DNA of 64,000 bases, taken from Rhodospirillaceae bacterium (lineage in GTDB: Bacteria > Pseudomonadota > Alphaproteobacteria > Rhodospirillales > Rhodospirillaceae). Position numbers and translations under genes: made by a program. Shown here in pieces: positions 1 to 64,000 of this stretch. Each line of letters opens with the position of its first letter. Position 1 is the stretch's first letter. Where the stretch lies: the NCBI GenBank assembly GCA_947476925.1, contig CANJSF010000018.1:1-64000 (forward strand). The letters run 5' to 3'. The notes beneath the pieces are model-generated. The model ran no database searches, was not told the origin of the DNA, and worked only from the letters and a program-made list of their open reading frames with translations.

Positions 1-102
1 ATGGGAGCTTATAGCCATAGCCGCTTGCGCGAGATGGTTTTCGGCGGTGTAACAGCGCACATGATCTCCAAATCCGTAATGCCGGTGCTCTTGGCTCACT
101 AG
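1..102 (+). CDS. Universal stress protein (UspA family), C-terminal fragment
   Basis: Frame 1 is open from the first base to a TAG at 100-102 and encodes 33 residues beginning MGAYSHSRLREMVFGG and ending MPVLLAH. This matches the conserved UspA C-terminus (GAYGHSR-x-REFVFGGVT-x-H-x(5)-VPVL), which carries the last part of the ATP-binding loop (G-x-x-G-H-S-R) and the final beta strand. The 5' part lies outside the window, so the start is unknown and the first ATG here is probably internal. Universal stress proteins are small cytoplasmic nucleotide-binding proteins; no specific role can be given. Confidence 0.8.
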   Translation: MGAYSHSRLREMVFGGVTAHMISKSVMPVLLAH

Positions 103-148
103 AGCGCACCATCGGCTTCAGATTTGTTTGATCAGTTAATTAAAGGTC

Positions 149-2146
149 CTAACCTGTTGCCGCCTGGCGGGCGTTGTCGAGGGTGGCGTTGGCCGCACCG
201 TCTTCGGGACGCACAAACACGCCGTCGGCGTTGTAACCCTCGATCACTTTCTTCAGTTGCGCCATTTTCTCGTAGGGGTTCACGACGGGGTCGTCAGCCC
301 ACAGGTTATTGGGCAATCCGCCGCCTGCGTTATAGGCCCCCTCGTACACCACCGAATCATCCCACATCACGAGATTGGATTGGGCATTGGCTCGCGCATG
401 ACGAAGCGCCTTCAGGTCGATAGAGCCTTGCAACGGCACAGCTCCAGGGCCATCGGCCACAACTTGCAGTGTGCCGTCGAAGTTGACGACCTTTGAATAC
501 CCTCGATTCATGAACGTGAGTTGTGAGGTACCACGCGCGCTGTATTCACCGCCGTGTCCCGCAGTGACGACATATGCGTTGTTCTCGAACGCACGGGTGT
601 GACGGCTTATGTCCCACCCGCGTCTACGAATATTGTGAGGCTCGGATGTGGGGTGAATAATCACCTCCGCCCCCTTGGCAACAAGCCCGCGTGCCGTTTC
701 AGGGAAATTCATGTCGAAGCAAATTTTGGTGGCCAGCTTGCCAATCGGCGTATCCACCACAGGCATCAGGTGATCGTAGCCGTATTTGTCGACGTACTGA
801 TTGTACACGCTGCCGGGCGTGGTGTCGGGCAACATGCCAAACACATCGGCGCAATGAATTTTGCGATAGAGATGAATCAAGTTGCCGTTGTCGTCGAAGA
901 TAAATGCGCTGTTGAAAAAGCGCCCGGGCCATTGGGGGTCGTATTCGAACACACCGCCTGCGACGTATGATTTTGTATCTTGCGCGAACTTGGCCAGCTT
1001 ATCGGCTTCGGGGCCAGGAAACGAGATACCAATCAGATGCGCCAGGTGCGACGACCGGCTGCCCAAGGGGCTGGCGGCACCCGTGAGAAAAAATTCTGGG
1101 AACACGACTAGTCGCACCGCCGGAGAACGGGCCACCCAGCCAATCACGCCAATCGCCGCATCCAAGTTGCGCATGCGGTTCTCGACCAACACCTCGGGCG
1201 TTGCCGAGCCGTGCGAGACACATTGGCAGAGCGCGACTTCGTAACGGTCTTGTTGTTCAGTATGGGTTGGAGCTTTGGGTTGTGCGGCCAATAAACGTTG
1301 CGATTCTTTGATCCACCCTTGGCGAGTGGCCGGCGTGGGGCGTGCTTTACCCGCCTTGGCTTTGTAGCCAGGGCCATACAGAGGCATACGCACGACCGAC
1401 GGAAAATTGCCCATGGGCTCCTGGCGGCGGCGTCGCAAGTTTTGCATATCAAGTTCGGCGGTGAAGAATGATTCATCGCCACCGGCAGCGACTTTGCCGC
1501 CCCACCATTCGGCAACCATAGAAGCCGGCGAAAGTTTCACCGAGACATTTCCACGCGTGATCGACGTCGCCGACGCAACCGCGACATAACAAATGTTTTC
1601 ATACGCGCGGGATTGGCGCGCCGTCATGCGTGCTTCGAAATGCTGGTCGCGTCGTTCGCGCGCAGGGTTCAGAATAATTTCGGCACCCGCCGTCACCAGC
1701 GCGCGGACGACTTGCGGATACAAGATATCCTCGCCGCACAGCACGCCTATTTGGCCCAAAGGCGTGCGAGCGATGACAGGCTGGAACGGCACATAAGTAT
1801 CGGCCAGCGTGTCGGTGAAACCCTCGACCAAGTCGGGCATCACCTTGGCGGCGCGCGCGATGATTTGGCCGTCGGGTCCGGCCAACATGCCGATGGTTCG
1901 CGGCGCAACCTCGTTCGCACGGCGCACGTAAGCGGACGCACATATATATAAGCCATGCTCTTGGCCGAGCCGCCCCAATAACGCTGCGATATCGGCCTCT
2001 GGCGCGGCATCCTGCTCGCGGCCATCAGCATGGGGCAATAAGGCCAGCAACGGCCCCTCACCAATGATCGTACGGCGCGCTTCGGCGAGCACAGCCGATA
2101 GCGTGCTCTCGTCCTTCACGGTCCAAGGTGTTTGAATAATAATCAT
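149..2146 (-). CDS. Tandem-domain carbon-nitrogen hydrolase (nitrilase superfamily)
   Basis: The 665-residue protein holds two nitrilase folds. Domain 2 (about residues 305-600) has the full Glu-Lys-Cys triad: E351 in VVFPEFF, K429 in LYRKIH and C476 in KICFDMNFPE. Domain 1 (about 1-240) keeps K101 and C137 (GVLCGEDILYPQ), but His39 (LLPHAD) sits where the catalytic Glu is expected. Family members hydrolyse amides or nitriles; the substrate here is unknown. The ATG at 2146 follows TTGGGGACGAC, a good ribosome-binding site. There is no signal peptide, so it is probably cytoplasmic. The reading that only domain 2 is active is inference. A related single-domain protein lies at 45142-46173. Confidence 0.85.
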   Translation of the reverse strand: MIIIQTPWTVKDESTLSAVLAEARRTIIGEGPLLALLPHADGREQDAAPEADIAALLGRLGQEHGLYICASAYVRRANEVAPRTIGMLAGPDGQIIARAAKVMPDLVEGFTDTLADTYVPFQPVIARTPLGQIGVLCGEDILYPQVVRALVTAGAEIILNPARERRDQHFEARMTARQSRAYENICYVAVASATSITRGNVSVKLSPASMVAEWWGGKVAAGGDESFFTAELDMQNLRRRRQEPMGNFPSVVRMPLYGPGYKAKAGKARPTPATRQGWIKESQRLLAAQPKAPTHTEQQDRYEVALCQCVSHGSATPEVLVENRMRNLDAAIGVIGWVARSPAVRLVVFPEFFLTGAASPLGSRSSHLAHLIGISFPGPEADKLAKFAQDTKSYVAGGVFEYDPQWPGRFFNSAFIFDDNGNLIHLYRKIHCADVFGMLPDTTPGSVYNQYVDKYGYDHLMPVVDTPIGKLATKICFDMNFPETARGLVAKGAEVIIHPTSEPHNIRRRGWDISRHTRAFENNAYVVTAGHGGEYSARGTSQLTFMNRGYSKVVNFDGTLQVVADGPGAVPLQGSIDLKALRHARANAQSNLVMWDDSVVYEGAYNAGGGLPNNLWADDPVVNPYEKMAQLKKVIEGYNADGVFVRPEDGAANATLDNARQAATG

Positions 2147-2347
2147 GTCGTCCCCAACCAGCGCCCAGGTTTGCTTTATCCATAACCTTCACGTCGATGG
2201 GTGAAAGCCTCAAGCCGGGCAAGTGTATGATGCTCATAGTGCGGCCTACATTTAGGCTGCGAAGTCATACCGCGAACATGGACCGGTTTGAAAACCTAAG
2301 ATAGAACAACATTCCAGAATATTTGAGTCTATGAATATAACGAGCCC

Positions 2348-3388
2348 ATGAACGCTCCAGCCGCCTCATCGTTGCGCACGCTGCAACATTTAATCGACGC
2401 GCGCCTGATCACGCCCGATTCCGCACCGGGTTTGGTACCGGTCCTGGCGAAGTACGCGCTTTCCATCAGCCCCGAGGTTGGGGCGGCAATTGCGGCGACT
2501 GGCCTGGATGGACCCATCGCGCGGCAATACGTGCCATCGGCGGCCGAGTTGACACAAACGCCTGGCGAACAGACCGACCCCATCGGCGATCACACACACA
2601 GCCCGGTCAAAGGCATCGTGCATCGCTACCCCGACCGCGCGCTGCTGATGCCCACCCAAGTCTGCGCAGTCTATTGTCGCTTTTGTTTCCGCCGCGAAGC
2701 GGTAGGGCCCGACTATGGCGGCTTAAGCGAAGCAGAGCTTGAAACGGCTTTGGACTACATCCGCCGCACACCACAAATTTGGGAAGTGATTGTCACGGGT
2801 GGCGACCCACTGATTTTATCAGCGCGACGGCTTGAAGCGATTTTTAATGCGCTCGATAACACTGCGCATGTTGCAACGATCCGCATTCATTCGCGCATTC
2901 CGGTAGCGGCACCCGAGCGCATCGACGATGCCTTGCTGCGCGTGCTTGGTGGCGCGCATAAGCCCGTCAATCTTGCCATTCACTGCAACCATGCAGCCGA
3001 GCTAACACCTGCAGCCGTTGCAGCACTGCGCCGTTTACGCAAAGCCGGCATCATGCTGTTTGGACAAACCGTGCTGCTGCGCGGAGTGAATGACAACGCT
3101 GAAACATTGGAACAACTCTTTCGCGGCATGGTCGCTGCCGGCATCAAGCCGTATTACCTGCATCAACTCGACCGCGCGCCGGGTACGGCGCACTTCGCGG
3201 TGCCGATTGAACGCGGCCAAGAGATCATCAAGTCTTTGCGCGGGCGCTTATCGGGGATCGCGCACCCAACCTACATCCTCGATATCCCCGGCGGCGCTGG
3301 CAAAGTCCCCGTGGGGCCGAACTACCTGCACGGCCATAGCGGTTCGCTATTGGTCGAAGACCCGCACGGCGTCACGCACACGCTGTAG
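2348..3388 (+). CDS. Lysine 2,3-aminomutase-like radical SAM enzyme (KamA/EpmB family)
   Basis: The 346-residue protein carries the radical SAM signature C-x3-C-x2-C as CAVYCRFCF near residue 110, preceded by HRYPDRALLMPTQ and followed by the GGDPL motif, as in KamA and EpmB. The C-terminal PNYLHGHSGSLLVEDPHG is also typical. Such enzymes use a 4Fe-4S cluster, S-adenosylmethionine and PLP to move an amino group on lysine. Short forms like this often act on elongation factor P lysine (EpmB), whereas true lysine 2,3-aminomutases are longer. Neither epmA nor efp is nearby, so the substrate stays open. A hypothetical gene follows after 8 bases, suggesting cotranscription. Confidence 0.85.
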   Translation: MNAPAASSLRTLQHLIDARLITPDSAPGLVPVLAKYALSISPEVGAAIAATGLDGPIARQYVPSAAELTQTPGEQTDPIGDHTHSPVKGIVHRYPDRALLMPTQVCAVYCRFCFRREAVGPDYGGLSEAELETALDYIRRTPQIWEVIVTGGDPLILSARRLEAIFNALDNTAHVATIRIHSRIPVAAPERIDDALLRVLGGAHKPVNLAIHCNHAAELTPAAVAALRRLRKAGIMLFGQTVLLRGVNDNAETLEQLFRGMVAAGIKPYYLHQLDRAPGTAHFAVPIERGQEIIKSLRGRLSGIAHPTYILDIPGGAGKVPVGPNYLHGHSGSLLVEDPHGVTHTL

Positions 3389-3396
3389 CGAAATCC

Positions 3397-4131
3397 ATGA
3401 ATCCTTCAATTGCCATAACTCATTCAACCACCAAGGGCCGGATTGCATACCTCAGCGACAAGCCCGCAGATTTTGGGCGTGAACGCGGCTGGGAGGACTT
3501 CACAATTTCACGATTTGCCGATGGTACGATCACGCAACGCGCGAGTTGTGTGATCGCCGACCCACCGCATGTGGTGCGCGATGTCGTCCAAACATGCGAC
3601 TCCACCATGCGTCCGCTCGACTGTTTTGTCCGGGTGCGCACGGCTGGCCGCTTTACCGGCACGGGATGGTTCCGGTGGAACGAACAGGAAGCCGAGTGTG
3701 AATCATTTACCGACGCGGAAGGCCGCGTGCATGAACGCGACAGCTTGCAACCGGGACCCGTCGCTTTTTGCAATCATGCGATTATCGGTGATGCCTGGAT
3801 GAGTGCGGCCTATCCATTGACCCAAGGGGTGGGCGCAACAATTATTCAAAATATGTACACGCCCTCGCGCAACAAACAGGGCGCAACGGGCCCCACCTTG
3901 AACCGCGCGGTATTGGGGCTGATATGGCAGGGAAGCGAAACGATCTCGGTAAAGGCTGGAACTTTCGAGACCAATAAATTCAGGTTGGGAACAATTGCCT
4001 CTGGCGATCAACTCATACCCGATGACTTAAAATACGAAATGTGGGTCTTGAAGGATGGCTCGTGTGTTCCGGCGCTGACAATGTATCGCGGTGATCGACG
4101 TTATGAGCTGGTGTCTTATGCGACCAATTAA
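3397..4131 (+). CDS. Hypothetical protein, 244 aa
   Basis: I do not recognise this protein. It has no signal peptide or membrane segment and looks like a soluble, beta-rich protein with many aromatic and Thr residues; the C-terminus reads MYRGDRRYELVSYATN. The start lies 8 bases after the KamA-like gene, and the end overlaps the next gene (ATG at 4118) by 14 bases, so the three genes probably form one transcript. The C-terminal half, with TFETNKFRLG followed by YEMWVLKDGSCVPALTMY, vaguely recalls lipid-associated beta-barrel families such as DUF3108. That resemblance is weak and I assign no function. Confidence 0.7.
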   Translation: MNPSIAITHSTTKGRIAYLSDKPADFGRERGWEDFTISRFADGTITQRASCVIADPPHVVRDVVQTCDSTMRPLDCFVRVRTAGRFTGTGWFRWNEQEAECESFTDAEGRVHERDSLQPGPVAFCNHAIIGDAWMSAAYPLTQGVGATIIQNMYTPSRNKQGATGPTLNRAVLGLIWQGSETISVKAGTFETNKFRLGTIASGDQLIPDDLKYEMWVLKDGSCVPALTMYRGDRRYELVSYATN

Positions 4132-5614
4132 AGCAGCATTTCTTTTTGCGATCGCCGCGCTGATTGCGGCCCCCGCAATCGCCGAAAAATCGTTGCGGGT
4201 TGCCGTCCCTTCATTGCCCATCGATCTGGGCTCGCCTTACGGCAACATCGTGATTCCATCGCTTTTGCCCGCGTTAGCGATTTACGATCCGCTGGTGAGG
4301 TTTGATGACAACGGCGACGTTGTGCCGGCGCTGGCAACATCGTGGTCAATGACATCGGCCACCGTTTGGCAGTTCAAACTGCGCGATAAATTGGTGTTCT
4401 CAAACGGCGAGCCGTTCAATGCTCAGGCTGCCGCAGATGCCCTGAATTACTTGGCTTCTAAAGCAGGTGCATTAGAAGTGGTGTCGCAATCGGTCAGCGA
4501 TGTTGTTAAGGCGACGGCCATTGACGAAACGACTTTGAATATCGAAACCAATGCGCCGAACGTGCTGCTGCCGCGCCGCCTCGCGGGCGTGCGTATTCCC
4601 GCCCCCGCGCTTTGGAAAAACCTGGGACGGAAGGATTTTGGGCGCCAACCCGTCGGCACCGGACCATATGTGGTTAAAGAGTGGAAAGCAGCGCAAGTCA
4701 CGCTGGTCGCAAATCAAACGTCGTGGCGGCGACCTGTTATAGACCGCGTCGAGATTCGAGAAGTCCCGGATCTTAATGCGCGTGTACAAGCGCTGCGGAC
4801 CGGCGCGATTGATATAGCCATTGATGTCGGCCCAGAAGACCGCCCGCTAATTGAATCAACTGGCGGCCGTTTGCACGTGCGGCCGACGGGACGGATACAA
4901 ACCATCACGTTCGTCTCGAATAGGCCATCGCCTGTGGCAGATGTGCGGGTTCGCCAAGCGCTGAACTTTGCGGTCGACAAGCAGCGCATCATTGATGTTT
5001 TACTGGGCGGCACAACAACTCCGGCCACTCAAGGCGCTATTAAACAAGCGTTTGGCTTCGACCCAGACCAAACTGCCTATCCATACGACCCCGAACGCGC
5101 CCGTGCCATGCTACGCGACGCCGGCTACCCGAACGGCTTTGAAATGCTGCTCAGCTTCCCGCCAGGCGTCATGGCCGCAGATGAGGCCTATTATCAACAG
5201 GTCGCCGCCGATTTGCGCGCGGTCGGTGTGAAGGTCGAAATTGAAACGACGACCTTTGCACAGCATATAACCCGAATCCGATTGGGGGGCTGGCCGGGAT
5301 TGGGCTTCGGCATGGATTTTAACAATATGCCGACGCTCGACGCCCTGTGGTCGATCCGGGTCCATAGTTGTCTGTGGGCGGCCCCGTGGCATTGTCGACC
5401 CGATTGGACACCCCTAATGCGCATGGCTGAAACGGCCACAACCATCGAAGAGCGCCTGAAGTTAACGCGCCAACTAATTAAACTTTACCACGACGAACCC
5501 AGCGGCATCTTCTTGTGGGAAATGCCCGGGCTCGACGGCATCGGGCCGAGGGTGCTGAACTACTTGCCAGGCTTGGGCACCCTGAATTTCGATACCATCG
5601 ATTTAAAACAATAA
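4118..5614 (+). CDS. ABC transporter substrate-binding protein, family 5 (peptide/nickel type)
   Basis: I start at ATG 4118 (MRPIKAAFLFAIAALIAAPA) because it gives a clean Sec signal peptide of about 22 residues; the 498-residue length fits SBP_bac_5 proteins. Diagnostic segments are FSNGEPFNAQ, QPVGTGPYVVKEW, RVRQALNFAVDKQRI and YPYDPERARAMLRDAGYPNG. Such proteins bind peptides or other solutes in the periplasm and deliver them to an ABC importer. No permease or ATPase gene lies nearby, so the partner must be encoded elsewhere or the protein has another role. Related orphan copies lie at 17506-19020 and 37000-38487. Near the C-terminus, SCLWAAPWHC resembles the 37 kb copy (SCLWQTPWNC). Confidence 0.9.
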   Translation: MRPIKAAFLFAIAALIAAPAIAEKSLRVAVPSLPIDLGSPYGNIVIPSLLPALAIYDPLVRFDDNGDVVPALATSWSMTSATVWQFKLRDKLVFSNGEPFNAQAAADALNYLASKAGALEVVSQSVSDVVKATAIDETTLNIETNAPNVLLPRRLAGVRIPAPALWKNLGRKDFGRQPVGTGPYVVKEWKAAQVTLVANQTSWRRPVIDRVEIREVPDLNARVQALRTGAIDIAIDVGPEDRPLIESTGGRLHVRPTGRIQTITFVSNRPSPVADVRVRQALNFAVDKQRIIDVLLGGTTTPATQGAIKQAFGFDPDQTAYPYDPERARAMLRDAGYPNGFEMLLSFPPGVMAADEAYYQQVAADLRAVGVKVEIETTTFAQHITRIRLGGWPGLGFGMDFNNMPTLDALWSIRVHSCLWAAPWHCRPDWTPLMRMAETATTIEERLKLTRQLIKLYHDEPSGIFLWEMPGLDGIGPRVLNYLPGLGTLNFDTIDLKQ

Positions 5615-5681
5615 GCTAGATCGTGCCGAAAGGGCCTGACTCGGGCTGGCAATTTGCTAAAAGAATACCTTGTAGAATTTT

Positions 5682-7385
5682 TTGGCCATCTCCGTGTTGA
5701 TCGACTTTTTCCGTCCACCCTGGGCTGTAAGACGTAAGCTGGCTGTAAGCCTGGCAGCGGTCAACATTATTGGCACGGTTGTTTTTGCCTCGCTCAGCTA
5801 CCAGGCAGCGCGGTCAAGCGCGCTCACCGAGATCGATGACATTTTGTGTGCTGCCGCCGACGGTTTACAGCAAATCGTTCCGCCGCTTGTCGTTAACTTT
5901 GCCGAGGCAGAAACACGACCTGAACCGCAATACACCGAAGCCTACGAGAAAGCCCATCAAGCAATTGAAAGCTACGTGGAAGCCGCTCGGATCGAATATC
6001 TCTATGCCATCGGAGCGCGATCGGATGGGACAAGTTTCGAATTGATCAGCAACCTGTCGCCTGAGCAACAGGCCACCCGCGCCGATCCGATGAAAGATGT
6101 TTTACTGAAACCTTACGAACTATCGCCGATCATGACTGAGTCGGTTGCGAGTGGTGAGCGGCGCATCGATGTTGCGCAAGACGAATACGGATATTTTCGA
6201 TCCTGTATCATACCTGTTAAAACCGCTAACGGCGCCTCGGTGATATACGGCGCCGACTTAGAAATCAGCGCCGTAAATGCGCGCTTGTTGAACGAGCTCA
6301 TCACCAATGTGTCGGTTGGTTTCTTCGTGCTCGTTGGCACGCTCATCGTGATTCGTATTCTCAGCAATACCCTTGCAAAAGACATCAATAGCGTCGTCAA
6401 AGAGACCGAAGCTGTCAGTCGATTTGTGTTTCTCGGTGGTGATAAACGTGAGCGGAGCCAGACGCTTGAGATCGATCAATTGTTCGGCGCGCTGTACGAC
6501 ATGAAGAACGGGCTAAAGGCCTTTAGCAAGTATGTTCCGACCGCGGTCGTCGCGCAGGTAATAGCGACCGGAAAGGCCGAGGTGGGCGGCGAGCGACGCG
6601 AACTCTCATTGCTCATGACCGACGTGACCGATTTCACGACGATCAGCGAGCAACTCGAACCCGACCGGGTCATGGTTGTGATGTCAGAATATTTTGATCG
6701 CGTTGTGGCTCCTATTCTGGCGGCGAAAGGCACTCTCGATAAATATGTGGGCGATGCCATTTTCGCGTATTGGAACGCCCCCGCGAAACAAGCCAATCAT
6801 GCGGCATTATGCTGCCAAGCGGCATTATCCGCTCGCGAAGCCAGCAACAAGTTGGCTGCCGAATGGGAAGACTTGGGCCGCTGGGCATGGAAAACGCGCT
6901 TTGGTTTACATGCGGGTGACACCGTGTTTGGCAACGTTGGCGCACCGGACCGCATGGATTTCACGGTCATCGGCTCATCCGTCAACCTCGCATCGCGGAT
7001 CGAGGGCCTTAACAAGTTCTATGGCACTGAAATATTAGCCAGCGAGCGTTTGCGACAACTGGCCGATGGCCAATATTTATTTCGTAGCATTGATCACGTC
7101 ATGCCCAAAGGCGCGCTGGATGCATTCGAGATTTTCGAGCTGTTGGGTGAACGCGAAGCCTTGAGCTTAGACGCGCCGACTCTGGCCCACTGCTTTAAGT
7201 GGGAACGAGCTTACCGCATGTATCGTGAACGCAAATGGTCGGGCGCACTAGTTGAGTTTCAAGCTTTGGCGTTTGATCGGCCCAACGACAAAGTTGCTGC
7301 TTTGTACGTCAAACGATGCCTCGGATATATCGCCTCGCCACCACCCGCCAATTGGGATGGCGTCGAGCATTTCGCTTCAAAATAG
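5682..7385 (+). CDS. Membrane-bound class III adenylate cyclase
   Basis: The layout is a transmembrane helix near residues 18-38, a periplasmic sensor region of about 165 residues, a second helix (SVGFFVLVGTLIVIRIL), a short linker and a C-terminal cyclase domain from about residue 300. The cyclase has MTDVTDFTTIS and DKYVGDAIFAYWNAP, supplying the two metal-binding aspartates and the Lys typical of ATP-specific enzymes, then DFTVIGSSVNLASRIEGLNK with the adenine-facing Asp and transition-state Asn/Arg. It should make cAMP in response to an unknown external cue. The start is uncertain: TTG 5682, GTG 5694 and TTG 5697 are all in frame and none has a strong ribosome-binding site. Confidence 0.88.
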   Translation: MAISVLIDFFRPPWAVRRKLAVSLAAVNIIGTVVFASLSYQAARSSALTEIDDILCAAADGLQQIVPPLVVNFAEAETRPEPQYTEAYEKAHQAIESYVEAARIEYLYAIGARSDGTSFELISNLSPEQQATRADPMKDVLLKPYELSPIMTESVASGERRIDVAQDEYGYFRSCIIPVKTANGASVIYGADLEISAVNARLLNELITNVSVGFFVLVGTLIVIRILSNTLAKDINSVVKETEAVSRFVFLGGDKRERSQTLEIDQLFGALYDMKNGLKAFSKYVPTAVVAQVIATGKAEVGGERRELSLLMTDVTDFTTISEQLEPDRVMVVMSEYFDRVVAPILAAKGTLDKYVGDAIFAYWNAPAKQANHAALCCQAALSAREASNKLAAEWEDLGRWAWKTRFGLHAGDTVFGNVGAPDRMDFTVIGSSVNLASRIEGLNKFYGTEILASERLRQLADGQYLFRSIDHVMPKGALDAFEIFELLGEREALSLDAPTLAHCFKWERAYRMYRERKWSGALVEFQALAFDRPNDKVAALYVKRCLGYIASPPPANWDGVEHFASK

Positions 7386-7392
7386 TGGGGCG

Positions 7393-8424
7393 TTATTGCG
7401 GCAATGCGGCCAAGGACTCTTGGAATTCGTACCCTTCACGAACGCAGTGCGAGCCCATCCACCCTAGGTCAAGGCCCAGTCGCCGCGACGTTACATCGTG
7501 GATGGAATAAGCCAGCGACACTTCCTTGCCTTTTTCGCGGACAGCGAAAAACAAGAAGTCGGGCCGAACATCGTAGTACGGATATTCTTTGTCGCGTAAC
7601 CGGAGACCAATCTCTCGGCCGTCCGCGCGGGTTGCCCAAGCTTGACCGCCTTGGCTATGGAGCCGCAAGCCCACAATTTTTTGCTCGTTCTCGCCGCGCT
7701 TCTCACCGCGAAATGTCACTTCGCAAATGAAAATTTTGGCGCGATTAAACTGATGTGGCTCATCGGTTGGATAGCCGAGAAACAGCGTGTCGTCCGATAC
7801 GCGGAACGAGCGATCTTCACGCCAGTACTTCGTGGCAGATAAAACCAGATTATGGACCGAATAGCGCCGATCTTTGCCATCGCCGAACTGGCATGATTTA
7901 GGCGCGATCGCTCCTTCAAACTGATCCCCGACGCGGCGCCATGTCACATCGCATCCTGGAAGAACGCTGACGTCGCTGGCTCCCAGTTTCGCAAGTTTCG
8001 CTGAATCAACATGCGCACCTTGCGCCACCTTGGCATCTTTGAAAAACCCTTGCTGCATACGGATTGTGCGTAGGGGCGCATTAGACGTGAAGGTCACCAG
8101 CCGCTGGCGGATAATCTTGGCTGGATCGTTATCACGATACTCTTCGACATAGAAAACGGCGCCGCCCAAAGCAGGTATGTTCAATCGATGATGAATGGCG
8201 TGAATGCGCTCGTGTTTGCGTTCTGGCGCGGTTTGCGAGCGTGGGTCGTTTTCAAACCACTGCTGTTCCTCATTATCGAATTCCCCCGCAAACCATTGGC
8301 TGATTAAAACCAAATCGCGCGCGTTGGGGTCTTTGGGTTCATCTGCGCGCGCCTGCGACCACGCTAATGGTGTGCCAATAAGCAATGAAACATAAACCAA
8401 GAACGATGCGTGTACGATTTTCAT
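7393..8424 (-). CDS. CpcT/CpeT family protein, exported
   Basis: The 343-residue protein starts at ATG 8424, directly after a strong GAGGGG ribosome-binding site; the longer frame back to 8499 is rejected. Residues 1-27 form a signal peptide (MKIVHASFLVYVSLLIGTPL). The pattern LISQWFAGEFDNEEQQWFEN near the N-terminus and the paired cysteines in PGCDVTWRRVGDQFEG and APKSCQF are characteristic of the CpcT/CpeT family. In cyanobacteria that family attaches bilins to phycobiliproteins; homologues in non-photosynthetic bacteria have no settled function. The gene begins 7 bases after pspF and probably shares its transcript, hinting at an envelope-stress link. The first Cys region is kept, but chromophore lyase activity is not implied. 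Confidence 0.8.
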   Translation of the reverse strand: MKIVHASFLVYVSLLIGTPLAWSQARADEPKDPNARDLVLISQWFAGEFDNEEQQWFENDPRSQTAPERKHERIHAIHHRLNIPALGGAVFYVEEYRDNDPAKIIRQRLVTFTSNAPLRTIRMQQGFFKDAKVAQGAHVDSAKLAKLGASDVSVLPGCDVTWRRVGDQFEGAIAPKSCQFGDGKDRRYSVHNLVLSATKYWREDRSFRVSDDTLFLGYPTDEPHQFNRAKIFICEVTFRGEKRGENEQKIVGLRLHSQGGQAWATRADGREIGLRLRDKEYPYYDVRPDFLFFAVREKGKEVSLAYSIHDVTSRRLGLDLGWMGSHCVREGYEFQESLAALPQ

Positions 8425-8431
8425 TCGCCCC

Positions 8432-9484
8432 TCATTGTTCATCAGTTCCCGTCTGTGCAGGTAATAGACCATGTTTGCGTAGCGCATTGCGCAAGCCATG
8501 GTAAGGCAGGCCTAGTTTCTTTGCGGCTATTCGCTGATTGTGCCGTGCTGCATCCAAAGCCTCCAGCAGCACCTTGCGTTCAAATGCCGCCACCGCCGAT
8601 TTGTAGTCGGTGACTTCGGCCATCGCCTGCGGGGCCGTTCGAGCGACATCAGTTTTCTGCGGTGCGGGAGCCGCCGAAGTATGCATCCGAATCTTTGGCC
8701 GGAAAGGCGAATCAAAGGGGTCAAAGATGACGTCCGTGATCGGCGCGTCAGCACCGCCCGACCAATGTGCAACCGCGCGCTCAACAACGTTTTTAAGTTC
8801 GCGCACATTGCCTGGCCATGCATAGGCCTCAAGGGCCGCCATCGCATCGCGGGCAAATCCTGGATACGCTGACCAGTCTAATGACTGCGCCATCGCCTTC
8901 GCAAAGTGATCAGCGAGCAGTGGGACATCACCCACCCGCTCGCGCAGGGGCGGAAGTGTCAACACGTCAAACGCCAATCGGTCGAGCAAGTCTTCGCGAA
9001 ACCGTCCCGCCGCCGCTTCGGCTGGGAGATCGGCGTTTGTGGCCGCCACCACGCGCACCGAGACCTGCAAGGTCTCAGATGCACCAAGGCGCTCGAACTC
9101 TCCATACTCAATGACGCGGAGAATTTTTTCTTGTACCGACAATGGCGCATTGCCGATTTCATCCAGCAACAGACTGCCGCCGTTGGCCATCTCGAATCGC
9201 CCTAGCCGCCGGCGCGCGGCACCGGTAAATGCGCCGGCTTCGACACCAAACAACTCTGCCTCCAGCAGGTTTTCCGGCAACGCCGCACAGTTGAGTTTTA
9301 CCAACGGCCCACCCCATCGACTTGAAAGGTAGTGGATACGCGCCGCTGAGAGCTCCTTGCCGGTGCCGCGCTCGCCAATGATCAGCACCGGCCGATCTAC
9401 GGGCGCGACCCGCGATAGGTGATCGATATGCGCCAAGAAGCTCGCGGATTGGCCCAAAGGGGCTGGAAGGTCTGCCATTGGCAT
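8432..9484 (-). CDS. pspF: Psp operon transcriptional activator PspF (sigma54 enhancer-binding protein)
   Basis: The 350-residue protein has no N-terminal sensor domain and starts directly with an AAA+ domain, as in PspF. Walker A is GERGTGKE, the sigma54-contacting loop is GAFTGA, Walker B is GGSLLLDEIGN, and the R-finger region and PWPGNVREL-type motif (AYAWPGNVRELKNVVE) follow. The C-terminus is a Fis-type helix-turn-helix (QRIAAKKLGLPYHGLRNALRKHG). It should hydrolyse ATP to open sigma54 promoters and be held inactive by PspA. It lies divergent from the psp genes, with the sigma54 promoter and palindromes between them. M1 (9484) and M3 (9478) are both possible starts; neither has a clear ribosome-binding site. 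Confidence 0.93.
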   Translation of the reverse strand: MPMADLPAPLGQSASFLAHIDHLSRVAPVDRPVLIIGERGTGKELSAARIHYLSSRWGGPLVKLNCAALPENLLEAELFGVEAGAFTGAARRRLGRFEMANGGSLLLDEIGNAPLSVQEKILRVIEYGEFERLGASETLQVSVRVVAATNADLPAEAAAGRFREDLLDRLAFDVLTLPPLRERVGDVPLLADHFAKAMAQSLDWSAYPGFARDAMAALEAYAWPGNVRELKNVVERAVAHWSGGADAPITDVIFDPFDSPFRPKIRMHTSAAPAPQKTDVARTAPQAMAEVTDYKSAVAAFERKVLLEALDAARHNQRIAAKKLGLPYHGLRNALRKHGLLPAQTGTDEQ

Positions 9485-9490
9485 ATAATG

Positions 9491-9554
9491 TTATTAGTTA
9501 ACGTATATTGTCAAATATTGACTAATAAACCATCACTTCAGAAAACTGGAAGTG
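9491..9554. promoter_or_regulatory. Candidate PspF enhancer sites upstream of the psp promoter
   Basis: Two perfect inverted repeats lie 46-109 bases upstream of the sigma54 -24 element: TTATTAGT (9491-9498) with ACTAATAA (9521-9528), and CACTTC (9534-9539) with GAAGTG (9549-9554). In E. coli, PspF binds two upstream activating sites at a similar distance and represses its own divergent gene from there. Identity as PspF sites is inference from position and symmetry. Confidence 0.5.
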
Positions 9555-9599
9555 AGTGAATAGTTATATATTTCAATATCTTAGCCATGACTCAAAACT

Positions 9600-9615
9600 T
9601 GGCATGGCTCTTGCA
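9600..9615 (+). promoter_or_regulatory. Sigma54 (RpoN) promoter of the psp operon
   Basis: TGGCATGGCTCTTGCA matches the sigma54 consensus TGGCACG-N4-TTGCW almost perfectly, with GG at -24 (9601-9602) and GC at -12 (9613-9614) and the correct spacing. It lies 61 bases before the first psp-cluster gene and downstream of the palindromes assigned to PspF. Transcription should start near 9626. Confidence 0.9.
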
Positions 9616-9675
9616 AATTATGTCGCAAGACGTCACCGGGGATGGTGACGCCACATCAAACCGAAGGAGACTACC

Positions 9676-9972
9676 ATGATCAATCACACCGTTTTATCCC
9701 GCGTTGTTGGCGCTGTCGTTGCCATCACCATCGTTTCTGTTGGACTGCCAGCGTTTGCCGCAGAAAAAACCAGCACGTCGTCGTGGCTTGCCAGCCAAAA
9801 AGAATTTCTGCGCGAGAAGCTGAGCTCGGCCCCGCCCGTGACCTTCAAGTTTATCGGCAACAGCATTGTACCGGTGTTCGTGAAGCAATCGCCGAAGTAC
9901 ATCGTTATCGTCGAAGCAGTTGATTCGGCGGTTTCGGGCGCCGGCGGCACAACGAAACGCGCGATGCGCTAA
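9676..9972 (+). CDS. Small exported protein leading the psp operon, 98 aa
   Basis: The start follows a strong AAGGAGA ribosome-binding site, and the gene is the first after the sigma54 promoter. Residues 1-28 are a signal peptide or membrane anchor (LSRVVGAVVAITIVSVGLPA, then FAAEK). The mature part of about 70 residues contains TFKFIGNSIVPVFVKQSPKYIVIVEAVDS, which looks beta-rich, and a Gly-rich tail. I recognise no family. Its place 40 bases before pspA suggests it is expressed with the phage-shock response and may act in the periplasm or at the inner membrane. Confidence 0.75.
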   Translation: MINHTVLSRVVGAVVAITIVSVGLPAFAAEKTSTSSWLASQKEFLREKLSSAPPVTFKFIGNSIVPVFVKQSPKYIVIVEAVDSAVSGAGGTTKRAMR

Positions 9973-10012
9973 ATAAACACCACCCCCTCCCCTCACCTCG
10001 GAGCACCTCACC

Positions 10013-10678
10013 ATGGGTATCTTTTCTCGCCTGACCGATATCGTGAATTCCAACATCACCGCCCTGCTCGACCGTGCGGAAGACCCCGCCAAAATGATCC
10101 GCCTGATCGTTCAGGAAATGGAAGACACCTTGGTCGAGGTTCGCTCGGACGCCGCTCGCCTGATTGCCGAACGCAAAGAGATCAGCCGCCGTTTAGGCAA
10201 GTTGGTCGACGCGCAAGGCGAATGGCAAAAGCGTGCCGAATTGGCCTTAAGCCGCAACCGCGAAGATCTGGCGCGTGCCGCGCTGGTTGAAAAAGCCAAG
10301 GTCGCCGAACTGATCAAAGCGATTGAAACCGATGACGCCATCTTGGCAGAACGGATGGCCAACCTGGATGCCGATATCCATCGTTTGCAAGAAAAGCTGA
10401 GTGAAGCGAAAGCCAAGCAGGCCAGCCTGATGGCCCGCGCCAAGACCGCTAACGCCCGCCTGTCGGTGCGCGAGCAGCTGTACGACGGCCGTGTGAACGG
10501 TGCCCTGGCCCGCTTTGACTCCATCGAAAAGAAGCTGGACGAAGTGGAAGGTCGTGTGGAAGCTTTCGATATGGGCAAAGGCAAAACCCTGGCCGACGAA
10601 ATCGCCGACTTGGAAGCTGAAACCGAGATCGACGCCGAGTTAGCCAAACTGAAAGCCATTGCCGGCAAGCAAGCTTAA
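10013..10678 (+). CDS. pspA: Phage shock protein A (PspA/IM30 family)
   Basis: The 221-residue protein has the size and all-helical coiled-coil composition of PspA. The N-terminal amphipathic helix MGIFSRLTDIVNSNITALLD binds membranes, and EDPAKMIRLIVQEMEDTL is the family signature. PspA binds PspF to keep it off in unstressed cells and forms protective ESCRT-III-like scaffolds on damaged inner membrane. A GGAG ribosome-binding site precedes the ATG. It is transcribed from the sigma54 promoter together with the flanking small membrane proteins. Confidence 0.95.
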   Translation: MGIFSRLTDIVNSNITALLDRAEDPAKMIRLIVQEMEDTLVEVRSDAARLIAERKEISRRLGKLVDAQGEWQKRAELALSRNREDLARAALVEKAKVAELIKAIETDDAILAERMANLDADIHRLQEKLSEAKAKQASLMARAKTANARLSVREQLYDGRVNGALARFDSIEKKLDEVEGRVEAFDMGKGKTLADEIADLEAETEIDAELAKLKAIAGKQA

Positions 10679-10717
10679 GCGCAACTCGGTTGGGGGCGCG
10701 CGTGGGGAGCGAATGTA

Positions 10718-10990
10718 ATGGAACCGTCGATACCGTTTGACCCTACCGTGGCCATGATCGAGTTCATGGGCATTCTCAAGCTTGCAACCATCTTCGCGTT
10801 CGTGTTGGCGATTATTTGGCTGAAGCATTATCGCAACAACCGCAAAGCCGAGATCGCGATACTGGCCGAAGACGAAAAAGCAACGCTTGAGGAGTTAGGC
10901 CGGATTGCGACAAAGCTCGACGAGCGCGTCGGAACACTGGAAAAAATTCTGGATAGCGAGCAGCCCAAGTGGCGCGATACGGCCGCCTAA
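10718..10990 (+). CDS. PspB-like membrane protein, first copy
   Basis: The 90-residue protein has one N-terminal transmembrane helix (about residues 18-36, GILKLATIFAFVLAIIWL) and a cytoplasmic helical tail ending TLEKILDSEQPKWRD. That tail closely matches the PspB end of the next gene (ALEKILETEDPKWKE), so the two are paralogues. A GGGGAG ribosome-binding site precedes the ATG. PspB relays membrane stress to PspA with PspC; this diverged copy may supplement or modulate that. It has a longer, acidic N-terminus than canonical PspB. Confidence 0.75.
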   Translation: MEPSIPFDPTVAMIEFMGILKLATIFAFVLAIIWLKHYRNNRKAEIAILAEDEKATLEELGRIATKLDERVGTLEKILDSEQPKWRDTAA

Positions 10991-11023
10991 ATAACGACAA
11001 AAGAAAGACTGGGGAAAGCAGCG

Positions 11024-11263
11024 ATGGCCGATGCGTTTTTAGCTTTAATGGTGCCAATGATCATCTTCATGGTGATCGTCGCACCGATATGGTTGGTTTT
11101 GCACTACCGATCAAAAAGCCAAGCCAACAAAAGCCTTGGCGCCGAAGAACAAGAGATACTCGATCAGTTAGCGCGCTTGGCGACAAAAATGGATGACCGC
11201 CTGAGCGCGCTGGAAAAGATTCTCGAAACTGAGGATCCAAAATGGAAGGAAAAAGCCCAATGA
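11024..11263 (+). CDS. pspB: Phage shock protein B
   Basis: At 79 residues, with an N-terminal membrane helix (LALMVPMIIFMVIVAPIWLV), a basic stop-transfer (HYRSKSQ) and an amphipathic tail DQLARLATKMDDRLSALEKI, this is a standard PspB. The TGA overlaps the pspC ATG (ATGA at 11260-11263), so the two are translationally coupled, as fits proteins that work as a PspBC sensor. A GGGGA ribosome-binding site precedes the start. Confidence 0.88.
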   Translation: MADAFLALMVPMIIFMVIVAPIWLVLHYRSKSQANKSLGAEEQEILDQLARLATKMDDRLSALEKILETEDPKWKEKAQ

Positions 11264-11646
11264 CCACGCGCACGATTTATCGCGACACCGAGAATGGCAA
11301 AATTGCTGGCGTTGTTGCAGGCTTAGCGGAGCATTTTGGTTGGAGCCGTAGATACGCCCGCATTGGCTGGGTGATTGCGAGCCTCTTCTGGATGCCCGTT
11401 ATGATTGCCGCGTACTTGCTGATGGCTTGGCTGCTGGAGCCAAAGCCACGAACCAACACCAGTGCGTCGGCCTTCACGTCGGCAAACCTCGGCATCGATG
11501 GCGCCAACACTGCGCCGACGTTGCGCAATCGGTTCAGCGACGTGCGCGACAAGTTCAGCCGTTTAGAGCAACGCCTGCGCTCGATTGAAAAGGTCGTAAC
11601 ATCACGCGAGTTCCAGATGGACCGCGAGTTGCGCAAGCCCACCTAA
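11260..11646 (+). CDS. pspC: Phage shock protein C
   Basis: I start at ATG 11260, coupled to pspB, rather than at the in-frame ATG 11242, because AAGGAAAA precedes it and TTRTIYRDTENGKIAGVVAG is the typical N-terminus. The PspC domain (about residues 5-65) includes a hydrophobic span WVIASLFWMPVMIAAYLLMA. The last 40 residues form a coiled coil (FSDVRDKFSRLEQRLRSIEK). PspC senses inner-membrane damage with PspB and releases PspF from PspA. The protein is 128 residues. Confidence 0.9.
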   Translation: MTTRTIYRDTENGKIAGVVAGLAEHFGWSRRYARIGWVIASLFWMPVMIAAYLLMAWLLEPKPRTNTSASAFTSANLGIDGANTAPTLRNRFSDVRDKFSRLEQRLRSIEKVVTSREFQMDRELRKPT

Positions 11647-11680
11647 ACTCAGACTTCCACTTCATTTGTTGACGAAACAC

Positions 11681-11705
11681 CGCTGCCTCAAACGTCAAGG
11701 CAGCG
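11681..11705 (+). terminator. Stem-loop between pspC and the subtilase gene
   Basis: CGCTGCCT (11681-11688) and AGGCAGCG (11698-11705) form a perfect 8-bp stem with a 9-base loop. No U-tract follows, so it is not a classical intrinsic terminator. It may attenuate or stabilise the psp transcript before the subtilase gene. It ends 19 bases before the next ATG. Confidence 0.4.
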
Positions 11706-11724
11706 AACGGGGGAGACGTGTGTC

Positions 11725-12642
11725 ATGGCGACTTCATTGATCGGCGGACTGTTGGCGCTTGTGGCCCTGATGTTCAGCGCGCCTATCTCGATGGCGGCGA
11801 GTGCCGTCAAAGTGGGCTTGGTCGATCTGGGCATCGAACGCAGCGATTTCTCAAATCTTGAGAATGTCACGGTGCGCACCATGGCGTTTTGGACCTCAGG
11901 CACTGTCGAAGCTCGCAAGCAGGATAAAACGCGCGCTCGCAGCCACGGCGAAGACATGGTGCGGACGTTGGTCAAGAACTTCCGCGCGATTGACGCCACC
12001 ACGCCAATCATCATCTACGTCGCCACACCCTTTCGCGCAGACCCCAAAACCGGTGCGCTGAAGCTCGACATGGACGACCTCACTTATGCCTATAACTGGT
12101 TTGCTCATGAGGGCGTGCGCATTGTCGGCGAGACATTCGTCGGCCCCGACAGCGACGACCAACACGCCGCGCTGCGCCACGCCACGCAAGCAGGCCTGGT
12201 GGTGTTAGCCTCGGCGGGCAATGGGCCTGAGCACAATGCCGTGCCGCCTTTTCCTGCGGCTTACGACGAGGCCATTTCGATTTCTACCACAGCCTTGAGT
12301 GCGGAACTCGCGCGTGAAACGGATCGCAATAGCTATGTCGACTTTTCGGTGGCGCCTAAAGCCATCTCTGCCATCGCGTACCGCAACGACCCAGAGGTCT
12401 CAAGCCTGCAAGGATCATCTGCCGCAACCGCAGCGGCCACCGGCATCCTCGGCGCGCTAAGCTTGCGCCGCGTGGTGAAGGACCGCGGCGACGCCGTGAT
12501 GCTGCTGGGCTGCGTGGCACGACCGGCGGCCAACTTTGCCGGCGGCCATGCCTGGGGCAATGGCGTGCTGGTAGCCACCGACATCGGCGCCAAGCTGCGC
12601 ACCCAAGGGTCTAACGCACATCCGTGCGGGTCGGCCGTGTAG
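11725..12642 (+). CDS. Exported subtilisin-like (S8) serine protease
   Basis: The 305-residue protein has a signal peptide (residues 1-25, ending SMAASA). All three catalytic motifs of subtilases are visible: Asp in VGLVDLGI, His in RSHGEDM and Ser in GSSAATAAATG, with the oxyanion Asn in ASAGNGP. It is small for a subtilase. The start has a GGGGGAGA ribosome-binding site. It follows pspC by 78 bases on the same strand, with only a hairpin lacking a U-tract between, so sigma54 read-through is possible. A role in clearing damaged envelope proteins is inference. Confidence 0.8.
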   Translation: MATSLIGGLLALVALMFSAPISMAASAVKVGLVDLGIERSDFSNLENVTVRTMAFWTSGTVEARKQDKTRARSHGEDMVRTLVKNFRAIDATTPIIIYVATPFRADPKTGALKLDMDDLTYAYNWFAHEGVRIVGETFVGPDSDDQHAALRHATQAGLVVLASAGNGPEHNAVPPFPAAYDEAISISTTALSAELARETDRNSYVDFSVAPKAISAIAYRNDPEVSSLQGSSAATAAATGILGALSLRRVVKDRGDAVMLLGCVARPAANFAGGHAWGNGVLVATDIGAKLRTQGSNAHPCGSAV

Positions 12643-12799
12643 GGTTGGTGCAACGCAGCACGGGGCTGACCACCGGCGAACCCGGTTAGGAAACATGTTT
12701 ACCGGCTATACCGGCCGCTGGTTGGTCGCCTTCCGCGCCTTTGTGCAAAATGGGAGTTATGAGAGAAATGAAGTCTCAAGGCATTGTGGGGAAAACCTT

Positions 12800-14740
12800 A
12801 TGAGCGCGACCTCATTCGTGAAGCCGATGATCACTGCGGCATTGGCGTTTATGATTCTTCATAGCACTGCCTCGTCGCAAGATTCTGCACCAAGCCCATC
12901 ACCCCTCACGCCCGTTGAGTTAACCGCCACGGACCTTGAAACCTTTCTTGCTCCGCTGATGGCCGAGCAATTGGATAAAAATAAGGTCGCAGGCGCTGTG
13001 ATCTCGGTGGTGAAAGATGGCGAGATTATTTTCGCCAAGGGTTACGGCTTTGCCGACGTGGCGGCAAAAACACCAATGACGCCCGAAGTAACATTAGTGC
13101 GCCCCGGTTCCATTTCTAAACTATTCACCGCCATTGCGGTGATGCAACTGGTCGAGCAAGGCAAGCTCGACATCGACCGCGATGTGAATGAGTACATCGA
13201 CTTTGCGATCCCGACGCCACCGGGCGGTGTGCCCGTGACGCTGCGCCGCCTCATGACCCACCGCGCGGGGTTTGAGGAACAGGCTAAAGAGCTGATCACC
13301 TTCGATCAAAAGCCAAAAGCCTTGGGCATATGGTTGAAAGATCATCAGCCCCCACGCCTTTACCCCAAAGGCAATGTGTCCTCGTACTCCAATTACGGCG
13401 TCGGTCTGGCGGGCTATATCGTCGCGCGTGTTTCAGGCGAGCAGTATGCCGACTACATCGAAAAGCATATTCTTCGCCCGTTGCAAATGAACCACGCCAC
13501 ATTTCAACAGCCGCCGGCGGCCGATTTGCGCGCCGCCGTCTCTCAGGCTTACTTCAGCGACGACCAACCACCCTTGCCTGGCTATGAAATGGTGCCCGCA
13601 GCACCAGCCGGCGCGTTGGCCGCTACGGCCACCGACATGAGCCGCTTTATGCTGACCCTGTTGAATGGCGGCACCTGGGACGGTCAGAAAATTCTGAACG
13701 CAGAAACCTTGGCGACCATGCTGTCGCCGCAAATCAAAACGCCGGCGGGCGAGATGGGCTTGCAGTTCGTGAGCTTTCCGTTTGGCGGGCGCAATTACAT
13801 TGGCCACACGGGCGGCACCATTGCCGTGTTTAGTAACTTCATCTTCCTTCCGGAAAAGAACTTTGGACTATTCGTCTCGTTCAATACCCTCACGAGCGAC
13901 CGCGCACTCGTTGATATCCCGCGCCAAATTGCGGAGCGGTATTTTCCCTCCCCACTCTCGCCCCCTGCCCCAATCGCGGTGGGGGCCAGCAAAGCCGCCG
14001 TCGCTGAAGGCGTTTATCAAATCAGCCAGCGGTCGGACTCAAGTTTCCTGAAACTTTTGGCGTTAGTCGGTCAAATGCGCGTCAGCGCAAAGGACAACGG
14101 GGCCATCGACGTCGCGCCCGTTCTAGGCGGGGGTGACGCCCCCAAGCATATGAATGAAATTGAACCTGGCGTTTTTCGAAGCGCGACTGGCGCGGTCACG
14201 AGTTTTGCGCTGAACACTGACAATGGTGGAATGACCATGCAGGTCAGCCCGCCCGCGGTGGAGTTTCATCGTGTGCCGTGGCACCAGGACGCACGCCTGG
14301 TCCTTCCACTGGCAGCACTGAGTTTCGTCATTGCGTTCGTCAGCTTGGTCGGTTGGCCAGTGGAGGCGTACTTCCGTTATCGAAAGAACGCGACCGCCAA
14401 TGCCGATTTGGCAGCCAACAAAGCCCAGCGGCTCATCCGTACCATTTCCGGGTTACAAGTTTTTGTTCTGGGCACTTTTTTAAGCCTGGTCGCTTGGATG
14501 GGCGAAGACGTCAGCAAACTTGATGGACGACTTGATTCAGCTTTTGGCGGTATTTATGCCGGTGCATGGCTAAGTGTCCTGGGCGCGATGATCGCCGTGG
14601 CTATCGCGTTTCAATTCTTGCGGAAAAGCGTCGGCAGCCGTTGGATGCGCATTCAACACACCGTTCTCGCGGCGACAACAGTCGTACTGGCGTGGTTCTT
14701 CGTGACCTATAACATCGCCGGAACGACGTTGAAGTATTAG
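12800..14740 (+). CDS. Class C beta-lactamase-type serine hydrolase with C-terminal membrane domain
   Basis: I start at ATG 12800, which follows GTGGGGAAAACC and gives a signal peptide (MSATSFVKPMITAALAFMIL); the frame back to 12695 is rejected. The 646-residue protein holds a beta-lactamase/penicillin-binding fold with SISK (S-x-x-K), SYSNYG (Y-x-N) and GHTGG. After about residue 490 come four predicted membrane helices, from LVLPLAALSFVIAFVSLVGW to VLAATTVVLAWFFVTYNIAG. Such proteins usually hydrolyse peptide or ester bonds in the periplasm rather than beta-lactams. The substrate is unknown. Confidence 0.88.
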   Translation: MSATSFVKPMITAALAFMILHSTASSQDSAPSPSPLTPVELTATDLETFLAPLMAEQLDKNKVAGAVISVVKDGEIIFAKGYGFADVAAKTPMTPEVTLVRPGSISKLFTAIAVMQLVEQGKLDIDRDVNEYIDFAIPTPPGGVPVTLRRLMTHRAGFEEQAKELITFDQKPKALGIWLKDHQPPRLYPKGNVSSYSNYGVGLAGYIVARVSGEQYADYIEKHILRPLQMNHATFQQPPAADLRAAVSQAYFSDDQPPLPGYEMVPAAPAGALAATATDMSRFMLTLLNGGTWDGQKILNAETLATMLSPQIKTPAGEMGLQFVSFPFGGRNYIGHTGGTIAVFSNFIFLPEKNFGLFVSFNTLTSDRALVDIPRQIAERYFPSPLSPPAPIAVGASKAAVAEGVYQISQRSDSSFLKLLALVGQMRVSAKDNGAIDVAPVLGGGDAPKHMNEIEPGVFRSATGAVTSFALNTDNGGMTMQVSPPAVEFHRVPWHQDARLVLPLAALSFVIAFVSLVGWPVEAYFRYRKNATANADLAANKAQRLIRTISGLQVFVLGTFLSLVAWMGEDVSKLDGRLDSAFGGIYAGAWLSVLGAMIAVAIAFQFLRKSVGSRWMRIQHTVLAATTVVLAWFFVTYNIAGTTLKY

Positions 14741-14793
14741 TGCCTCCATTCTCGCGACTCCCAAATCTGCGAGCAGGAACACAAGTCACGCGC

Positions 14794-15342
14794 TTAATCC
14801 GCGTAGCGAATCTCAACCACTTCGATTTTCTCGTCGCCCGCCGGGGTGCGCAGTGTCACGGTGTCGCCTGCGTAGGCCTTCATGAGCGCCTTTGCGACGG
14901 GCGAGACCCAACTCACCATACCTTGCTCTAGATTCGCCTGGTCGATGCCGACAATCCGCACGGTGGTCTGGGCGCCATGCTGGTCGATGTAGGTAACGGT
15001 TGCGCCAAAAAATACCTGCTCGCGGTTTTTTTGCAATTTCGGGTCCACCAGCACTGCGCTTTCGACACGTTTAGTGAGGTAACGCAAGCGCCGGTCAATC
15101 TCGCGCAGGCGCTTCTTACCATAGATGTAGTCGCCGTTTTCAGAGCGGTCGCCATTGCCCGCCGCCCACGACACAACCTCAACCACCTTTGGGCGTTCGA
15201 CGCGCGCGAGATGGTTAAGCTCAGTGCGCAGCTGCTCTAAACCCTCGGGCGTGACGTAGTTTTTCAAACCCGCCGGCAAGCCCTCGGGCTCATCTGGCAG
15301 TTCGTCATCGGTCTCGGTCTCTTTGACGAAGGCTTTACTCAT
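14794..15342 (-). CDS. greB: Transcription elongation factor GreB
   Basis: The 182-residue protein has the Gre layout: an N-terminal coiled coil (YVTPEGLEQLRTELNHL onward) with the acidic tip GDRSENGDYIYGKKRLREIDRR, and a C-terminal FKBP-like domain ending TLRTPAGDEKIEVVEIRY. The YGKKRLREIDRR segment is characteristic of GreB rather than GreA. It enters the RNA polymerase secondary channel and stimulates transcript cleavage to rescue backtracked complexes. The 25-residue acidic N-terminal extension (ETETDDELPDEPEGLP) is common in alphaproteobacterial GreB. Confidence 0.93.
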   Translation of the reverse strand: MSKAFVKETETDDELPDEPEGLPAGLKNYVTPEGLEQLRTELNHLARVERPKVVEVVSWAAGNGDRSENGDYIYGKKRLREIDRRLRYLTKRVESAVLVDPKLQKNREQVFFGATVTYIDQHGAQTTVRIVGIDQANLEQGMVSWVSPVAKALMKAYAGDTVTLRTPAGDEKIEVVEIRYAD

Positions 15343-15444
15343 GATGTGGAGTTCGCGATGGCCTTAGGTTGGAGCAAACTGAGGTTGGGGTGAAGTTACA
15401 GTTATTTCGACGTTCAGTTCACGATTAGTACAACATCACGTCGT

Positions 15445-16281
15445 TCAAACATGCGCGGTCAAACCCATCCAACCTTGGTATCCCACATACACGCCAACAA
15501 GTATAATGAGCGCGCTGGAAAAGTATGGCGCGCGATGCGCAAAAGTACCAAACCAGGAAAATCGGGTCGAGGCATGACGAACACTGAGCGCCGCCGCTGC
15601 ACCAACGGTCACCAGTGTAATCGCGAGGCCGATCGAAAAACATAAAACCAGCACGGCCCCGAGTGTGAACTGTTTAAGCTGAAGGCACAGCAACAAGACG
15701 GTGACGGAGGCCGGGCAAGGAATGAGCCCTCCGGTCAGTCCGAACACAGCAATCTGGCCGGTTGTGACATGGCGGTTGGCGAACTTGCGACGAATATCAT
15801 TCGCGTGTGCGCGTTCGTGAGCGTCTTGATAGCCTGCGGCCGCAACGTCAAGACCGCTCAATTCTTCATGCCCGTGATCGTGATCGTGCGCATCGTCGTG
15901 ATGGTCATGTTCTTCTGATGCGAGCTTGGCATCTTGCTGGTTGCGCCACGTACGCCACAGCATCCAAACAGCAATGCCGATGATGATGCCAGAGGATGCC
16001 AACTGTAAGTATGGCTCGACGCTTTCCGTACCCATGCCCTGCCAGAGGTACATACCGCTCAGAGCAATCGCCCATACGACAGCGGTATGTGAAACGGTTG
16101 CCGCGAGGCCCAACAGCACGGCCTGAGTGACGGTGCCGCGCACCGCGACGATGAAAGCGGCCATCATGGTTTTCGAGTGGCCGGGTTCGAGGCCATGCAG
16201 CGCGCCCAAAAGAATGGCGCTGGGAACGAACAACCAGGCGTGGGCTGTGCCTTGTTGCAGCAGATCGGCGAACGTGGGCAT
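15445..16281 (-). CDS. rcnA: Nickel/cobalt efflux transporter RcnA family
   Basis: The 278-residue membrane protein has about six helices. The first carries the NiCoT-like motif LLGALHGLEPGHSKTMM. A cytoplasmic His-rich loop (EEHDHHDDAHDHDHGHEE) follows helix 3, and GGLIPCPASVTVLLLCL is the second family signature. RcnA exports nickel and cobalt. It lies 9 bases downstream of a metal-responsive repressor gene and so is controlled by the operator at 16579-16597. Metal specificity cannot be fixed from sequence alone. Confidence 0.92.
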   Translation of the reverse strand: MPTFADLLQQGTAHAWLFVPSAILLGALHGLEPGHSKTMMAAFIVAVRGTVTQAVLLGLAATVSHTAVVWAIALSGMYLWQGMGTESVEPYLQLASSGIIIGIAVWMLWRTWRNQQDAKLASEEHDHHDDAHDHDHGHEELSGLDVAAAGYQDAHERAHANDIRRKFANRHVTTGQIAVFGLTGGLIPCPASVTVLLLCLQLKQFTLGAVLVLCFSIGLAITLVTVGAAAALSVRHASTRFSWFGTFAHRAPYFSSALIILVGVYVGYQGWMGLTAHV

Positions 16282-16290
16282 TGCCGATCC

Positions 16291-16569
16291 TTACAGATAT
16301 TTGGTGATTTGTTTGAACTCGTCGATGGGACGCCGCTGTTCGCGGCCAAGCCCCCCGACGGCATCTTCAAGGCAAACATCCAGGTGATCTTGGATCAGCT
16401 GCTTCTTGGCCTGGGTTACGGCTTTTTCAACGGCGTGAAGTTGCTGCGCGATATCGAGGCATGTGCGGCCAGCCTCGACCATACCCGTAATACTGCGAAG
16501 ATGACCTTCGGCCCGCTTCAGGCGCTTGATGATATCGGGACGGGCATGATGATTTCGGTGCTTTGACAT
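16291..16569 (-). CDS. Metal-responsive repressor, RcnR/CsoR/FrmR family
   Basis: The 92-residue all-helical protein matches the DUF156 repressor family (DIIKRLKRAEGHLRSITGMV). The metal or thiol ligand positions are C37, H62 and C66, plus His residues at 4, 7 and 8. A Cys-His-Cys set resembles CsoR (copper), whereas RcnR has Cys-His-His with an N-terminal His. The neighbour is an RcnA-type exporter, so I expect nickel/cobalt sensing but cannot exclude copper. It heads the operon and should repress itself and rcnA. Confidence 0.88.
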   Translation of the reverse strand: MSKHRNHHARPDIIKRLKRAEGHLRSITGMVEAGRTCLDIAQQLHAVEKAVTQAKKQLIQDHLDVCLEDAVGGLGREQRRPIDEFKQITKYL

Positions 16570-16578
16570 GGTATATCC

Positions 16579-16597
16579 TATCCCCCGGGAGGGGATA
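16579..16597. promoter_or_regulatory. Operator of the rcnR-like/rcnA operon
   Basis: TATCCCC-CGGGA-GGGGATA is a perfect 7+7 inverted repeat ending 10 bases upstream of the repressor ATG (minus strand). It has the TA-flanked G/C tract typical of operators for the RcnR/CsoR/FrmR family. Bound repressor would block transcription or translation start of the operon. Confidence 0.75.
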
Positions 16598-16774
16598 CGA
16601 CAAGCCCTGCTTTGCGACCCTGCCGAACAGCGGGCGCGTCAATACGCGAAACTCAATCTGAGAGTCCGGATGGAAGCTGTTGCGATAGGGCATTGTAAAG
16701 TGACGGCGCGGTCTCTCAGTAACGGCATCACGCGTGATGGAGGTGACGAGCCGTGGGGGCGCGAGCGGGGCTCC

Positions 16775-17461
16775 CTACTCCCACTTTACATTCTTCATGG
16801 CCTTGAGTTTGTCGATCACACCACGGCGTTCGTAATAGGGCTTTTTGCGCATCTCGGGGTCTTGCTCGCCTTTGTCGTGGGCCTCGACATTGCGGATAAT
16901 CTCTTCAGCGGCTGCGGGCTTCAACACAACAACGCCGTCGCTATCGCCCAGAATAATATCACCGGGGTTGACGATGACCCCACCACAGATAATCGGCACG
17001 TTGATTGAGCCGGGCCCGTCCGATGTGGTGGCGGTGGCTGCAACGGCGCGCGCAAAGATCGGCATTTGCACACGCTCGCGCGCCAACAATGCAGAATTCA
17101 TAGTAGCACCATCTATCACCACACCCGCCACGCCGGCACCTTTGGCACACATGGTCATGCTCATGCCCCACACCGCCACATCGGTATAGCCACCTGCATC
17201 AACCACAATAATGTCACCGGGTTTTGCATATTTGGGTGCCAACTCGCCGACCATGCGGTCGTACCACTGCTCGGGGCGCACCGTTAGTGCGGGGCCGCAA
17301 ATACGCCAGGTGGGCTCTAAGGGTTTGATCGCCGGATGCATGGTTTGGCGGGGGCCTGCCTCAAAGCCCGACACGCCGACGTGCAGTTTGGCAACCTTGG
17401 CAATGAGCTCGGCCGACGGGCGTTTGAAATCAGCGACAATAGTATGATTGGCGACGCTCAT
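16775..17461 (-). CDS. RraA-like family protein (aldolase/decarboxylase fold)
   Basis: The 228-residue protein has the RraA/HMG-aldolase fold: GPALTVRPEQ near residue 56, GDIIVVDAGGYTDVAVWG with the phosphate-binding loop, and GVIVNPGDIILGDSDGVVV. In active aldolases the loop reads DGavRD, whose Arg and Asp hold pyruvate and the metal; here it is DGATMN, so both are replaced. It is therefore unlikely to be a standard 4-hydroxy-4-methyl-2-oxoglutarate aldolase. RNase E inhibition (RraA proper) is also uncertain, since the family name covers many functions. Only 44 bases separate it from the divergent SBP gene, so they share a control region. Confidence 0.82.
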   Translation of the reverse strand: MSVANHTIVADFKRPSAELIAKVAKLHVGVSGFEAGPRQTMHPAIKPLEPTWRICGPALTVRPEQWYDRMVGELAPKYAKPGDIIVVDAGGYTDVAVWGMSMTMCAKGAGVAGVVIDGATMNSALLARERVQMPIFARAVAATATTSDGPGSINVPIICGGVIVNPGDIILGDSDGVVVLKPAAAEEIIRNVEAHDKGEQDPEMRKKPYYERRGVIDKLKAMKNVKWE

Positions 17462-17505
17462 GAAAATGTCCTCAAGTCATCGCGCTTTTGCGCTATTCTG
17501 AAGCC

Positions 17506-19020
17506 ATGAACCATAGCCCCACGCACAATATTGGCAACCCACTTGCGCTGATTATGAGCGCGCTGACGATCTTTGCTGCGCAGCCCGCCCACGCAGAAAA
17601 GCACTTGCGCGTGACCAGTTACAGCTTGCCTGCCGCCCTGGGCAACGTGCATCGGTCGACCAGTTCATCTGAGATTTATATCTGGGCGGCCATGTTCGAT
17701 CCGCTCACCATGGTGGATGACGATGCCAAGGTGCAACCTTGGTTGGCGACACGATGGGAATCGATCAACCCGCTGACGTGGCGATTTCATTTGCGGCGCG
17801 ACGTGCGCTTTTCAAACGGCGAGGCCTTCACGTCTGACACCGTGCAGACCAACCTGAACTATCTGATCTCGCCTGAAGGTCAGCGCGAGTCGGTTGCGCG
17901 GGCCGTCAGCGCCATTGAGAAAGTCATCGCCATAGATGATTTCACGGTGGACATTGTCACAAAGTATCCTGACATCATGTTACCGGGTGAATTGGCTATG
18001 GCGCGCATGACCGCGCCCGGGCAGTGGCGCAAGCTGGGGCCCGATGGTTTTGCCAAAGCACCCATTGGCACGGGCCCGTTCCAGGTCGAGCGTTGGGAGG
18101 CCAATCACATTGATTTATCGGCCTTCAAGGACTCGTGGATCGCGCCGAAGCTGGACAAGCTGACCTTTATCAAACTGCCCGATGCCATTTCGCGCACGCA
18201 GGCGATTTTGTCGGACAACGCAGATGTGGCCATTGTCATCGGCCCGGAAGAAGTAGCATCGTTGCAAGCCGAAGGGCACACGCGCCATATCAGTCGCGGA
18301 ACCGGCGCGATGGGCTTGGCACTTTTGAAAAACCTAGGCGGGCCAGTGGCCGACAAGCGCGTGCGCCTAGCCCTGAATTACGCCGTCAACAAAGAGCGCT
18401 ACATTGCTGGGCTACTGGATAACGCTGTCAAACCGGCAAGCCAGGCCACGCCATCGTATGCCATTGGCTATGACCCGTCGCTGAAACCCTTCCCGTACGA
18501 TCCTGCCAAAGCGCGCGCACTGCTCAAAGACGCAGGTTACGAGAAAGGTTTTACGATCGTCGCCGAGGCGATTTTGGGCGGCAGCGCCGCCGACACCGCC
18601 ATCTTTCAATATATCGCCCAAGACTTAGCCGCGGTTGGTGTCACGTTGGAGATGCGCAGCATTCCCAACAGCGAGATGATCAAGCGGATTAACTTCGGCG
18701 GCTGGGCCGGCCAAGCCTATAATATCGACTTTAACATAAAGCCTAGCCTTGATGCTTTGCGCGCCTTTGTGCCCTGCTTCACGCGCGACCTTTATTTCTG
18801 CGACGACGAGCTGCGCGCAGCCGTTCGCACGGCCCAGTCCGAGTTTAATTTGGACAAACGCTTAGGGCTGGTGCACCAAATCTTGAAGCGCCTGCACGAT
18901 GACCCGCCGATGCTTTATATGCATGAAACCGTCATGTTCGACGGTCTGCACAAGCGCGTGACGGGCTACAAACCCAGCAACTTGATCATTAACTATCACC
19001 AGATTGACGTTACGCCATGA
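17506..19020 (+). CDS. ABC transporter substrate-binding protein, family 5, second copy
   Basis: I start at ATG 17506 rather than TTG 17488, since it leads to a signal peptide of about 29 residues (LALIMSALTIFAAQPAHA). The 504-residue protein has FSNGEAFTSDTVQTNL, IGTGPFQVERW, RVRLALNYAVNKERYI and FPYDPAKARALLKDAGY, typical of SBP_bac_5. As for its relatives at 4.1 kb and 37 kb, no permease genes are present. It is divergent from the RraA-like gene, which may point to a shared substrate pathway. Confidence 0.9.
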   Translation: MNHSPTHNIGNPLALIMSALTIFAAQPAHAEKHLRVTSYSLPAALGNVHRSTSSSEIYIWAAMFDPLTMVDDDAKVQPWLATRWESINPLTWRFHLRRDVRFSNGEAFTSDTVQTNLNYLISPEGQRESVARAVSAIEKVIAIDDFTVDIVTKYPDIMLPGELAMARMTAPGQWRKLGPDGFAKAPIGTGPFQVERWEANHIDLSAFKDSWIAPKLDKLTFIKLPDAISRTQAILSDNADVAIVIGPEEVASLQAEGHTRHISRGTGAMGLALLKNLGGPVADKRVRLALNYAVNKERYIAGLLDNAVKPASQATPSYAIGYDPSLKPFPYDPAKARALLKDAGYEKGFTIVAEAILGGSAADTAIFQYIAQDLAAVGVTLEMRSIPNSEMIKRINFGGWAGQAYNIDFNIKPSLDALRAFVPCFTRDLYFCDDELRAAVRTAQSEFNLDKRLGLVHQILKRLHDDPPMLYMHETVMFDGLHKRVTGYKPSNLIINYHQIDVTP

Positions 19021-19226
19021 GACGTTGATCGCGTTTTGATTGAGCGATTCCAGGGCCCCGGGCCAAGCCCTGTGGATAAAACATTCTCGCTTTGTTAAAC
19101 CCCTCAAAATAAAGTAAATAATACCCCATGCGCTGAAAGGTTGCCTGGGCGGCACACGCTGTTGTTCGGCCGTCGCGTTAACTTTTTTGGGCAAGGCTAC
19201 GGGGCGGCCCGGTTTGTTAGGTTGAG

Positions 19227-20282
19227 ATGAGCACGAAGAAATTCGACAAAGACCGTCGTGGCGATATCGACATTTATCTTGGCGAGCCCAATGAGCAGGT
19301 GCGCGAGAGCATGCGCGCCATGCTGCGCGGCGAAGGCTTTCGCAAAACGCGCACCTTCTATCGGATGGAAGACCTGCTGGCGGCCTTTAGCGAAAGCCCG
19401 CCCGACATATTGATTTTGGCCGACGATCTGCATCCCAGTTCGTTCCAAATGGTCAAAGATGTGCGCGGATTTAAGCTGGGTCGTAATCCGTTCATTCTCG
19501 TCACCATGATGGTAGGCGGCGAAACTGACCTGAACATTAAAAAAGCCATGTTGGCAGGTTGCGACGACGTGCTGATTAAGCCCGTGTCGCCGGGCAAGAT
19601 GCTCGATCGGATCGTGCACTTCACGTTCAACCGCACGCCCTACATTGTGACCACCGACTACTTGGGGCCGGAGCGTCGCCGTACGACGGCCGACCGCCCG
19701 TCAAAAATTCGCCAGCTTGTGGTTGTCAACACGCTCAAAGACAAAGCTGAAGGGCGGCGCATTTCTTCCAATGAATTGGCGCGCCAGGTGGATCGCTGCA
19801 TGACCGACGTGATGGCTGCGCGGTTGGACAGCCATGGCCTGAAGTTGGGCTACATCTGCAACTTGATTCTCAAGGCCTACGAAGAGAAGCGCATTGAGAA
19901 AGATGTGCATGACAATTTGTTGGTCCTGGTGAGCGTGCTGGAAGACGCAGGCCGCACGGCCAAAATATTGGGCGAGCCTGATTTGGCAGACATCTGCACC
20001 GATTTGGCCCGCCAAGTGGAAGAGTTGGCAGAAGCTTATCAAAATCCGCCAGATTCTGGGTTGGCAACGCTACGCAAGCTGACGCGCGCTTTTGACTTGG
20101 CCAAGCAATCGACCGAGAAGCGGTTCTCGGAAAACGCCATTCCCGCCGACCAAATCAAACACCCACCGCCGATTGGCGCACCTGCGCCTCCGGCGGCCCC
20201 ACCGCCGCCTGCCAAACCGGCCGATACCGGAGCAAAAGGCGGAGATATCACCATTTCACCCGACGACCTGCTCAAAGCGTAG
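19227..20282 (+). CDS. Atypical receiver-domain protein, first of a tandem pair
   Basis: The 351-residue protein has an N-terminal receiver-like domain (about residues 12-130) and an all-helical C-terminal region ending in a Pro/Ala-rich tail (PPPIGAPAPPAAPPPPAKPA). The usual Asp-Asp pair after strand 1 is Gly-Glu (IYLGEPNEQ), the phosphoacceptor region is ILILADDL, and the Lys of strand 5 is kept (VLIKPVSP). Motif YLGPERRR links the two domains. No DNA-binding or enzyme domain is recognisable, so it may act by protein contact. The gene at 20459-21388 is its paralogue. Confidence 0.8.
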   Translation: MSTKKFDKDRRGDIDIYLGEPNEQVRESMRAMLRGEGFRKTRTFYRMEDLLAAFSESPPDILILADDLHPSSFQMVKDVRGFKLGRNPFILVTMMVGGETDLNIKKAMLAGCDDVLIKPVSPGKMLDRIVHFTFNRTPYIVTTDYLGPERRRTTADRPSKIRQLVVVNTLKDKAEGRRISSNELARQVDRCMTDVMAARLDSHGLKLGYICNLILKAYEEKRIEKDVHDNLLVLVSVLEDAGRTAKILGEPDLADICTDLARQVEELAEAYQNPPDSGLATLRKLTRAFDLAKQSTEKRFSENAIPADQIKHPPPIGAPAPPAAPPPPAKPADTGAKGGDITISPDDLLKA

Positions 20283-20458
20283 CCAGTTGTACCGCGCGCA
20301 ATGGGTCGTAGGCGAAATGAACTGTTAACCCAAGCACTTAGCGCATTTGTGCAGATCGCCTTTGGGGCGAATGCAGGCTTGCACCTCAAAACCTAATCCG
20401 TGATGATCGCTTCGCTTAGCCAGAAGGGCTGGGGCGGATTGGGGCACTTTGCATAAAA

Positions 20459-21388
20459 ATGGCGCGGCTCGACAAAGAGATGCTGAAGAAAATCACCGTG
20501 TATATCGGTGAGAAGAACTATTACGAGCGCAACCAGCTGCGCGACATGTTCAAGTCACAAGGCATTGTTCAAATTGTCTGCCATGGCAACATGGCAGGCC
20601 TGAAAGAGGTCATGGCTGAAGTGCCGCCCGACCTGCTGGTGATCTCTGACGATTTTGATACCGACGTCTTCGGCGCGATTAAAGAAATTCGTAGCCAGAA
20701 GCTGGGCGACAACCCATTCCTGCCTATCACAATGTTGGTCAACGCCAACCGCCCGCATTCGTTAAAGATGGCCATTGGCACCGGCGTTGACGACATCATC
20801 GTCAAACCCTTAACGCCCGAACGCGTGCAAGAACGTTTGCGGCTGGTGACGTTTCATCGCCAACCCTTCATCGTCACCGATGATTACATGGGCCCGCAGC
20901 GCAAGAACATGGAACTGACGGGCCGGGTGCGGCGCATCGCGGTGCTGAACACCTTTTTAGAAAAGGTCAACGGCCGCGATTTTGATAAGTCGACGCTGAA
21001 GGAGGCCGTAGAGGGCTCGCTGCAACAAGTGTTGCAGGCCAAGCTCGATCGCCAAAGCTTCCGGCTGGGCGAAGTGTGCGAACGCTTGGTGCGCGCGTAT
21101 GACAGTCAACTGATTACCGAAGAAGTTCAAAACGACCTGATCATGCTGGCCGACGTGCTGGGCGATGCGGCGGGCGTCGCCTCGAAGTTACGTGATGCTC
21201 AATTGTCGGGCTTGTGCGAGCAGTTATCGGAGAATGTTCGCGGCATTGCCGAACATTATGACGACGTCGTGCCTAGCGAAATCGACCTCATCCGCAAAGT
21301 CACCGCAGCTTTCAAGATGGCCATGTCGTCGGGCCCGGCGGCTGAAGAAGCCCAACCAGACGCTCTCGATCTTTCTCAATTTACGTGA
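20459..21388 (+). CDS. Atypical receiver-domain protein, second of a tandem pair
   Basis: The 309-residue paralogue of the preceding gene shares the same plan: VYIGEKNYYERNQLR in strand 1, LLVISDDFD at the phosphoacceptor site, IIVKPLTPERVQERL at strand 5, then YMGPQRKN and an all-helical C-terminal domain (LGEVCERLVRAYDSQLITEE). It lacks the Pro-rich tail. The pair are separated by 176 bases. A cognate histidine kinase is not in the window. The output is unknown. Confidence 0.8.
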   Translation: MARLDKEMLKKITVYIGEKNYYERNQLRDMFKSQGIVQIVCHGNMAGLKEVMAEVPPDLLVISDDFDTDVFGAIKEIRSQKLGDNPFLPITMLVNANRPHSLKMAIGTGVDDIIVKPLTPERVQERLRLVTFHRQPFIVTDDYMGPQRKNMELTGRVRRIAVLNTFLEKVNGRDFDKSTLKEAVEGSLQQVLQAKLDRQSFRLGEVCERLVRAYDSQLITEEVQNDLIMLADVLGDAAGVASKLRDAQLSGLCEQLSENVRGIAEHYDDVVPSEIDLIRKVTAAFKMAMSSGPAAEEAQPDALDLSQFT

Positions 21389-21431
21389 TTTAGTCGATCA
21401 TCTGATCGATTTCGTCCGGCACGGTTATCCC

Positions 21432-22454
21432 ATGTTGTCTCGTCGCGCGGCCCTGGCATCATCGCTTGCAGCACCTTTGGTTTTGGGCGCCAGCAGCGCA
21501 ATGGCGCAAACGCGGCTGCGGTTTGGCGCCTATCTCGCCCCGGTTAGCCATACGGTGGCTAACATTGTGAAGCCCTGGATCAAGTCGGTTGAAGACGATG
21601 CCGCAGGCAAGCTGGGCTTTGATGTGTATGCGGGCGGATCGCTGGGCCGCAGCCCCTATGCGCAGTTTGACTTACTGCGCGCGGGCATTGCCGACATTGG
21701 CTTTGTGCAACCCAACTACACCAGCGGCCAATTCAAGCAACTCCAGATCCTGGAAATACCATTGCTTACGCGGAGCGCCAGTGAAGCCTCGGTGCTGGCA
21801 TGGAGTTTATACGAACGCGGGTTGGTTAAAGGCTTTGAAGATGTGCATGTGCTGGGTATGTGGACGGCCGAGCCTGGAAACTTGTTCATGCGATTGCCGG
21901 TCAAAAGCTTTGATGACCTGAAGAACAAAAAAATTCGCAGCGCCGGGCGGTTGGAAGGCGAGTTCATAAGCTCTTTGGGTGCCACGACCGAGGCCATGCA
22001 TCCGTCTGATGTTTACGAGGCGCTGCGCCGCCACACCATCGACGGTACGGTGCAAGGGTTGGTGGCGGTCAATACGTTCCAAGCCTACCGTGTCTCATCG
22101 CACATTATTAATGCACCGTTCGGCGTGGTGTCGTTTGCCCTGCTGATGAACAAGCGCAAATGGGAGAGCCTTCCCAGCGACATCCAAGAGGTCATCACCC
22201 GCAATAGCGGCCAGCGTATCGCGCTGCTGGGCGGGCAGGCTTACGACAAGCGCGTGGCTGAGATCGACAAAAAATTTCGCGCCCTGCCGTCGCTGACCTA
22301 CATCGAACCGTCCGAGCACGACATCGAGCAACTGCAAGTCGCCGTCAAACCCTTAGCCGACGCTTGGATCGCGCGCACAGAAAACGGCGCGGAAACATAC
22401 GCCGCCGCGAAAGACATATTGGCACAACTTCGAACACGCGAACGAGCGAGTTAA
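21432..22454 (+). CDS. dctP: TRAP transporter solute receptor, DctP family
   Basis: I start at ATG 21432, giving a signal peptide (MLSRRAALASSLAAPLVLGA) with a twin-Arg start; the longer frame back to 21165 overlaps the previous gene and is rejected. The 340-residue protein has DctP features: HTVANIVKPW, AGGSLGRSPYAQFDLLRAGIADI, and MRLPVKSFDDLKNKKIR with the Arg-containing ligand-binding segment. It captures an organic acid in the periplasm for the DctQM permease encoded just downstream. The ligand is unknown. Confidence 0.93.
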   Translation: MLSRRAALASSLAAPLVLGASSAMAQTRLRFGAYLAPVSHTVANIVKPWIKSVEDDAAGKLGFDVYAGGSLGRSPYAQFDLLRAGIADIGFVQPNYTSGQFKQLQILEIPLLTRSASEASVLAWSLYERGLVKGFEDVHVLGMWTAEPGNLFMRLPVKSFDDLKNKKIRSAGRLEGEFISSLGATTEAMHPSDVYEALRRHTIDGTVQGLVAVNTFQAYRVSSHIINAPFGVVSFALLMNKRKWESLPSDIQEVITRNSGQRIALLGGQAYDKRVAEIDKKFRALPSLTYIEPSEHDIEQLQVAVKPLADAWIARTENGAETYAAAKDILAQLRTRERAS

Positions 22455-22456
22455 AA

Positions 22457-22981
22457 ATGACGCAAACAGAACGCGCCATTGACCGCGCCTGCGACACCAT
22501 CGCGACCCTGGGCTTTCTGGGCCTGGTGTTTATTGCCTTCCTCACCATGATTGATGTTGCGCTTCGTTACCTGAACCTCGCACGATTCGAGGGTTTGAAG
22601 GATTTGACGGAAATTGCCTTTGCCGTTGTTGTTGCCTCGTGCTTTCCGGCCGGCCTGAAAAAAGGCAATGCCGTCACTGTGAATCTGCTGGGCAAGGCAT
22701 TGGGGGATCGCCCGCATGCCTGGCTGGATGTGATTGGTGCCAGTTTCATGCTTGTGCTTTTTGCATTATTCGCTTGGCAATTCACTGAACTGACGCTGCG
22801 CTTCCAAGAGGCTGGCCGCACCACCTCAACACTGGAATGGAATACCGCACCGGTCTGGTGGATCGTATCGGGGCTGATGACTGCTGCAGCTTTAGTGCAG
22901 TTGTGGGTGGTTGGTGCAGCACTGCAAGCCGCATTCAAGGGTGTGCCGCGCCCAAGTGACGGCGAAAGCATGTTGGAATAG
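22457..22981 (+). CDS. dctQ: TRAP transporter small permease, DctQ family
   Basis: The ATG lies 2 bases after the dctP stop. The 174-residue protein has four predicted membrane helices, including LGFLGLVFIAFLTMIDVALR, FAVVVASCFPAGLKKGNAV, ASFMLVLFALFAWQF and VSGLMTAAALVQLWVVG. It forms the membrane complex with DctM. The ORF can be extended upstream to 22364 but that would overlap dctP. Confidence 0.92.
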   Translation: MTQTERAIDRACDTIATLGFLGLVFIAFLTMIDVALRYLNLARFEGLKDLTEIAFAVVVASCFPAGLKKGNAVTVNLLGKALGDRPHAWLDVIGASFMLVLFALFAWQFTELTLRFQEAGRTTSTLEWNTAPVWWIVSGLMTAAALVQLWVVGAALQAAFKGVPRPSDGESMLE

Positions 22982-22990
22982 GCATTGCCG

Positions 22991-24313
22991 GTGGACACAT
23001 CCGTCTTAGACCCAACCATAATCGGCTCGCTGGCGTTGTTGGCCGTGCTGGGCATGATTGCACTGCATGTGCCCATCGGCGCAGCTATGGCCATCGGCGG
23101 CTTCATCGGCACAGGGCTGATCATCGGCTGGGAACCGGCCGTGGCAGTGCTGGGCATTGATCCTTCGCAACAAATCGCAAGCCCAGAGTTGGCGGTCATT
23201 GCTCTGTTTTTGCTGATGGGCAATTTTGCCGGCGTGGCGGGCCTATCGACAGATCTTTACCGCTTAGCCGAGGCCTTCATCGGGCATCGGCGTGGCGGCT
23301 TAGCCATGGCAACGGTCGCCTCGTGCGCGGGCTTCGGTGCTGTGTGCGGCTCATCCCTCGCCACCGTCGGCACCATGGCCCGCATCGCGCTGCCCGAGAT
23401 GAAACGCCGCGGCTACGCGGACTCGTTATCCACCGGATCCATCGCATCGGGTGCGACGCTGGGCATTATCGTTCCACCCTCGGTGATCATGGTGCTGTAT
23501 GCCATCTTGACCGAGCAATTCATCACCGCGCTGTTCATCGCAGCAGTGGTCCCGTCGATCCTGGCGACGCTTGGTTATTTAATTGCCGTGCGCGCCTCCG
23601 TGGCACTCAACCCCGACGCAGGCCCAGCCGGCCCACGCGCGCCCTGGGCCGAACGCTTCAGAGCGATGAAAGAAAGTTGGGGCGTTATCTTGCTGGCGGT
23701 GCTGGTTTCGGGCGGTATTTATTCGGGCGTCTTCACCATTAACGAGGCGGCATCTGTCGGCGCAGCTTTGGCGATTATCTTTGCTTGGGCGCGCGGCAAG
23801 CTGAATCGCACTTCGTTCTTTAAGAACTTGAAAGAGACCGCCGCCTCGACTGCGCTGATCTATCTCATCATCATCGGCGCCAATATTTTCGGCTACTGCA
23901 TAACGCTGTCGCACATTCCCGACATCATCATTACGGCGATCGAGGCACTGCCGATTCCCGACCTGATGATCATCTATCTCATGCTGGCAATGTATATCGT
24001 ACTGGGGGCGATCTTCGACGAAGTGGCGGCGATGGTCATCACCCTGCCCTTCGTTTTCCCGGTGATCACCGCCATGGGTTACGACCCCATTTGGTGGGGC
24101 ATCGTCAATGTGGTGGTAATTGAAATCGGCATGATCATGCCACCCATCGGGATCAACGTGTTCGTGATGCAAGGCATGGCACCGGGTGTGAAGTTGCGCA
24201 CCATCTATTCGGGCGTGATGCCCTTCGTGATCGCTGACATCGTGCGGTTGATCATTCTGGTCGCCCTGCCCGCGTTGACATTGTGGCTGCCCAAAGTCGT
24301 GGGGCTGATGTAG
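22991..24313 (+). CDS. dctM: TRAP transporter large permease, DctM family
   Basis: The roughly 440-residue protein has about twelve membrane helices and the family motifs GFIGTGLIIGW, MGNFAGVAGLS, CGSSLATVGTMARIALPEM and SGATLGIIVPPSVIMVLYA. It drives Na+- or proton-coupled uptake of the solute held by DctP. I prefer GTG 22991, eight bases after AGG, but TTG 22985 is in the same frame. It completes a dctPQM operon with no linked regulator or catabolic gene, so the substrate is open. Confidence 0.93.
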   Translation: MDTSVLDPTIIGSLALLAVLGMIALHVPIGAAMAIGGFIGTGLIIGWEPAVAVLGIDPSQQIASPELAVIALFLLMGNFAGVAGLSTDLYRLAEAFIGHRRGGLAMATVASCAGFGAVCGSSLATVGTMARIALPEMKRRGYADSLSTGSIASGATLGIIVPPSVIMVLYAILTEQFITALFIAAVVPSILATLGYLIAVRASVALNPDAGPAGPRAPWAERFRAMKESWGVILLAVLVSGGIYSGVFTINEAASVGAALAIIFAWARGKLNRTSFFKNLKETAASTALIYLIIIGANIFGYCITLSHIPDIIITAIEALPIPDLMIIYLMLAMYIVLGAIFDEVAAMVITLPFVFPVITAMGYDPIWWGIVNVVVIEIGMIMPPIGINVFVMQGMAPGVKLRTIYSGVMPFVIADIVRLIILVALPALTLWLPKVVGLM

Positions 24314-24416
24314 AGCGCGTGACGGCCCCCAACCTTTAACGTTGCCTCATCGCCGCGCGCAAAGCAAAACCGGGCAGGATTGCGCCTGGCCGGTGCAAAA
24401 CGAAATTGAAATTGAG

Positions 24417-24908
24417 TTAGTTGCCTTCGCCGCGGGTGCGCTCGGGCGAGATCCAAGGTGTTTTGCCATCCTTGGCGCGCTCGATGGCGGCTTGAAGGAC
24501 ATCGCGTTCTTCGCATTTCTTTTTGCAAACCACTTCCAACTTGGCGAGGTTGGCTTTGGCAGCATCCATATCGCCCAACTTCAAGAACAACTCGCCCTGA
24601 TACTCCAACGCACCTTTGTGCTTGGGGTTGAGGCCAAGTGCCACATTGTAATTCGTCATGGCATCGTCGTTTTTGCCCAGATTGCGCTGACTGAACGCCA
24701 GGTAATTCCAGCCGTTAGGGTCCTTCGCTTCTTTGGCGACATAGCCGATGAGAATTTTTTCAGCCGCCGCGAAGTTCTTGGCGTCGATTTCCTTCACGGC
24801 TTTCTTGTAGTCATCCTTAGGCGATGGGTCACTAGAACCCATGGCGAAGGCTGACGACGTCAGCGCGACGCAAACCGCAAATGCAGAGCTCACCAAGATT
24901 TTACGCAT
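24417..24908 (-). CDS. Exported tetratricopeptide-repeat protein
   Basis: The 163-residue protein has a signal peptide (MRKILVSSAFAVCVALTSSA) and about two to three TPR units: DYKKAVKEIDAKNFAAAEKI, PNGWNYLAFSQRNLGKNDDA and HKGALEYQGELFLKLGDMDA. A pair of cysteines (VVCKKKCEERD) may form a disulfide. AGGAGAG precedes the start. It lies 27 bases downstream of frmA on the same strand and could be cotranscribed. TPR proteins scaffold complexes; no partner is evident. Confidence 0.88.
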   Translation of the reverse strand: MRKILVSSAFAVCVALTSSAFAMGSSDPSPKDDYKKAVKEIDAKNFAAAEKILIGYVAKEAKDPNGWNYLAFSQRNLGKNDDAMTNYNVALGLNPKHKGALEYQGELFLKLGDMDAAKANLAKLEVVCKKKCEERDVLQAAIERAKDGKTPWISPERTRGEGN

Positions 24909-24935
24909 GAGACTCTCCTCTTTTGAGTGGGATGG

Positions 24936-26042
24936 CTAGTACACCACGACACTTCGGATCGACTTGCCTTCGTGCATCAGGTCGAAGGCCTTATTGATGT
25001 CGGCGAGCGGCATGGTGTGTGTAATCAAATCGTCAATATTCACTTTGCCCTGCATGTACCAGTCGACGATTTTGGGAACGTCGGTGCGCCCACGCGCGCC
25101 GCCGAAGGCCGAGCCTTTCCATACGCGCCCGGTCACCAACTGAAACGGCCGTGTGGCTATTTCTTGCCCTGCACCCGCCACGCCGATAATGATACTTTGG
25201 CCCCATCCTTTGTGGCAGCACTCCAGCGCCTGGCGCATGACCTTCACATTACCAATACATTCAAAGCTGTAATCGGCGCCGCCACCGGTGAGTTCGATGA
25301 TCTCTTTCACCACGTCGGCGCTTTGGGTGGGGTTGATAAAATGCGTCATGCCGAATTTGCGCGCTAAGGCCTCGCGCGCGGGATTGAGATCGACGCCGAT
25401 AATTTTATCAGCGCCCACCAACTTTGCGCCCTGGATGACATTGAGCCCAATGCCGCCCAAGCCGAACACAACGATGTTGGAACCCGGCGTGGCTTTGGCT
25501 GTCCAGATGACAGCGCCAATACCGGTCGTGACACCGCAGCCGATGTAACAAACCTTGTCGAAAGGCGCGTCGGGGCGAATTTTCGCCAGCGCGATTTCAG
25601 GCAGTACAGTGTAATTGGCAAACGTCGACGTGCCCATGTAATGCAGCAGCGGCTTGCCCTGCCATGAAAAGCGCGAGGTGCCGTCGGGCATCACGCCCTT
25701 ACCTTGCGTTTCGCGGATGGCTTGGCACAAATTGGTTTTGCCTGAGGTGCAAAATTTGCACTGGCGGCATTCGGGCGTGTAGAGCGGAATAACGTGATCG
25801 CCCTTCTTCAAGCTTGTCACGCCCGCACCGACGTCGACCACCACGCCAGCACCTTCGTGCCCTAAGATGGCCGGGAACGCACCTTCTGGGTCATCGCCCG
25901 ATAACGTGAAAGCATCGGTATGACAAATGCCGGTGGCTTTGACTTCGACCAATACCTCGCCCGCGCGCGGGCCTTCCAATTGAACCGTATCTATAATCAA
26001 GGGCTTGCCAGCCCCGACAGCGATTGCGGCGCGAACGTCCAT
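24936..26042 (-). CDS. frmA: S-(hydroxymethyl)glutathione dehydrogenase / class III alcohol dehydrogenase
   Basis: The 368-residue zinc dehydrogenase shows the catalytic-zinc region [14 protein letters not shown], the structural-zinc cysteines in [15 protein letters not shown], and the NAD-binding [16 protein letters not shown]. The strict conservation of GHEGAGVV and [10 protein letters not shown] marks class III (glutathione-dependent formaldehyde) enzymes. It oxidises the spontaneous formaldehyde-glutathione adduct, and reduces S-nitrosoglutathione. No esterase (frmB) or FrmR-type gene is adjacent. The divergent M24-type gene is separated by a 147-base region containing a strong hairpin. 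Confidence 0.95.
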
Positions 26043-26091
26043 AACAACTCCATACTTTTAAATACCGTCGACGCGGTGACTATGCCCGAGC

Positions 26092-26120
26092 CCCGCGCAC
26101 ACGTTCAAGGGGTGCGCGGG
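26092..26120. repeat. Strong inverted repeat between frmA and the M24 gene
   Basis: CCCGCGCAC (26092-26100) and GTGCGCGGG (26112-26120) form a perfect 9-bp stem with an 11-base loop. It lies in the shared 5' region of two divergent genes and lacks a U-tract on either side, so it is more likely an operator or mRNA structure than a terminator. Confidence 0.45.
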
Positions 26121-26189
26121 CATGGTTATTGCGTTGCTTGGCCTGCGGTTGAGGGGCATCATAACGCCATTCAGAATTGGGAGGGCACC

Positions 26190-27587
26190 ATGGTGGAGCG
26201 TCGCGACGTATTGAAAAGTGTGGCAATGGGCGCAGCAGGACTGACGGCGATGAACGGCAATCAGGCGAGCGCCAAATCGAGCAACACCATCGAACTGAAA
26301 ACGCAAAAAACGTATCCCGGCGTCGAGGGCAAGATGCTGGTGAATAAGCCGCGCGCCATGGCCATTATGGAGCAATACAAAATTGATGGCCTGATCGCGC
26401 TGAACCCGATCAACGTTTACTACCTGACCAACACCACACCGACGATGACCAAGTTCCGCAGCGACATTGGCGGCCTGGCCACCTTCGCGCGCGACCCTAC
26501 GCAACCAAGCTTCCTAATCACGAGCAACGCGCAAGCCTGGGATATTGTGAATGGCGATCGCGAAGTGCCCGAGTTGATTACGTATTCAGGCGCCGCCAAT
26601 TGGGACGACTACACCAACGCGACGCCCGAGCAAAAGAAAACCGAACCGAAAGCCACGAAGGGCGGCTACGCGGTACGCAAAGGTGTGGCGCTGACGCCGC
26701 GCGAGCAACGCTGGGCAGACGCGCAAATCAAATACAATGCGACAGCTACCGCTGGGCCTGCGTGGGCCATTGTCAAAGCCTTGAAGGCCTCGGGCCTAAC
26801 AAAAGGGCGCATTGCGGTTGATGACATGCGCATTAAGTACATGCTCGATGAAATCGGCTTTGGGGGCATTACCATCGTGCCCGGCGAGAATATTTTCCGC
26901 TACATCCGCATGGTCAAAAGCGAACCCGAAATCGCATTGATGCGTATCGCCGGGTTTAACAACGGCATCGCGTCGATGAATACGATTAAGGCCATCGAAA
27001 AAGGTATGCGGTTTGGCGAAATCGAAGATCGCTTTCGCGCCGAGTGCGCCGCTCTGGGCAGCGAAATGACATCATTTCTGGCGGGCGTAACCATCGGGCT
27101 TTTTCCCGATGGCCAGGCTGTACCGGGCAAAGCATTTCTCATCGATGCGGTCAGCCACTTCCGCCAATACCACGGCGACTTCTCGCGCACTGTGTGCATC
27201 GGCGAGCCGCCCAAAGATGTGCTGGCGCGCGCCAAAGCCAACAAGGCCGGTCGCGATGCCGTACACGCTGCCATCAAACCCGGCGTCAAGTTCTCGGAAC
27301 TAACGAAAATTGGCTTTGAAACACAAGTCAAAGCCGGCATGCCGCGTGAGATCCTGATCGTCAGCCCGCATACACTGGGCCTCGAGCACGGCGACAGCCC
27401 GTTCCGTATCGAAGGGCCCTACAGCAAGCCCGTTGATCATGTGCTGGAAGAGAACATGGTGCTGACGGTCGACCTGCCGTACATTGAGGTGGGCTGGGGT
27501 GCGGGCCACAACGAAGACCTGATCCGCGTCACCAAAACCGGCTTTGAATATTTCAATACGCTCAGCGAGCCGCTCGAGGTCGTTTAG
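26190..27587 (+). CDS. Tat-exported M24-family metallopeptidase (Xaa-Pro dipeptidase-like)
   Basis: I start at ATG 26190, preceded by GGGAGG, which yields a Tat-type signal (VERRDVLKSVAMGAAGLTA); the frame back to 25920 overlaps frmA and is rejected. The 465-residue protein has a creatinase N-domain and a pita-bread C-domain. The metal ligands can be placed: Asp in FLIDAV, Asp in YHGDFSRT, His in SPHTLGLEHG, Glu in VDLPYIEVG and Glu in GHNEDLIRVT. It likely cleaves Xaa-Pro or a related amide in the periplasm. It converges with the TonB receptor gene, the two stop codons overlapping. Confidence 0.85.
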   Translation: MVERRDVLKSVAMGAAGLTAMNGNQASAKSSNTIELKTQKTYPGVEGKMLVNKPRAMAIMEQYKIDGLIALNPINVYYLTNTTPTMTKFRSDIGGLATFARDPTQPSFLITSNAQAWDIVNGDREVPELITYSGAANWDDYTNATPEQKKTEPKATKGGYAVRKGVALTPREQRWADAQIKYNATATAGPAWAIVKALKASGLTKGRIAVDDMRIKYMLDEIGFGGITIVPGENIFRYIRMVKSEPEIALMRIAGFNNGIASMNTIKAIEKGMRFGEIEDRFRAECAALGSEMTSFLAGVTIGLFPDGQAVPGKAFLIDAVSHFRQYHGDFSRTVCIGEPPKDVLARAKANKAGRDAVHAAIKPGVKFSELTKIGFETQVKAGMPREILIVSPHTLGLEHGDSPFRIEGPYSKPVDHVLEENMVLTVDLPYIEVGWGAGHNEDLIRVTKTGFEYFNTLSEPLEVV

Positions 27588-29800
27588 AAAATTCCGCGTA
27601 ACGTTAAGGCAATCGCGCGGTCGAAGATCGCAATGCGGTTCTCGGTCCGGAACAATGGTGAGAACCCGCGATTGCCGGTGAACGTCGCGCGGTCGCGTGC
27701 GGCCCCGCTGCGGAGGAGTCGCCGAACTTCCAGTTTGGCTTTAATGCCGCGGAAAACATTCGCTTCGACAAAGGCTGTGCCGTCGAATTTACGATTGAGG
27801 GTTTGGGTAAATCCGATATCGGATGAATAACGCAGGCCTTCGTCATCGAAGGACGCGCCGTAAGACACATCATGCCAACTCGTGTCATGGCGAAAGCCAA
27901 ATGAGTATGCGTGATCTGGGTAGTCTTGGAATTTCGACCGCGCGCCGGTAAACGCGTCAGTGAAGTTTGAGTGGCGATACAATGCCGTTGCGTTGACAAC
28001 GACGCCGGGCAAACCCAAATCACCCAGCCGCACGCTGGCCTTTGCCTCTACGCCATAGGCACGCGCCGCACCGACATTGCCGACAGCCGAGACATCCTTC
28101 TTGGGGCCAAAGGGAATGCTGTCGATGTGATCGCTGATGTCGTTATAGAACAACTTCGCCGACACGACGCCGCCATCACGCCCTAAGCGGCGTTCGTAGG
28201 TCATTGCGTATTCCCATGATTTCTCGGGAACGAGATTGGGATTGCCCGCATTCACCACGTCGGGCCGACTATCGTCTGGCTCAAACGTGGCAACGAAATT
28301 TGCGAAATCAAGCTGGCTGACTGTACGATTAACTGACCCACGCAGCTGGTTTAACGGCGCCAAGTCATAGCGCACGTCGAGCCCGGGACGCGGGTAAAAC
28401 AGCGAGCGACGATTATTGACGTCGGGCCCACTTTGATTGAGCCGCGAATACTCCGCCTCAATGCGTGCATCGACGAAAAGCTTCTCGGTCGCCTGCCACG
28501 ACAAACTGGAAAACGGCTCGAACCGCGTTTCGCGTATTTTAGAAACGGCATTGAACAACTTTAGCGGTTGCAAATTTCCCGCCGGATCAGCGGATGCCTT
28601 CACAGCTTTGTTTAACGTGTTGATGGCCGTTTCACCACCCGCTTCAGCCTTAATCGTGTCGGAGACTGACCACTTGTACGAACCCCGTACAATTTTTTCA
28701 GAGTTTGAACGGTTTTCATTTTGCAACTGCACTAGAATTTCACGTGCGCCAGCGGCCGTAATTTTGAACGGGCTGACGCGATCAAACGTGCCATGCGTGT
28801 AAACAAACAGCCCTTTGAACTGACCGCCACCTGTAAAATCGTGCGAGTAGTCGCCGCCAACTTCCCACGTTTTTTCTGCCGTATCACGCTCGCGGTTATC
28901 GAGGCGTAAGAACGTCAGCGCGTTTCCATTGAGTGCGTTTTGATACGAGGGCTGCTTTTCAAGGTTGTTCTTGTCGCTATAACGTCCGTTGAGCGCAAGT
29001 TTGTCGCCGTTCGAGAAACCGTAATTCGCACCGCCGGTGAGAATTTGTTCATCAGTGAATGTGTCGTTAAGTTCGAATTGGCGTTGATATGGCAGACCGG
29101 TGAGCGCGAAATAATTTTCAGTTCTGTCGCGTTGCAAAAAACTCGGAGCCTCTTGGACCGCTATGTTGTAACTCAACGCGCCAAGGGTTGCAGAATAACT
29201 GACCCGACCGCCCCATAAATAATGGCCGCCCGTATAGCTTGTGAGGCCGCCTTCCCACGAGCCCGAGCCGGTTGCGCCTTTGGTCACAACGTTCACGACC
29301 AACCCTTCACTGCGGACATCAAGCCCAGGGACTGCGCCGCGAATGACTTCGACGCGTTCAACTTGGCGGGCTTGGATGCGTTGCAAAGATGCTCCGGTAT
29401 CATTGGTCTTGCCGGAGAGGCGTTCGCCGTTCACCAGAATCTGTTCGCCGCCCGATCCAAATCCGCGCTTCTCGGTTTGATTGAATGAGCCGCCAGGGAC
29501 AAAGCCGCCGTTGTCAAAATTCAAAAGATCTTGGATGCCCGGAATGCGCTTGAGAATATCAACGGCTGTCACGGCACTAAACTGAGCAAAATACTCCGGC
29601 CCATAAATGACGCGCGTGCCGTCGTCAGACATGCGCACACCTGCGACATTGGTGGGCGGCTGCTGATTGTCTTGCGCGGTAGCAATGGTCGACAACGAGG
29701 GGTTGGCGAGAGCGCCAAACACCACAATCATCGCAAACAAATGTCGCGATCGACCGGCGCTCATTTTGAAGGGAGGAACCAACACGACAACCTTGCCCAC
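27584..29800 (-). CDS. TonB-dependent outer-membrane receptor, first (short) type
   Basis: The 738-residue frame contains a plug domain (AVDILKRIPGIQDLL, GSGGEQILVNGERLSG, ERVEVIRGAVPGLDVRSEGL, NVVTKGA) and a 22-strand barrel ending in an aromatic residue (LTLRGIF). The start is either GTG 29800 or ATG 29764 (MSAGRSRHLFAMIVVFGALA); the second gives the better signal peptide. It lacks the EEIVVTARKR box of the two other receptors here and belongs to a different subfamily. Substrate is unknown; siderophores and oligomers are typical ligands. The stop overlaps that of the convergent M24 gene. Confidence 0.85.
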   Translation of the reverse strand: MGKVVVLVPPFKMSAGRSRHLFAMIVVFGALANPSLSTIATAQDNQQPPTNVAGVRMSDDGTRVIYGPEYFAQFSAVTAVDILKRIPGIQDLLNFDNGGFVPGGSFNQTEKRGFGSGGEQILVNGERLSGKTNDTGASLQRIQARQVERVEVIRGAVPGLDVRSEGLVVNVVTKGATGSGSWEGGLTSYTGGHYLWGGRVSYSATLGALSYNIAVQEAPSFLQRDRTENYFALTGLPYQRQFELNDTFTDEQILTGGANYGFSNGDKLALNGRYSDKNNLEKQPSYQNALNGNALTFLRLDNRERDTAEKTWEVGGDYSHDFTGGGQFKGLFVYTHGTFDRVSPFKITAAGAREILVQLQNENRSNSEKIVRGSYKWSVSDTIKAEAGGETAINTLNKAVKASADPAGNLQPLKLFNAVSKIRETRFEPFSSLSWQATEKLFVDARIEAEYSRLNQSGPDVNNRRSLFYPRPGLDVRYDLAPLNQLRGSVNRTVSQLDFANFVATFEPDDSRPDVVNAGNPNLVPEKSWEYAMTYERRLGRDGGVVSAKLFYNDISDHIDSIPFGPKKDVSAVGNVGAARAYGVEAKASVRLGDLGLPGVVVNATALYRHSNFTDAFTGARSKFQDYPDHAYSFGFRHDTSWHDVSYGASFDDEGLRYSSDIGFTQTLNRKFDGTAFVEANVFRGIKAKLEVRRLLRSGAARDRATFTGNRGFSPLFRTENRIAIFDRAIALTLRGIF

Positions 29801-29888
29801 CAGGACATTTACAATTGTAGTTAGAGTGAGCCCGAGTCAAACCACAACTGGGGGCCCTCGATCATCGCCATCTTTCAATCGGCGCTGA

Positions 29889-30008
29889 TCAAGATTGAGT
29901 CCCATAAAGGACAATCAAGATCACGACGACAACGATGCAACCCATGATCCAGAGCGGGACAGGATCGCGGGGCTTGACGATTTCTGGCGACTGTTGCGGA
30001 TTGGTCAC
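29889..30008 (-). CDS. Putative 39-aa single-pass membrane protein
   Basis: A short frame starts at GTG 30008 (MTNPQQSPEIVKPRDPVPLW) and ends with TGA at 29889-29891. The second half is one strongly hydrophobic segment, IMGCIVVVVILIVLYG, after a Pro/charged N-terminus. The composition looks like a genuine short membrane protein rather than chance. There is no clear ribosome-binding site. It fills part of the 436-base gap between two TonB receptor genes; I see nothing else certain in that gap. Confidence 0.45.
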   Translation of the reverse strand: MTNPQQSPEIVKPRDPVPLWIMGCIVVVVILIVLYGTQS

Positions 30009-30237
30009 AGCGATTTCTTGCCCGATTGATATTGCTTGAAGCCAAGCGATGCCTAGCGAATAGCGTTATATACACTAATTATATCGTCGATCAGATGGCT
30101 GCAACAAAGGCCCGTGACATTTTTGCCCGTCCATTTAACGAACGAAACTGCCCTAGCCCCTAGTATCGTTACTGGCGGTAGGCCATTTTGATCATGAGTG
30201 TTGCAGTTTTCTGGCACTTTATTTGGGGTATAAAACG

Positions 30238-32646
30238 ATGAAATTATTTAACCGCGCGCTGCTGGGCTCGACTGCAGCGGTGCTCGCTTTTACGGCAGCT
30301 CCCGCTTGGGCGCAGAATAACAACGGCATTCTTGAAGAAATCGTGGTTACGGCACGTAAACGTGACGAAAAATTGTTCGAAATTCCCGTCGCGGTCTCGG
30401 CCCTGTCAGCCGATGCGCTTGAAAAAGCAGGCATTAGCAATCCGAACCAGCTTTCCGACTTCGTCTCGGGGCTTGATTTCGTGACTTATGACTTCGGCGG
30501 TCGTAACTCACCCAACATCCGAATTCGCGGCATGATCCAACAGATCATCACGCCATCAACACAAGTCGGCGCATTGTTTTGGGACGGCGCTTACGTCGGC
30601 GGCGGCGGCGGCTTTATGCCCATCGGCGACTTGCAGCGCGTCGAAGTAATCAAGGGCCCACAAACAGCCTATTTCGGACGCAATACGTTCTCTGGGGCGG
30701 TCAATTACATCCCCACACTGCCTGGCGACAAATGGGAAGGCAAAGTTGCGGCCGGCTTCTCACCCAGCTATCACGACAAAGCCGACATCAGCGGCGCAAT
30801 CGGCGGCCCAATTACTGAAAAAGTCGGCATCCGCGTTGCAGGCGCATACACAAAGAGCGGCGGTGACTGGAGCTTTAAAGACGGCCAGCCCTTCGGCCAG
30901 TTTAAAGACACCTCGTTCTCCGGAACGATGACCGCGAACCCCAGCGACAATTTGCGCTTGAAGGTGACGGGCTACTACACAACGTCCGATGACACGACAA
31001 CGGGCACCTCGCAGCGCGCAACTTCACTGCCAGGCCAATGTAATCTGACGAAATCTGGCCAATATTTGAACGTGGCCAATGGCGTGCGCACTCCGTTTAC
31101 TGTCAACTTGGCGAACCTGACCATCGCAACCTTCTGCGGCGTTTTCCCCGAAGCCAATGCTTTGGAATTCCCAGTCACGCGTTTCCCGACAGCGGCACAG
31201 ATGTTAAACGGCGTGGCTGGTTTCAATTCATTGACAACATTGAACCCGCGCTCCGAGAAGTACGGAATTATCCGCAAGCCAAAGGGCGGATTGGGCGGCT
31301 GGAACCAAACCTACCGCATTCAGTTCAGCGGAGATTATGACATCGCCGGCCATACCATTTCTGTCCTTGGTTCACGCTCCAATACAGGCACGACGACCCG
31401 TCTTGACCAGTTCTTCGGTATTCCGTCTGCGCCGATTACAGCCTCGATCCTCTCGACTGGCCTCGAAATCTTCCAGCGTGAGTTCTATTACGAGACACGC
31501 GTCACGTCGCCGCAAGACCAACGATTCCGCTACATGGTGGGGGTCAGCGACTACAACCAGCATTACGGAAACTTTGTTGACTCGGCGCGGCCGTCACCTG
31601 TCGACCGCCAAGTCAACAAGACGTTTGGTGCGTTTGCGGCACTCGATTACGACATCACCGACCAACTCACCGCTTCTCTTGAAACGCGCTACACAAAAGA
31701 ATCGTCTTTGGCTGTTGAGTTCGGCGATCCACGTTTGGCGTGCGGTTTGGTGCTGATTTGTAACTCACTCAACAAATACGATGACGTTATTCCCCGCGCG
31801 ATCCTGACCTACAAACCTTTCAGTGGGACAACCGTTTACGCCAGCTACTCGTATAGCTCACTGTTGGGCTTGGCGACGCAGGCGCGGTTCATCAACAGCA
31901 TCGACCCCACCATCATTCCTGCCAGCGCGTTGGCAGCAATTGGTGACTACACGGCGCCACAAGAAAACACACAGTACGAATTAGGTTGGAAACAACAGGG
32001 CGATAAATGGAATGCCACGTTAGCGACATTCTATATCGATTGGAAAAACCAACCCTTCGCAGCCGTGATCTTCCTGCCAGGTGGTGCCGGCACGTCGTCG
32101 TTCCGCGGCCCTGGTCACTCGCGCTATAAGGGCTTTGATTTCGAAGGTAACTTGCAGGCCACTGATTGGCTGAGCTTGAATGCCCAAATTGGCTACTCGC
32201 ATGCCAAAATGGTCACCTTCTCCTCACGCGGCTCGGAAGAGCAATTCGTGCTGGGCTCGGGCGCGCTGTCCGTGGTGGCCGATGGGAACCCGATCCGCAG
32301 CCATGCCCCCTGGACGGGCTCGTTCAGCCCAACGATTACAGGGGCCTTGGGTGATCGCAACTGGTCGATCCGCGCCGACATCATTTATACGAGCTCGATG
32401 TGGACGGATTATTCCAAGCTCAATCTGAACCCGGATAGCACGCGCGTGAACGTGCGTGCCGATATCGACTTAACTGAGGCTGTTAAATTTGAGGTCTACG
32501 GTACAAATATTTTCAACGACCTCAGCTTCCCAAGCACGTCGAGCACGACAACGGGCCCAACACGTGGCGCGCTGGCGGACCGCAAGATCTTCACGGGCGT
32601 GATTCCAAAACGCAACGTCGGTGTGCGTGTGAACGCGAAGTTCTAA
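30238..32646 (+). CDS. TonB-dependent receptor with N-terminal TonB box, copy A
   Basis: I start at ATG 30238 after TTGGGGTATAAAACG rather than TTG 30223. The 802-residue protein has a signal peptide (KLFNRALLGSTAAVLAFTAA), a TonB box ILEEIVVTARKRDEKLFEIP, a plug (RVEVIKGPQTAYFGRNTFSGAVN) and a beta barrel ending NVGVRVNAKF. It imports a bulky ligand across the outer membrane using TonB energy. It is a clear paralogue of the receptor at 34469-36952; both share a two-Cys element (CNLTKSGQ to FCGVFP here). A strong terminator follows directly. Confidence 0.93.
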   Translation: MKLFNRALLGSTAAVLAFTAAPAWAQNNNGILEEIVVTARKRDEKLFEIPVAVSALSADALEKAGISNPNQLSDFVSGLDFVTYDFGGRNSPNIRIRGMIQQIITPSTQVGALFWDGAYVGGGGGFMPIGDLQRVEVIKGPQTAYFGRNTFSGAVNYIPTLPGDKWEGKVAAGFSPSYHDKADISGAIGGPITEKVGIRVAGAYTKSGGDWSFKDGQPFGQFKDTSFSGTMTANPSDNLRLKVTGYYTTSDDTTTGTSQRATSLPGQCNLTKSGQYLNVANGVRTPFTVNLANLTIATFCGVFPEANALEFPVTRFPTAAQMLNGVAGFNSLTTLNPRSEKYGIIRKPKGGLGGWNQTYRIQFSGDYDIAGHTISVLGSRSNTGTTTRLDQFFGIPSAPITASILSTGLEIFQREFYYETRVTSPQDQRFRYMVGVSDYNQHYGNFVDSARPSPVDRQVNKTFGAFAALDYDITDQLTASLETRYTKESSLAVEFGDPRLACGLVLICNSLNKYDDVIPRAILTYKPFSGTTVYASYSYSSLLGLATQARFINSIDPTIIPASALAAIGDYTAPQENTQYELGWKQQGDKWNATLATFYIDWKNQPFAAVIFLPGGAGTSSFRGPGHSRYKGFDFEGNLQATDWLSLNAQIGYSHAKMVTFSSRGSEEQFVLGSGALSVVADGNPIRSHAPWTGSFSPTITGALGDRNWSIRADIIYTSSMWTDYSKLNLNPDSTRVNVRADIDLTEAVKFEVYGTNIFNDLSFPSTSSTTTGPTRGALADRKIFTGVIPKRNVGVRVNAKF

Positions 32647-32676
32647 GCGCTTTGCAAAAAATACGATCAGCAGAAA

Positions 32677-32699
32677 GGGCCCCTCACGGGGCCCTTTTT
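32677..32699 (+). terminator. Intrinsic terminator after TonB receptor A
   Basis: GGGCCCC (32677-32683), loop TCAC, GGGGCCC (32688-32694) and then TTTTT: a 7-bp all-GC stem with a U-tract, 30 bases after the receptor stop codon. The flanking A and T runs extend the stem. Confidence 0.92.
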
Positions 32700-32911
32700 C
32701 ATTGAGGGCTTGGTTTAATTTCGTTTTCATGATCCCCCACATGCGAGGGACTGCTGCCCGGTGTAAATTCCCAACGCCAGACTGACGCATGAGATTGTCT
32801 ATCGGCGCGGTCCCGGCGGCGGATAGATTTACAGGGTGCAAACATCGCCGCATAATTGACTGGCTTGCGATTCGGGCGTTGCGCCTGAAACACTTTCACG
32901 GGAACCTCCTT

Positions 32912-33931
32912 ATGGCTGCGTTCTGCAAAAAATCGAAGCTCGGCCTGCTCCTGGTATCAACGCTCGTATGCTCATTCGCGTACATTCAAATGTCGGCAGC
33001 ATCGGCGGACCAACCGCTCATCACGGACTGCGACACCTGCCCTGTCATGGTGGTTCTGCCCGCGGGTTCCTTCGTGATGGGATCTGGGGCGGAAGAGCGC
33101 GAGCGCGAGAAAGTCCCAAAGCCGCCCAAGGTCCCATTCGACTTCGCTAAGTTTGAGCAGCCGCAGCACACGGTCGTATTTGCGAAACCTTTCGCGATTG
33201 GAAAGTATGAAATCACGCGCGGCCAGTACGCGCGTTTCATTTCTGAGACTGGATATCCAACCGGGCCGAAATGCTGGGCCTGGGACGCGAAAAGCGACAA
33301 TTACGCGGAAATGGCCGGGTGGGTGGTTCAGCAAGGGAAATCATGGAGAGATCCCGGTTTTCCGCAGACTGACGACCACCCTGTTGTGTGCGTCGACTTT
33401 GCGGAAGCGAAAGCATATGCCGACTGGCTTTCCAAAAAGACGGGGCAGACATATCGATTGCCGACAGAAGCAGAATGGGAATATGCCGCTCGCGGCGGCA
33501 CGTCGACAACGCGACCGTGGGGCAACGACATTGACGCGTCATGCAAATCAGCGAACGTCGCCGATGACAGCTTGGCGACGGTGCATCCGCGGCCGCAGAA
33601 TTATGCCGACTTCATTCCATTCAACTGCGACGACGGCATCATATTTACCGCACCCGTTGATCGGTTCACCGCAAATAATTTTGGCCTGTACAATGTGCTT
33701 GGTAATGCAGCCGAGTGGATCGATGACTGTTTTCACGAAAGTTATGATGGCGCTCCGACAGATGGTTCGGCCTGGCGCGATAATGATTGCAAGCTGGGTG
33801 CCGTAGTCCGCGGCGGCAGTTGGTTCAGCTTTCCTTGGACTGTGCGCTCGGCCCATCGCGTGCGCGGAGAAAACTTGGGCACACGATACGGGGCGACGGG
33901 ATTTCGTCTCGTGCGCGAAATCAAGAATTGA
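32912..33931 (+). CDS. Formylglycine-generating-enzyme-like (SUMF1 domain) exported protein
   Basis: I start at ATG 32912, giving a signal peptide (LGLLLVSTLVCSFAYIQMSA) and 339 residues. Hallmarks of the FGE-sulfatase fold are DCDTCPVMVVLPAGSFVMGS, FAIGKYEITRGQYARFI, YRLPTEAEWEYAARGG, FGLYNVLGNAAEWIDD and VRGGSWFSFP, with final GFRLVREI. The copper-binding cysteines of true formylglycine-generating enzymes, after the RGGS motif, are absent. It is therefore probably a fold relative, perhaps binding or scaffolding, and not a sulfatase activator. No sulfatase is in the window. A second member is at 42668-43621. Confidence 0.85.
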   Translation: MAAFCKKSKLGLLLVSTLVCSFAYIQMSAASADQPLITDCDTCPVMVVLPAGSFVMGSGAEEREREKVPKPPKVPFDFAKFEQPQHTVVFAKPFAIGKYEITRGQYARFISETGYPTGPKCWAWDAKSDNYAEMAGWVVQQGKSWRDPGFPQTDDHPVVCVDFAEAKAYADWLSKKTGQTYRLPTEAEWEYAARGGTSTTRPWGNDIDASCKSANVADDSLATVHPRPQNYADFIPFNCDDGIIFTAPVDRFTANNFGLYNVLGNAAEWIDDCFHESYDGAPTDGSAWRDNDCKLGAVVRGGSWFSFPWTVRSAHRVRGENLGTRYGATGFRLVREIKN

Positions 33932-34468
33932 GGCGACCGTTTAGCCGCAAACGCCTTTTGCAACCAAGCCCTTGCGAAGCGGACACCGAAGCCCTGGCAG
34001 ACTGAGACACCGCGCGAAGCCTTGACGGCTTAGCATCTCGTTACTGGTGAGGCCTATCACCCGCGTGAATGCGAAGCAGTAAGCAATCGGCATCAACACG
34101 ATCAGTAAAAATGGGCACCAGATAGGGCCCATTATTTTTTGAGTCGTTGGGCCGCATTGAGGCAAACCAATGAATAGAGTGACGAGTTTTGCTATTTCCA
34201 CCGAGCGTTACCAAAATGACACAGTGCGGTATTGGCCTGATATATATGGCTTCGCGATATGCGATAACGCTTGAGCCTTTAACTATGCTATAAATGCATA
34301 CCCGATTACATAGCCAACCTCAAAAGCTATTGTTACGGTCTTATTGAAACACTCATCCCTGCACTTTTTATCTTGCAATCAGGCTCGCCGTATCAGCGAC
34401 CGGAGAGCGGTAGGTGAGGGACAAAATTGCTCGGCCAATAAGTTTTAAATTTCTTGGGGGATAAAAAG
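33932..34468. other. Intergenic region upstream of TonB receptor B
   Basis: This 537-base stretch is AT-richer than its surroundings and contains a bidirectional terminator-like hairpin at 34110-34140. A minus-strand frame (33941-34201) runs through that hairpin, starts with GTG and resembles no family, so I do not call it. Bases 34142-34468 look like the promoter/leader region of the downstream receptor; I cannot fix a promoter. Confidence 0.5.
34110..34140. terminator. Bidirectional intrinsic terminator
   Basis: AATGGGC (34110-34116) pairs with GCCCATT (34127-34133), followed by ATTTTTT on the plus strand and preceded by AAAAA, which gives a U-tract on the minus strand. It lies about 180 bases after the FGE-like gene. 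Confidence 0.75.
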
Positions 34469-36952
34469 ATGAAAGCCTTGAACCGCGCCCTGCTGGGCTC
34501 GACTGCTACGATGCTCGCCTTTACCGCTGGCCCAGCCTGGTCACAGAACTCAAACGCGATTGAAGAAATCGTGGTCACCGCGCGTAAACGCAGTGAAACG
34601 CTGCAAGAGATTCCGATTTCGGTTTCTGCATTCACAGCGGACAAGATTTCGGAGCTTGGGGTCAACAACCTCGAAAGTCTGTCCGGTTATACGTCGGGCT
34701 TCGTTTTTCAAAACACCGCCGCGGGCGGCGTTGGTGGACGCCAGAACCCGAGCATCCGGTTCCGCGGCCAAGGCGTGCAGGCTGAAAACGGCGCCGCGCG
34801 TGCTGGAGCGGTATTCTGGAACGGCACCTATATCTCTGATGGCGCAGGCATTCTGCCGCTGATGGATTTGGCTCGCGTCGAGGTTATCAAGGGGCCGCAA
34901 ACCGCATTCTTCGGTCGCAATACCTTTGCCGGCGCAGTGAATTTCATTCCGGCCGAGCCTGGCGATGTCTTCGCGGGCAAAGGATCTGCCTCGTTCTCGC
35001 CATCTAATGAAAGCAGCTACAACGTCACGGCCGCGGCCGGTGGGCCGATTACCGATACCTTTGGACTTCGCCTCGCCGCCATGATTGATCGCGTCGGCGC
35101 AGATTGGAACTATGACAACGGCGACCCAGCCGGCCAAGAAAACACCAAATCGATTTCAGCAAACATGGTGTTGAAGCCTTCAGATTCCTTGAAATTGAAA
35201 GCCAATGGATTCTATGTCGATTCCGACGACACTCGCGCCTTGCAGTCACAGTCGGCCGACAGCCCGCCCGGCACATGCAACAAGACCTTCTCGGGCCAGT
35301 TGCGCCAAGTCGGCACCGGCGCGCCCGGCGCTGCATTCACCACCAATCTTGCAACTGCGAACCGAGCCATCTTCTGCGGCGCGTTCCCAGATTGGACAAA
35401 TCAAAATGCAAATCTATCTCCCGTCGGCAAGCTGACCTCGACGACGCCATTGTTTCCACTCAGCACCTCTTTAGCTGTCATACAAACCAAGCCCGTCGAG
35501 ATGCAGAAGTACAACACGGTCTCGGCCCCCGATGGCCTTGGCGTGAACTACAGCCTGTGGCGCATCAACCTGTCGGGCGAGTACACCTTGTCCAACGATG
35601 CGACGATCTACGGAATCGCCTCGCGCGGAATCGCAAGCAACTGGAGCATCACGGATAACCTATTCGGAACGCCGGCCGTAGGCCTTGGCCCGAATCCTTG
35701 GTTGGTCGGTTTTGTGCAGTGGACACGCGATAAATCCGCCGAAGTTCGTTATACCTCCGACTCCGAGAGCAGCCTGCGCTACATGATCGGTGCCAGCTAT
35801 TATAGCCAAGATACGCGCAGCTCTGATTACCCTGCTTTTGCCGGAGCGACCGGATACAAAAACAACATCGGCTTTGAAACAGGTAAGAACCGAGGCATTT
35901 TTGGCTCGGTCGACTATGATTTCACTGACCAGTTCACCTTGTCGCTCGAAGGGCGTTGGCACAAGGATACACAAACCATTTTGTATCAGGGCATCTCGCA
36001 ACCTCGCCTGGCAAGAAATTTTGCCGCTGGCACCCCCGGCCCCTTCGATATCGAACCGAACCAAAACGTACCGCAGGAATATAAGGCGTTCATGCCGCGA
36101 GCCATTCTGGCCTACAAGCCCAACGCGGATGTTAACCTCTACGCCAGCTTCTCGAAGAGCAAGCTGCAGGGCTTCTCGACAAATGCTGCGGCCTATTCTG
36201 TGTTGGTGCCCGCGGCGGGCCTCACTCCCGGCGCGATCGGGTTTTTTACACCGATTCAGACCCTCTCAGCCTATGAAGTCGGCTTCAAGCAACAGGTCTC
36301 CGATAGGCTGAACTACTCTGTGGCTGGCTACTACATGGATTGGAAAAACCAGGTCTTCTTCGAACTCAGCCCCACGTTTGTCGCGGTTTACCTCCCCGGT
36401 GATTCCAGAACCTATGGTGTCGATTTTGATGCTCAATTTTCGCCGACCGATTGGTTGCAGCTCTCCACCGCCGCGACATATACCGACGTGAAGTTCACCA
36501 AATTCGGTGCCACCGGATCGCTGGGCTCAGCCGTCTTGTTCCCAGGCTTGACGCTGCCTGCGAACGCGGGCTTTTCGATCGATGCAAAAGGAAACCGGCC
36601 ACGTTACATACCGAAGTGGTCGGGCAACCTGGCGGCAACCTTCCAGATCGGCCAGCTCATGGGCTATGAACCCGGCGCTTACCTTCGCGTCGACGGTGTC
36701 TATCAAGGCAACTTCTTTGTCGACAACACGGACTTCTTAAAGGTTCCCGGCTACTGGAAGTTAAATGCCAGCGCGCACGTCAACATTAACGAAGACTTTG
36801 CCATGGAACTTTATGGCAAGAACCTGACGAATGACCTGAGCTGGACCACAACCGGCGGCGATACGGCTGGCGTCGGTACGACGAACCGCAAATCGTTCGG
36901 TTCACTGCCTCGCAAACGCGAGATCGGCGTGAAAGCATCATACAAGTTCTAA
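34469..36952 (+). CDS. TonB-dependent receptor with N-terminal TonB box, copy B
   Basis: I start at ATG 34469, after CTTGGGGGATAAAAAG. The 827-residue protein has a signal peptide (MKALNRALLGSTATMLAFTA), TonB box IEEIVVTARKRSETLQEIP, plug signature ARVEVIKGPQTAFFGRNTFA and a barrel ending EIGVKASYKF. The first 50 bases of the coding region and the ribosome-binding leader are nearly identical to copy A, showing duplication. A conserved two-Cys element (CNKTFSGQ to FCGAFP) recurs. The ligand is unknown. A terminator follows. Confidence 0.93.
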   Translation: MKALNRALLGSTATMLAFTAGPAWSQNSNAIEEIVVTARKRSETLQEIPISVSAFTADKISELGVNNLESLSGYTSGFVFQNTAAGGVGGRQNPSIRFRGQGVQAENGAARAGAVFWNGTYISDGAGILPLMDLARVEVIKGPQTAFFGRNTFAGAVNFIPAEPGDVFAGKGSASFSPSNESSYNVTAAAGGPITDTFGLRLAAMIDRVGADWNYDNGDPAGQENTKSISANMVLKPSDSLKLKANGFYVDSDDTRALQSQSADSPPGTCNKTFSGQLRQVGTGAPGAAFTTNLATANRAIFCGAFPDWTNQNANLSPVGKLTSTTPLFPLSTSLAVIQTKPVEMQKYNTVSAPDGLGVNYSLWRINLSGEYTLSNDATIYGIASRGIASNWSITDNLFGTPAVGLGPNPWLVGFVQWTRDKSAEVRYTSDSESSLRYMIGASYYSQDTRSSDYPAFAGATGYKNNIGFETGKNRGIFGSVDYDFTDQFTLSLEGRWHKDTQTILYQGISQPRLARNFAAGTPGPFDIEPNQNVPQEYKAFMPRAILAYKPNADVNLYASFSKSKLQGFSTNAAAYSVLVPAAGLTPGAIGFFTPIQTLSAYEVGFKQQVSDRLNYSVAGYYMDWKNQVFFELSPTFVAVYLPGDSRTYGVDFDAQFSPTDWLQLSTAATYTDVKFTKFGATGSLGSAVLFPGLTLPANAGFSIDAKGNRPRYIPKWSGNLAATFQIGQLMGYEPGAYLRVDGVYQGNFFVDNTDFLKVPGYWKLNASAHVNINEDFAMELYGKNLTNDLSWTTTGGDTAGVGTTNRKSFGSLPRKREIGVKASYKF

Positions 36953-36974
36953 ACTGCGACGTTTAAACGAGAAA

Positions 36975-37001
36975 AGGCGGCCTTCACGGGCCGCCTTTTT
37001 T
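36975..37001 (+). terminator. Intrinsic terminator after TonB receptor B
   Basis: GGCGGCC (36976-36982) pairs with GGCCGCC (36989-36995), followed by TTTTTT and flanked by AAAA upstream. Its loop (TTCACG) resembles that of the terminator after copy A. It ends at the stop of the convergent SBP gene. Confidence 0.9.
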
Positions 37002-38487
37002 ATTTCGCTAATTCTAACGTTTCATAATTAATGGTCGAGAACACGGGCTTGTAGTTCTTCAAACGTTTAGCCACGCCGTCAAAGGTCACGTCGTCATAAA
37101 GCCACAGCGCTGGCGCGTCGTCGCGGATGTCGCGCACGAGAGCTTTGGTCAGCCGTTCGCGTTCGTCCAGATCAAACGCCGCGTAGGCTTGTTTGATTCG
37201 CTCGGCGTACTCCGGCACACAGTTCCAGGGCGTTTGCCAAAGGCACGAATGCAATCGCAGTGATGTCAGGGCGTCCATATACGGAATCGAGCCATACATC
37301 ATCGTAAAGGCCTGACCTTCAAAGCTGCCGTCATAGGCGGCACGGAATATCTTTGACTGAGGCACGGCACGCACTTCCATACGCACATTCACTGCGGCTA
37401 GATCTTGAGCAATCTTTTGGGCGATGGCCGCGGTGGGCCCGCGCCCGCCGGTCGAGGTTTCGGCAATAAAACTAAAACCTTTGGCATAACCAGCGTCTGC
37501 CAAAAGCGCCTTTGCTTTAGCAGGGTCGTAGGCAAAGGGCTTGAGTGTGTCATCGCGCCCGAACACGTTGCGCGGCGCAGGTTGGCTTGCCGCCGATGTC
37601 ATGCCGCCTAATAGCGAATCAACAATGGCTTGACGATCCACCGCATAGTTCAGCGCTTGGCGAACGCGTTTATCCTTGAGCGGCGAGTCCTTAACAGTCA
37701 CAAACGACAACACTTCCACGCCGCCGCCAGAGCGCGTGACAATGCTGCCCCCATCAGCTTCGACGAGCGTTTTATCTTCGGGGTTCAGGTAAAGCGCCAA
37801 ATCAATCGCGCCCGACAGCAGCCCTTGAATGCGCGCTGTCCCCTCGGGCACTTCGCGAATTTCAACTTTTGGAATGATGGGCGCGCGCCACGATGTGGTG
37901 TTGGCAGACATTTTCACAAGCGTTTGATCCCAGCGATCAACCGCATACGGCCCGGTCCCGATCGGCTGTTTGGCAAAACCATCAGTGCCGACCTTGGCCC
38001 AATAGGCTGGCGGAAGAATTCGAACTGCGCCAATGCGGTTGGGCAGCAAGCGGTCGGGCGGATCGGTGGTAATATCGACGGTCAGCGCATCGACGACGCG
38101 CGCGCCGGTAATGCCGCGATAAGCGTTATAGACCGACCACTTCAACGCTTCGGGCGTGGCCAGTGTCGCCAACGTGGCGGCAACCGCTGCGGCGTCAAAC
38201 GGCTCGCCGTTGGAGAATTTCACGCCCGGTCGCAACTTAAATCGCCATGTCTTGGGGTCGAGCGGTGCCCACTCGGTTGCCAACATCGGCATGGCTTTGC
38301 CGTCTGGCCCAATATTGGTGAGTCCATCGAAGATCGCGGGCCAAATCATGAAATAGGGCGTGCCGATGGCCATGTGCGGCACACCGCGCCCCTCAGGCAA
38401 AGCGAGATTGGCGATTTTTAAGGTGTCGTCGGCTGAGGCTGGAAGACAGCCTGCAAGGCCAAACAAAAATAGTGCGTGCTTGATCAT
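37000..38487 (-). CDS. ABC transporter substrate-binding protein, family 5, third copy
   Basis: I start at ATG 38487 (IKHALFLFGLAGCLPASA), which gives a short signal peptide; upstream ATG-like codons to 38523 are less likely. The 495-residue protein has FSNGEPFDAAAVAATL, QPIGTGPYAVDRWD, RVRQALNYAVDRQAIVD and FAYDPAKAKALLADAGYAKG, all typical of SBP_bac_5. The segment SCLWQTPWNCVPEY resembles the SBP at 4.1 kb. No transporter membrane components are nearby. It is convergent with the TonB receptor B, and the pairing may reflect a shared uptake route. Confidence 0.9.
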   Translation of the reverse strand: MIKHALFLFGLAGCLPASADDTLKIANLALPEGRGVPHMAIGTPYFMIWPAIFDGLTNIGPDGKAMPMLATEWAPLDPKTWRFKLRPGVKFSNGEPFDAAAVAATLATLATPEALKWSVYNAYRGITGARVVDALTVDITTDPPDRLLPNRIGAVRILPPAYWAKVGTDGFAKQPIGTGPYAVDRWDQTLVKMSANTTSWRAPIIPKVEIREVPEGTARIQGLLSGAIDLALYLNPEDKTLVEADGGSIVTRSGGGVEVLSFVTVKDSPLKDKRVRQALNYAVDRQAIVDSLLGGMTSAASQPAPRNVFGRDDTLKPFAYDPAKAKALLADAGYAKGFSFIAETSTGGRGPTAAIAQKIAQDLAAVNVRMEVRAVPQSKIFRAAYDGSFEGQAFTMMYGSIPYMDALTSLRLHSCLWQTPWNCVPEYAERIKQAYAAFDLDERERLTKALVRDIRDDAPALWLYDDVTFDGVAKRLKNYKPVFSTINYETLELAK

Positions 38488-38561
38488 GTCCGGCAGAATC
38501 GCCTGGACGGAGGACGAGTGCAAGTGCGCGGCAGCTTAAAGGTTGGGCAGCGCGCCAAACC

Positions 38562-38855
38562 CTAAGCGTGCCAGTTGGAGATCAGGAACTGTGAAATTTC
38601 GGGTTTGATATTGTACCAGCGAGCGTCATTGCGCGTGCTGTCGATCACAACCAGCTTGTCGTCCATATTCATGGCCGTCCAAACTTTGTTGCCAACAAAC
38701 TGCGCATCCAGTTCGCCGTGGAGATAGAACACGTTTTTATTGATCCGCGCCCAGCTGACGCCAAACGATTCGATCATTTCGCGGATCTTATCGTCCCCGC
38801 GTTCTGGCCGGATCAATTCGAACGCAACGAAAATGTTGCGCATCTGCGACGACAT
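38562..38855 (-). CDS. Small SinR/Cas2-fold-like protein
   Basis: I call 97 residues from ATG 38855 (ATG 38843 also possible), preceded by GGGG 8-10 bases upstream; the long frame to 39167 overlaps the next gene. The sequence RNIFVAFELIRPERGDDKI, then FGVSWARINKNVFYLHG and DDKLVVIDSTRNDARWYN matches the beta-alpha-beta pattern of SinR-like proteins with a ferredoxin-like, Cas2-related fold (FxL...i..fg.w.......yl......v...l....D.L.Vi). There is no CRISPR array or cas gene nearby, so a Cas2 function is not implied. Family assignment is by pattern only. Confidence 0.6.
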   Translation of the reverse strand: MSSQMRNIFVAFELIRPERGDDKIREMIESFGVSWARINKNVFYLHGELDAQFVGNKVWTAMNMDDKLVVIDSTRNDARWYNIKPEISQFLISNWHA

Positions 38856-39034
38856 CGTAAAAACCCCAAAAACTTTTATCTGTGGGCCAAGACCCACGAC
38901 CTTCGCGGGCAGCAGCCCACCAGGTTTTGTGTACGTTATATGCAAAATTGTTAAAAAACACTCAACGATATGGCCTGGAGGGCCACACGTTATAAGGGAT
39001 TTTTTCCGTCGGGCGTTCTCAGGGTGTGTATGGC

Positions 39035-40105
39035 CTAGCCCAGCGCCGGTGAGACGTCGTTCATCAGCCGGGCCATATTCGCCATCGCCCGGCGGGGTTC
39101 GCCGATGACATCCAAAAACACCGCGTAACGCTGGGTGCCGGTGCGGGCCATGTCCTCGCGAAACCACGCCACCACGTCGGCCACGCTGCCGATTGGATTA
39201 TTGGCCATCAGTTTGGCGACCATTGCATCTTCGCCAGCGGCCTTCTTATCAGCGAAGGCCAACAGGTCTTGAAGAGGCCCGCCATAAGGGCCGTCGACCG
39301 CCGCCTTATCGAAAGCACCGGTGCGGCCTGCGCGCAGCCAATCGCGAAAGCGGGGGGTCAATTCTGACATGGCCTGGTCCTTGGTGTCGGCGATGTGTAC
39401 GCAAGCACTGCCCACATGACCCGGGCGCGGACCGGTGTAACCCGCTGCTGCGAGGGCTGCATCGTAGCGATTCACGACTGATTCCCTTTCGGCATGCGTC
39501 TGATGCCACGACAAAAGCAATGACAGCTGGCGTTTGGCCGCAATACTCATGGTCGCATCCGACTGGCCCGCGACAAAAATCGGCGGATGGGGCTTGGTGA
39601 GCGGCCTCGGATAAACCTGCACCGGGGGAAACGGCCACAACGAGGATTGTCCGTTTGACAAGGTGCCATCGACGTACTCAGCCGACAATGCGCGGTGAAT
39701 CAGATCAATGCCTTGGTCTAATGACGGGCCAAATTGATCCAACGGCATATCAAACACCATAGAGTCCAGTGGATAGCCGCCGCGCCCAAGGCCTAAATCA
39801 AAGCGCCCGCCCGATAAATTGTCCAGCATCGACGCCCGCTCGGCGATGGAGATGGGGTGTTGCAATGGAATGAGCGAAATGGCGTTACCGACGCGAATTT
39901 TTTTGGTGGTCGCCAGAAGCGCAGAAGCCATCACCAACGAGTCCGGACAAATCGAAAAGCCCAGGAAGTGGTGCTCGTTGATCCAGACCGAATCGAAACC
40001 CAAACGTTCAGCTTCGCGCGCGTACGCCAGCGCATCAGCATACACTTGGGCGTGGGTTTGGCCGTTGGTGTCGGACAACGACAGGAACGCACCAAAGCCG
40101 ACCAT
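39035..40105 (-). CDS. Luciferase-like (LLM class) flavin-dependent monooxygenase
   Basis: The 356-residue protein has the LLM fold features: EAERLGFDSVWINEHHFLG, VGNAISLIPLQHPISIAERA, LDNLSGGRFDLGLGRGGY and PPIFVAGQSDATMSIAAKR. These enzymes use reduced FMN (FMNH2, from a separate reductase) or F420 and oxygen to oxidise varied organics. The gene lies 11 bases downstream of the amidohydrolase gene in the same direction, so it is probably the last gene of a catabolic operon with it and the sterol desaturase. Confidence 0.9.
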   Translation of the reverse strand: MVGFGAFLSLSDTNGQTHAQVYADALAYAREAERLGFDSVWINEHHFLGFSICPDSLVMASALLATTKKIRVGNAISLIPLQHPISIAERASMLDNLSGGRFDLGLGRGGYPLDSMVFDMPLDQFGPSLDQGIDLIHRALSAEYVDGTLSNGQSSLWPFPPVQVYPRPLTKPHPPIFVAGQSDATMSIAAKRQLSLLLSWHQTHAERESVVNRYDAALAAAGYTGPRPGHVGSACVHIADTKDQAMSELTPRFRDWLRAGRTGAFDKAAVDGPYGGPLQDLLAFADKKAAGEDAMVAKLMANNPIGSVADVVAWFREDMARTGTQRYAVFLDVIGEPRRAMANMARLMNDVSPALG

Positions 40106-40116
40106 GAACTTGCGCC

Positions 40117-41022
40117 TTATTCAGCGGCCTTGACGGCATCAACAGCGGCAGGCTGATCTTTCAGCTTGAAAACTTTGATCGCGTTGTTGCGCAGAATTTT
40201 GGCTTTTGCGGCCGGACGGAACTTATGTTCATCGACTTCTTTCATGGCGCGACGCGGATCGACCACCGGCCAATCCGTGCCGAACATGAATTTATCCTGG
40301 CCGTAACTGTTAGCGTAGTGGACAGCTGCGGGCGGCCAGTATTTCGGCGCATATGCATCGCCCGCCATAAAAACATTGTCGTGCTTCCAGCACATGGAAA
40401 TCATCTCATCGACCCATGGCGTGCCGAGGTGAATACCAATGATTCTGAGTTCGGGGAAATCAATCGCAACTTGATCGAGCAAAATCGGCTTAGCGACCGA
40501 CGGCAAGCGGCGATCTTTTTGATAAATCAGGTTTTGGCCGACCTGCAACATAATGGGAATGTCGAGCTCGCAGCACTTGGCATAATACGGATAGATCTGC
40601 GCGGCATCGGGTGGCATGGCAAACCAATGCGGATACCAGTGCGCAGCCACAAAGCCGTAGTCTTTCACCGCCTTTTCCAAGTCGCGCAAACCTTGCATGC
40701 CGCGGGTCGGGTCAACGCCGGCAGCACCCGAGAACCGATCAGGGTATTGTTTGCAAACCTCATACACGCGCTCGTATTTCAACTCGGTCGAACCTTTGAC
40801 GCGCAAATCACCACAACGCACAGCGCACAAGATGGACCTGGAAATGCCCGCCTCGTCCATCATGCCCATGTATTCCTCGACCTCGACTCCCTGGCGGATG
40901 TTGGATGACTGACGCACTTTGTCTTGGAACGAACTATCCGACGACACCGCCCCGCCCGTGAATTCCTTCGGGGTACGCAGGTTAACCACGATATCGATAG
41001 CGCCGAGGTGCGGTGCGGGCAT
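40117..41022 (-). CDS. Amidohydrolase family 2 (PF04909-like) protein
   Basis: The 301-residue TIM-barrel protein has late motifs of the amidohydrolase-2 family: IIGIHLGTPWVDEMISMCW and FMFGTDWPVVDPRRAM. The N-terminal metal motif, normally E/H-x-H, reads DIVVNL here and the later His is Gln (IMLQVGQN). So only part of the metal site is retained. Relatives decarboxylate aromatic acids or open lactones; activity here is doubtful. The gene is sandwiched between a sterol desaturase gene and an LLM monooxygenase gene, so a catabolic role is likely. Confidence 0.82.
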   Translation of the reverse strand: MPAPHLGAIDIVVNLRTPKEFTGGAVSSDSSFQDKVRQSSNIRQGVEVEEYMGMMDEAGISRSILCAVRCGDLRVKGSTELKYERVYEVCKQYPDRFSGAAGVDPTRGMQGLRDLEKAVKDYGFVAAHWYPHWFAMPPDAAQIYPYYAKCCELDIPIMLQVGQNLIYQKDRRLPSVAKPILLDQVAIDFPELRIIGIHLGTPWVDEMISMCWKHDNVFMAGDAYAPKYWPPAAVHYANSYGQDKFMFGTDWPVVDPRRAMKEVDEHKFRPAAKAKILRNNAIKVFKLKDQPAAVDAVKAAE

Positions 41023-41085
41023 GGGGGAGTCCTTTTAGAACGACAGAAAGTATCGATCTTGGGTAGCAGCCTGCGCCGCAAACCG

Positions 41086-41928
41086 TCAAGGACGACCAAG
41101 AACCAGCCGCAATCGATTTTGAGCACTTCGCAACCGCCGCCACAGCCGAACTAATTCAATTGTGTGCACAGTGACAGGATGGGCTGACCCGATGGGATGA
41201 ACAAGGCCATAAGCCGGTCGCTCAACCTCCGCCTGATAGGTACCAAACAGGTGATCCCATACCATCAAGATGCCGCCATAGTTTTTGTCGCGGTATGCAG
41301 GTTGGGCAGCGTGATGCACGCGATGCATAGAGGGCGTATTGATCACCAGATCCATCCAGCCAAGCTTGCCCACCATCTCGGTATGAATCCAGCTTTGGTA
41401 GGCGACGACGACAAGCTGACAGGAAGCCACCAGTAACGGATCGAACCCCGCGACCACCAGTGGAATATAAAACACCGGCACAACGAACTGGTCGACGAAG
41501 GAAATTCGAAAGGCTGTGGATTGATCAAACACCGGCGAGCTGTGATGGACCGAGTGATAAAGCGACCACAGTCCGTTAACTTCGTGCCCAAAGCGGTGAT
41601 CCCAGTAATAGAGAAAATCGGCTAGCACCAAGCAGATCATCGCGGTGGCCCAGCTCGTCGCGATGCTGAACGGCGTGAGCGCTGCAATGAAGGTGTAAAT
41701 CCCTAGCCACATGGCCGTCGCCAGGCCGGTACTGATGACAAGCGGCGGAACAGTACTGTAGCTCGCGAGCATTTCCCTGACACGCGGCCAGTTCAGCTTT
41801 TTATGCCGGGCCAACCATCCCAGCTCGATGACTATGATCGGAAGCGACACAGCAAACAGCAGAACACAGACAAACTCGAGCGTCTTTGAAATTCCAGCAT
41901 CGGGGGTCAGCAGCGAGGCAAGATCCAT
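41086..41928 (-). CDS. Sterol desaturase / fatty acid hydroxylase family membrane protein
   Basis: The 280-residue protein has about four membrane helices and the three His boxes of the non-haem di-iron family: DHRFGHE, YHSVHHSS and PSMHRVHHA with an HTEMVG between. It should hydroxylate or desaturate a lipid or hydrophobic substrate using oxygen. AGGAG precedes ATG 41928. It is the first gene of the minus-strand unit followed by the amidohydrolase (63-base gap) and the LLM gene, and lies divergent from a TetR regulator whose likely operator is 16 bases upstream. Confidence 0.9.
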   Translation of the reverse strand: MDLASLLTPDAGISKTLEFVCVLLFAVSLPIIVIELGWLARHKKLNWPRVREMLASYSTVPPLVISTGLATAMWLGIYTFIAALTPFSIATSWATAMICLVLADFLYYWDHRFGHEVNGLWSLYHSVHHSSPVFDQSTAFRISFVDQFVVPVFYIPLVVAGFDPLLVASCQLVVVAYQSWIHTEMVGKLGWMDLVINTPSMHRVHHAAQPAYRDKNYGGILMVWDHLFGTYQAEVERPAYGLVHPIGSAHPVTVHTIELVRLWRRLRSAQNRLRLVLGRP

Positions 41929-41943
41929 GGTCGACTCCTAAAT

Positions 41944-41959
41944 GCGAATGATCGTTCGC
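41944..41959. promoter_or_regulatory. Candidate TetR operator 1
   Basis: GCGAATGATCGTTCGC is a 16-base near-perfect palindrome, sharing the 12-base core GAATGATC(G/A)TTC with the site at 41999. It starts 16 bases upstream of the sterol desaturase ATG, where a repressor would block the operon. Confidence 0.7.
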
Positions 41960-41998
41960 ACTCATAGTCCCTTGGCTTTTGCCGAGTCAAGATATAAA

Positions 41999-42012
41999 AG
42001 AATGATCATTCT
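41999..42012. promoter_or_regulatory. Candidate TetR operator 2
   Basis: AGAATGATCATTCT is a perfect 14-base palindrome 27 bases upstream of the TetR ATG. Its core matches the site at 41944-41959. Having one site beside each divergent gene suggests coordinated repression and autoregulation. Confidence 0.7.
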
Positions 42013-42038
42013 CCTTTTGGTGAACTGGATTTATCGCC

Positions 42039-42632
42039 ATGCGAACGCGGAACGAAACGACGCATCAGCTTAAAAAGATGGAGATTTTGAAGGCGGCGCA
42101 ACGCTGTTTTGTCGACGCTGGCTTTCACCAAACCGGCATGCAGGACGTCTGTGCGGCTGTGGGCATGAGTCCAGGTGCTTTGTATCGATATTTTCCCAGC
42201 AAAAACTCGATCATTGCTGCGCTGGCCGAGCAGGAGCGCGCCGAAAATCAAAAGCTAATGACGCAGATTGATCATGCGCCAAATGTACTGATCGGCTTGT
42301 TAGAAATAATCGATCAAATGTCGGCTGTCTTTCAAGATCGCGCGTTGGGACGACTGACGCTAGACATCGGCGCCGAGGCTGCACGCAACCCGAAAGTGGC
42401 AAAAATATACGCCGAGGCTGAAGACGAAGTGCGCAAAGCGCTGGGGCTGTCTCTGAAGCGGGGTCAGAAGGCTGGGCATATTCGACGAGACCTTGATGTT
42501 CAGACAGCTGCCCACCTTTTGATATCGATATTCGATGGGTTGATTGGGCGCGGCGCGTTCCCGCTGCCCGTACCGCGGAGAAATTTGACAATTGCGCTTT
42601 CTGAACTGGTGCGACGCTTTCTAACCCCTTAG
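42039..42632 (+). CDS. TetR family transcriptional repressor
   Basis: The 197-residue protein has an N-terminal helix-turn-helix (ILKAAQRCFVDAGFHQTGMQ, then VGMSPGALYRYFPSKNSI) typical of TetR, and a helical C-terminal ligand-binding domain. The YRYFPSK segment is the recognition-helix signature. It lies divergent from the sterol desaturase operon, and two palindromes between them are its likely targets. The ligand is unknown but may be an operon substrate. Confidence 0.92.
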   Translation: MRTRNETTHQLKKMEILKAAQRCFVDAGFHQTGMQDVCAAVGMSPGALYRYFPSKNSIIAALAEQERAENQKLMTQIDHAPNVLIGLLEIIDQMSAVFQDRALGRLTLDIGAEAARNPKVAKIYAEAEDEVRKALGLSLKRGQKAGHIRRDLDVQTAAHLLISIFDGLIGRGAFPLPVPRRNLTIALSELVRRFLTP

Positions 42633-42667
42633 TCTGGTATCAACAGGGTTTTACGGGGGACATTCAC

Positions 42668-43621
42668 ATGCGGCACTTCATGACCGGGCTAGCAATAGCT
42701 GTTGGACTTGCGGCCTGCGCGAGCGCGCCATCCTCAACGGCCATGAACCCGGGCAAGACGTTCCGTGATTGCCCCACCTGCCCTGAGATGGTGTCCATTG
42801 CGCCCGGCACATTCAACATGGGCTCGGACGTGGTCGAGGCCATGCGTGGCGGCGAGATGCGCCCGGAAGGCCCCATCCGCGCCATGACCATCACCAAATC
42901 ATTCGCGGCAGGCAAATATGAACTGACCAACAAAGAGTTCGGCGCGTTCGTGAAAGCCAGCGGCTATAAACCTGCCGACGCCTGCCAAGTGTGGGGCGGA
43001 ATCGATGTCGTGAAGGGCAAGACTTGGCGCGACCCCGACTATGGCCGCCCACCGCGCGACGACGAACCCGTGGTGTGCGTTACCTGGCTGGATGCCAAGG
43101 CCTATGCCGCGTGGCTATCTAAAACGACCGGTAAAAACTATCGCCTCCTGACAGAGGCCGAGTGGGAATACACCGCCAAAGCCGGTTCGAAAACCACATG
43201 GCCCTGGGGCGAGGACGCACAACGCATTTGTGAGTTCGCGAACTCGTTTGACAAAACGGGCCGTGCCGACCCGCGCCAAACCAACGACGGCGGTACGTCC
43301 AACGCTGAGCAAACGCAGTGCTCAGACGGCTATGCCATTGTCGCGCCTGTCGGCAAATTCAAGCCAAATGCCTTTGGTGTGTACGATACGATTGGCAATG
43401 TGTGGGAATGGACCGAGGACTGCTCGGCCCCTGGCCTTTATCCCGATCAACCACGCACAGAAAAAGCTGTTGAAGTGAGCGGCAAGTGCGACAAGCGCGC
43501 CGTGCGCAGCGCCAGTTGGCGCACGCGCCTTTCACGTCATCGCCCCACCTTCCGGGGCCGCGACCCAGAACCAACAGCATCGAACATTTTTGGGTTCAGA
43601 ATCGGGCGCGATTTGAATTAG
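42668..43621 (+). CDS. Formylglycine-generating-enzyme-like lipoprotein
   Basis: The 317-residue protein starts at ATG 42668 and has a lipobox (AVGLAACAS), so Cys17 should be lipidated. The FGE fold is visible: DCPTCPEMVSIAPGTFNMGS, YELTNKEFGAF, YRLLTEAEWEYTAKAG, FGVYDTIGNVWEWTED and GFRIGRDL. It shares the DCxxCP element with the copy at 32912-33931. The segment following VRSASW lacks the active-site cysteines of true formylglycine generators. The gene follows the TetR gene by 35 bases and may be cotranscribed with it. Confidence 0.88.
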   Translation: MRHFMTGLAIAVGLAACASAPSSTAMNPGKTFRDCPTCPEMVSIAPGTFNMGSDVVEAMRGGEMRPEGPIRAMTITKSFAAGKYELTNKEFGAFVKASGYKPADACQVWGGIDVVKGKTWRDPDYGRPPRDDEPVVCVTWLDAKAYAAWLSKTTGKNYRLLTEAEWEYTAKAGSKTTWPWGEDAQRICEFANSFDKTGRADPRQTNDGGTSNAEQTQCSDGYAIVAPVGKFKPNAFGVYDTIGNVWEWTEDCSAPGLYPDQPRTEKAVEVSGKCDKRAVRSASWRTRLSRHRPTFRGRDPEPTASNIFGFRIGRDLN

Positions 43622-43671
43622 CGCATAAGGCCGACAAGCGGCCTTCCGCTTGGAACGGAGAACCGCGCGGC

Positions 43672-44349
43672 CTAAAAGGGCCGCCAAATCGACAGCACCG
43701 CCATGGTGATGAACAGTGCCCACAGGCACCAGTTCAGTTTCATGGCCAGGAACAGCGTGCGGTCGACAATGGCCTCGAAGGCAGGCGTTGATCCGGTTTT
43801 TTTGAAGTCGGGCAGCGCTTTGGCCAAGTCCCGCACGAAAAAGCGAATCGACACGCCACCGGCAATGAGCAGACCTAGCAGCAGGTATTTCAACGCCATC
43901 CAATGCGCAGCAAATGGCCCCTCGCCTACCAGCGACCACACGCCTGTCACTAAAAACGTGCCGCCCACCAGATAACGCCAGGCAATATCAACATCGACGA
44001 TACGTTTGCCCCATGGCTTGTTCTCGTTCAAAAAACTGAGCCAAATTTCTGCAAACCACACCGCGCAGATCAGCCACAGCCACCACAGGTCAGCCGGCGT
44101 CAGCGGCGATAGGCCCGCCAGCGCTTCGACAGAAAAGCCCGTGGCGATGAATAGAATAAGCCCCATGCGCGGGTGCTGATCGCAGATCAAAAGAAACTTC
44201 AGTTTGCGCACACGCTCTTCGGCGGGGTCTTTGTGCGACTTGATCAGATACCAGGTCCATTGATCGACAACGAAGTCCGAGCCCATGTAGTACCCGATCA
44301 CGATCATGTGCAGGGCAAAGACCCAAGTGTATGTGTCGATGACTTGCAT
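43672..44349 (-). CDS. Integral membrane protein of unknown function
   Basis: The 225-residue protein has about six membrane helices with several conserved-looking polar residues: ALHMIVIGYYMGSDFVVDQW, CDQHPRMGLILF and KLNWCLWALFITM. His residues within helices could bind haem or metal, but I do not recognise the family. The ATG directly follows the SDR stop codon (TAAATG on the minus strand), so it is the third gene of a nitrilase-like/SDR operon. Confidence 0.75.
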   Translation of the reverse strand: MQVIDTYTWVFALHMIVIGYYMGSDFVVDQWTWYLIKSHKDPAEERVRKLKFLLICDQHPRMGLILFIATGFSVEALAGLSPLTPADLWWLWLICAVWFAEIWLSFLNENKPWGKRIVDVDIAWRYLVGGTFLVTGVWSLVGEGPFAAHWMALKYLLLGLLIAGGVSIRFFVRDLAKALPDFKKTGSTPAFEAIVDRTLFLAMKLNWCLWALFITMAVLSIWRPF

Positions 44350-45129
44350 TTATCGCCCCCCCTGCTTGTCCCAAACCTTCTGCTGTTCTTTCCACGCATC
44401 AGGGGCTTTAGCACCAAAGGCGTGCGCGTTGGTTTGGCGTGTGACAATCGGCAACGTTGAGCCATCGGGTTCGAAGAATTGACCGGCATTTTCCACCGTC
44501 AAGTTATCGATGACCTTTTTCAAGTGCGCCGCACTTTCATCGGCCGTGAATACGCCCATGTCAGCGGTGGATTTGGTTTTGACAAACCCCGGATGCGCAC
44601 ACGCCACCGCAATGCCGCGTGGTTTCAGCAGCAGTGACAACTGCATCACCACCTGATTGAGCGCGCTCTTGGACGAGCGAAACAGAATCATGCCCGCCGG
44701 CGGATTGGCGCCAATGCGGCTGGAGAGAAAAAACATTTTCTTCTGCACACTGGCCGCCACGTTTTCAACAAATGTCTCGGCCAGTTTCATTTGCGCCATG
44801 GTGTTGACCTTAAAGGCCTCCATCCAGGCCTCGTAATTCGTGTCGCCAATGGTTGAGGAAGGATTGTTGGTTTTGGCGCCGTTACACAACAGCAAATCGA
44901 TCGGCTTGCCTGCCAGCTTTGCGCCCAAGGCATCGATGGTGGCGAAATTCGCGAGATCGCATTGCTCAATCGTTAGTTTGCCCGTGTTGGACGAGGCTAG
45001 TGCATGAAGCTCTGGTGCGCTTGCTGGATCACGCGCCACGGCAATCACGTTCCACCCCTCGCGCAAGAACAACTCGACGAACCCAAACCCTAGCCCGCGA
45101 TTAGCCCCGGTGATCAACACTGTCGGCAT
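44350..45129 (-). CDS. Short-chain dehydrogenase/reductase with Phe in place of the catalytic Tyr
   Basis: The 259-residue protein has an N-terminal NAD(P)-binding TGANRGLGFG, LLLCNGA for the NNAG motif and the catalytic Ser in FLSSRIGA. In the Y-x-x-x-K motif the Tyr is Phe: LFRSSKSALN (Phe codon TTT at 44680-44682). The Lys is kept. This loss should strongly impair standard SDR chemistry, although other roles are possible. It resembles the sniffer/C-factor subgroup, where YRTSKSALN is usual. It is the middle gene of an operon after the nitrilase-like gene. Confidence 0.88.
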   Translation of the reverse strand: MPTVLITGANRGLGFGFVELFLREGWNVIAVARDPASAPELHALASSNTGKLTIEQCDLANFATIDALGAKLAGKPIDLLLCNGAKTNNPSSTIGDTNYEAWMEAFKVNTMAQMKLAETFVENVAASVQKKMFFLSSRIGANPPAGMILFRSSKSALNQVVMQLSLLLKPRGIAVACAHPGFVKTKSTADMGVFTADESAAHLKKVIDNLTVENAGQFFEPDGSTLPIVTRQTNAHAFGAKAPDAWKEQQKVWDKQGGR

Positions 45130-45141
45130 TTGTATTCCTTC

Positions 45142-46173
45142 TTATTCCGCCTCAATCACGCCGAGCTTCCGCAAACGCTCGATGACTTGTTTTTGCATGC
45201 CCTTGAAGTGCTCCGGCGTGGGGTCGGTCTTCATCAATGTATTGGGCGGATAAAACTCTGTGCGCGCATAGGTCGACGCATACAGTTCCATGCGCAGGCG
45301 CGTCGGAAAATTGTTGATGTCGGCGGCGTTGCGGGCTCGGCGCAACGCCGAGATGTTAATGTCAGCCGCCGCCGCCACCGTTTCGCCAAAGCCAGCTTCG
45401 GCTAACACGCGGCCTTCAAAGTCGATCACTTTCGATAGGCCATCGCAGGTATTGTCGAGGAACGGATAGCCGATCATGCCTGCCGTGTTGGCCGAGACGA
45501 CATAGGCTAAGTTCTCAATGGCGCGTGCGCGCTTCATGATGTCTTTGGGCGTGAGGCCGGTACGGTAGGGCTCGGACGTCGGGTGACAGAACACCTCTGC
45601 ACCACGCAACGCGAAACAACGCACCAGTTCAGGGTACTGAATTTCTTCCGAAGCAACGCACGCCAAATTGCCAATGGGTGTTTTGGCGACAGGGAACAGC
45701 GCCTCGGCCCCATACAGATCAAGATACTTATCAAGATAGTCGTGCGGCGTGGGCGTGAACATCGATGTCAGGCGGTGATAATGCAGCACCTGTTTTCCTG
45801 ACGGATCGAAAATAAAGCAGCTTTGAAAAAACACGCCGGGAAAATTTTTGTCGCGCACATACGCGTTGCCCGCCAAATACACTTTGGCATCAGCCGCGGT
45901 TTTGGCCAGCGCCGCATACTCGGGCCCGTCAATGTCCACCGCTGCGAGTGCGGCCCACTTCGGGATCGCCATGCCCATGGGAAAGCCGGTCATGAAGTAT
46001 TCAGGCAGCACCACGAGTTTTGTATCGGGCCCGGATGAAATGCGACAGCCGGGCACAGTCACGGCTAACCGATCCAAGCAGCGCTTCATCATGGCCGCAG
46101 AGGCTGCCCGGTCTGAGCAGTCATTGACCGGATGGCAAGCGATCTGCATTGGAACGGCGCGATAGGTGAGCAT
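45142..46173 (-). CDS. Nitrilase-superfamily protein with degenerate active site
   Basis: I start at ATG 46173 (GGGG 8 bases upstream) for 343 residues. The Glu of the triad is present in VVLPEYF, but Lys is replaced by Arg (HYHRLTS) and the catalytic Cys by Ala: the motif reads LACVASEEIQYPE, with Cys two positions early. Compare the active-looking GVLCGEDILYPQ of the protein at 149-2146. It is therefore probably a pseudoenzyme or uses a shifted Cys. It heads an operon with an SDR lacking Tyr and a membrane protein. No signal peptide is seen. Confidence 0.82.
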   Translation of the reverse strand: MLTYRAVPMQIACHPVNDCSDRAASAAMMKRCLDRLAVTVPGCRISSGPDTKLVVLPEYFMTGFPMGMAIPKWAALAAVDIDGPEYAALAKTAADAKVYLAGNAYVRDKNFPGVFFQSCFIFDPSGKQVLHYHRLTSMFTPTPHDYLDKYLDLYGAEALFPVAKTPIGNLACVASEEIQYPELVRCFALRGAEVFCHPTSEPYRTGLTPKDIMKRARAIENLAYVVSANTAGMIGYPFLDNTCDGLSKVIDFEGRVLAEAGFGETVAAAADINISALRRARNAADINNFPTRLRMELYASTYARTEFYPPNTLMKTDPTPEHFKGMQKQVIERLRKLGVIEAE

Positions 46174-46338
46174 CAATTCGGCCCCTTCCCCTGGCGGGTG
46201 AGCAGATTAGCGCGCATACTCACGAAGGCAAGTTATGCATGAATGCCACGTTTCTGCCATGTTGGCGCGATCTGCTTGCATCATGTGGTCGGGTCCATGA
46301 AGATCGCCCAGCTAATCGAATTGAAGCACAGGTTTTGA

Positions 46339-47019
46339 ATGCCTTCGAAATTTTCACGTTTGGCGTTTGCGCTTTTAGGCGCAGCCAGCTTTGGCCTTGC
46401 GTCTTGCGGCGGCGGGGCAGACGGCCCCAATGCGCGCGAGACAGGGATGTATATGGAAGGGTTGGGCGGACGCGGCTTAGTGATTAGGCCCGGGCCAAGC
46501 GCCAACAAAGCCTATTCGGACGGCATTGATCTGAAAACGCGGGGCGACTGCGCCGGCGCCATTGCCAAACTGGCTCCGGTTGCCAATATGGGCCCCGGTT
46601 ACGAGAACGCGCAGTCGGCGCTTGGCGATTGCCAAATTGCAACCAGCACCAATCCTGAAAGTAGTCAGTACATGGAAGGCTTGGTGTGGCTGATACGTGC
46701 GGCAGACGGCGGGTGGACCGAAGCCCAAGGCCGACTGGCACAGATTTACGCTGTTGGCCCCGCTAGCCATCGCAATTTAGAAGAAGCTGCACTTCGCTTG
46801 GCGTTGTATCGCGCCAGCGCGTCCATGGCGCGGATCGGGTTTTCGCCGCTGAGCAAGCCGGTCGAAGACGCTATTGCTCAAGCCATTGGGGCCGAGCGGC
46901 AAAAAGCAGGCGAGAGCCATGCGGCTAACTGGCAACCCAAAATGTGGGTGCCGCCAAAATCAACATTGTCTGATACGGGGCCAGAAATGCGCGGCAAGCG
47001 CCGCGGGCCCCCGATGTAA
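46339..47019 (+). CDS. Lipoprotein with Sel1-like/TPR repeats
   Basis: The 226-residue protein has an N-terminal signal with a lipobox (LGAASFGLASC), so it should be a membrane-anchored lipoprotein. The middle, NKAYSDGIDLKTRGDCAGAI to GRLAQIYAVGPAS, holds Sel1-like alpha-helical repeats, with two cysteines (GDCAGA and GDCQIA) that may form a disulfide. The C-terminus is basic and Pro-rich (MRGKRRGPPM). It is convergent with the VOC gene, with 6 bases between the stops. Function unknown. Confidence 0.75.
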   Translation: MPSKFSRLAFALLGAASFGLASCGGGADGPNARETGMYMEGLGGRGLVIRPGPSANKAYSDGIDLKTRGDCAGAIAKLAPVANMGPGYENAQSALGDCQIATSTNPESSQYMEGLVWLIRAADGGWTEAQGRLAQIYAVGPASHRNLEEAALRLALYRASASMARIGFSPLSKPVEDAIAQAIGAERQKAGESHAANWQPKMWVPPKSTLSDTGPEMRGKRRGPPM

Positions 47020-47025
47020 CCTAGG

Positions 47026-48153
47026 CTAACCTTTTTTCTTTTTTGCGATCTTCTTTTTGGCCGCTTTCTTTATCGCCGCCGGCTTTTTGGCCGCGGGTTT
47101 TTTGACCGCTTTCTTTTTGGGAGCGGGCTTTTTCTTTGCCTTCGGTTTTGCTTTCGATACAGGTCTCGCCCGGCCCTTCGATGGGACAGAAACCGACTGT
47201 GTAAACTCGAACATCTCTTCGTTCGGGCCTTTGGCCATCATCAGCTTGTAAGGTTTGCCATCATCAGTGATCAGCGTCGGCGGCGTGACAATTTCAGACC
47301 CAAAGACGCGCAGCTTCTGGTGCAAATCATCGAGGTTATTAGCATCGTGCGTGAGTAACGAAAATCCGAGGTGGCCCGGCTTCATGCGGCCGGTGAGGCG
47401 TTTGCCCGTGCGATTGAAAAAATGCACGCACAGAATTTTTCCGCTGGCTTCGGGCGGATCGCCATACAGCAAGAAGTGAATCCGCGTGCCATCGGGCGTG
47501 CCGGTCAGTTTATTGACCATGCTGCGATAGGCTTCGGGAGTTTCGGCATCGCCCACAGCCGTTAATCCAAGCACGCCGGAGTAAAATGCACGGGTGCGCA
47601 TGAGATCGCCGGCAACGATCGAAATCGTTGGAATTTCGCTGAAGGGGCCGTCGGGCGAACCTGCGCGCATCGACGTGGGGAAATGGCGGTGGCCAACCAT
47701 AATCAAGACTGGCACCCCATCGGGGCCCGAGAACAAACACTCTTCGCTGATTGTCTCGCCGATTTGATGCTTCACTGGCTGCGAGCGAAATTTGTAACCG
47801 GCCGCTTCAATTTTTCGCACCGATGGCAAAATCGGATCAGCCACATAGAAGTCGATAGCTTTGGCGCCGACATCGGTTCCGGAGTCGGGATTAATAGCCC
47901 CAAAATCGAGCCGCACTTTTTGCGTCGGCGTCGGCGTGAATTCGACCAACCGCAGTTGGCCCATGGCGTAACCCTTGCATGATAAAATCGCCATGCTGGC
48001 TTTGGTGCCTGGCTTTACCTTCCACGCTTTCAGTAGGCTTGGCGATACCGGCCCCGTGCGCTCGACCTTCAGCTTCATGATGTCGCGAAACAGGCTCAGC
48101 GCCTGCTTCATGTTGCTCACACCGACCGTTGCTAATCGCATTGCCGAAACCAT
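47026..48153 (-). CDS. Two-domain VOC (glyoxalase/dioxygenase) protein with lysine-rich tail
   Basis: The 375-residue protein has two vicinal-oxygen-chelate domains: RLATVGVSNMKQALSLFRDI (about residues 5-150) and TISIVAGDLMRTRAFYSGVL to GPNEEMFEF (about 175-315). Residues from about 323 onward form a Lys/Ala/Pro-rich tail (KPKAKKKPAPKKKAVKKPAA and on), resembling histone H1-like or AlgP-type nucleic-acid-binding segments. Such a tail on a VOC domain is unusual. It may bind nucleic acid or polyphosphate; this is inference. VOC enzymes act on small molecules with a metal centre, but metal ligands are not obvious here. Confidence 0.82.
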   Translation of the reverse strand: MVSAMRLATVGVSNMKQALSLFRDIMKLKVERTGPVSPSLLKAWKVKPGTKASMAILSCKGYAMGQLRLVEFTPTPTQKVRLDFGAINPDSGTDVGAKAIDFYVADPILPSVRKIEAAGYKFRSQPVKHQIGETISEECLFSGPDGVPVLIMVGHRHFPTSMRAGSPDGPFSEIPTISIVAGDLMRTRAFYSGVLGLTAVGDAETPEAYRSMVNKLTGTPDGTRIHFLLYGDPPEASGKILCVHFFNRTGKRLTGRMKPGHLGFSLLTHDANNLDDLHQKLRVFGSEIVTPPTLITDDGKPYKLMMAKGPNEEMFEFTQSVSVPSKGRARPVSKAKPKAKKKPAPKKKAVKKPAAKKPAAIKKAAKKKIAKKKKG

Positions 48154-48281
48154 GCCGTGCCCCTGTCATCGTCGCTGAAAAAAAATGAAGCGAGAGCCGT
48201 ATTCTCTCTTCGCAACTCGTCCTATTATGGCGGGGTATCGCGCTGTCGGCCAGTGCCACATGCCGTCGGGGGGACGAAAAA

Positions 48282-49163
48282 ATGCATCGAAAATCGTCAT
48301 GGGTCTTTTGGTTCGTGTTTTTGGCGGGGATCACCCCATCGCTGGCATGGGCGCAAGCCGCAGTCATTCCAACGGATATGCGCAGCCGCGTGACGACAGA
48401 ACTCGCGCCGGGCCTTTACACTTTTGGCAGCTTTGCCGCTCGTAGCATATTTGTGGTCGGCGAAGACGGCGTGATTGCAACTGACCCGGTCAATGCCGAC
48501 TTCGCCAAAGATATGCGCTCGGCCATTCGCAAGGTCACAAACAAGCCTGTCAAATACGTCGTCTATTCTCACCAACATTGGGACCACGTGAGCGGCGGCC
48601 AGATCTTCAAAGACGAAGGCGCAACATTCATCAGCCACGAAAAATGCGTGGCGCACTTTAAGGCTGATCCGAATCCCGCCATTGTGATGCCTGACCGCAC
48701 CGTCACGGGCGGCGAAACAATTTCGTTGAAAGGCAAAAGCCTGAAGCTGATGTACTTCGGGCGCAATCACGGCGATTGCATGCTGGTGATGCAACTCGAC
48801 GGCACTGATGTTTTATATGTGAACGACTTGGTCACGCCCTATTCGTTGGGCCTGGGCTTTATGCCTGATTACAATCCCAAAGAATGGGCACGCAGTTTAC
48901 GCGAAATCGAAGCGCGACCCGACTGGCAGCGCATGGTCGGCGGCCATGGCGTACCGTTCGGCCAGCGCGACGCAGTGACTCAGCGGCGCAAATTTCTGGA
49001 GCAGCTAATGGCGGCCGTGAAGCCCGAGTACGACAAAGGCCGGAGCGCCGACGACATTGCCGCGACGATTGATTTGCCCGAGTTTCGCGATGTGCGCGGT
49101 TACAAAGAACAAATTGGTCGGGCGGCTGAGCGCATTTATCATTACTATGAAATGGGCTGGTAA
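48282..49163 (+). CDS. Exported metallo-beta-lactamase-fold hydrolase, copy 1
   Basis: The 293-residue protein has a signal peptide (residues 1-24, SWVFWFVFLAGITPSLAWA) after a GGGGGGA ribosome-binding site. The zinc motif H-x-H-x-D-H is present (YSHQHWDHVSGG), with RNHGDC and GGHGVPFG supplying later ligands. It is a tandem paralogue of the next gene (shared segments VKYVVYSH and WDHVSGGQIFKDEGA). Family members hydrolyse beta-lactams, lactones, thioesters or other esters; the substrate here is unknown. It is the first of a three-gene plus-strand unit with copy 2 and an FkbM methyltransferase. Confidence 0.9.
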   Translation: MHRKSSWVFWFVFLAGITPSLAWAQAAVIPTDMRSRVTTELAPGLYTFGSFAARSIFVVGEDGVIATDPVNADFAKDMRSAIRKVTNKPVKYVVYSHQHWDHVSGGQIFKDEGATFISHEKCVAHFKADPNPAIVMPDRTVTGGETISLKGKSLKLMYFGRNHGDCMLVMQLDGTDVLYVNDLVTPYSLGLGFMPDYNPKEWARSLREIEARPDWQRMVGGHGVPFGQRDAVTQRRKFLEQLMAAVKPEYDKGRSADDIAATIDLPEFRDVRGYKEQIGRAAERIYHYYEMGW

Positions 49164-49178
49164 CGGGAGAATCAAACG

Positions 49179-50093
49179 ATGACAAATAAAACGATATGGT
49201 TTGTTGGAGCCATCATGGCGTTCTCGTGGCCGGCAATGGCCGACGACATTCCGGACCGTGCTGAATTGTTAAAGCCCGCTCCCAATCCGGCCTGGAACAA
49301 CTTTGGTGCAGGAAGGCCTATCACGCAGGAAATCGCGCCTGGTCTTTATACGTTCTCGGGCAGTGCAAGAACCATCTTCATGGTGACCAAGGACGGCGTG
49401 ATCGCGACCGATCCAGCGACGCCCAAAGACGCCAAAGCGATGCGTGAGGAAATTCGCAAAGTGACCGACAAGCCCGTGAAGTACGTCGTCTACTCGCACA
49501 ACCACTGGGACCATGTCAGCGGCGGCCAGATTTTCAAAGACGAGGGTGCTAAATTTATCAGCCACGAAAAATGCGTTCAGCATTTCAAAGACAAACCGAA
49601 CCCGGAAATCGTGATGCCCGACATCACATTTCCGAAAAACTACACTCTGAAACTGGGTGGGCGATCGCTGGAACTTATTTACCTTGGACCCAATCATGGT
49701 GATTGCTTGGTGTTTATGCGACCCGATAGCGAGAATGGTAAGTATTTGTTTGCCGTCGACATCGCCACTCCCGGCGGCGCACCGCTCACGTTCATGGCGG
49801 GTTACGACCCCGCCAACTGGCTGCGCACTTTGAAAGAACTGGAAGCTATGAATTTCAGCGTGATGATCCCTGGCCATGGTGTGCCGCTGGCTGATAAATC
49901 GAGCATCACCGAACGACGCAAATATCTTGAAGCCCTGATGGCCGCCGTGAAGAAAGCCAATGACGAAGGTATGCCTGGCGATCAAATCCCTGAGAAAGTC
50001 CGCGTGCCAGAGTTTGCATACTTACGCGGGTACGAACTCAACGTCCGTGACAACGTGCGGCGCATGCAAGCGTATTACGGGATCGGGGAGTAA
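49179..50093 (+). CDS. Exported metallo-beta-lactamase-fold hydrolase, copy 2
   Basis: The 304-residue paralogue of the preceding gene starts 15 bases after its stop. It has a signal peptide (WFVGAIMAFSWPAMADD), the zinc motif YSHNHWDHVSGG, PNHGDC and IPGHGVPL. The two proteins are similar throughout, so this is a recent tandem duplication. An FkbM gene begins 3 bases after its stop. The substrate is not predictable. Confidence 0.9.
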   Translation: MTNKTIWFVGAIMAFSWPAMADDIPDRAELLKPAPNPAWNNFGAGRPITQEIAPGLYTFSGSARTIFMVTKDGVIATDPATPKDAKAMREEIRKVTDKPVKYVVYSHNHWDHVSGGQIFKDEGAKFISHEKCVQHFKDKPNPEIVMPDITFPKNYTLKLGGRSLELIYLGPNHGDCLVFMRPDSENGKYLFAVDIATPGGAPLTFMAGYDPANWLRTLKELEAMNFSVMIPGHGVPLADKSSITERRKYLEALMAAVKKANDEGMPGDQIPEKVRVPEFAYLRGYELNVRDNVRRMQAYYGIGE

Positions 50094-50096
50094 ACG

Positions 50097-50966
50097 ATGA
50101 GACTTTCAGAACTCAATGCGGCGAACGCGAAAACGCTTGAAGCCGCGCGCGCCGGAAAAGCCGATGTGAGCGACCCCATGCAATTTCCGTTTCTCGGCTA
50201 CTATGAGGCAGATATTTTTGAGTGCGACCCATTCTTGATGTTCACCAACAATGACTGTCCGCGCGCGCTCAATATTTTATTCGGCAGAAGCTTCGAGCCA
50301 GGCTCGATGAAAATCTGGTGCCGTTTGGCACGCACAGCCACGGGCATTCTCGATATCGGTGCAAGCGTTGGGGTGTATGCCCTTGCTGCGGCGTCACTTC
50401 GCAAAGATATAAAGGTTCATGCATTCGAGCCAAACCCGCATGCCTATTCGCGCCTGCGTATGCACAAACTACTCAATAAATTCGACAATATCATTGAGCA
50501 CACTTTTGCCGTCGGGGATAAAAATCAGTATGTGAATTTTGGCTGGGTGATAAAGCCTTTCGTGCAAATTTCATCTGGCGGAGGCGTTGGTCGCGCCGAG
50601 GGTAAGGGCGTGGAAAGCATCCTTGTCCCGATGCGCATGCTTGATGGCAGTGGCATGGCCTCGGTGTTGGGCAACAAACCGCTGATCAAAATTGATGTCG
50701 AAGGCGGTGAAGCCCTTACCTTTAAAGGCATGAAGGAATTGCTTCAATTGAAGCCCGACATTATCCTTGAGACTTTCAGTCAAGCATCGTGCGATGCCAT
50801 AAATGAACAAATACTGCCCCTCGGATACCAAGTTTATCAAATCATCGAGGCAGAACACCGCGTGGTTCGCCAAGATAAATTGATCCCGTGCGACCCAGCG
50901 AAATTAGACTTCAATCAGTTTCTCACTGTGAGGACGCCCGACGAGGTCAGTCGCATATTAGAATAA
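50097..50966 (+). CDS. FkbM family methyltransferase
   Basis: The 289-residue protein has the SAM-binding ILDIGASVGVYALAAA, the acidic strand-2 end VHAFEPNPHAYSRLR, and the C-terminal LIKIDVEGGEALTFKGMKEL typical of the FkbM family. These enzymes methylate hydroxyl groups of sugars and secondary metabolites. The start follows the metallo-beta-lactamase stop by 3 bases, so it is likely cotranscribed. An alternative role in glycan decoration is possible, but the gene is not next to the nonulosonate cluster. It converges with hisI. Confidence 0.87.
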   Translation: MRLSELNAANAKTLEAARAGKADVSDPMQFPFLGYYEADIFECDPFLMFTNNDCPRALNILFGRSFEPGSMKIWCRLARTATGILDIGASVGVYALAAASLRKDIKVHAFEPNPHAYSRLRMHKLLNKFDNIIEHTFAVGDKNQYVNFGWVIKPFVQISSGGGVGRAEGKGVESILVPMRMLDGSGMASVLGNKPLIKIDVEGGEALTFKGMKELLQLKPDIILETFSQASCDAINEQILPLGYQVYQIIEAEHRVVRQDKLIPCDPAKLDFNQFLTVRTPDEVSRILE

Positions 50967-50973
50967 GTCGACC

Positions 50974-51465
50974 TTATAATTTAGTCGGGTTGGGCGCGTC
51001 GCCGTAGACTTCTTTGGGGTCGAATGTTTTGGCGGCTTCTTCGTAGTTGAGTTTTTCGATGACGTTGCCCAAGGGTTGGCCGAGCGGCACCGAACGGTAG
51101 AAGCAACTCTTGAAGCCCACATGGCAGCTAGCCCCCGATCCGCCTACGCGCACGCGCAGCCAGACCGCATCTTGGTCGTCGTCGATCCGCAATTCTTCAA
51201 CCTGTTGAACCAAGCCCGACGTGTCCCCCTTGCGCCACAAGACTTGGCGACTACGACTAAAATAGTGCGCCTCGCCGGTTTCAATGGTCAGCGCCAGCGC
51301 CTCGGCGTTCATGTAGCCCAACATTAGCAGCGTGCCTGTTTCGGCATCGGTGGTGACTGCCGGCAGCAGGCCGTCTTGGTCGAATTTTGGCGCCAGGGTA
51401 TGGCCCTCCTCGACCTGCTCGATAGACAGGCGTTTACCAAATGTGGGGGCTACGGCGGCGGTCAT
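50974..51465 (-). CDS. hisI: Phosphoribosyl-AMP cyclohydrolase (histidine biosynthesis)
   Basis: The 163-residue protein has [50 protein letters not shown] and the zinc-binding [11 protein letters not shown], with the metal site [11 protein letters not shown]. It opens the adenine ring of PR-AMP, the third step of histidine synthesis. It is a stand-alone HisI, not fused to HisE, as in most alphaproteobacteria. It is convergent with the FkbM gene and separated from cysS by a 181-base gap. Confidence 0.95.
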
Positions 51466-51646
51466 GTCAGCGGTCCTTAAGCTTGGTCAGAGGGCGGAAA
51501 TGCCCCCCGGGCGGCGGAAAGTCAACTGATCGGCCCAGCAACCTATGCCTGATGTGGGGGATTTGCTGGTTTTTGCAATCCCGCAGCGATTGAGGTATCA
51601 CCCAGGGGTGCCTACTAATCCGGCCCAACGCCCCCATAAAGCAGCT

Positions 51647-53023
51647 ATGCCATTGATTTTATACAATACTTTGACCCGCCGGAAGGAACCCTTTGTGCCT
51701 GGGGACCCGTCGCGCGTGACCATGTATGTGTGCGGCCCGACGGTTTACAGCTACGCCCATATCGGCAATGCGCGTGGGCCAGTGGTTTTTGATGTCCTGC
51801 GCCGCCATTTGGCCGGGCGCTACCCGCATGTCGTATATGCGCGCAACATTACCGACGTCGACGACAAAATCAGCGCGGCCGCCAACGCCCAGGGAACTTC
51901 CATTTCCGCCATTACCGACAAATTTGCCCGGATTTACCGGGAGGATACGGCTGCCCTAGGCGTACAGCCCCCAACCATCGAACCCCACGCTACGGGCCAT
52001 ATTCGCGAAATGGTGGCCATGATTGAGGGACTATTGGCGTCGGGCTACGCGTACGCCGCCGAAGGACACGTATTATTCCACGTGCCCGCTTTTGGCCAAT
52101 ACGGCCAACTTTCTGGCCGCAGCCAGGAGGACATGCTGGCGGGTGCCCGGGTTGAGGTGGCCCCTTACAAAAAAGACCCAGCCGATTTCGTCCTGTGGAA
52201 GCCCTCGCCCGCTGATCTACCCGGCTGGGACAGTCCGTGGGGACGTGGGCGGCCCGGATGGCATATCGAGTGCTCGGCTATGATCGCGGCGCACCTGGGC
52301 GAGACCATCGATATTCATGGCGGCGGGCATGACTTGATTTTCCCCCACCACGAAAATGAGTTGGCGCAAAGCACCTGTGCTCATAGAGCAAAACCCCTGG
52401 CACGGTTCTGGATGCACAACGGGTTTCTGACCATGGACAAAGAAAAGATGTCTAAGTCCTTGGGCAATATTATGACCGTGCACGAGTTACTGAAAAACGC
52501 ACCTGGCGAAGCCATCCGCTGGGCGCTGCTGGGGGCCCATTATCGCCAGCCCATGGATTGGTCTGACGAGTTGCTGGGCCAGGCCAAGAAAACGCTCGAC
52601 CGCCTTTACCTGACGCTCGATCAAGCCAAGTCGATTGAGGCAACAAGGCTTGCCGCGCCCGCTGCCGTTATCGCCGCGCTAGATGATGACCTCAACACGC
52701 CCATCGCGATGGCCGAGATTGCTGGCATTGCCCGCGCACTAAAAGCGGCGAGCGATGATGCGGACAAAGCCCGACTCAAAGGCGAGCTGCTGGCTGCCGG
52801 TGCAGTGTTGGGCGTATTACAACAAGACCCAGCCGCGTGGCTGAAAGGCTCGTTGTCAACATCGGTTGACGCTGCAACCGTCGAGGGCCTGATCGCCGCA
52901 CGCAACGCCGCACGCAAAGCACGCGACTTCAAAGAGGCCGACCGCATCCGCGATGAAATTGCCGGGCTGGGCGTGCTCATCGAAGATCGCGCGGATGGGA
53001 CCCATTGGCGCATGGCCGGTTGA
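51647..53023 (+). CDS. cysS: Cysteinyl-tRNA synthetase
   Basis: I start at ATG 51647 ([19 protein letters not shown]), typical of CysRS; the longer frame to 51545 has no homologous look. The 458-residue protein has the class I HIGH-type motif [10 protein letters not shown], the zinc-binding MYVCGPT, IECSAM and [13 protein letters not shown], and [10 protein letters not shown] for KMSKS. It attaches Cys to tRNA-Cys. The argE ATG lies 11 bases after its stop, so the two probably share a transcript. Confidence 0.96.
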
Positions 53024-53034
53024 AAGCACACACA

Positions 53035-54195
53035 ATGCCCAACAATGCTCGTGCCATTGCAATGCTCAAAACCCTGGTGGGGTTTGATACAGTCTCGCGC
53101 AAATCAAACCTTGCGTTGATCGAGCACGTGCGCGGGGTATTGGCCTCGAATGGAATCGAAAGCCGCCTCGTCTATAACGAGTCCAAAACCAAAGCGAACT
53201 TGTTGGCAAGCGTTGGTCCCAATGTTCCCGGCGGCGTCGTACTGTCAGGGCATACGGATGTTGTCCCCGTTGAAGACCAAGACTGGCATTCCGATCCATT
53301 TGTTGTGACGGAAAAAGACGGCAAACTTTATGGTCGCGGCACCGCCGACATGAAAGCTTTTGTGGCCATCGCGTTGGCCGCCCTGCCCGACATGACCAAG
53401 GCGAACCTGAAACGCCCCATCCACTTTGCCTTTTCATATGATGAGGAGGTCGGCTGCATCGGCGTGCCATCGCTCATCAAGCTGTTGAATGCGGAACTCC
53501 CCAAGCCCAGCGCGGTGGTGGTGGGCGAGCCTACCGATATGAAGGTGGTCACCGCCCACAAAGGCGTTACCGGAGTGCGCACAGTTGTTACAGGGCACGA
53601 GGCACACTCATCACTGCCTCATCGCGGCGTCAGCGCGGTCATGGTTGCCGCAGAGTTGATTGAATACTTGCGCGCCATGAGTGCCGAGGCGGCCATCAGC
53701 GGACCGCGCAATCCCTTATTTGAGCCCGAGCACACCACGATTACCATCAACCGCATCGAAGGTGGCACCGCACCTAACATCATGGCAGGTCACTGTGCGT
53801 TCCAATGGGATGTGCGCGCCCTGCCCGAAGATGACCCGACCATCTACATCAAACGCTTTACCGATCATTGCCGCGATGTTGTGCTGCCGCGCCTCTTGGC
53901 AGTCTCGCCCACCTGTAAAATCGAAACCGTTCCGCGCGCCGCCACCCCAGCGCTCAAGCCTGAAAAGAATTCCGAGGCCGAGCAACTCTGCCGCATGCTG
54001 ACGGGCGATAATGTGACGCGGCATGTCTCTTTCGCCGCTGAGGCCGGACAGTTCCAACTCTCAGGATTGGCGACCGTGATTTGCGGCCCAGGCTCGATTA
54101 CTCAAGCGCACCAGCCCAACGAATTCATCGAGCTCAGCCAAATTAAACTGGGCGTGAAGTTCGTTGATGACTTAATTCGGCACTTGAGCAGGTGA
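53035..54195 (+). CDS. argE: Acetylornithine deacetylase (arginine biosynthesis)
   Basis: I start at ATG 53035 (PNNARAIAMLKTLVGFDTV) for 386 residues. The M20 metallopeptidase ligands are in LSGHTDVVPV, GRGTADMKAF, SYDEEVGC and the late GPGSITQAHQPNEF. DWHSDPFVVTEKDGKLYGRG marks the ArgE/DapE group, and the ArgE-like insert favours ArgE over DapE. It removes the acetyl group from N-acetylornithine. It lies directly after cysS. Confidence 0.9.
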   Translation: MPNNARAIAMLKTLVGFDTVSRKSNLALIEHVRGVLASNGIESRLVYNESKTKANLLASVGPNVPGGVVLSGHTDVVPVEDQDWHSDPFVVTEKDGKLYGRGTADMKAFVAIALAALPDMTKANLKRPIHFAFSYDEEVGCIGVPSLIKLLNAELPKPSAVVVGEPTDMKVVTAHKGVTGVRTVVTGHEAHSSLPHRGVSAVMVAAELIEYLRAMSAEAAISGPRNPLFEPEHTTITINRIEGGTAPNIMAGHCAFQWDVRALPEDDPTIYIKRFTDHCRDVVLPRLLAVSPTCKIETVPRAATPALKPEKNSEAEQLCRMLTGDNVTRHVSFAAEAGQFQLSGLATVICGPGSITQAHQPNEFIELSQIKLGVKFVDDLIRHLSR

Positions 54196-54481
54196 TGATA
54201 GTCCCTGCCCGCTCTTCGCCCTTTTGGCTTCGACTGGGCCGAGCCTTGCTCAGCCCACCATGTTAGCCAATCAAAGCTAGGGCTAGAGCGGGTAAAGGGA
54301 CGCCTAGTTTCCGTTTTTGAGCAAAGCTAACTTACCGAGACTGGCCCATGCGTCACGCGAATCATGATCGAAAACGGGTCCCCGGATTTGGCAACATCCC
54401 CCTCGCTTTTGCTTCGCTTCAGCTCGAAGGGGCGCTAGTTTCTGTAAGCTCGCAAAGCTCGCTAACAGAAGCTAAGCGTGG
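54196..54481. repeat. Intergenic region with imperfect repeats before tRNA-Gly
   Basis: GAGCGGGTAAAGGGA (about 54288-54302) nearly repeats GAGCGGGTAGAGGGA at 54481-54495, which is the 3' end of the tRNA on the minus strand. CTAGTTTC(C/T)GT followed by AAAGCT and CTAAC also occurs twice, near 54304 and 54436. Copy 2 can fold as a hairpin around TTCTGTAAGC and GCTAACAGAA. It may be a decayed duplication of the tRNA 3' end. Confidence 0.5.
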
Positions 54482-54552
54482 AGCGGGTAGAGGGAATCGA
54501 ACCCTCGCGTCCAGCTTGGGAAGCTGGCAGGCTACCATTACATCACACCCGC
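54482..54552 (-). tRNA. tRNA-Gly (anticodon CCC)
   Basis: Read on the minus strand it begins GCGGGTGTGATGTAATGG and ends GATTCCCTCTACCCGCT, with an acceptor stem GCGGGTG/TACCCGC, a T-arm with GGTTCGATTCC and an anticodon arm CCAGC-TTCCCAA-GCTGG, giving anticodon CCC. The 3' CCA is not encoded. It reads GGG codons. Confidence 0.95.
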
Positions 54553-54604
54553 GTTTGCTGAAGCGGGTTCTAGCAAATTACAACAGCTGACGGGAGCCCA
54601 AGTT

Positions 54605-55108
54605 TTGGAATTGTTCGGCCTCGATCTTTGGACTTGGGCATGTATGGGAATCCTGACAGTTGCTTTAGGTGCCCTCTCGGTCATCGATTTCCGCACGGGC
54701 TATTTGCCTGACGTGATTGTGGCCCCCCTTGGGCTCGTTGGACTGATTATTGCTATCGTTGGCTCGCCTGTGGGCGTGTCTTGGCAGATGGCGTTGGTGG
54801 GGGCCGCGATCAACGCAGGTCTGTTTTATGGCCTTCGTTGGCTGATCTCGCGGCTCAAGGGCCGCGAGGCCATGGGTTTGGGTGACGTCAAATTGGTCGC
54901 CGCAGGAGGGCTTTGGCTGGGCCCCGTGGGCCTGCCTTACATCATGGCGGTCGCTGGGATCGCGACATTGCTTGGGGCAGGCATCGCCGGGCTCATTACA
55001 GGCAAACCCGTGTGGCAAGGCGAAATGCCGCTGGGGCCTGGCTTAGCAATAGGGATCTTGGGAGTGTTTTTCGCGATGGTTGGTCAGGTCGGAATCTTTG
55101 CCCTATAG
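54605..55108 (+). CDS. Prepilin peptidase, A24 family (CpaA-like)
   Basis: The 167-residue membrane protein starts at TTG 54605, after GACGGGAGC. It has the two catalytic Asp motifs of type IV prepilin peptidases, SVIDFRTGYLPD and MGLGDVKLVAAGG, on a scaffold of about six helices. It lacks the N-terminal methyltransferase part of PilD, so it is CpaA/TadV-like and should cleave Flp or similar prepilins. No pilus genes lie next to it. It is followed by a 134-base gap before legB. Confidence 0.87.
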   Translation: MELFGLDLWTWACMGILTVALGALSVIDFRTGYLPDVIVAPLGLVGLIIAIVGSPVGVSWQMALVGAAINAGLFYGLRWLISRLKGREAMGLGDVKLVAAGGLWLGPVGLPYIMAVAGIATLLGAGIAGLITGKPVWQGEMPLGPGLAIGILGVFFAMVGQVGIFAL

Positions 55109-55242
55109 CTCTGGAAAGAACCGACGAAACGATCAATTGTTCCCAAAAACCCGACACGCCTACAGTTTATTAATGCGCCTCAGCGTCATGATGGGATAAA
55201 TCAAATCTTGGACTTTCGTTGTTAGCGATCAAAGAATTCAGA

Positions 55243-56247
55243 ATGGCAAAACGCAAAATTCTCGTCACTGGTGCTGATGGATTTATCGGCTCACACCTGA
55301 CCGAAGCTTTGGTAAAGGCGGGCCACGATGTACGGGCGTTCGTGCTGTATAATTCTTTCAACTCGTGGGGTTGGCTTGATCAATGCGATCCGGCCGTCAA
55401 AGGAAAGTTCGAACCGTTTATCGGCGATATTCGCGACCCGCAAGCTGTGCTTACTGCGACCAAGGGCAGAGACGTCGTGCTGCACCTGGCCGCATTGATT
55501 GGCATTCCTTATTCCTATTACGCGCCTTATTCCTACATCGACACCAACATCAAAGGCACACTTAACGTTGTGCAAGCCGCGCGTGATTTGGGTGTGTCGA
55601 AAGTCGTGCACACGTCCACCAGTGAAGTTTATGGCACGGCGCAATTTGTGCCCATCACTGAAGAACATCCGCTGCAAGGGCAATCGCCATACTCGGCATC
55701 AAAAATTGGCGCCGACCACATCGCGCTGTCTTACTACCTGTCGTTCAACACACCCGTTGCGGTGTTGAGGCCCTTCAATACTTACGGCCCGAGGCAGTCG
55801 GCCCGCGCGGTGATTCCCACCATCATTTCGCAAATTGCCAATGGCGCCAAAACCATCAAGCTGGGCTCGTTGACACCCACCCGCGATTTTTCTTTTGTTG
55901 AGGACACCGCACGTGGGTTTATTGCCGCCATGGAAAGTGACGCCGTCGTTGGCCAGGTCACAAATGTTGGCAGCGGTTTTGAAATTTCAATTGGCGATAC
56001 CGCCCGCCACATCGCCGAAGTCATGGGCCGCGACGTATCGGTGGTTGAAGACAGCCAACGTGTTCGGCCAAAGAACAGTGAAGTTGAGCGGCTTTTTGCC
56101 AGCTATGACAAAGCCTCGAGATTGATGAATTGGCAGCCGTCATATGGCGGGGCCCAGGGTTTCAAACGCGGTTTGCAAAAAACCATCGACTGGTTCACGA
56201 ACCCCGACAATCTTTCGCGGTACAAAAGCGATATCTATAACGTATGA
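55243..56247 (+). CDS. legB: NAD-dependent sugar 4,6-dehydratase (LegB-type)
   Basis: I start at ATG 55243 (MAKRKILVTGADGFIGSH); 334 residues. The extended SDR fold has the TGADGFIGSH nucleotide loop, TSTSEVYG and catalytic Y150-x3-K154. The family is the nucleotide-GlcNAc 4,6-dehydratase group that starts legionaminic acid synthesis, giving a 4-keto-6-deoxy sugar. The order legB-legC-legG-legI supports this over GDP-mannose dehydratase. Its TGA overlaps the legC ATG (ATGA). The nucleotide (GDP in Campylobacter, UDP in Legionella) cannot be told from sequence. Confidence 0.85.
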   Translation: MAKRKILVTGADGFIGSHLTEALVKAGHDVRAFVLYNSFNSWGWLDQCDPAVKGKFEPFIGDIRDPQAVLTATKGRDVVLHLAALIGIPYSYYAPYSYIDTNIKGTLNVVQAARDLGVSKVVHTSTSEVYGTAQFVPITEEHPLQGQSPYSASKIGADHIALSYYLSFNTPVAVLRPFNTYGPRQSARAVIPTIISQIANGAKTIKLGSLTPTRDFSFVEDTARGFIAAMESDAVVGQVTNVGSGFEISIGDTARHIAEVMGRDVSVVEDSQRVRPKNSEVERLFASYDKASRLMNWQPSYGGAQGFKRGLQKTIDWFTNPDNLSRYKSDIYNV

Positions 56248-57434
56248 CGACCACGCCCTCAGCCGACATTGATCAAATTATCGCCGCACTTTGGACGGTA
56301 TTGCCCCGTGACGGCGCCCCCTTGGGTTTGCACGAACCAGAATTTGGCGCCAATGATCGCGCTTACGTTTTAGACGCAATTGACTCGACATTTGTCTCGT
56401 CCGTCGGCCCTTACGTTGATCGCTTCGAAAAAGGGTTAGCAGACTACACTGGTGCTAAGCGCGCCATTGCCGTTGTGAATGGCACTGCTGCCCTGCATAT
56501 CGCCTTGCTGGTTGCTGGCGTCGAACCCGGCGATGAAGTGCTAACACCAAGCCTCACGTTTATCGCGACTGCCAATGCTATTAGCTACTGCGGGGCTCGC
56601 CCCCTCTTTGTTGACAGCAGCGACATCAACCTCGGCCTCGATCCTGAAAAGCTGGCTGCGGGGCTGACCGAAACAGCAGAGATCAAGAACGGTCAATGTT
56701 ACAATCGCAAGACCGGTGCGCGAATTGCCGCCATTGTTCCGATGCACACGTTTGGGCATCCAGTGGACATGGACAGCCTGCTTGCGGTTGCACAACGGTG
56801 GTGTTTGCCGATTGTTGAGGACGCCGCAGAATCGTTGGGGTCGTTCTACAAGGGAAAACATACCGGCCGTTTTGGCTTGGTTGGCACGCTTAGTTTTAAC
56901 GGCAACAAAGTGCTAACGACGGGCGGTGGCGGGGCCATCATCACCGATGATGAGAAGATCGCTGATCGAATCAAACACCTCACGACTACCGCGCGACAAA
57001 AACATGCCTGGGCCTTTATGCACGATGCCATTGGCTACAATTACCGCTTGCCCAATTTGAATGCTGCCTTGGGATTCGCCCAGCTAGAACGCCTTGCCAA
57101 AGCCGTGAATGAGAAACGTGCGCTGGCTGCGCGTTACAAAACCGCCTTTGCGAGTATTCCTGGAGTTCGATTTGTCGATGAGCCGCCGCAGACGCAGAGC
57201 AACTTCTGGCTCAACGCCCTGTTATTGGCAACCGACAGTACTCAGCTGCTGACACCGCTTCTAGAAAAGACCAATGCGGCTGGCCTTGGCACCCGCCCCG
57301 TCTGGACCTTGATGCACAAACTGCCGATGTATGCAACTTGCCAGCGCATGGATGTCTCGGTTGCGGAAGACCTTGAACGACGACTGATCAATCTACCGTC
57401 GAGTCCACGCCTGGGCCGCAGCTATGCCGCTTAA
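56244..57434 (+). CDS. legC: PLP-dependent sugar aminotransferase (LegC-type, DegT/DnrJ family)
   Basis: The 396-residue protein has VNGTAALHIALLVAGVEPGD, VEDAAESLGS (D193) and the PLP-binding Lys222 in LSFNGNKVLTTGGGG. It is a DegT/DnrJ/EryC1 family enzyme and should aminate the 4-keto group made by LegB. The N-terminal extension before GLHEPEFGANDRAYV is typical of the LegC subfamily. It overlaps the next gene by 11 bases and is coupled to legB by ATGA. Confidence 0.88.
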   Translation: MTTTPSADIDQIIAALWTVLPRDGAPLGLHEPEFGANDRAYVLDAIDSTFVSSVGPYVDRFEKGLADYTGAKRAIAVVNGTAALHIALLVAGVEPGDEVLTPSLTFIATANAISYCGARPLFVDSSDINLGLDPEKLAAGLTETAEIKNGQCYNRKTGARIAAIVPMHTFGHPVDMDSLLAVAQRWCLPIVEDAAESLGSFYKGKHTGRFGLVGTLSFNGNKVLTTGGGGAIITDDEKIADRIKHLTTTARQKHAWAFMHDAIGYNYRLPNLNAALGFAQLERLAKAVNEKRALAARYKTAFASIPGVRFVDEPPQTQSNFWLNALLLATDSTQLLTPLLEKTNAAGLGTRPVWTLMHKLPMYATCQRMDVSVAEDLERRLINLPSSPRLGRSYAA

Positions 57435-58578
57435 AGTGTGCGTCATCACAAGCAGCCGTTCCGATTGGGGACTTTTGCAGCCTGTCGCGGCTTTGATGAA
57501 AACGGACGCTGACTTTGATTTAAAGATTATTGTGACCGGGCAACATTTGGTTGCTGCCGCTGGCCATAGCGCCGATGAGATTGTCGGTGAAGGGTTCACG
57601 ATCGACGAGCGCGTCGATATGGGCATGGGCGATGACAGTGCGCTTGGCGTGACGACCGCGTTGGCTAAAGCTGTCGAAGGCATAGGTCGGGCCATCCACA
57701 GGCTGAAACCGGACATCATTATGCTATTGGGTGATCGATACGAAATACTTGGGGCGGCAACCGCCGCGACCATTGCTCGCGTTCCCATCGCTCATCTATG
57801 CGGGGGTGACGTGACGGAAGGTGCAGTGGATGACGCCTTTCGCCATGCCATCACAAAAATGTCGCATCTTCACTTTGTCACGACGCCCGAGGCCGAACGG
57901 CGCGTTCAACAACTTGGTGAAGATCCAGCTCATGTTTTTATGGTTGGCAGCACGGGGCTTGATCGAATTCGAACTGCAAAACTCCTCGGCCGCGCTGCCT
58001 TTTTTGAATCAATCGGGTTGCAGCCTAGAACTAAAAATATTCTATCTACGTTTCATCCCGAAACACTAGAGCCCAAAACACGCGAGCACGCGCGCGAGAT
58101 GCTAGAGGCCTTCGACCTGCTTGGCCCGGATACTGGCATATTATTCTCGGGCACCAATTCCGATGTTGAGGGGCTAGCCATTGGCCAAGACATCGCATTG
58201 TTTGTCAAAACCCATCCAAACGCCGTTCTTGTTCAGAACCTTGGCTCGGTTCGCTATCTCAGTGCCCTGAAGCATATGGACGCGATTGTCGGGAACTCAT
58301 CGAGCGGCCTCTATGAGGCTCCGAGCTTTCAAATTCCGACCGTCAACATTGGTGACCGCCAAAAAGGTCGCCCGCGGGCTGCTTCGGTCATTGATACGCG
58401 AGCTGATCGACAGACAATCTTGGCTGCCTTGCGACAAGCATTTACACTCAATTGCACAAACATCGCCAACCCTTACGGTGACGGGTATTCAGCCCCGCGG
58501 GTCATGCAAACCCTAAAGGCGCAGGGTGATCTACAACCTTTGCTTAAAAAGCAATTCTTGGACGCGCGCGCATCATGA
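57424..58578 (+). CDS. legG: Hydrolysing UDP-sugar 2-epimerase (LegG/NeuC-type)
   Basis: The 384-residue GT-B-like protein has VCVITSSRSDWGLLQPV, VTGQHLVAAAGHSADEI, LLGDRYEILGAATAA, HLCGGDVTEGAVDDAFRHAI and VGNSSSGLYEAPSF, all characteristic of NeuC/LegG. It releases nucleotide and inverts C-2 to yield the ManNAc-like precursor for LegI. It overlaps legC by 11 bases and legI by ATGA. LegG is favoured over NeuC because the dehydratase and aminotransferase genes come before it. Confidence 0.9.
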   Translation: MPLKVCVITSSRSDWGLLQPVAALMKTDADFDLKIIVTGQHLVAAAGHSADEIVGEGFTIDERVDMGMGDDSALGVTTALAKAVEGIGRAIHRLKPDIIMLLGDRYEILGAATAATIARVPIAHLCGGDVTEGAVDDAFRHAITKMSHLHFVTTPEAERRVQQLGEDPAHVFMVGSTGLDRIRTAKLLGRAAFFESIGLQPRTKNILSTFHPETLEPKTREHAREMLEAFDLLGPDTGILFSGTNSDVEGLAIGQDIALFVKTHPNAVLVQNLGSVRYLSALKHMDAIVGNSSSGLYEAPSFQIPTVNIGDRQKGRPRAASVIDTRADRQTILAALRQAFTLNCTNIANPYGDGYSAPRVMQTLKAQGDLQPLLKKQFLDARAS

Positions 58579-59654
58579 CGACACCGCAGACTCTGATCAT
58601 TGCTGAGGCCGGCGTGAACCATAATGGTTCGATCGATCTAGCGTTGCAGTTAGTTGATGCTGCGGCGCAAGCAGGCGCTGATTTCGTCAAATTTCAAACA
58701 TTCAAGGCCGATCGCTTGGCCACATCCGCAGCGCCAAAGGCCGAGTACCAAAAGACAACAACGGGCACTCAAGAGAGCCAACTTGAGATGCTGAGAAAGT
58801 TAGAACTCAGTGACGGCGATCATCAGACGCTCATCGCGCATTGCAAACGACGCGGAATAAGGTTTTTATCCTCGCCGTTTGATGTCGAGAGCTTACAGTT
58901 TCTAGCCAAGGACCTTGCACTCGACGTCATCAAGATACCTTCTGGCGAGATCACAAATTCATTTCTTCTATTGGAAGCGGCTCGCTCTGACCGCCAATTA
59001 ATCCTGTCGACAGGCATGGCTTCGCTTGAGGAAATTGAAGCGGCCCTGAGCGTCTTGGCGTTTGGCTATTTGAAAACAACGGATAAACCCAATCGCGCCG
59101 CATTCCATGCCGCCTACCAGAATGCCGCTGCGCGAACTAAATTACGCGAACGCGTGACGCTGTTGCATTGCACGACAGAATACCCGGCCCCGTTAGATGA
59201 TATTCACCTGCAGGCGATGGATGTGATGCGGTCGCGGTTTGATTTGACCGTTGGTTACTCAGACCACACACCTGGCCTGACTGTCACGATCGCTGCGGTA
59301 GCGCGGGGAGCAAGGGTGATTGAAAAGCATCTCACCCTGAACCGCGAACTACCAGGTCCCGACCACAAAGCATCACTTGAGCCTGACGCATTCGCGTTGT
59401 TGGTGCAATCCGTCAGAGACGTCGAGCGCGCGCTGGGTAAGCCAATTAAAGAATGTCAACCGTCGGAAACAAAAAATAGACAGATTGCCCGCAAAGGACT
59501 CTATGCGTCGGCTGATATCGCTCAAGGCGAGTTACTCACGGCGCAGAATCTAACAATGAAGCGCCCCGTGGCTGGAAAATCCGCCTTTGACTACTGGGAT
59601 GTCTTGGGCACTCCGGCTCCGCGACCAATCTCGAAGGGCGAGCCGTTACAATAG
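58575..59654 (+). CDS. legI: Nonulosonic acid synthase (LegI/NeuB-type) with SAF domain
   Basis: The 359-residue protein has the NeuB barrel (IAEAGVNHNGSIDLALQLVD, FVKFQTFKADRL, IKIPSGEI, HCTTEYPAP, VGYSDHTPG, IEKHLTLNRELPGPDHKASL) and the C-terminal antifreeze-like SAF domain (ARKGLYASADIAQGELL). It condenses the 2-epimerised sugar with phosphoenolpyruvate to give the nine-carbon acid. It is coupled to legG and is the last gene of the plus-strand part; the class III aminotransferase gene converges on it 7 bases later. Confidence 0.92.
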   Translation: MTTPQTLIIAEAGVNHNGSIDLALQLVDAAAQAGADFVKFQTFKADRLATSAAPKAEYQKTTTGTQESQLEMLRKLELSDGDHQTLIAHCKRRGIRFLSSPFDVESLQFLAKDLALDVIKIPSGEITNSFLLLEAARSDRQLILSTGMASLEEIEAALSVLAFGYLKTTDKPNRAAFHAAYQNAAARTKLRERVTLLHCTTEYPAPLDDIHLQAMDVMRSRFDLTVGYSDHTPGLTVTIAAVARGARVIEKHLTLNRELPGPDHKASLEPDAFALLVQSVRDVERALGKPIKECQPSETKNRQIARKGLYASADIAQGELLTAQNLTMKRPVAGKSAFDYWDVLGTPAPRPISKGEPLQ

Positions 59655-59661
59655 GCAGCGG

Positions 59662-61017
59662 TCAATTGTATTTTCTGAAGACGGGCTTCACAGCTTGCCC
59701 GCGGAGAAAATTGCCAACACCATCTTCGAGCGCTTTAGCATAAACATCGAGCGCTTGTCGCGCTGCCGTCAGTGTCATCTCAAGTTCCTGGTCGCCATGA
59801 GCCAAGCTGACGGCGACCCACGGCATAAGAATGCCTCGGTCAATCATCTCTTGACTAAACAAGGTTCGGAATTCTGGAGAACTCTGACCTGACTTATCCC
59901 GTGTAATATAATTCAGCGAAATGGCTGGCCCATCGAAACAAAAGTGTGCGCCCAACCCCTTCTCGACAGCGAGCGCATTCATGCCGTCTTTGAGTTTCTG
60001 GCCATAGCTCCAGAGGTGCGCACAAACATCCTGCTCGCGATAGATTTTGATGGCTTCAACAAACGCGCCCAGGCCGCACATCTCGCCGCCATGGGTAGTC
60101 GATAGCAAAAATGTTCGTTCGGTTTGTGGCGTATCAATCGAGCCAACTTTCATCACCTCAGCGCGCCCGACTAACGCAGCGACAGAGAATCCATTGGCCA
60201 TGCCTTTGCCAAAGGTTGAGATATCTGGCTCAACCCCGAAATACGTTTGCGCCCCCTGAAGGTGCCAACGAAACCCAGTAATCATTTCATCAAGAATGAA
60301 CAGCGCGCCAGTTTTGCGGCACAAAGACTGAACAAGGTGCAAAAAGTTGCTACCTTTGTTAGGGCACATAGCGCATGGCTTTGCGTAGGAAAGCTCGCCC
60401 GAGCATGCCGCGCCACATGGTGTTTGCGTCGTTGCGGGTTCGAGCATGACGCCCGCGATTTCACCAGGATGGGCGTCAAAAAGACTTTGCAATGAAGCGA
60501 TGTCGCCGTAGTCAAATATCAGCGTCGTGTCGGCGTGTGAACCAGGAATACCGCGCTTAAGTGCAGTCGTTCCAATAAACCAATCATCAAACGAAAAGAA
60601 TGGATGTTGGCGGGGGACACAAATGTAACGGCGGCCTGTATATGCACGCGCAATCTTGGCTGCTGCTGTCGTAACGTTCGAGCCATTCTTAGCGAACTTC
60701 ACCATATCGGCGCTCGGAATGAGATCCACCATAAGCTCGGCGGCTTCCAATTCGATGACGCTGGCCCGGGTTAAGTTGTTACCGCGCTCTATCTCGCGCC
60801 ACGCCGCCGCGTTGACTCGCGCATTGGCATATCCCAACGTAACGGCGCGTAAGGACATACCATAGTCCAAGTAGCGACGACCATCTGGATCCCAGACATA
60901 GCAACCCGCGCCGCGATCAAGAATTTGCGGCGCGTTGGCAGGAAATTGATCAAAACCACGAGAATAGGTGTGGGCGCCGCCCGGGATGACCTTGTTCAAC
61001 CTGCTCTGATAATCCAT
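59662..61017 (-). CDS. Class III aminotransferase (glutamate-1-semialdehyde aminomutase-like) with four-Cys insertion
   Basis: I start at ATG 61017 (MDYQSRLNKVIPGGAHTYSR) after AAAGGCGAG; 451 residues. The class III fold is shown by FILDEMITGFR and catalytic K271 in STFGKGMANG. Between them lies PCGAACSG, then AKPCAMCPNKG, a C-x3-C-x9-C-x2-C cluster at C201, C205, C215 and C218 that resembles a zinc or iron-sulfur site. The location among nonulosonate genes argues against a role in haem biosynthesis. It likely aminates a keto-sugar or side chain; the exact step is unknown. Confidence 0.85.
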   Translation of the reverse strand: MDYQSRLNKVIPGGAHTYSRGFDQFPANAPQILDRGAGCYVWDPDGRRYLDYGMSLRAVTLGYANARVNAAAWREIERGNNLTRASVIELEAAELMVDLIPSADMVKFAKNGSNVTTAAAKIARAYTGRRYICVPRQHPFFSFDDWFIGTTALKRGIPGSHADTTLIFDYGDIASLQSLFDAHPGEIAGVMLEPATTQTPCGAACSGELSYAKPCAMCPNKGSNFLHLVQSLCRKTGALFILDEMITGFRWHLQGAQTYFGVEPDISTFGKGMANGFSVAALVGRAEVMKVGSIDTPQTERTFLLSTTHGGEMCGLGAFVEAIKIYREQDVCAHLWSYGQKLKDGMNALAVEKGLGAHFCFDGPAISLNYITRDKSGQSSPEFRTLFSQEMIDRGILMPWVAVSLAHGDQELEMTLTAARQALDVYAKALEDGVGNFLRGQAVKPVFRKYN

Positions 61018-61082
61018 CGTCTCGCCTTTACGAATTACGACACGCTTAAACACACTGCATATCGAATGCTGCAGAGAAAATT

Positions 61083-61739
61083 CTAGTCTAGATATGGCTC
61101 ACCGAGTTCCCGAACTCGAATCAAGCGCGCCGGAGTGCCATACATAACACAAGGGCCATGGGCATCCTTGTTGAGATAGCTCTGGGCACCAACGACAACA
61201 TCTGCGCCGATCGAAACATTGTGCTTGATGGCCGCACCTATGCCGATGGCGGCCCGTTCACCCAACGTCACTCCTCCGCCGGTCACGGCGCCCGGAGCAA
61301 TCGACGCGAAATCCCCGAGGCAGTTATCGTGATCGAGCGCCGCTTGGGTATTAACGATGCAAAAATTCCCAACTTTCGTGTTTGCGCCAATCATTGCGCC
61401 CGCCATCACGACACTGCCAGGTCCGACTGCGGAAAAACTCGACACGTGAGCGCGGGGGTGGATTAGCGCAGGAAATGCGTTCAACTGAAGCTGACGTGAA
61501 GTCTCGCGCCAAATTTTCTCTCGCGAAAAATTGTCGCCGACTGCAATTGCGAAAGAAGCTGAGCGATCTGATAGCGCCTGATCGAGTGCAGCAAGGACCA
61601 AAACTTCCATGTGCGTTTGGCCTACGCGCGCAGGATCGATAAAACAGCTGAGTCGAAATCCCGCTGCAACAGCAACATCTGCAACGCTTGTTGCATGGCC
61701 GCCGGCGCCGATTATTACGATTGTTCTTTGCTCAGCCAC
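61083..61739 (-). CDS. Sialic-acid-type O/N-acyltransferase (NeuD/PglD family)
   Basis: The 218-residue protein has an N-terminal nucleotide-binding fold (IVIIGAGGHATSVADVAV) and a C-terminal left-handed beta helix of hexapeptide repeats (VGPGSVVMAGAMIGANTKVG, and IGIGAAIKHNVSIGADVVVG) ending MYGTPARLIR. It belongs to the NeuD/PglD/LegH group that acetylates amino or hydroxyl groups of nonulosonate precursors. The start is GTG 61739; no alternative is near. It lies between the SDR and the aminotransferase genes on the same strand. Confidence 0.85.
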   Translation of the reverse strand: MAEQRTIVIIGAGGHATSVADVAVAAGFRLSCFIDPARVGQTHMEVLVLAALDQALSDRSASFAIAVGDNFSREKIWRETSRQLQLNAFPALIHPRAHVSSFSAVGPGSVVMAGAMIGANTKVGNFCIVNTQAALDHDNCLGDFASIAPGAVTGGGVTLGERAAIGIGAAIKHNVSIGADVVVGAQSYLNKDAHGPCVMYGTPARLIRVRELGEPYLD

Positions 61740-61882
61740 AGAGTCTTAACTTTTTGCTATCTGCCTTCGAAATGGTGCTGGAACTTACATGAAAAAGCGA
61801 CGGTTGACGACCCATCGCTCGTATGGCCGGCAAAAACTGACCAATGTTTAATCCCACGACTGCCGTAGGAATGTGACCGGGC

Positions 61883-62683
61883 CTACCATGCGCTCCACCC
61901 GCCGTCGATTACGATGTTCTGCCCCGTAACGTAGGCCGAAAGCGATGTCGCCAGAAACATGATCGCACCGATCACATCTTCCTCGCGCATCATCCTCCGC
62001 ATAGGAGTACGTTCCACGTACTCTTTGACAAACCGTTCGGGCTGTCCGCGCGCGATCCCGCCAGGAGAAATCGTATTGACACGGATGTCGGGCGCTAAAG
62101 TTGTGGCGAGCCATCTTGAAAGCTGCGCTACACCTCCCTTGGACGCCGCATACGCCGCAGGATTGCCTAAGCTCGTGCCATCATACAGACGCCAATCTGG
62201 ACCTAAGATCCCATAAATTGAGGATATGTTGATGATGCTGCCAGCATCAGCCCGCAATAGAGTTGAAAATCCCTGACAAAGTTCAAACACGGCGGTGAGG
62301 TTAACTTCAATGGCCCTCCGCCACGTTTCTACGCTTTGCTTCTCAAATGCCACCCCCCAGCCACCAAGGTCGGAGGTTCCAACAAATGCTGCGTTATTAA
62401 TCAGAATATTAAGTTTGCCAACGCGCGCCGCTACCGTTTCAATTAACTTTGCTCGCTGATCTTGAACTTCGAGATCGCAGACGAGAGGCAACGCTTTCAC
62501 CTTCCAACGCGACGAAATCTCTAGACTGAAATTTTCTAATTGAGATTGCTCGCGATCAACCAGCACCAATTCAGCTCCGAGCTCGGCAAGAGCGTGGGAC
62601 ATCGTGCGACCCAAATGTCCAGCCGCACCCGTGATCAGCGCGACCTTCCCCTTCAATGATGCGAGCGTCCCTATATCAATCAT
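61883..62683 (-). CDS. Short-chain dehydrogenase (PtmA-like) in the nonulosonate cluster
   Basis: The 266-residue protein has ALITGAAGHLGRTMSHAL, ILINNAAFVG, Ser in INISSIYG and Y-x3-K in AAYAASKGG, so all SDR residues are intact. The segment RRMMREEDVIGAIMFLATSL followed by VTGQNIVIDGGW is the usual C-terminus. In Campylobacter a similar gene (ptmA) sits in the legionaminic cluster. Here it could oxidise a sugar hydroxyl before amination by the class III aminotransferase; this is inference. It follows the cytidylyltransferase gene by 23 bases. Confidence 0.85.
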   Translation of the reverse strand: MIDIGTLASLKGKVALITGAAGHLGRTMSHALAELGAELVLVDREQSQLENFSLEISSRWKVKALPLVCDLEVQDQRAKLIETVAARVGKLNILINNAAFVGTSDLGGWGVAFEKQSVETWRRAIEVNLTAVFELCQGFSTLLRADAGSIINISSIYGILGPDWRLYDGTSLGNPAAYAASKGGVAQLSRWLATTLAPDIRVNTISPGGIARGQPERFVKEYVERTPMRRMMREEDVIGAIMFLATSLSAYVTGQNIVIDGGWSAW

Positions 62684-62706
62684 CTGCTTACCATTGTGTG
62701 GAAAAC

Positions 62707-63420
62707 CTATTGCCCAATACCGCGATGCTTCATCACGGCTTCGACATGAAGAAAGTCGATCTCGTCATCAATCTCAAGTGACTTCCACTTTGGGACTTCA
62801 AAGCCAATTGTCTGGTCATGGTAAAATGAGCGCCGCTCAGCAATCGAAGATGTGCGCGCAGCATAAACGGTTCCCTCGAGGAAAAATACCGGTGACGTAG
62901 CCTGGCGACGTAAGCCAACGGCGACATCGGGCAAGAACGGCCGCAGCGCGCCACCCTCACCCATGAAATACATGAAAGAAGGGTGGATTGTTGTGGCTTG
63001 GCAGACACTCACAATTGAAAGTGCTTTCGACGCAGCTAGGGTATCAAGAGCGCCATCGATATCCGACACCTCGCGAAGAGGCGATGTCGGTTCGAGCAAA
63101 ACCAGGTAATCGTAGTGGCGATTTTGTGCCTGTAGAAAACTGAGAGCATGCAAGATGGCGTCGATTGACGTCGCGGTATCTGAAGCCAGCTCGGCCGGCC
63201 GCAGAAACGGGGCTTCGGCGCCCGCGGCTTCGGCCGCACGCGCAATGTCAGAAGAATCAGTGCTGATCACAACGGCGTCGAGATATTTCGATTGCTTGGC
63301 AACTTCAACGGTCCAAGCGACCAAAGGTTTGCCTCGCAACGGCCGTATATTCTTGCCGGGCAAACCCTTCGACCCGCCACGCGCAAGGATCAGGCCCAGT
63401 GCTTTTTCGCCGTGGATCAT
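62707..63420 (-). CDS. legF: CMP-nonulosonate (acylneuraminate/legionaminate) cytidylyltransferase
   Basis: I start at ATG 63420 (237 residues), preceded by GGGGCGGG; TTG 63441 is also in frame. The nucleotidyltransferase motif ARGGSKGLPGKNIRPL, LVAWTVEVAKQSKYLDAVVI and LEPTSPLRE are typical of NeuA/LegF. It activates the nine-carbon acid as a CMP-sugar for transfer to protein or polysaccharide. It heads the minus-strand set of cytidylyltransferase, SDR, acyltransferase and class III aminotransferase. Confidence 0.9.
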   Translation of the reverse strand: MIHGEKALGLILARGGSKGLPGKNIRPLRGKPLVAWTVEVAKQSKYLDAVVISTDSSDIARAAEAAGAEAPFLRPAELASDTATSIDAILHALSFLQAQNRHYDYLVLLEPTSPLREVSDIDGALDTLAASKALSIVSVCQATTIHPSFMYFMGEGGALRPFLPDVAVGLRRQATSPVFFLEGTVYAARTSSIAERRSFYHDQTIGFEVPKWKSLEIDDEIDFLHVEAVMKHRGIGQ

Positions 63421-63456
63421 AACCCGCCCCGCTGCCGGCAAAATAACGTCACGCGC

Positions 63457-64000
63457 TCAGCCTTTCACGGCAGCGCCAAGCGCCGGCATCAGAAATATAC
63501 TATCTCCCATCGCGTAAATGACAGGCTTCGTCTCGGCGGGCAGTCCGGCGATAGCGCAGAGTTTTAAAGTGATGGCGGTAATTTCATCGATGGAAATGGA
63601 ACACTTCTCAACAAGCACCTGAATTCGTGGTGGCGTGGGAATGGCATTAAACTGCAACGGCCCCGCGACGAATGGCAATGTCTTTACGAACTTCGTGATC
63701 AAATCGATCGACGAGACTGTATCGATGTTTTTGATAAATCCCTCAAATGCTGCGCGGCTGGGCATGGGCACGTCGCGCTTACCATGTAAAAACTGAGTGG
63801 CATCATCGATCAAACGATCCGATAAAGCATAAACAGGATTAACCAAGTTCGACAGAAACGCGCGTGAAATCCAGTTTTCCAGCTTCACCAAGCTCATCGC
63901 CGTCTTGCCCGCGATTGCCGATTCCATCCCCGTTGTACAGGACGTATGAATCAATAGATCTGCCGCGAGTGTCCACGGGACATGCGACCCTTCGTGGAAT
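63457..64000 (-). CDS. Surface carbohydrate biosynthesis protein, C-terminal part
   Basis: The frame runs open from the window end to a stop at 63457 (181 residues visible); the start is outside. The segment near 63900-63990, LAADLLIHTSCTTGMESAIA followed by GKTAMSL, is the typical C-terminal motif of GT-B-like surface carbohydrate proteins (as in the CDP-glycerol transferase group). The remainder is a helical, less conserved tail. It lies upstream of legF on the same strand and could be the transferase or assembly protein that uses the activated sugar. Confidence 0.75.
   Translation of the reverse strand, partial: FHEGSHVPWTLAADLLIHTSCTTGMESAIAGKTAMSLVKLENWISRAFLSNLVNPVYALSDRLIDDATQFLHGKRDVPMPSRAAFEGFIKNIDTVSSIDLITKFVKTLPFVAGPLQFNAIPTPPRIQVLVEKCSISIDEITAITLKLCAIAGLPAETKPVIYAMGDSIFLMPALGAAVKG

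Follow-up and report, generated by a model that had tools for sequence, protein, structure and literature searches.

A strand-split gene set predicted to make acetamidino-legionaminic acid, with an added class III aminotransferase that may aminate C8

The window (the whole stretch of DNA analysed here, 64,000 nucleotides of a Rhodospirillaceae bacterium) ends within a gene set, split between the two strands, that we read as directing the synthesis of CMP-activated acetamidino-legionaminic acid (Leg), with a further amination by a class III aminotransferase, AT3, which we place at C8. We give this reading a probability of roughly 45%. AT3 itself is a truly additional gene of the set; its most likely role is to add a further amine to the sugar, and the probable site is C8.

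The plus strand carries the Leg core, which converges with the minus-strand set.

55219..56247, plus strand: LegB, NDP-GlcNAc 4,6-dehydratase (TIGR04180, 512.8 bits; cut-off 475)
56244..57434, plus strand: LegC, DegT-family 4-aminotransferase (TIGR04181, 538.9; cut-off 420)
57424..58578, plus strand: LegG, hydrolysing 2-epimerase of the NeuC type (TIGR03568, 399.8; cut-off 235.9)
58575..59654, plus strand: LegI, nonulosonic acid synthase of the NeuB type with a SAF domain (TIGR03569, 454.1; cut-off 399.65; PF03102, 304.5)

The four genes overlap by 4 (LegB/LegC), 11 (LegC/LegG) and 4 bases (LegG/LegI), and all four proteins exceeded the cut-offs of curated models, in agreement with the preliminary description, which had proposed a coupled legB-legC-legG-legI group here. 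The LegB frame was listed from a TTG at 55219, but the in-frame ATG at 55243, taken as the start in that description, is the likely one. By the curated models the core is of the Leg and not the pseudaminic (Pse) type: LegC scored 241.9 against the PseC model (cut-off 423.5), and LegI 261.2 against the PseI model (cut-off 340.25). LegI was also the sole PF03102 match in the genome (E ≤ 0.001).

On the minus strand, all the genes named in the preliminary description were present, namely a legF candidate, an SDR, a NeuD-type acyltransferase, a class III aminotransferase and a surface carbohydrate protein. The window edge falls inside this set, which reaches about position 69213 of the 70,653-base contig (window numbering continued).

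59662..61053, minus strand: AT3, class III aminotransferase (PF00202, 127.1 bits; NF004856/PRK06209, 633.3; cut-off 486)
61083..61739, minus strand: NeuD/PglD-type N-acyltransferase, candidate LegH (TIGR03570 subfamily, 179.4; cut-off 160.8)
61883..62683, minus strand: SDR oxidoreductase (PRK09186, 190.9, below 255; PtmA model NF050062, 133.9, below 350)
62707..63441, minus strand: CMP-nonulosonic acid synthetase, candidate LegF (PF02348, CTP_transf_3, 87.7 bits)
63457..64000, minus strand: surface carbohydrate biosynthesis protein, C-terminal part, the gene running to contig position 64785 (L002:9458-10786; TIGR04396, 232 for the whole protein; cut-off 125)
64916-65584 of the contig, past the window, minus strand: SAT, second putative acyltransferase
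65581-66342 of the contig, past the window, minus strand: HisF (WbuZ, 282.4, below 299.7; AglZ/HisF2, 255, below 310; HisF model, 250.5, below 294.55)
66336-66953 of the contig, past the window, minus strand: HisH (general HisH model TIGR01855, 233.4; cut-off 105.4)
66950-68137 of the contig, past the window, minus strand: WbuX-type N-acetyl sugar amidotransferase (TIGR03573, 298.2; cut-off 203.2)
68152-69213 of the contig, past the window, minus strand: PtmE-like nucleotidyltransferase (CBS and NTP_transferase domains)

The claim that only one acyltransferase is present did not hold, since SAT lies directly past the window edge; the apparent single gene is explained by the edge cutting through the set. 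The six-enzyme Leg pathway of C. jejuni uses one N-acyltransferase, LegH (PMC9298399). Searches with SAT in Pfam (E ≤ 0.001), in NCBIfam (E ≤ 1e-25) and among PDB sequences (E ≤ 1e-5) returned nothing, so its putative function rests on the annotation of a plasmid homologue and on that homologue's sub-threshold hexapeptide match, which weighs against the part given to SAT below.

Because the SAT, HisF, HisH, WbuX-type and PtmE-like genes continue on the contig, an acetamidino-Leg pathway is likely to be encoded, and the acetamidino genes by themselves suggest that the product is not plain diacetyl-Leg. The set resembles the modules in which WbuX, PtmG or PseA is combined with HisH and HisF: its WbuX-type and HisH proteins exceeded their cut-offs, and the model nearest to its HisF was WbuZ, although HisF stayed below both the WbuZ and the AglZ/HisF2 cut-offs. 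By gene content, it shares with the leg/ptm sets of C. jejuni and P. shigelloides LegB, LegC, a NeuD-type LegH, LegG, LegI, and LegF-like, PtmE-like and ptmA-like SDR genes; it differs from them in adding AT3 and SAT, in the lack of any PtmF-like gene seen, and in its division between two strands. Its LegF-like, PtmE-like and SDR proteins passed no curated equivalog cut-off: candidate LegF fell below those of all 8 NCBIfam models listed for it, its best solved relative being a CMP-NeuNAc synthetase (6ifd, 125.8 bits), and the PtmE-like protein, the candidate counterpart of the PtmE that makes a GDP-linked precursor, exceeded none of the curated equivalog models.

The NCBIfam label of the model met by AT3 (NF004856, with 633 bits against a cut-off of 486) would make it a glutamate-1-semialdehyde aminomutase (GSAM) of tetrapyrrole synthesis, a reading that we consider extremely improbable. 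Against the HemL model TIGR00713, AT3 scored 184.1, below 527.3, and in the tree it was separate from HemL (100/99). The site of Glu406, which we take to be the catalytic position of GSAM, corresponded to a Val of AT3 in the first of two HMMER alignments and to a gap in the second. The best match to glutamyl-tRNA reductase (hemA) in the genome reached 33 bits (cut-off 209.55), so that no route to the GSAM substrate was seen there. The genome's match to 5-aminolevulinate synthase was likewise below its cut-off; as neither of the two enzymes was found above threshold, the heme supply is unexplained, which counts against a non-heme reading of AT3.

Near residues 214-235, AT3 has an insert that contains four cysteines. 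The PDB structures closest to its AlphaFold model (mean pLDDT 80) were FumI and then GSAM, with GenB3 and GenB4 at lower ranks (37 and 39); beta-phenylalanine aminotransferase and other amino-acid transaminases were also among its structural relatives. The amines handled by FumI and GenB sit on methyl-bearing or sugar carbons, and pairs of an oxidoreductase and a class III transaminase of the GenQ/GenB type aminate a carbinol.

AT3 was kept in a block with LegF, WbuX-type, HisH, HisF, SAT and SDR genes in genome G373 (L069) and on plasmid CP049031 (L095). Seven AT3 loci had Leg-type neighbours, one of which, on a short contig (L165), showed PtmE- and LegF-like genes only. Two AT3 loci with a WbuX-type gene (L171 and L172) lacked SAT. 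The six of the seven that the tree included formed one clade (97/91), joining the class of the window with a Polaribacter family. Against our reading, its nearest sister rows include a group from clusters in which no NeuB was seen; in two of these a glucose-1-phosphate cytidylyltransferase is annotated. AT3 relatives also occur in pseudaminic-type clusters, and in nonulosonic-acid clusters they lie near CMP-sugar synthetase genes. At 10 of the 46 AT3 loci, AT3 was fused to a CMP-sugar synthetase (Pfam check on four), and this fusion hints that the substrate of AT3 is the nine-carbon sugar or its CMP derivative; 10/46 loci had neither NeuB nor CMP-synthetase, which weighs against our reading. 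The fused proteins of Pse-type clusters share the AT3 family (four at 33-35% identity to AT3 of the window) and similar neighbours, but are one polypeptide where the window has two, and mostly have an aldo/keto reductase or Gfo/Idh partner.

Of the 36 nonulosonic-linked AT3 loci, 30 held an oxidoreductase gene (SDR, aldo/keto reductase or Gfo/Idh); the other 6/36, a point against our reading, showed none by the models used. Aldo/keto reductases were present at 18/36 of these loci versus 0/18 NeuB control loci lacking AT3 (p = 1.3e-4); both of the two control loci that proved to hold AT3 had one. This recurrence of related aminotransferases with oxidoreductases makes it reasonable to read the pair, as proposed in the preliminary description, as oxidising and aminating another carbon. 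Its further claim, that a second aminotransferase and an SDR exceed the standard route, stood for the aminotransferase, which is absent from the ten-gene table given for Plesiomonas (PMC4481668), but not for the SDR. Among the loci compared, the closest relative of the latter (61% identity; 100/99 in the tree) was the SDR of L182, a Leg cluster without AT3 that holds PtmE-like, WbuX-type, HisH, HisF, Gfo/Idh and LegF-like genes, and whose SDR was also below the PRK09186 cut-off (171.4). Such an SDR also occurs in a second AT3-free Leg cluster (L187), so no oxidoreductase in the window is specific to AT3, which speaks against our reading. Among LegG-bearing loci, an SDR was present at 5/6 of those with AT3 and at 2/8 of those without (p = 0.10). 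The SDR of the window is probably not extra to the Leg route, and we infer that it holds the ptmA role or position despite its scores below both PtmA-type models.

These observations bear on a rather unlikely alternative, in which the cluster makes ordinary acetamidino-Leg, with the SDR as its PtmA equivalent and with AT3 either supplying an amino-sugar precursor or replacing a missing PtmF, so that the final sugar is unchanged. The kinship with the L182 SDR favours it, as does the placing of ptmA, a member of the Plesiomonas Leg set, in the first pathway segment (PMC4481668). In addition, L182 has a PtmF-like Gfo/Idh gene and none was seen in the set of the window; the best match in a search of its own genome reached 27 bits, a weak test as the query, the Gfo/Idh protein of L070, is only 28% identical to that of L182. 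However, AT3, Gfo/Idh and SDR genes stand together in G561, and neither the relatives in pseudaminic-type clusters nor the CMP-synthetase fusions fit easily with a role in making a precursor.

In the pathway that we prefer, with amination at C8, the PtmE-like protein and housekeeping genes would supply NDP-GlcNAc, from which LegB, LegC, NeuD (LegH) and LegG would form the diamino 6-deoxy-mannose that LegI would condense with PEP. LegF would yield the CMP sugar, and the WbuX-type amidotransferase, together with HisH and HisF, would convert one acetamido group to acetamidino. An oxidoreductase of the cluster (in this set, the SDR was the sole candidate noted) would first make a ketone, and AT3, as a PLP-dependent transaminase, would then add a further amine to the nine-carbon sugar, either free or CMP-linked; SAT may acylate this amine. 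The sequence itself shows the gene content and the family matches, as well as the conserved neighbourhood and the fusions, whereas we infer all reactions of AT3, the SDR and SAT.

Finished Leg has free hydroxyl carbons at C4 and C8 only. The choice of C8 implies the steps CH(OH)CH3 to CO-CH3 to CH(NH2)CH3. Amination of C4, the only other free hydroxyl carbon, seems quite improbable, as the natural example of an extra amine that we found sits at C8: an 8-amino-3,5,7,8,9-pentadeoxynonulosonic acid is described in the O-polysaccharide of Flexibacter (Tenacibaculum) maritimus (PMC3210612). That sugar is of the product type predicted here, its manno backbone and other acyl groups differing from our prediction.

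It is also unlikely, though less so, that AT3 makes an amino-acyl substituent, attached by the NeuD-type enzyme or SAT to an unchanged carbon skeleton. The two candidate acyltransferases and the amino-acid transaminases among the structural relatives of AT3 are consistent with this, and Leg5Ac7AcAla or a similar sugar has been suggested for A. wodanis (PMC7371886, section 8), a source that mentions a second aminotransferase, of unstated family, in the related Leg cluster. The fusions found were, however, to CMP-sugar synthetase, the fusion type that the search covered, and the aldo/keto reductase partners would fit oxidation of a sugar carbinol equally well or better.

Similar arrangements have been described elsewhere. 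In Aeromonas group I flagellin glycosylation islands, an oxidoreductase and a class III aminotransferase are likewise paired beside pseF (by description, PMC7874193), but with a Pse core and an aldo/keto-type reductase ('alpha/keto reductase') where the window has a Leg core and an SDR. The O-antigen cluster of L. pneumophila serogroup 6/12 is described as having in a row a GSAM-like aminotransferase, acylneuraminate cytidylyltransferase, acetyltransferase, HisF, HisH, LPS protein and aryl-alcohol dehydrogenase-like oxidoreductase; unlike the window, it lists PseG (PMC3694923). Class III or GSAM-like aminotransferases are already listed, with function unassigned, in clusters of Aeromonas (PMC7874193) and L. 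pneumophila serogroup 6 (PMC3694923), and accounts of Leptospira include an aminotransferase of unsettled role in such clusters.

More speculatively, and less likely than not, the AT3 family could belong to a general tailoring cassette for 8-amino-8-deoxy nonulosonic acids that extends beyond a single phylum and whose oxidoreductase is exchangeable: in Leg clusters an SDR or Gfo/Idh, in Pse clusters an aldo/keto reductase or Gfo/Idh. The product of the window may then be an undescribed acetamidino-Leg that bears an amino or acylamino group at C8. Flagella, capsules and O-antigens are coated with nonulosonic acids, some of which mimic the sialic acid of the host. Should the AT3 family aminate C8, the presence of a single gene would allow a class of sugars to be predicted from sequence, the family could explain the 8-amino O-antigen sugar of a marine fish bacterium, and it would provide enzymes for new sialic acid analogues.

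The last 9 kb of the window are occupied by two convergent gene sets. On the plus strand, LegB, LegC, LegG and LegI form the core of a legionaminic acid (Leg) cluster, in which neighbouring genes overlap by 4, 11 and 4 bases; all four proteins scored over curated Leg/Neu-type models, not over pseudaminic acid (Pse) models. The NeuB of the window was the sole PF03102 match at E ≤ 0.001 across the genome. Two genes of the minus-strand set are central here:

59662-61053, minus strand: class III aminotransferase (AT3)
61883-62683, minus strand: short-chain oxidoreductase (SDR)

AT3 is the 3'-terminal gene of this set and lies seven bases beyond the end of LegI. Upstream of it were found a NeuD-type acyltransferase, the SDR, a cytidylyltransferase and a surface carbohydrate protein, the last of which is cut by the window edge. 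On the contig, which extends to position 70,653, the set continues with a putative second acyltransferase (SAT), HisF, HisH, a WbuX-type amidotransferase and a PtmE-like protein that combines CBS and nucleotidyltransferase parts, after which come pseudopilin-like genes, named by eye. SAT has 222 residues, and a plasmid homologue at 43% identity is annotated as a serine acetyltransferase. Elsewhere, at 48282-50093, an adjacent gene pair encodes similar proteins that look, by eye, like metallo-beta-lactamase-fold hydrolases.

WbuX, together with HisH and HisF, makes up the acetamidino set. As both this set and a Leg set are present, the core product, before AT3 is counted, is likely an acetamidino-Leg. 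The published Leg set, as far as a Plesiomonas table (PMC4481668) and the consulted part of PMC9298399 give it, comprises LegB, LegC, LegH, LegG, LegI and LegF, and PtmG is named as a CMP-Leg5Am7Ac acetamidino-synthase in a legend of PMC13317340.

AT3 scored 633 bits against NF004856, a model labelled glutamate-1-semialdehyde aminomutase (GSAM), and 184 bits against HemL, the GSAM of heme synthesis, for which the cut-off is 527. A role in heme synthesis was rejected on this HemL score, the Glu406 site, the glutamyl-tRNA reductase search and the tree. At the site of the catalytic Glu406 of GSAM, one HMMER alignment placed a Val of AT3, whereas the other left a gap. The best match to glutamyl-tRNA reductase in the genome reached 33 bits versus a cut-off of 209.55, which was exceeded in 10 of the 14 control genomes. 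In a tree of 53 rows, from which the split AT3 of plasmid CP049031 was excluded, AT3 and its relatives were separated from HemL at 100/99. 5-Aminolevulinate synthase (ALAS) was also rejected as the heme route of this genome, its best match being a serine palmitoyltransferase under the ALAS cut-off. The genome (listed completeness 99.25) thus had neither ALAS nor glutamyl-tRNA reductase over the respective cut-off.

Within the same tree, the six Leg-linked AT3 rows formed a single clade (97/91), which brought together the class of the window, taken to be Alphaproteobacteria, and the family of Polaribacter. Another clade (99/98) consisted of six rows from clusters in which NeuB was not seen; these were labelled CDP-sugar, a label taken from annotation in two records and assigned by similarity for the remaining four rows. 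The 31 rows labelled Pse were not monophyletic (4 changes). Lys283, in the PLP-lysine motif, was invariant across the 18 rows of the AT3 alignment. A structure model of AT3, based on a 14-row alignment, had a mean pLDDT of 80 and a pTM of 0.84; its closest structural relatives were FumI and GSAM, with GenB3 and GenB4 at ranks 37 and 39. A four-cysteine insert was observed in the AT3 of the window (residues about 214-235) and in that of CP049031 (L095:15510-16367), with the sequences CGAACSGELSYAKPCAMC and CGGCDGETRWPETPCHAC, but not in the other eight of the ten loci inspected; it may bind metal. The CP049031 gene (L095:14989-16367) lies in two frames, through either a sequencing error or a true break, and is absent from the PLSDB gene list.

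To describe the wider setting of AT3, we used 46 loci, a fetched, chosen and thus non-random set that includes the window; those on plasmids came from 6 of 40 rows listed, among 1153 matching records, and L175 and L176, as well as L086 and L181, are close kin. NeuB or a CMP-synthetase was present in 36 loci, both in 23, and neither in 10 (L067, L068, L073, L078, L096, L097, L098, L100, L169 and L170). CMP-synthetase and AT3 formed one open frame in 10 of the 46 loci, four of which were confirmed by Pfam; a fifth long frame, in L076, showed the AT3 domain only. Twenty hand-picked NeuB loci served as controls; two of these held AT3, in one case as a fusion, leaving 18. An aldo/keto reductase was found in 18 of the 36 nonulosonic-linked AT3 loci, an SDR in 7, a Gfo/Idh protein in 7, and any of the three in 30. 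In the AT3-free controls, an SDR occurred in 2 and a Gfo/Idh protein in 1. The aldo/keto reductase was detected in none of these 18 controls (Fisher p = 1.3e-4, kinship uncorrected), with the reservation that the aldo/keto reductase, Gfo/Idh and PseG models were built on AT3 loci and are possibly less sensitive in controls. When LegG loci were excluded, the counts were 18/30 versus 0/10 (p = 8e-4, kinship again uncorrected).

AT3 is uncommon: 4 of the 398 phylum genomes and 4 of the 396 genomes sampled from the family of Polaribacter scored over the NF004856 cut-off, and 11 of the 289 class genomes passed E 1e-110 with the AT3 profile (the window's own genome being counted in the phylum and class figures). 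Two IMG/VR contigs filed as viral (L065 and L066) carried AT3 beside NeuB and cytidylyltransferase genes. A Methylomagnum ishizawai plasmid (L099, NZ_AP019784) had, in a row, two transketolase halves, AT3, an SDR, a NeuB-type synthase and a HAD hydrolase, a layout that suggests a further ulosonic acid pathway distinct from that of Leg.

Among Leg-type loci, genome G373 (L069) and plasmid CP049031 (L095) shared the order LegF, WbuX-type gene, HisH, HisF, SAT, AT3, SDR; the same block is present in the window, in a rearranged order. Two genomes from the family of Polaribacter, G850 and G561, combined Leg genes with a PtmE-like gene, AT3, an SDR and a CMP-synthetase. In G561 the synthetase scored weakly, and a Gfo/Idh gene was present in addition. 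SAT was found in 3 of the 46 AT3 loci, each with a WbuX-type gene; it was not found in two further AT3 loci holding such a gene, nor in any of the 18 AT3-free controls, two of which held a WbuX-type gene. In L166 (7953-9428) and L095 (27919-29478), LegC was preceded, in one open frame, by PtmE-like sequence with a CBS region.

The SDR of the window scored under the PtmA and PRK09186 cut-offs. It paired with the SDR of L182 at a support of 100/99 in both trees (18 rows, then 17 after a mistranslated one was dropped), with 61% identity. The AT3-free Leg cluster L182 contains LegB, LegC, a formyltransferase, LegI, LegG, PtmE-like and WbuX-like genes, HisH, HisF, Gfo/Idh, a LegF-like gene and an SDR. 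Likewise, the L069 SDR was 58% identical to that of L187, also AT3-free. Among LegG-type loci, an SDR occurred in 5 of 6 with AT3 versus 2 of 8 without (p = 0.10). Given these close relatives and counts, we read the SDR as a regular Leg-cluster gene in the place of ptmA; it may or may not serve AT3 as well. L182 and L187 also weaken the notion that, in Leg clusters, the SDR is a dedicated partner of AT3. Over the PRK09186 cut-off (255) were the SDRs of L162 (351) and L163 (268), and under it those of L069, L095 and L099. A general replacement of PtmF by AT3 was rejected, as G561 has AT3, Gfo/Idh and SDR together, and G407 and G702 have AT3 and Gfo/Idh.

Three of these Leg clusters showed further genes. 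In L182 (8436-9329; NCBIfam, under cut-offs) and L187 (10463-11461; by eye), a formyltransferase-like gene stands in the place expected for LegH, which suggests a putative N-formyl Leg. In L162, from the family of Polaribacter, a nitrilase/amidohydrolase-like gene (10639-11433) lies with AT3 on one side and the SDR on the other.

Aminotransferases have been listed in nonulosonic acid clusters before. In the parts of these sources consulted, Aeromonas islands (PMC7874193) and L. pneumophila serogroup 6 (PMC3694923) have a class III or GSAM-like aminotransferase, the Leg clusters of Aliivibrio (PMC7371886) have a second aminotransferase, and Leptospira (PMC3438082) has an aminotransferase of unsettled role; no function is assigned to any of them there. 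The titles and abstract openings that came up in searches of open-access papers yielded no functional assignment for such enzymes.

The fusion of AT3 to a CMP-sugar synthetase suggests that it would act on the nine-carbon sugar or its CMP form. In the pyranose form of Leg and Pse, C4 and C8 are the only carbons with a free hydroxyl. FumI and the GenB enzymes act on amines carried by methyl-bearing carbons or by sugar carbons, a setting that resembles C8-C9. An 8-amino-3,5,7,8,9-pentadeoxynonulosonic acid has been reported from Flexibacter maritimus (PMC3210612), and ElaA, which the part of PMC9676051 consulted describes as a putative oxidoreductase of the 8-epilegionaminic acid pathway, offers a parallel for oxidoreductase action at C8. 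We infer, with a probability somewhat short of even (about 0.45), that AT3 would aminate C8 of the sugar and that SAT could possibly acylate it.
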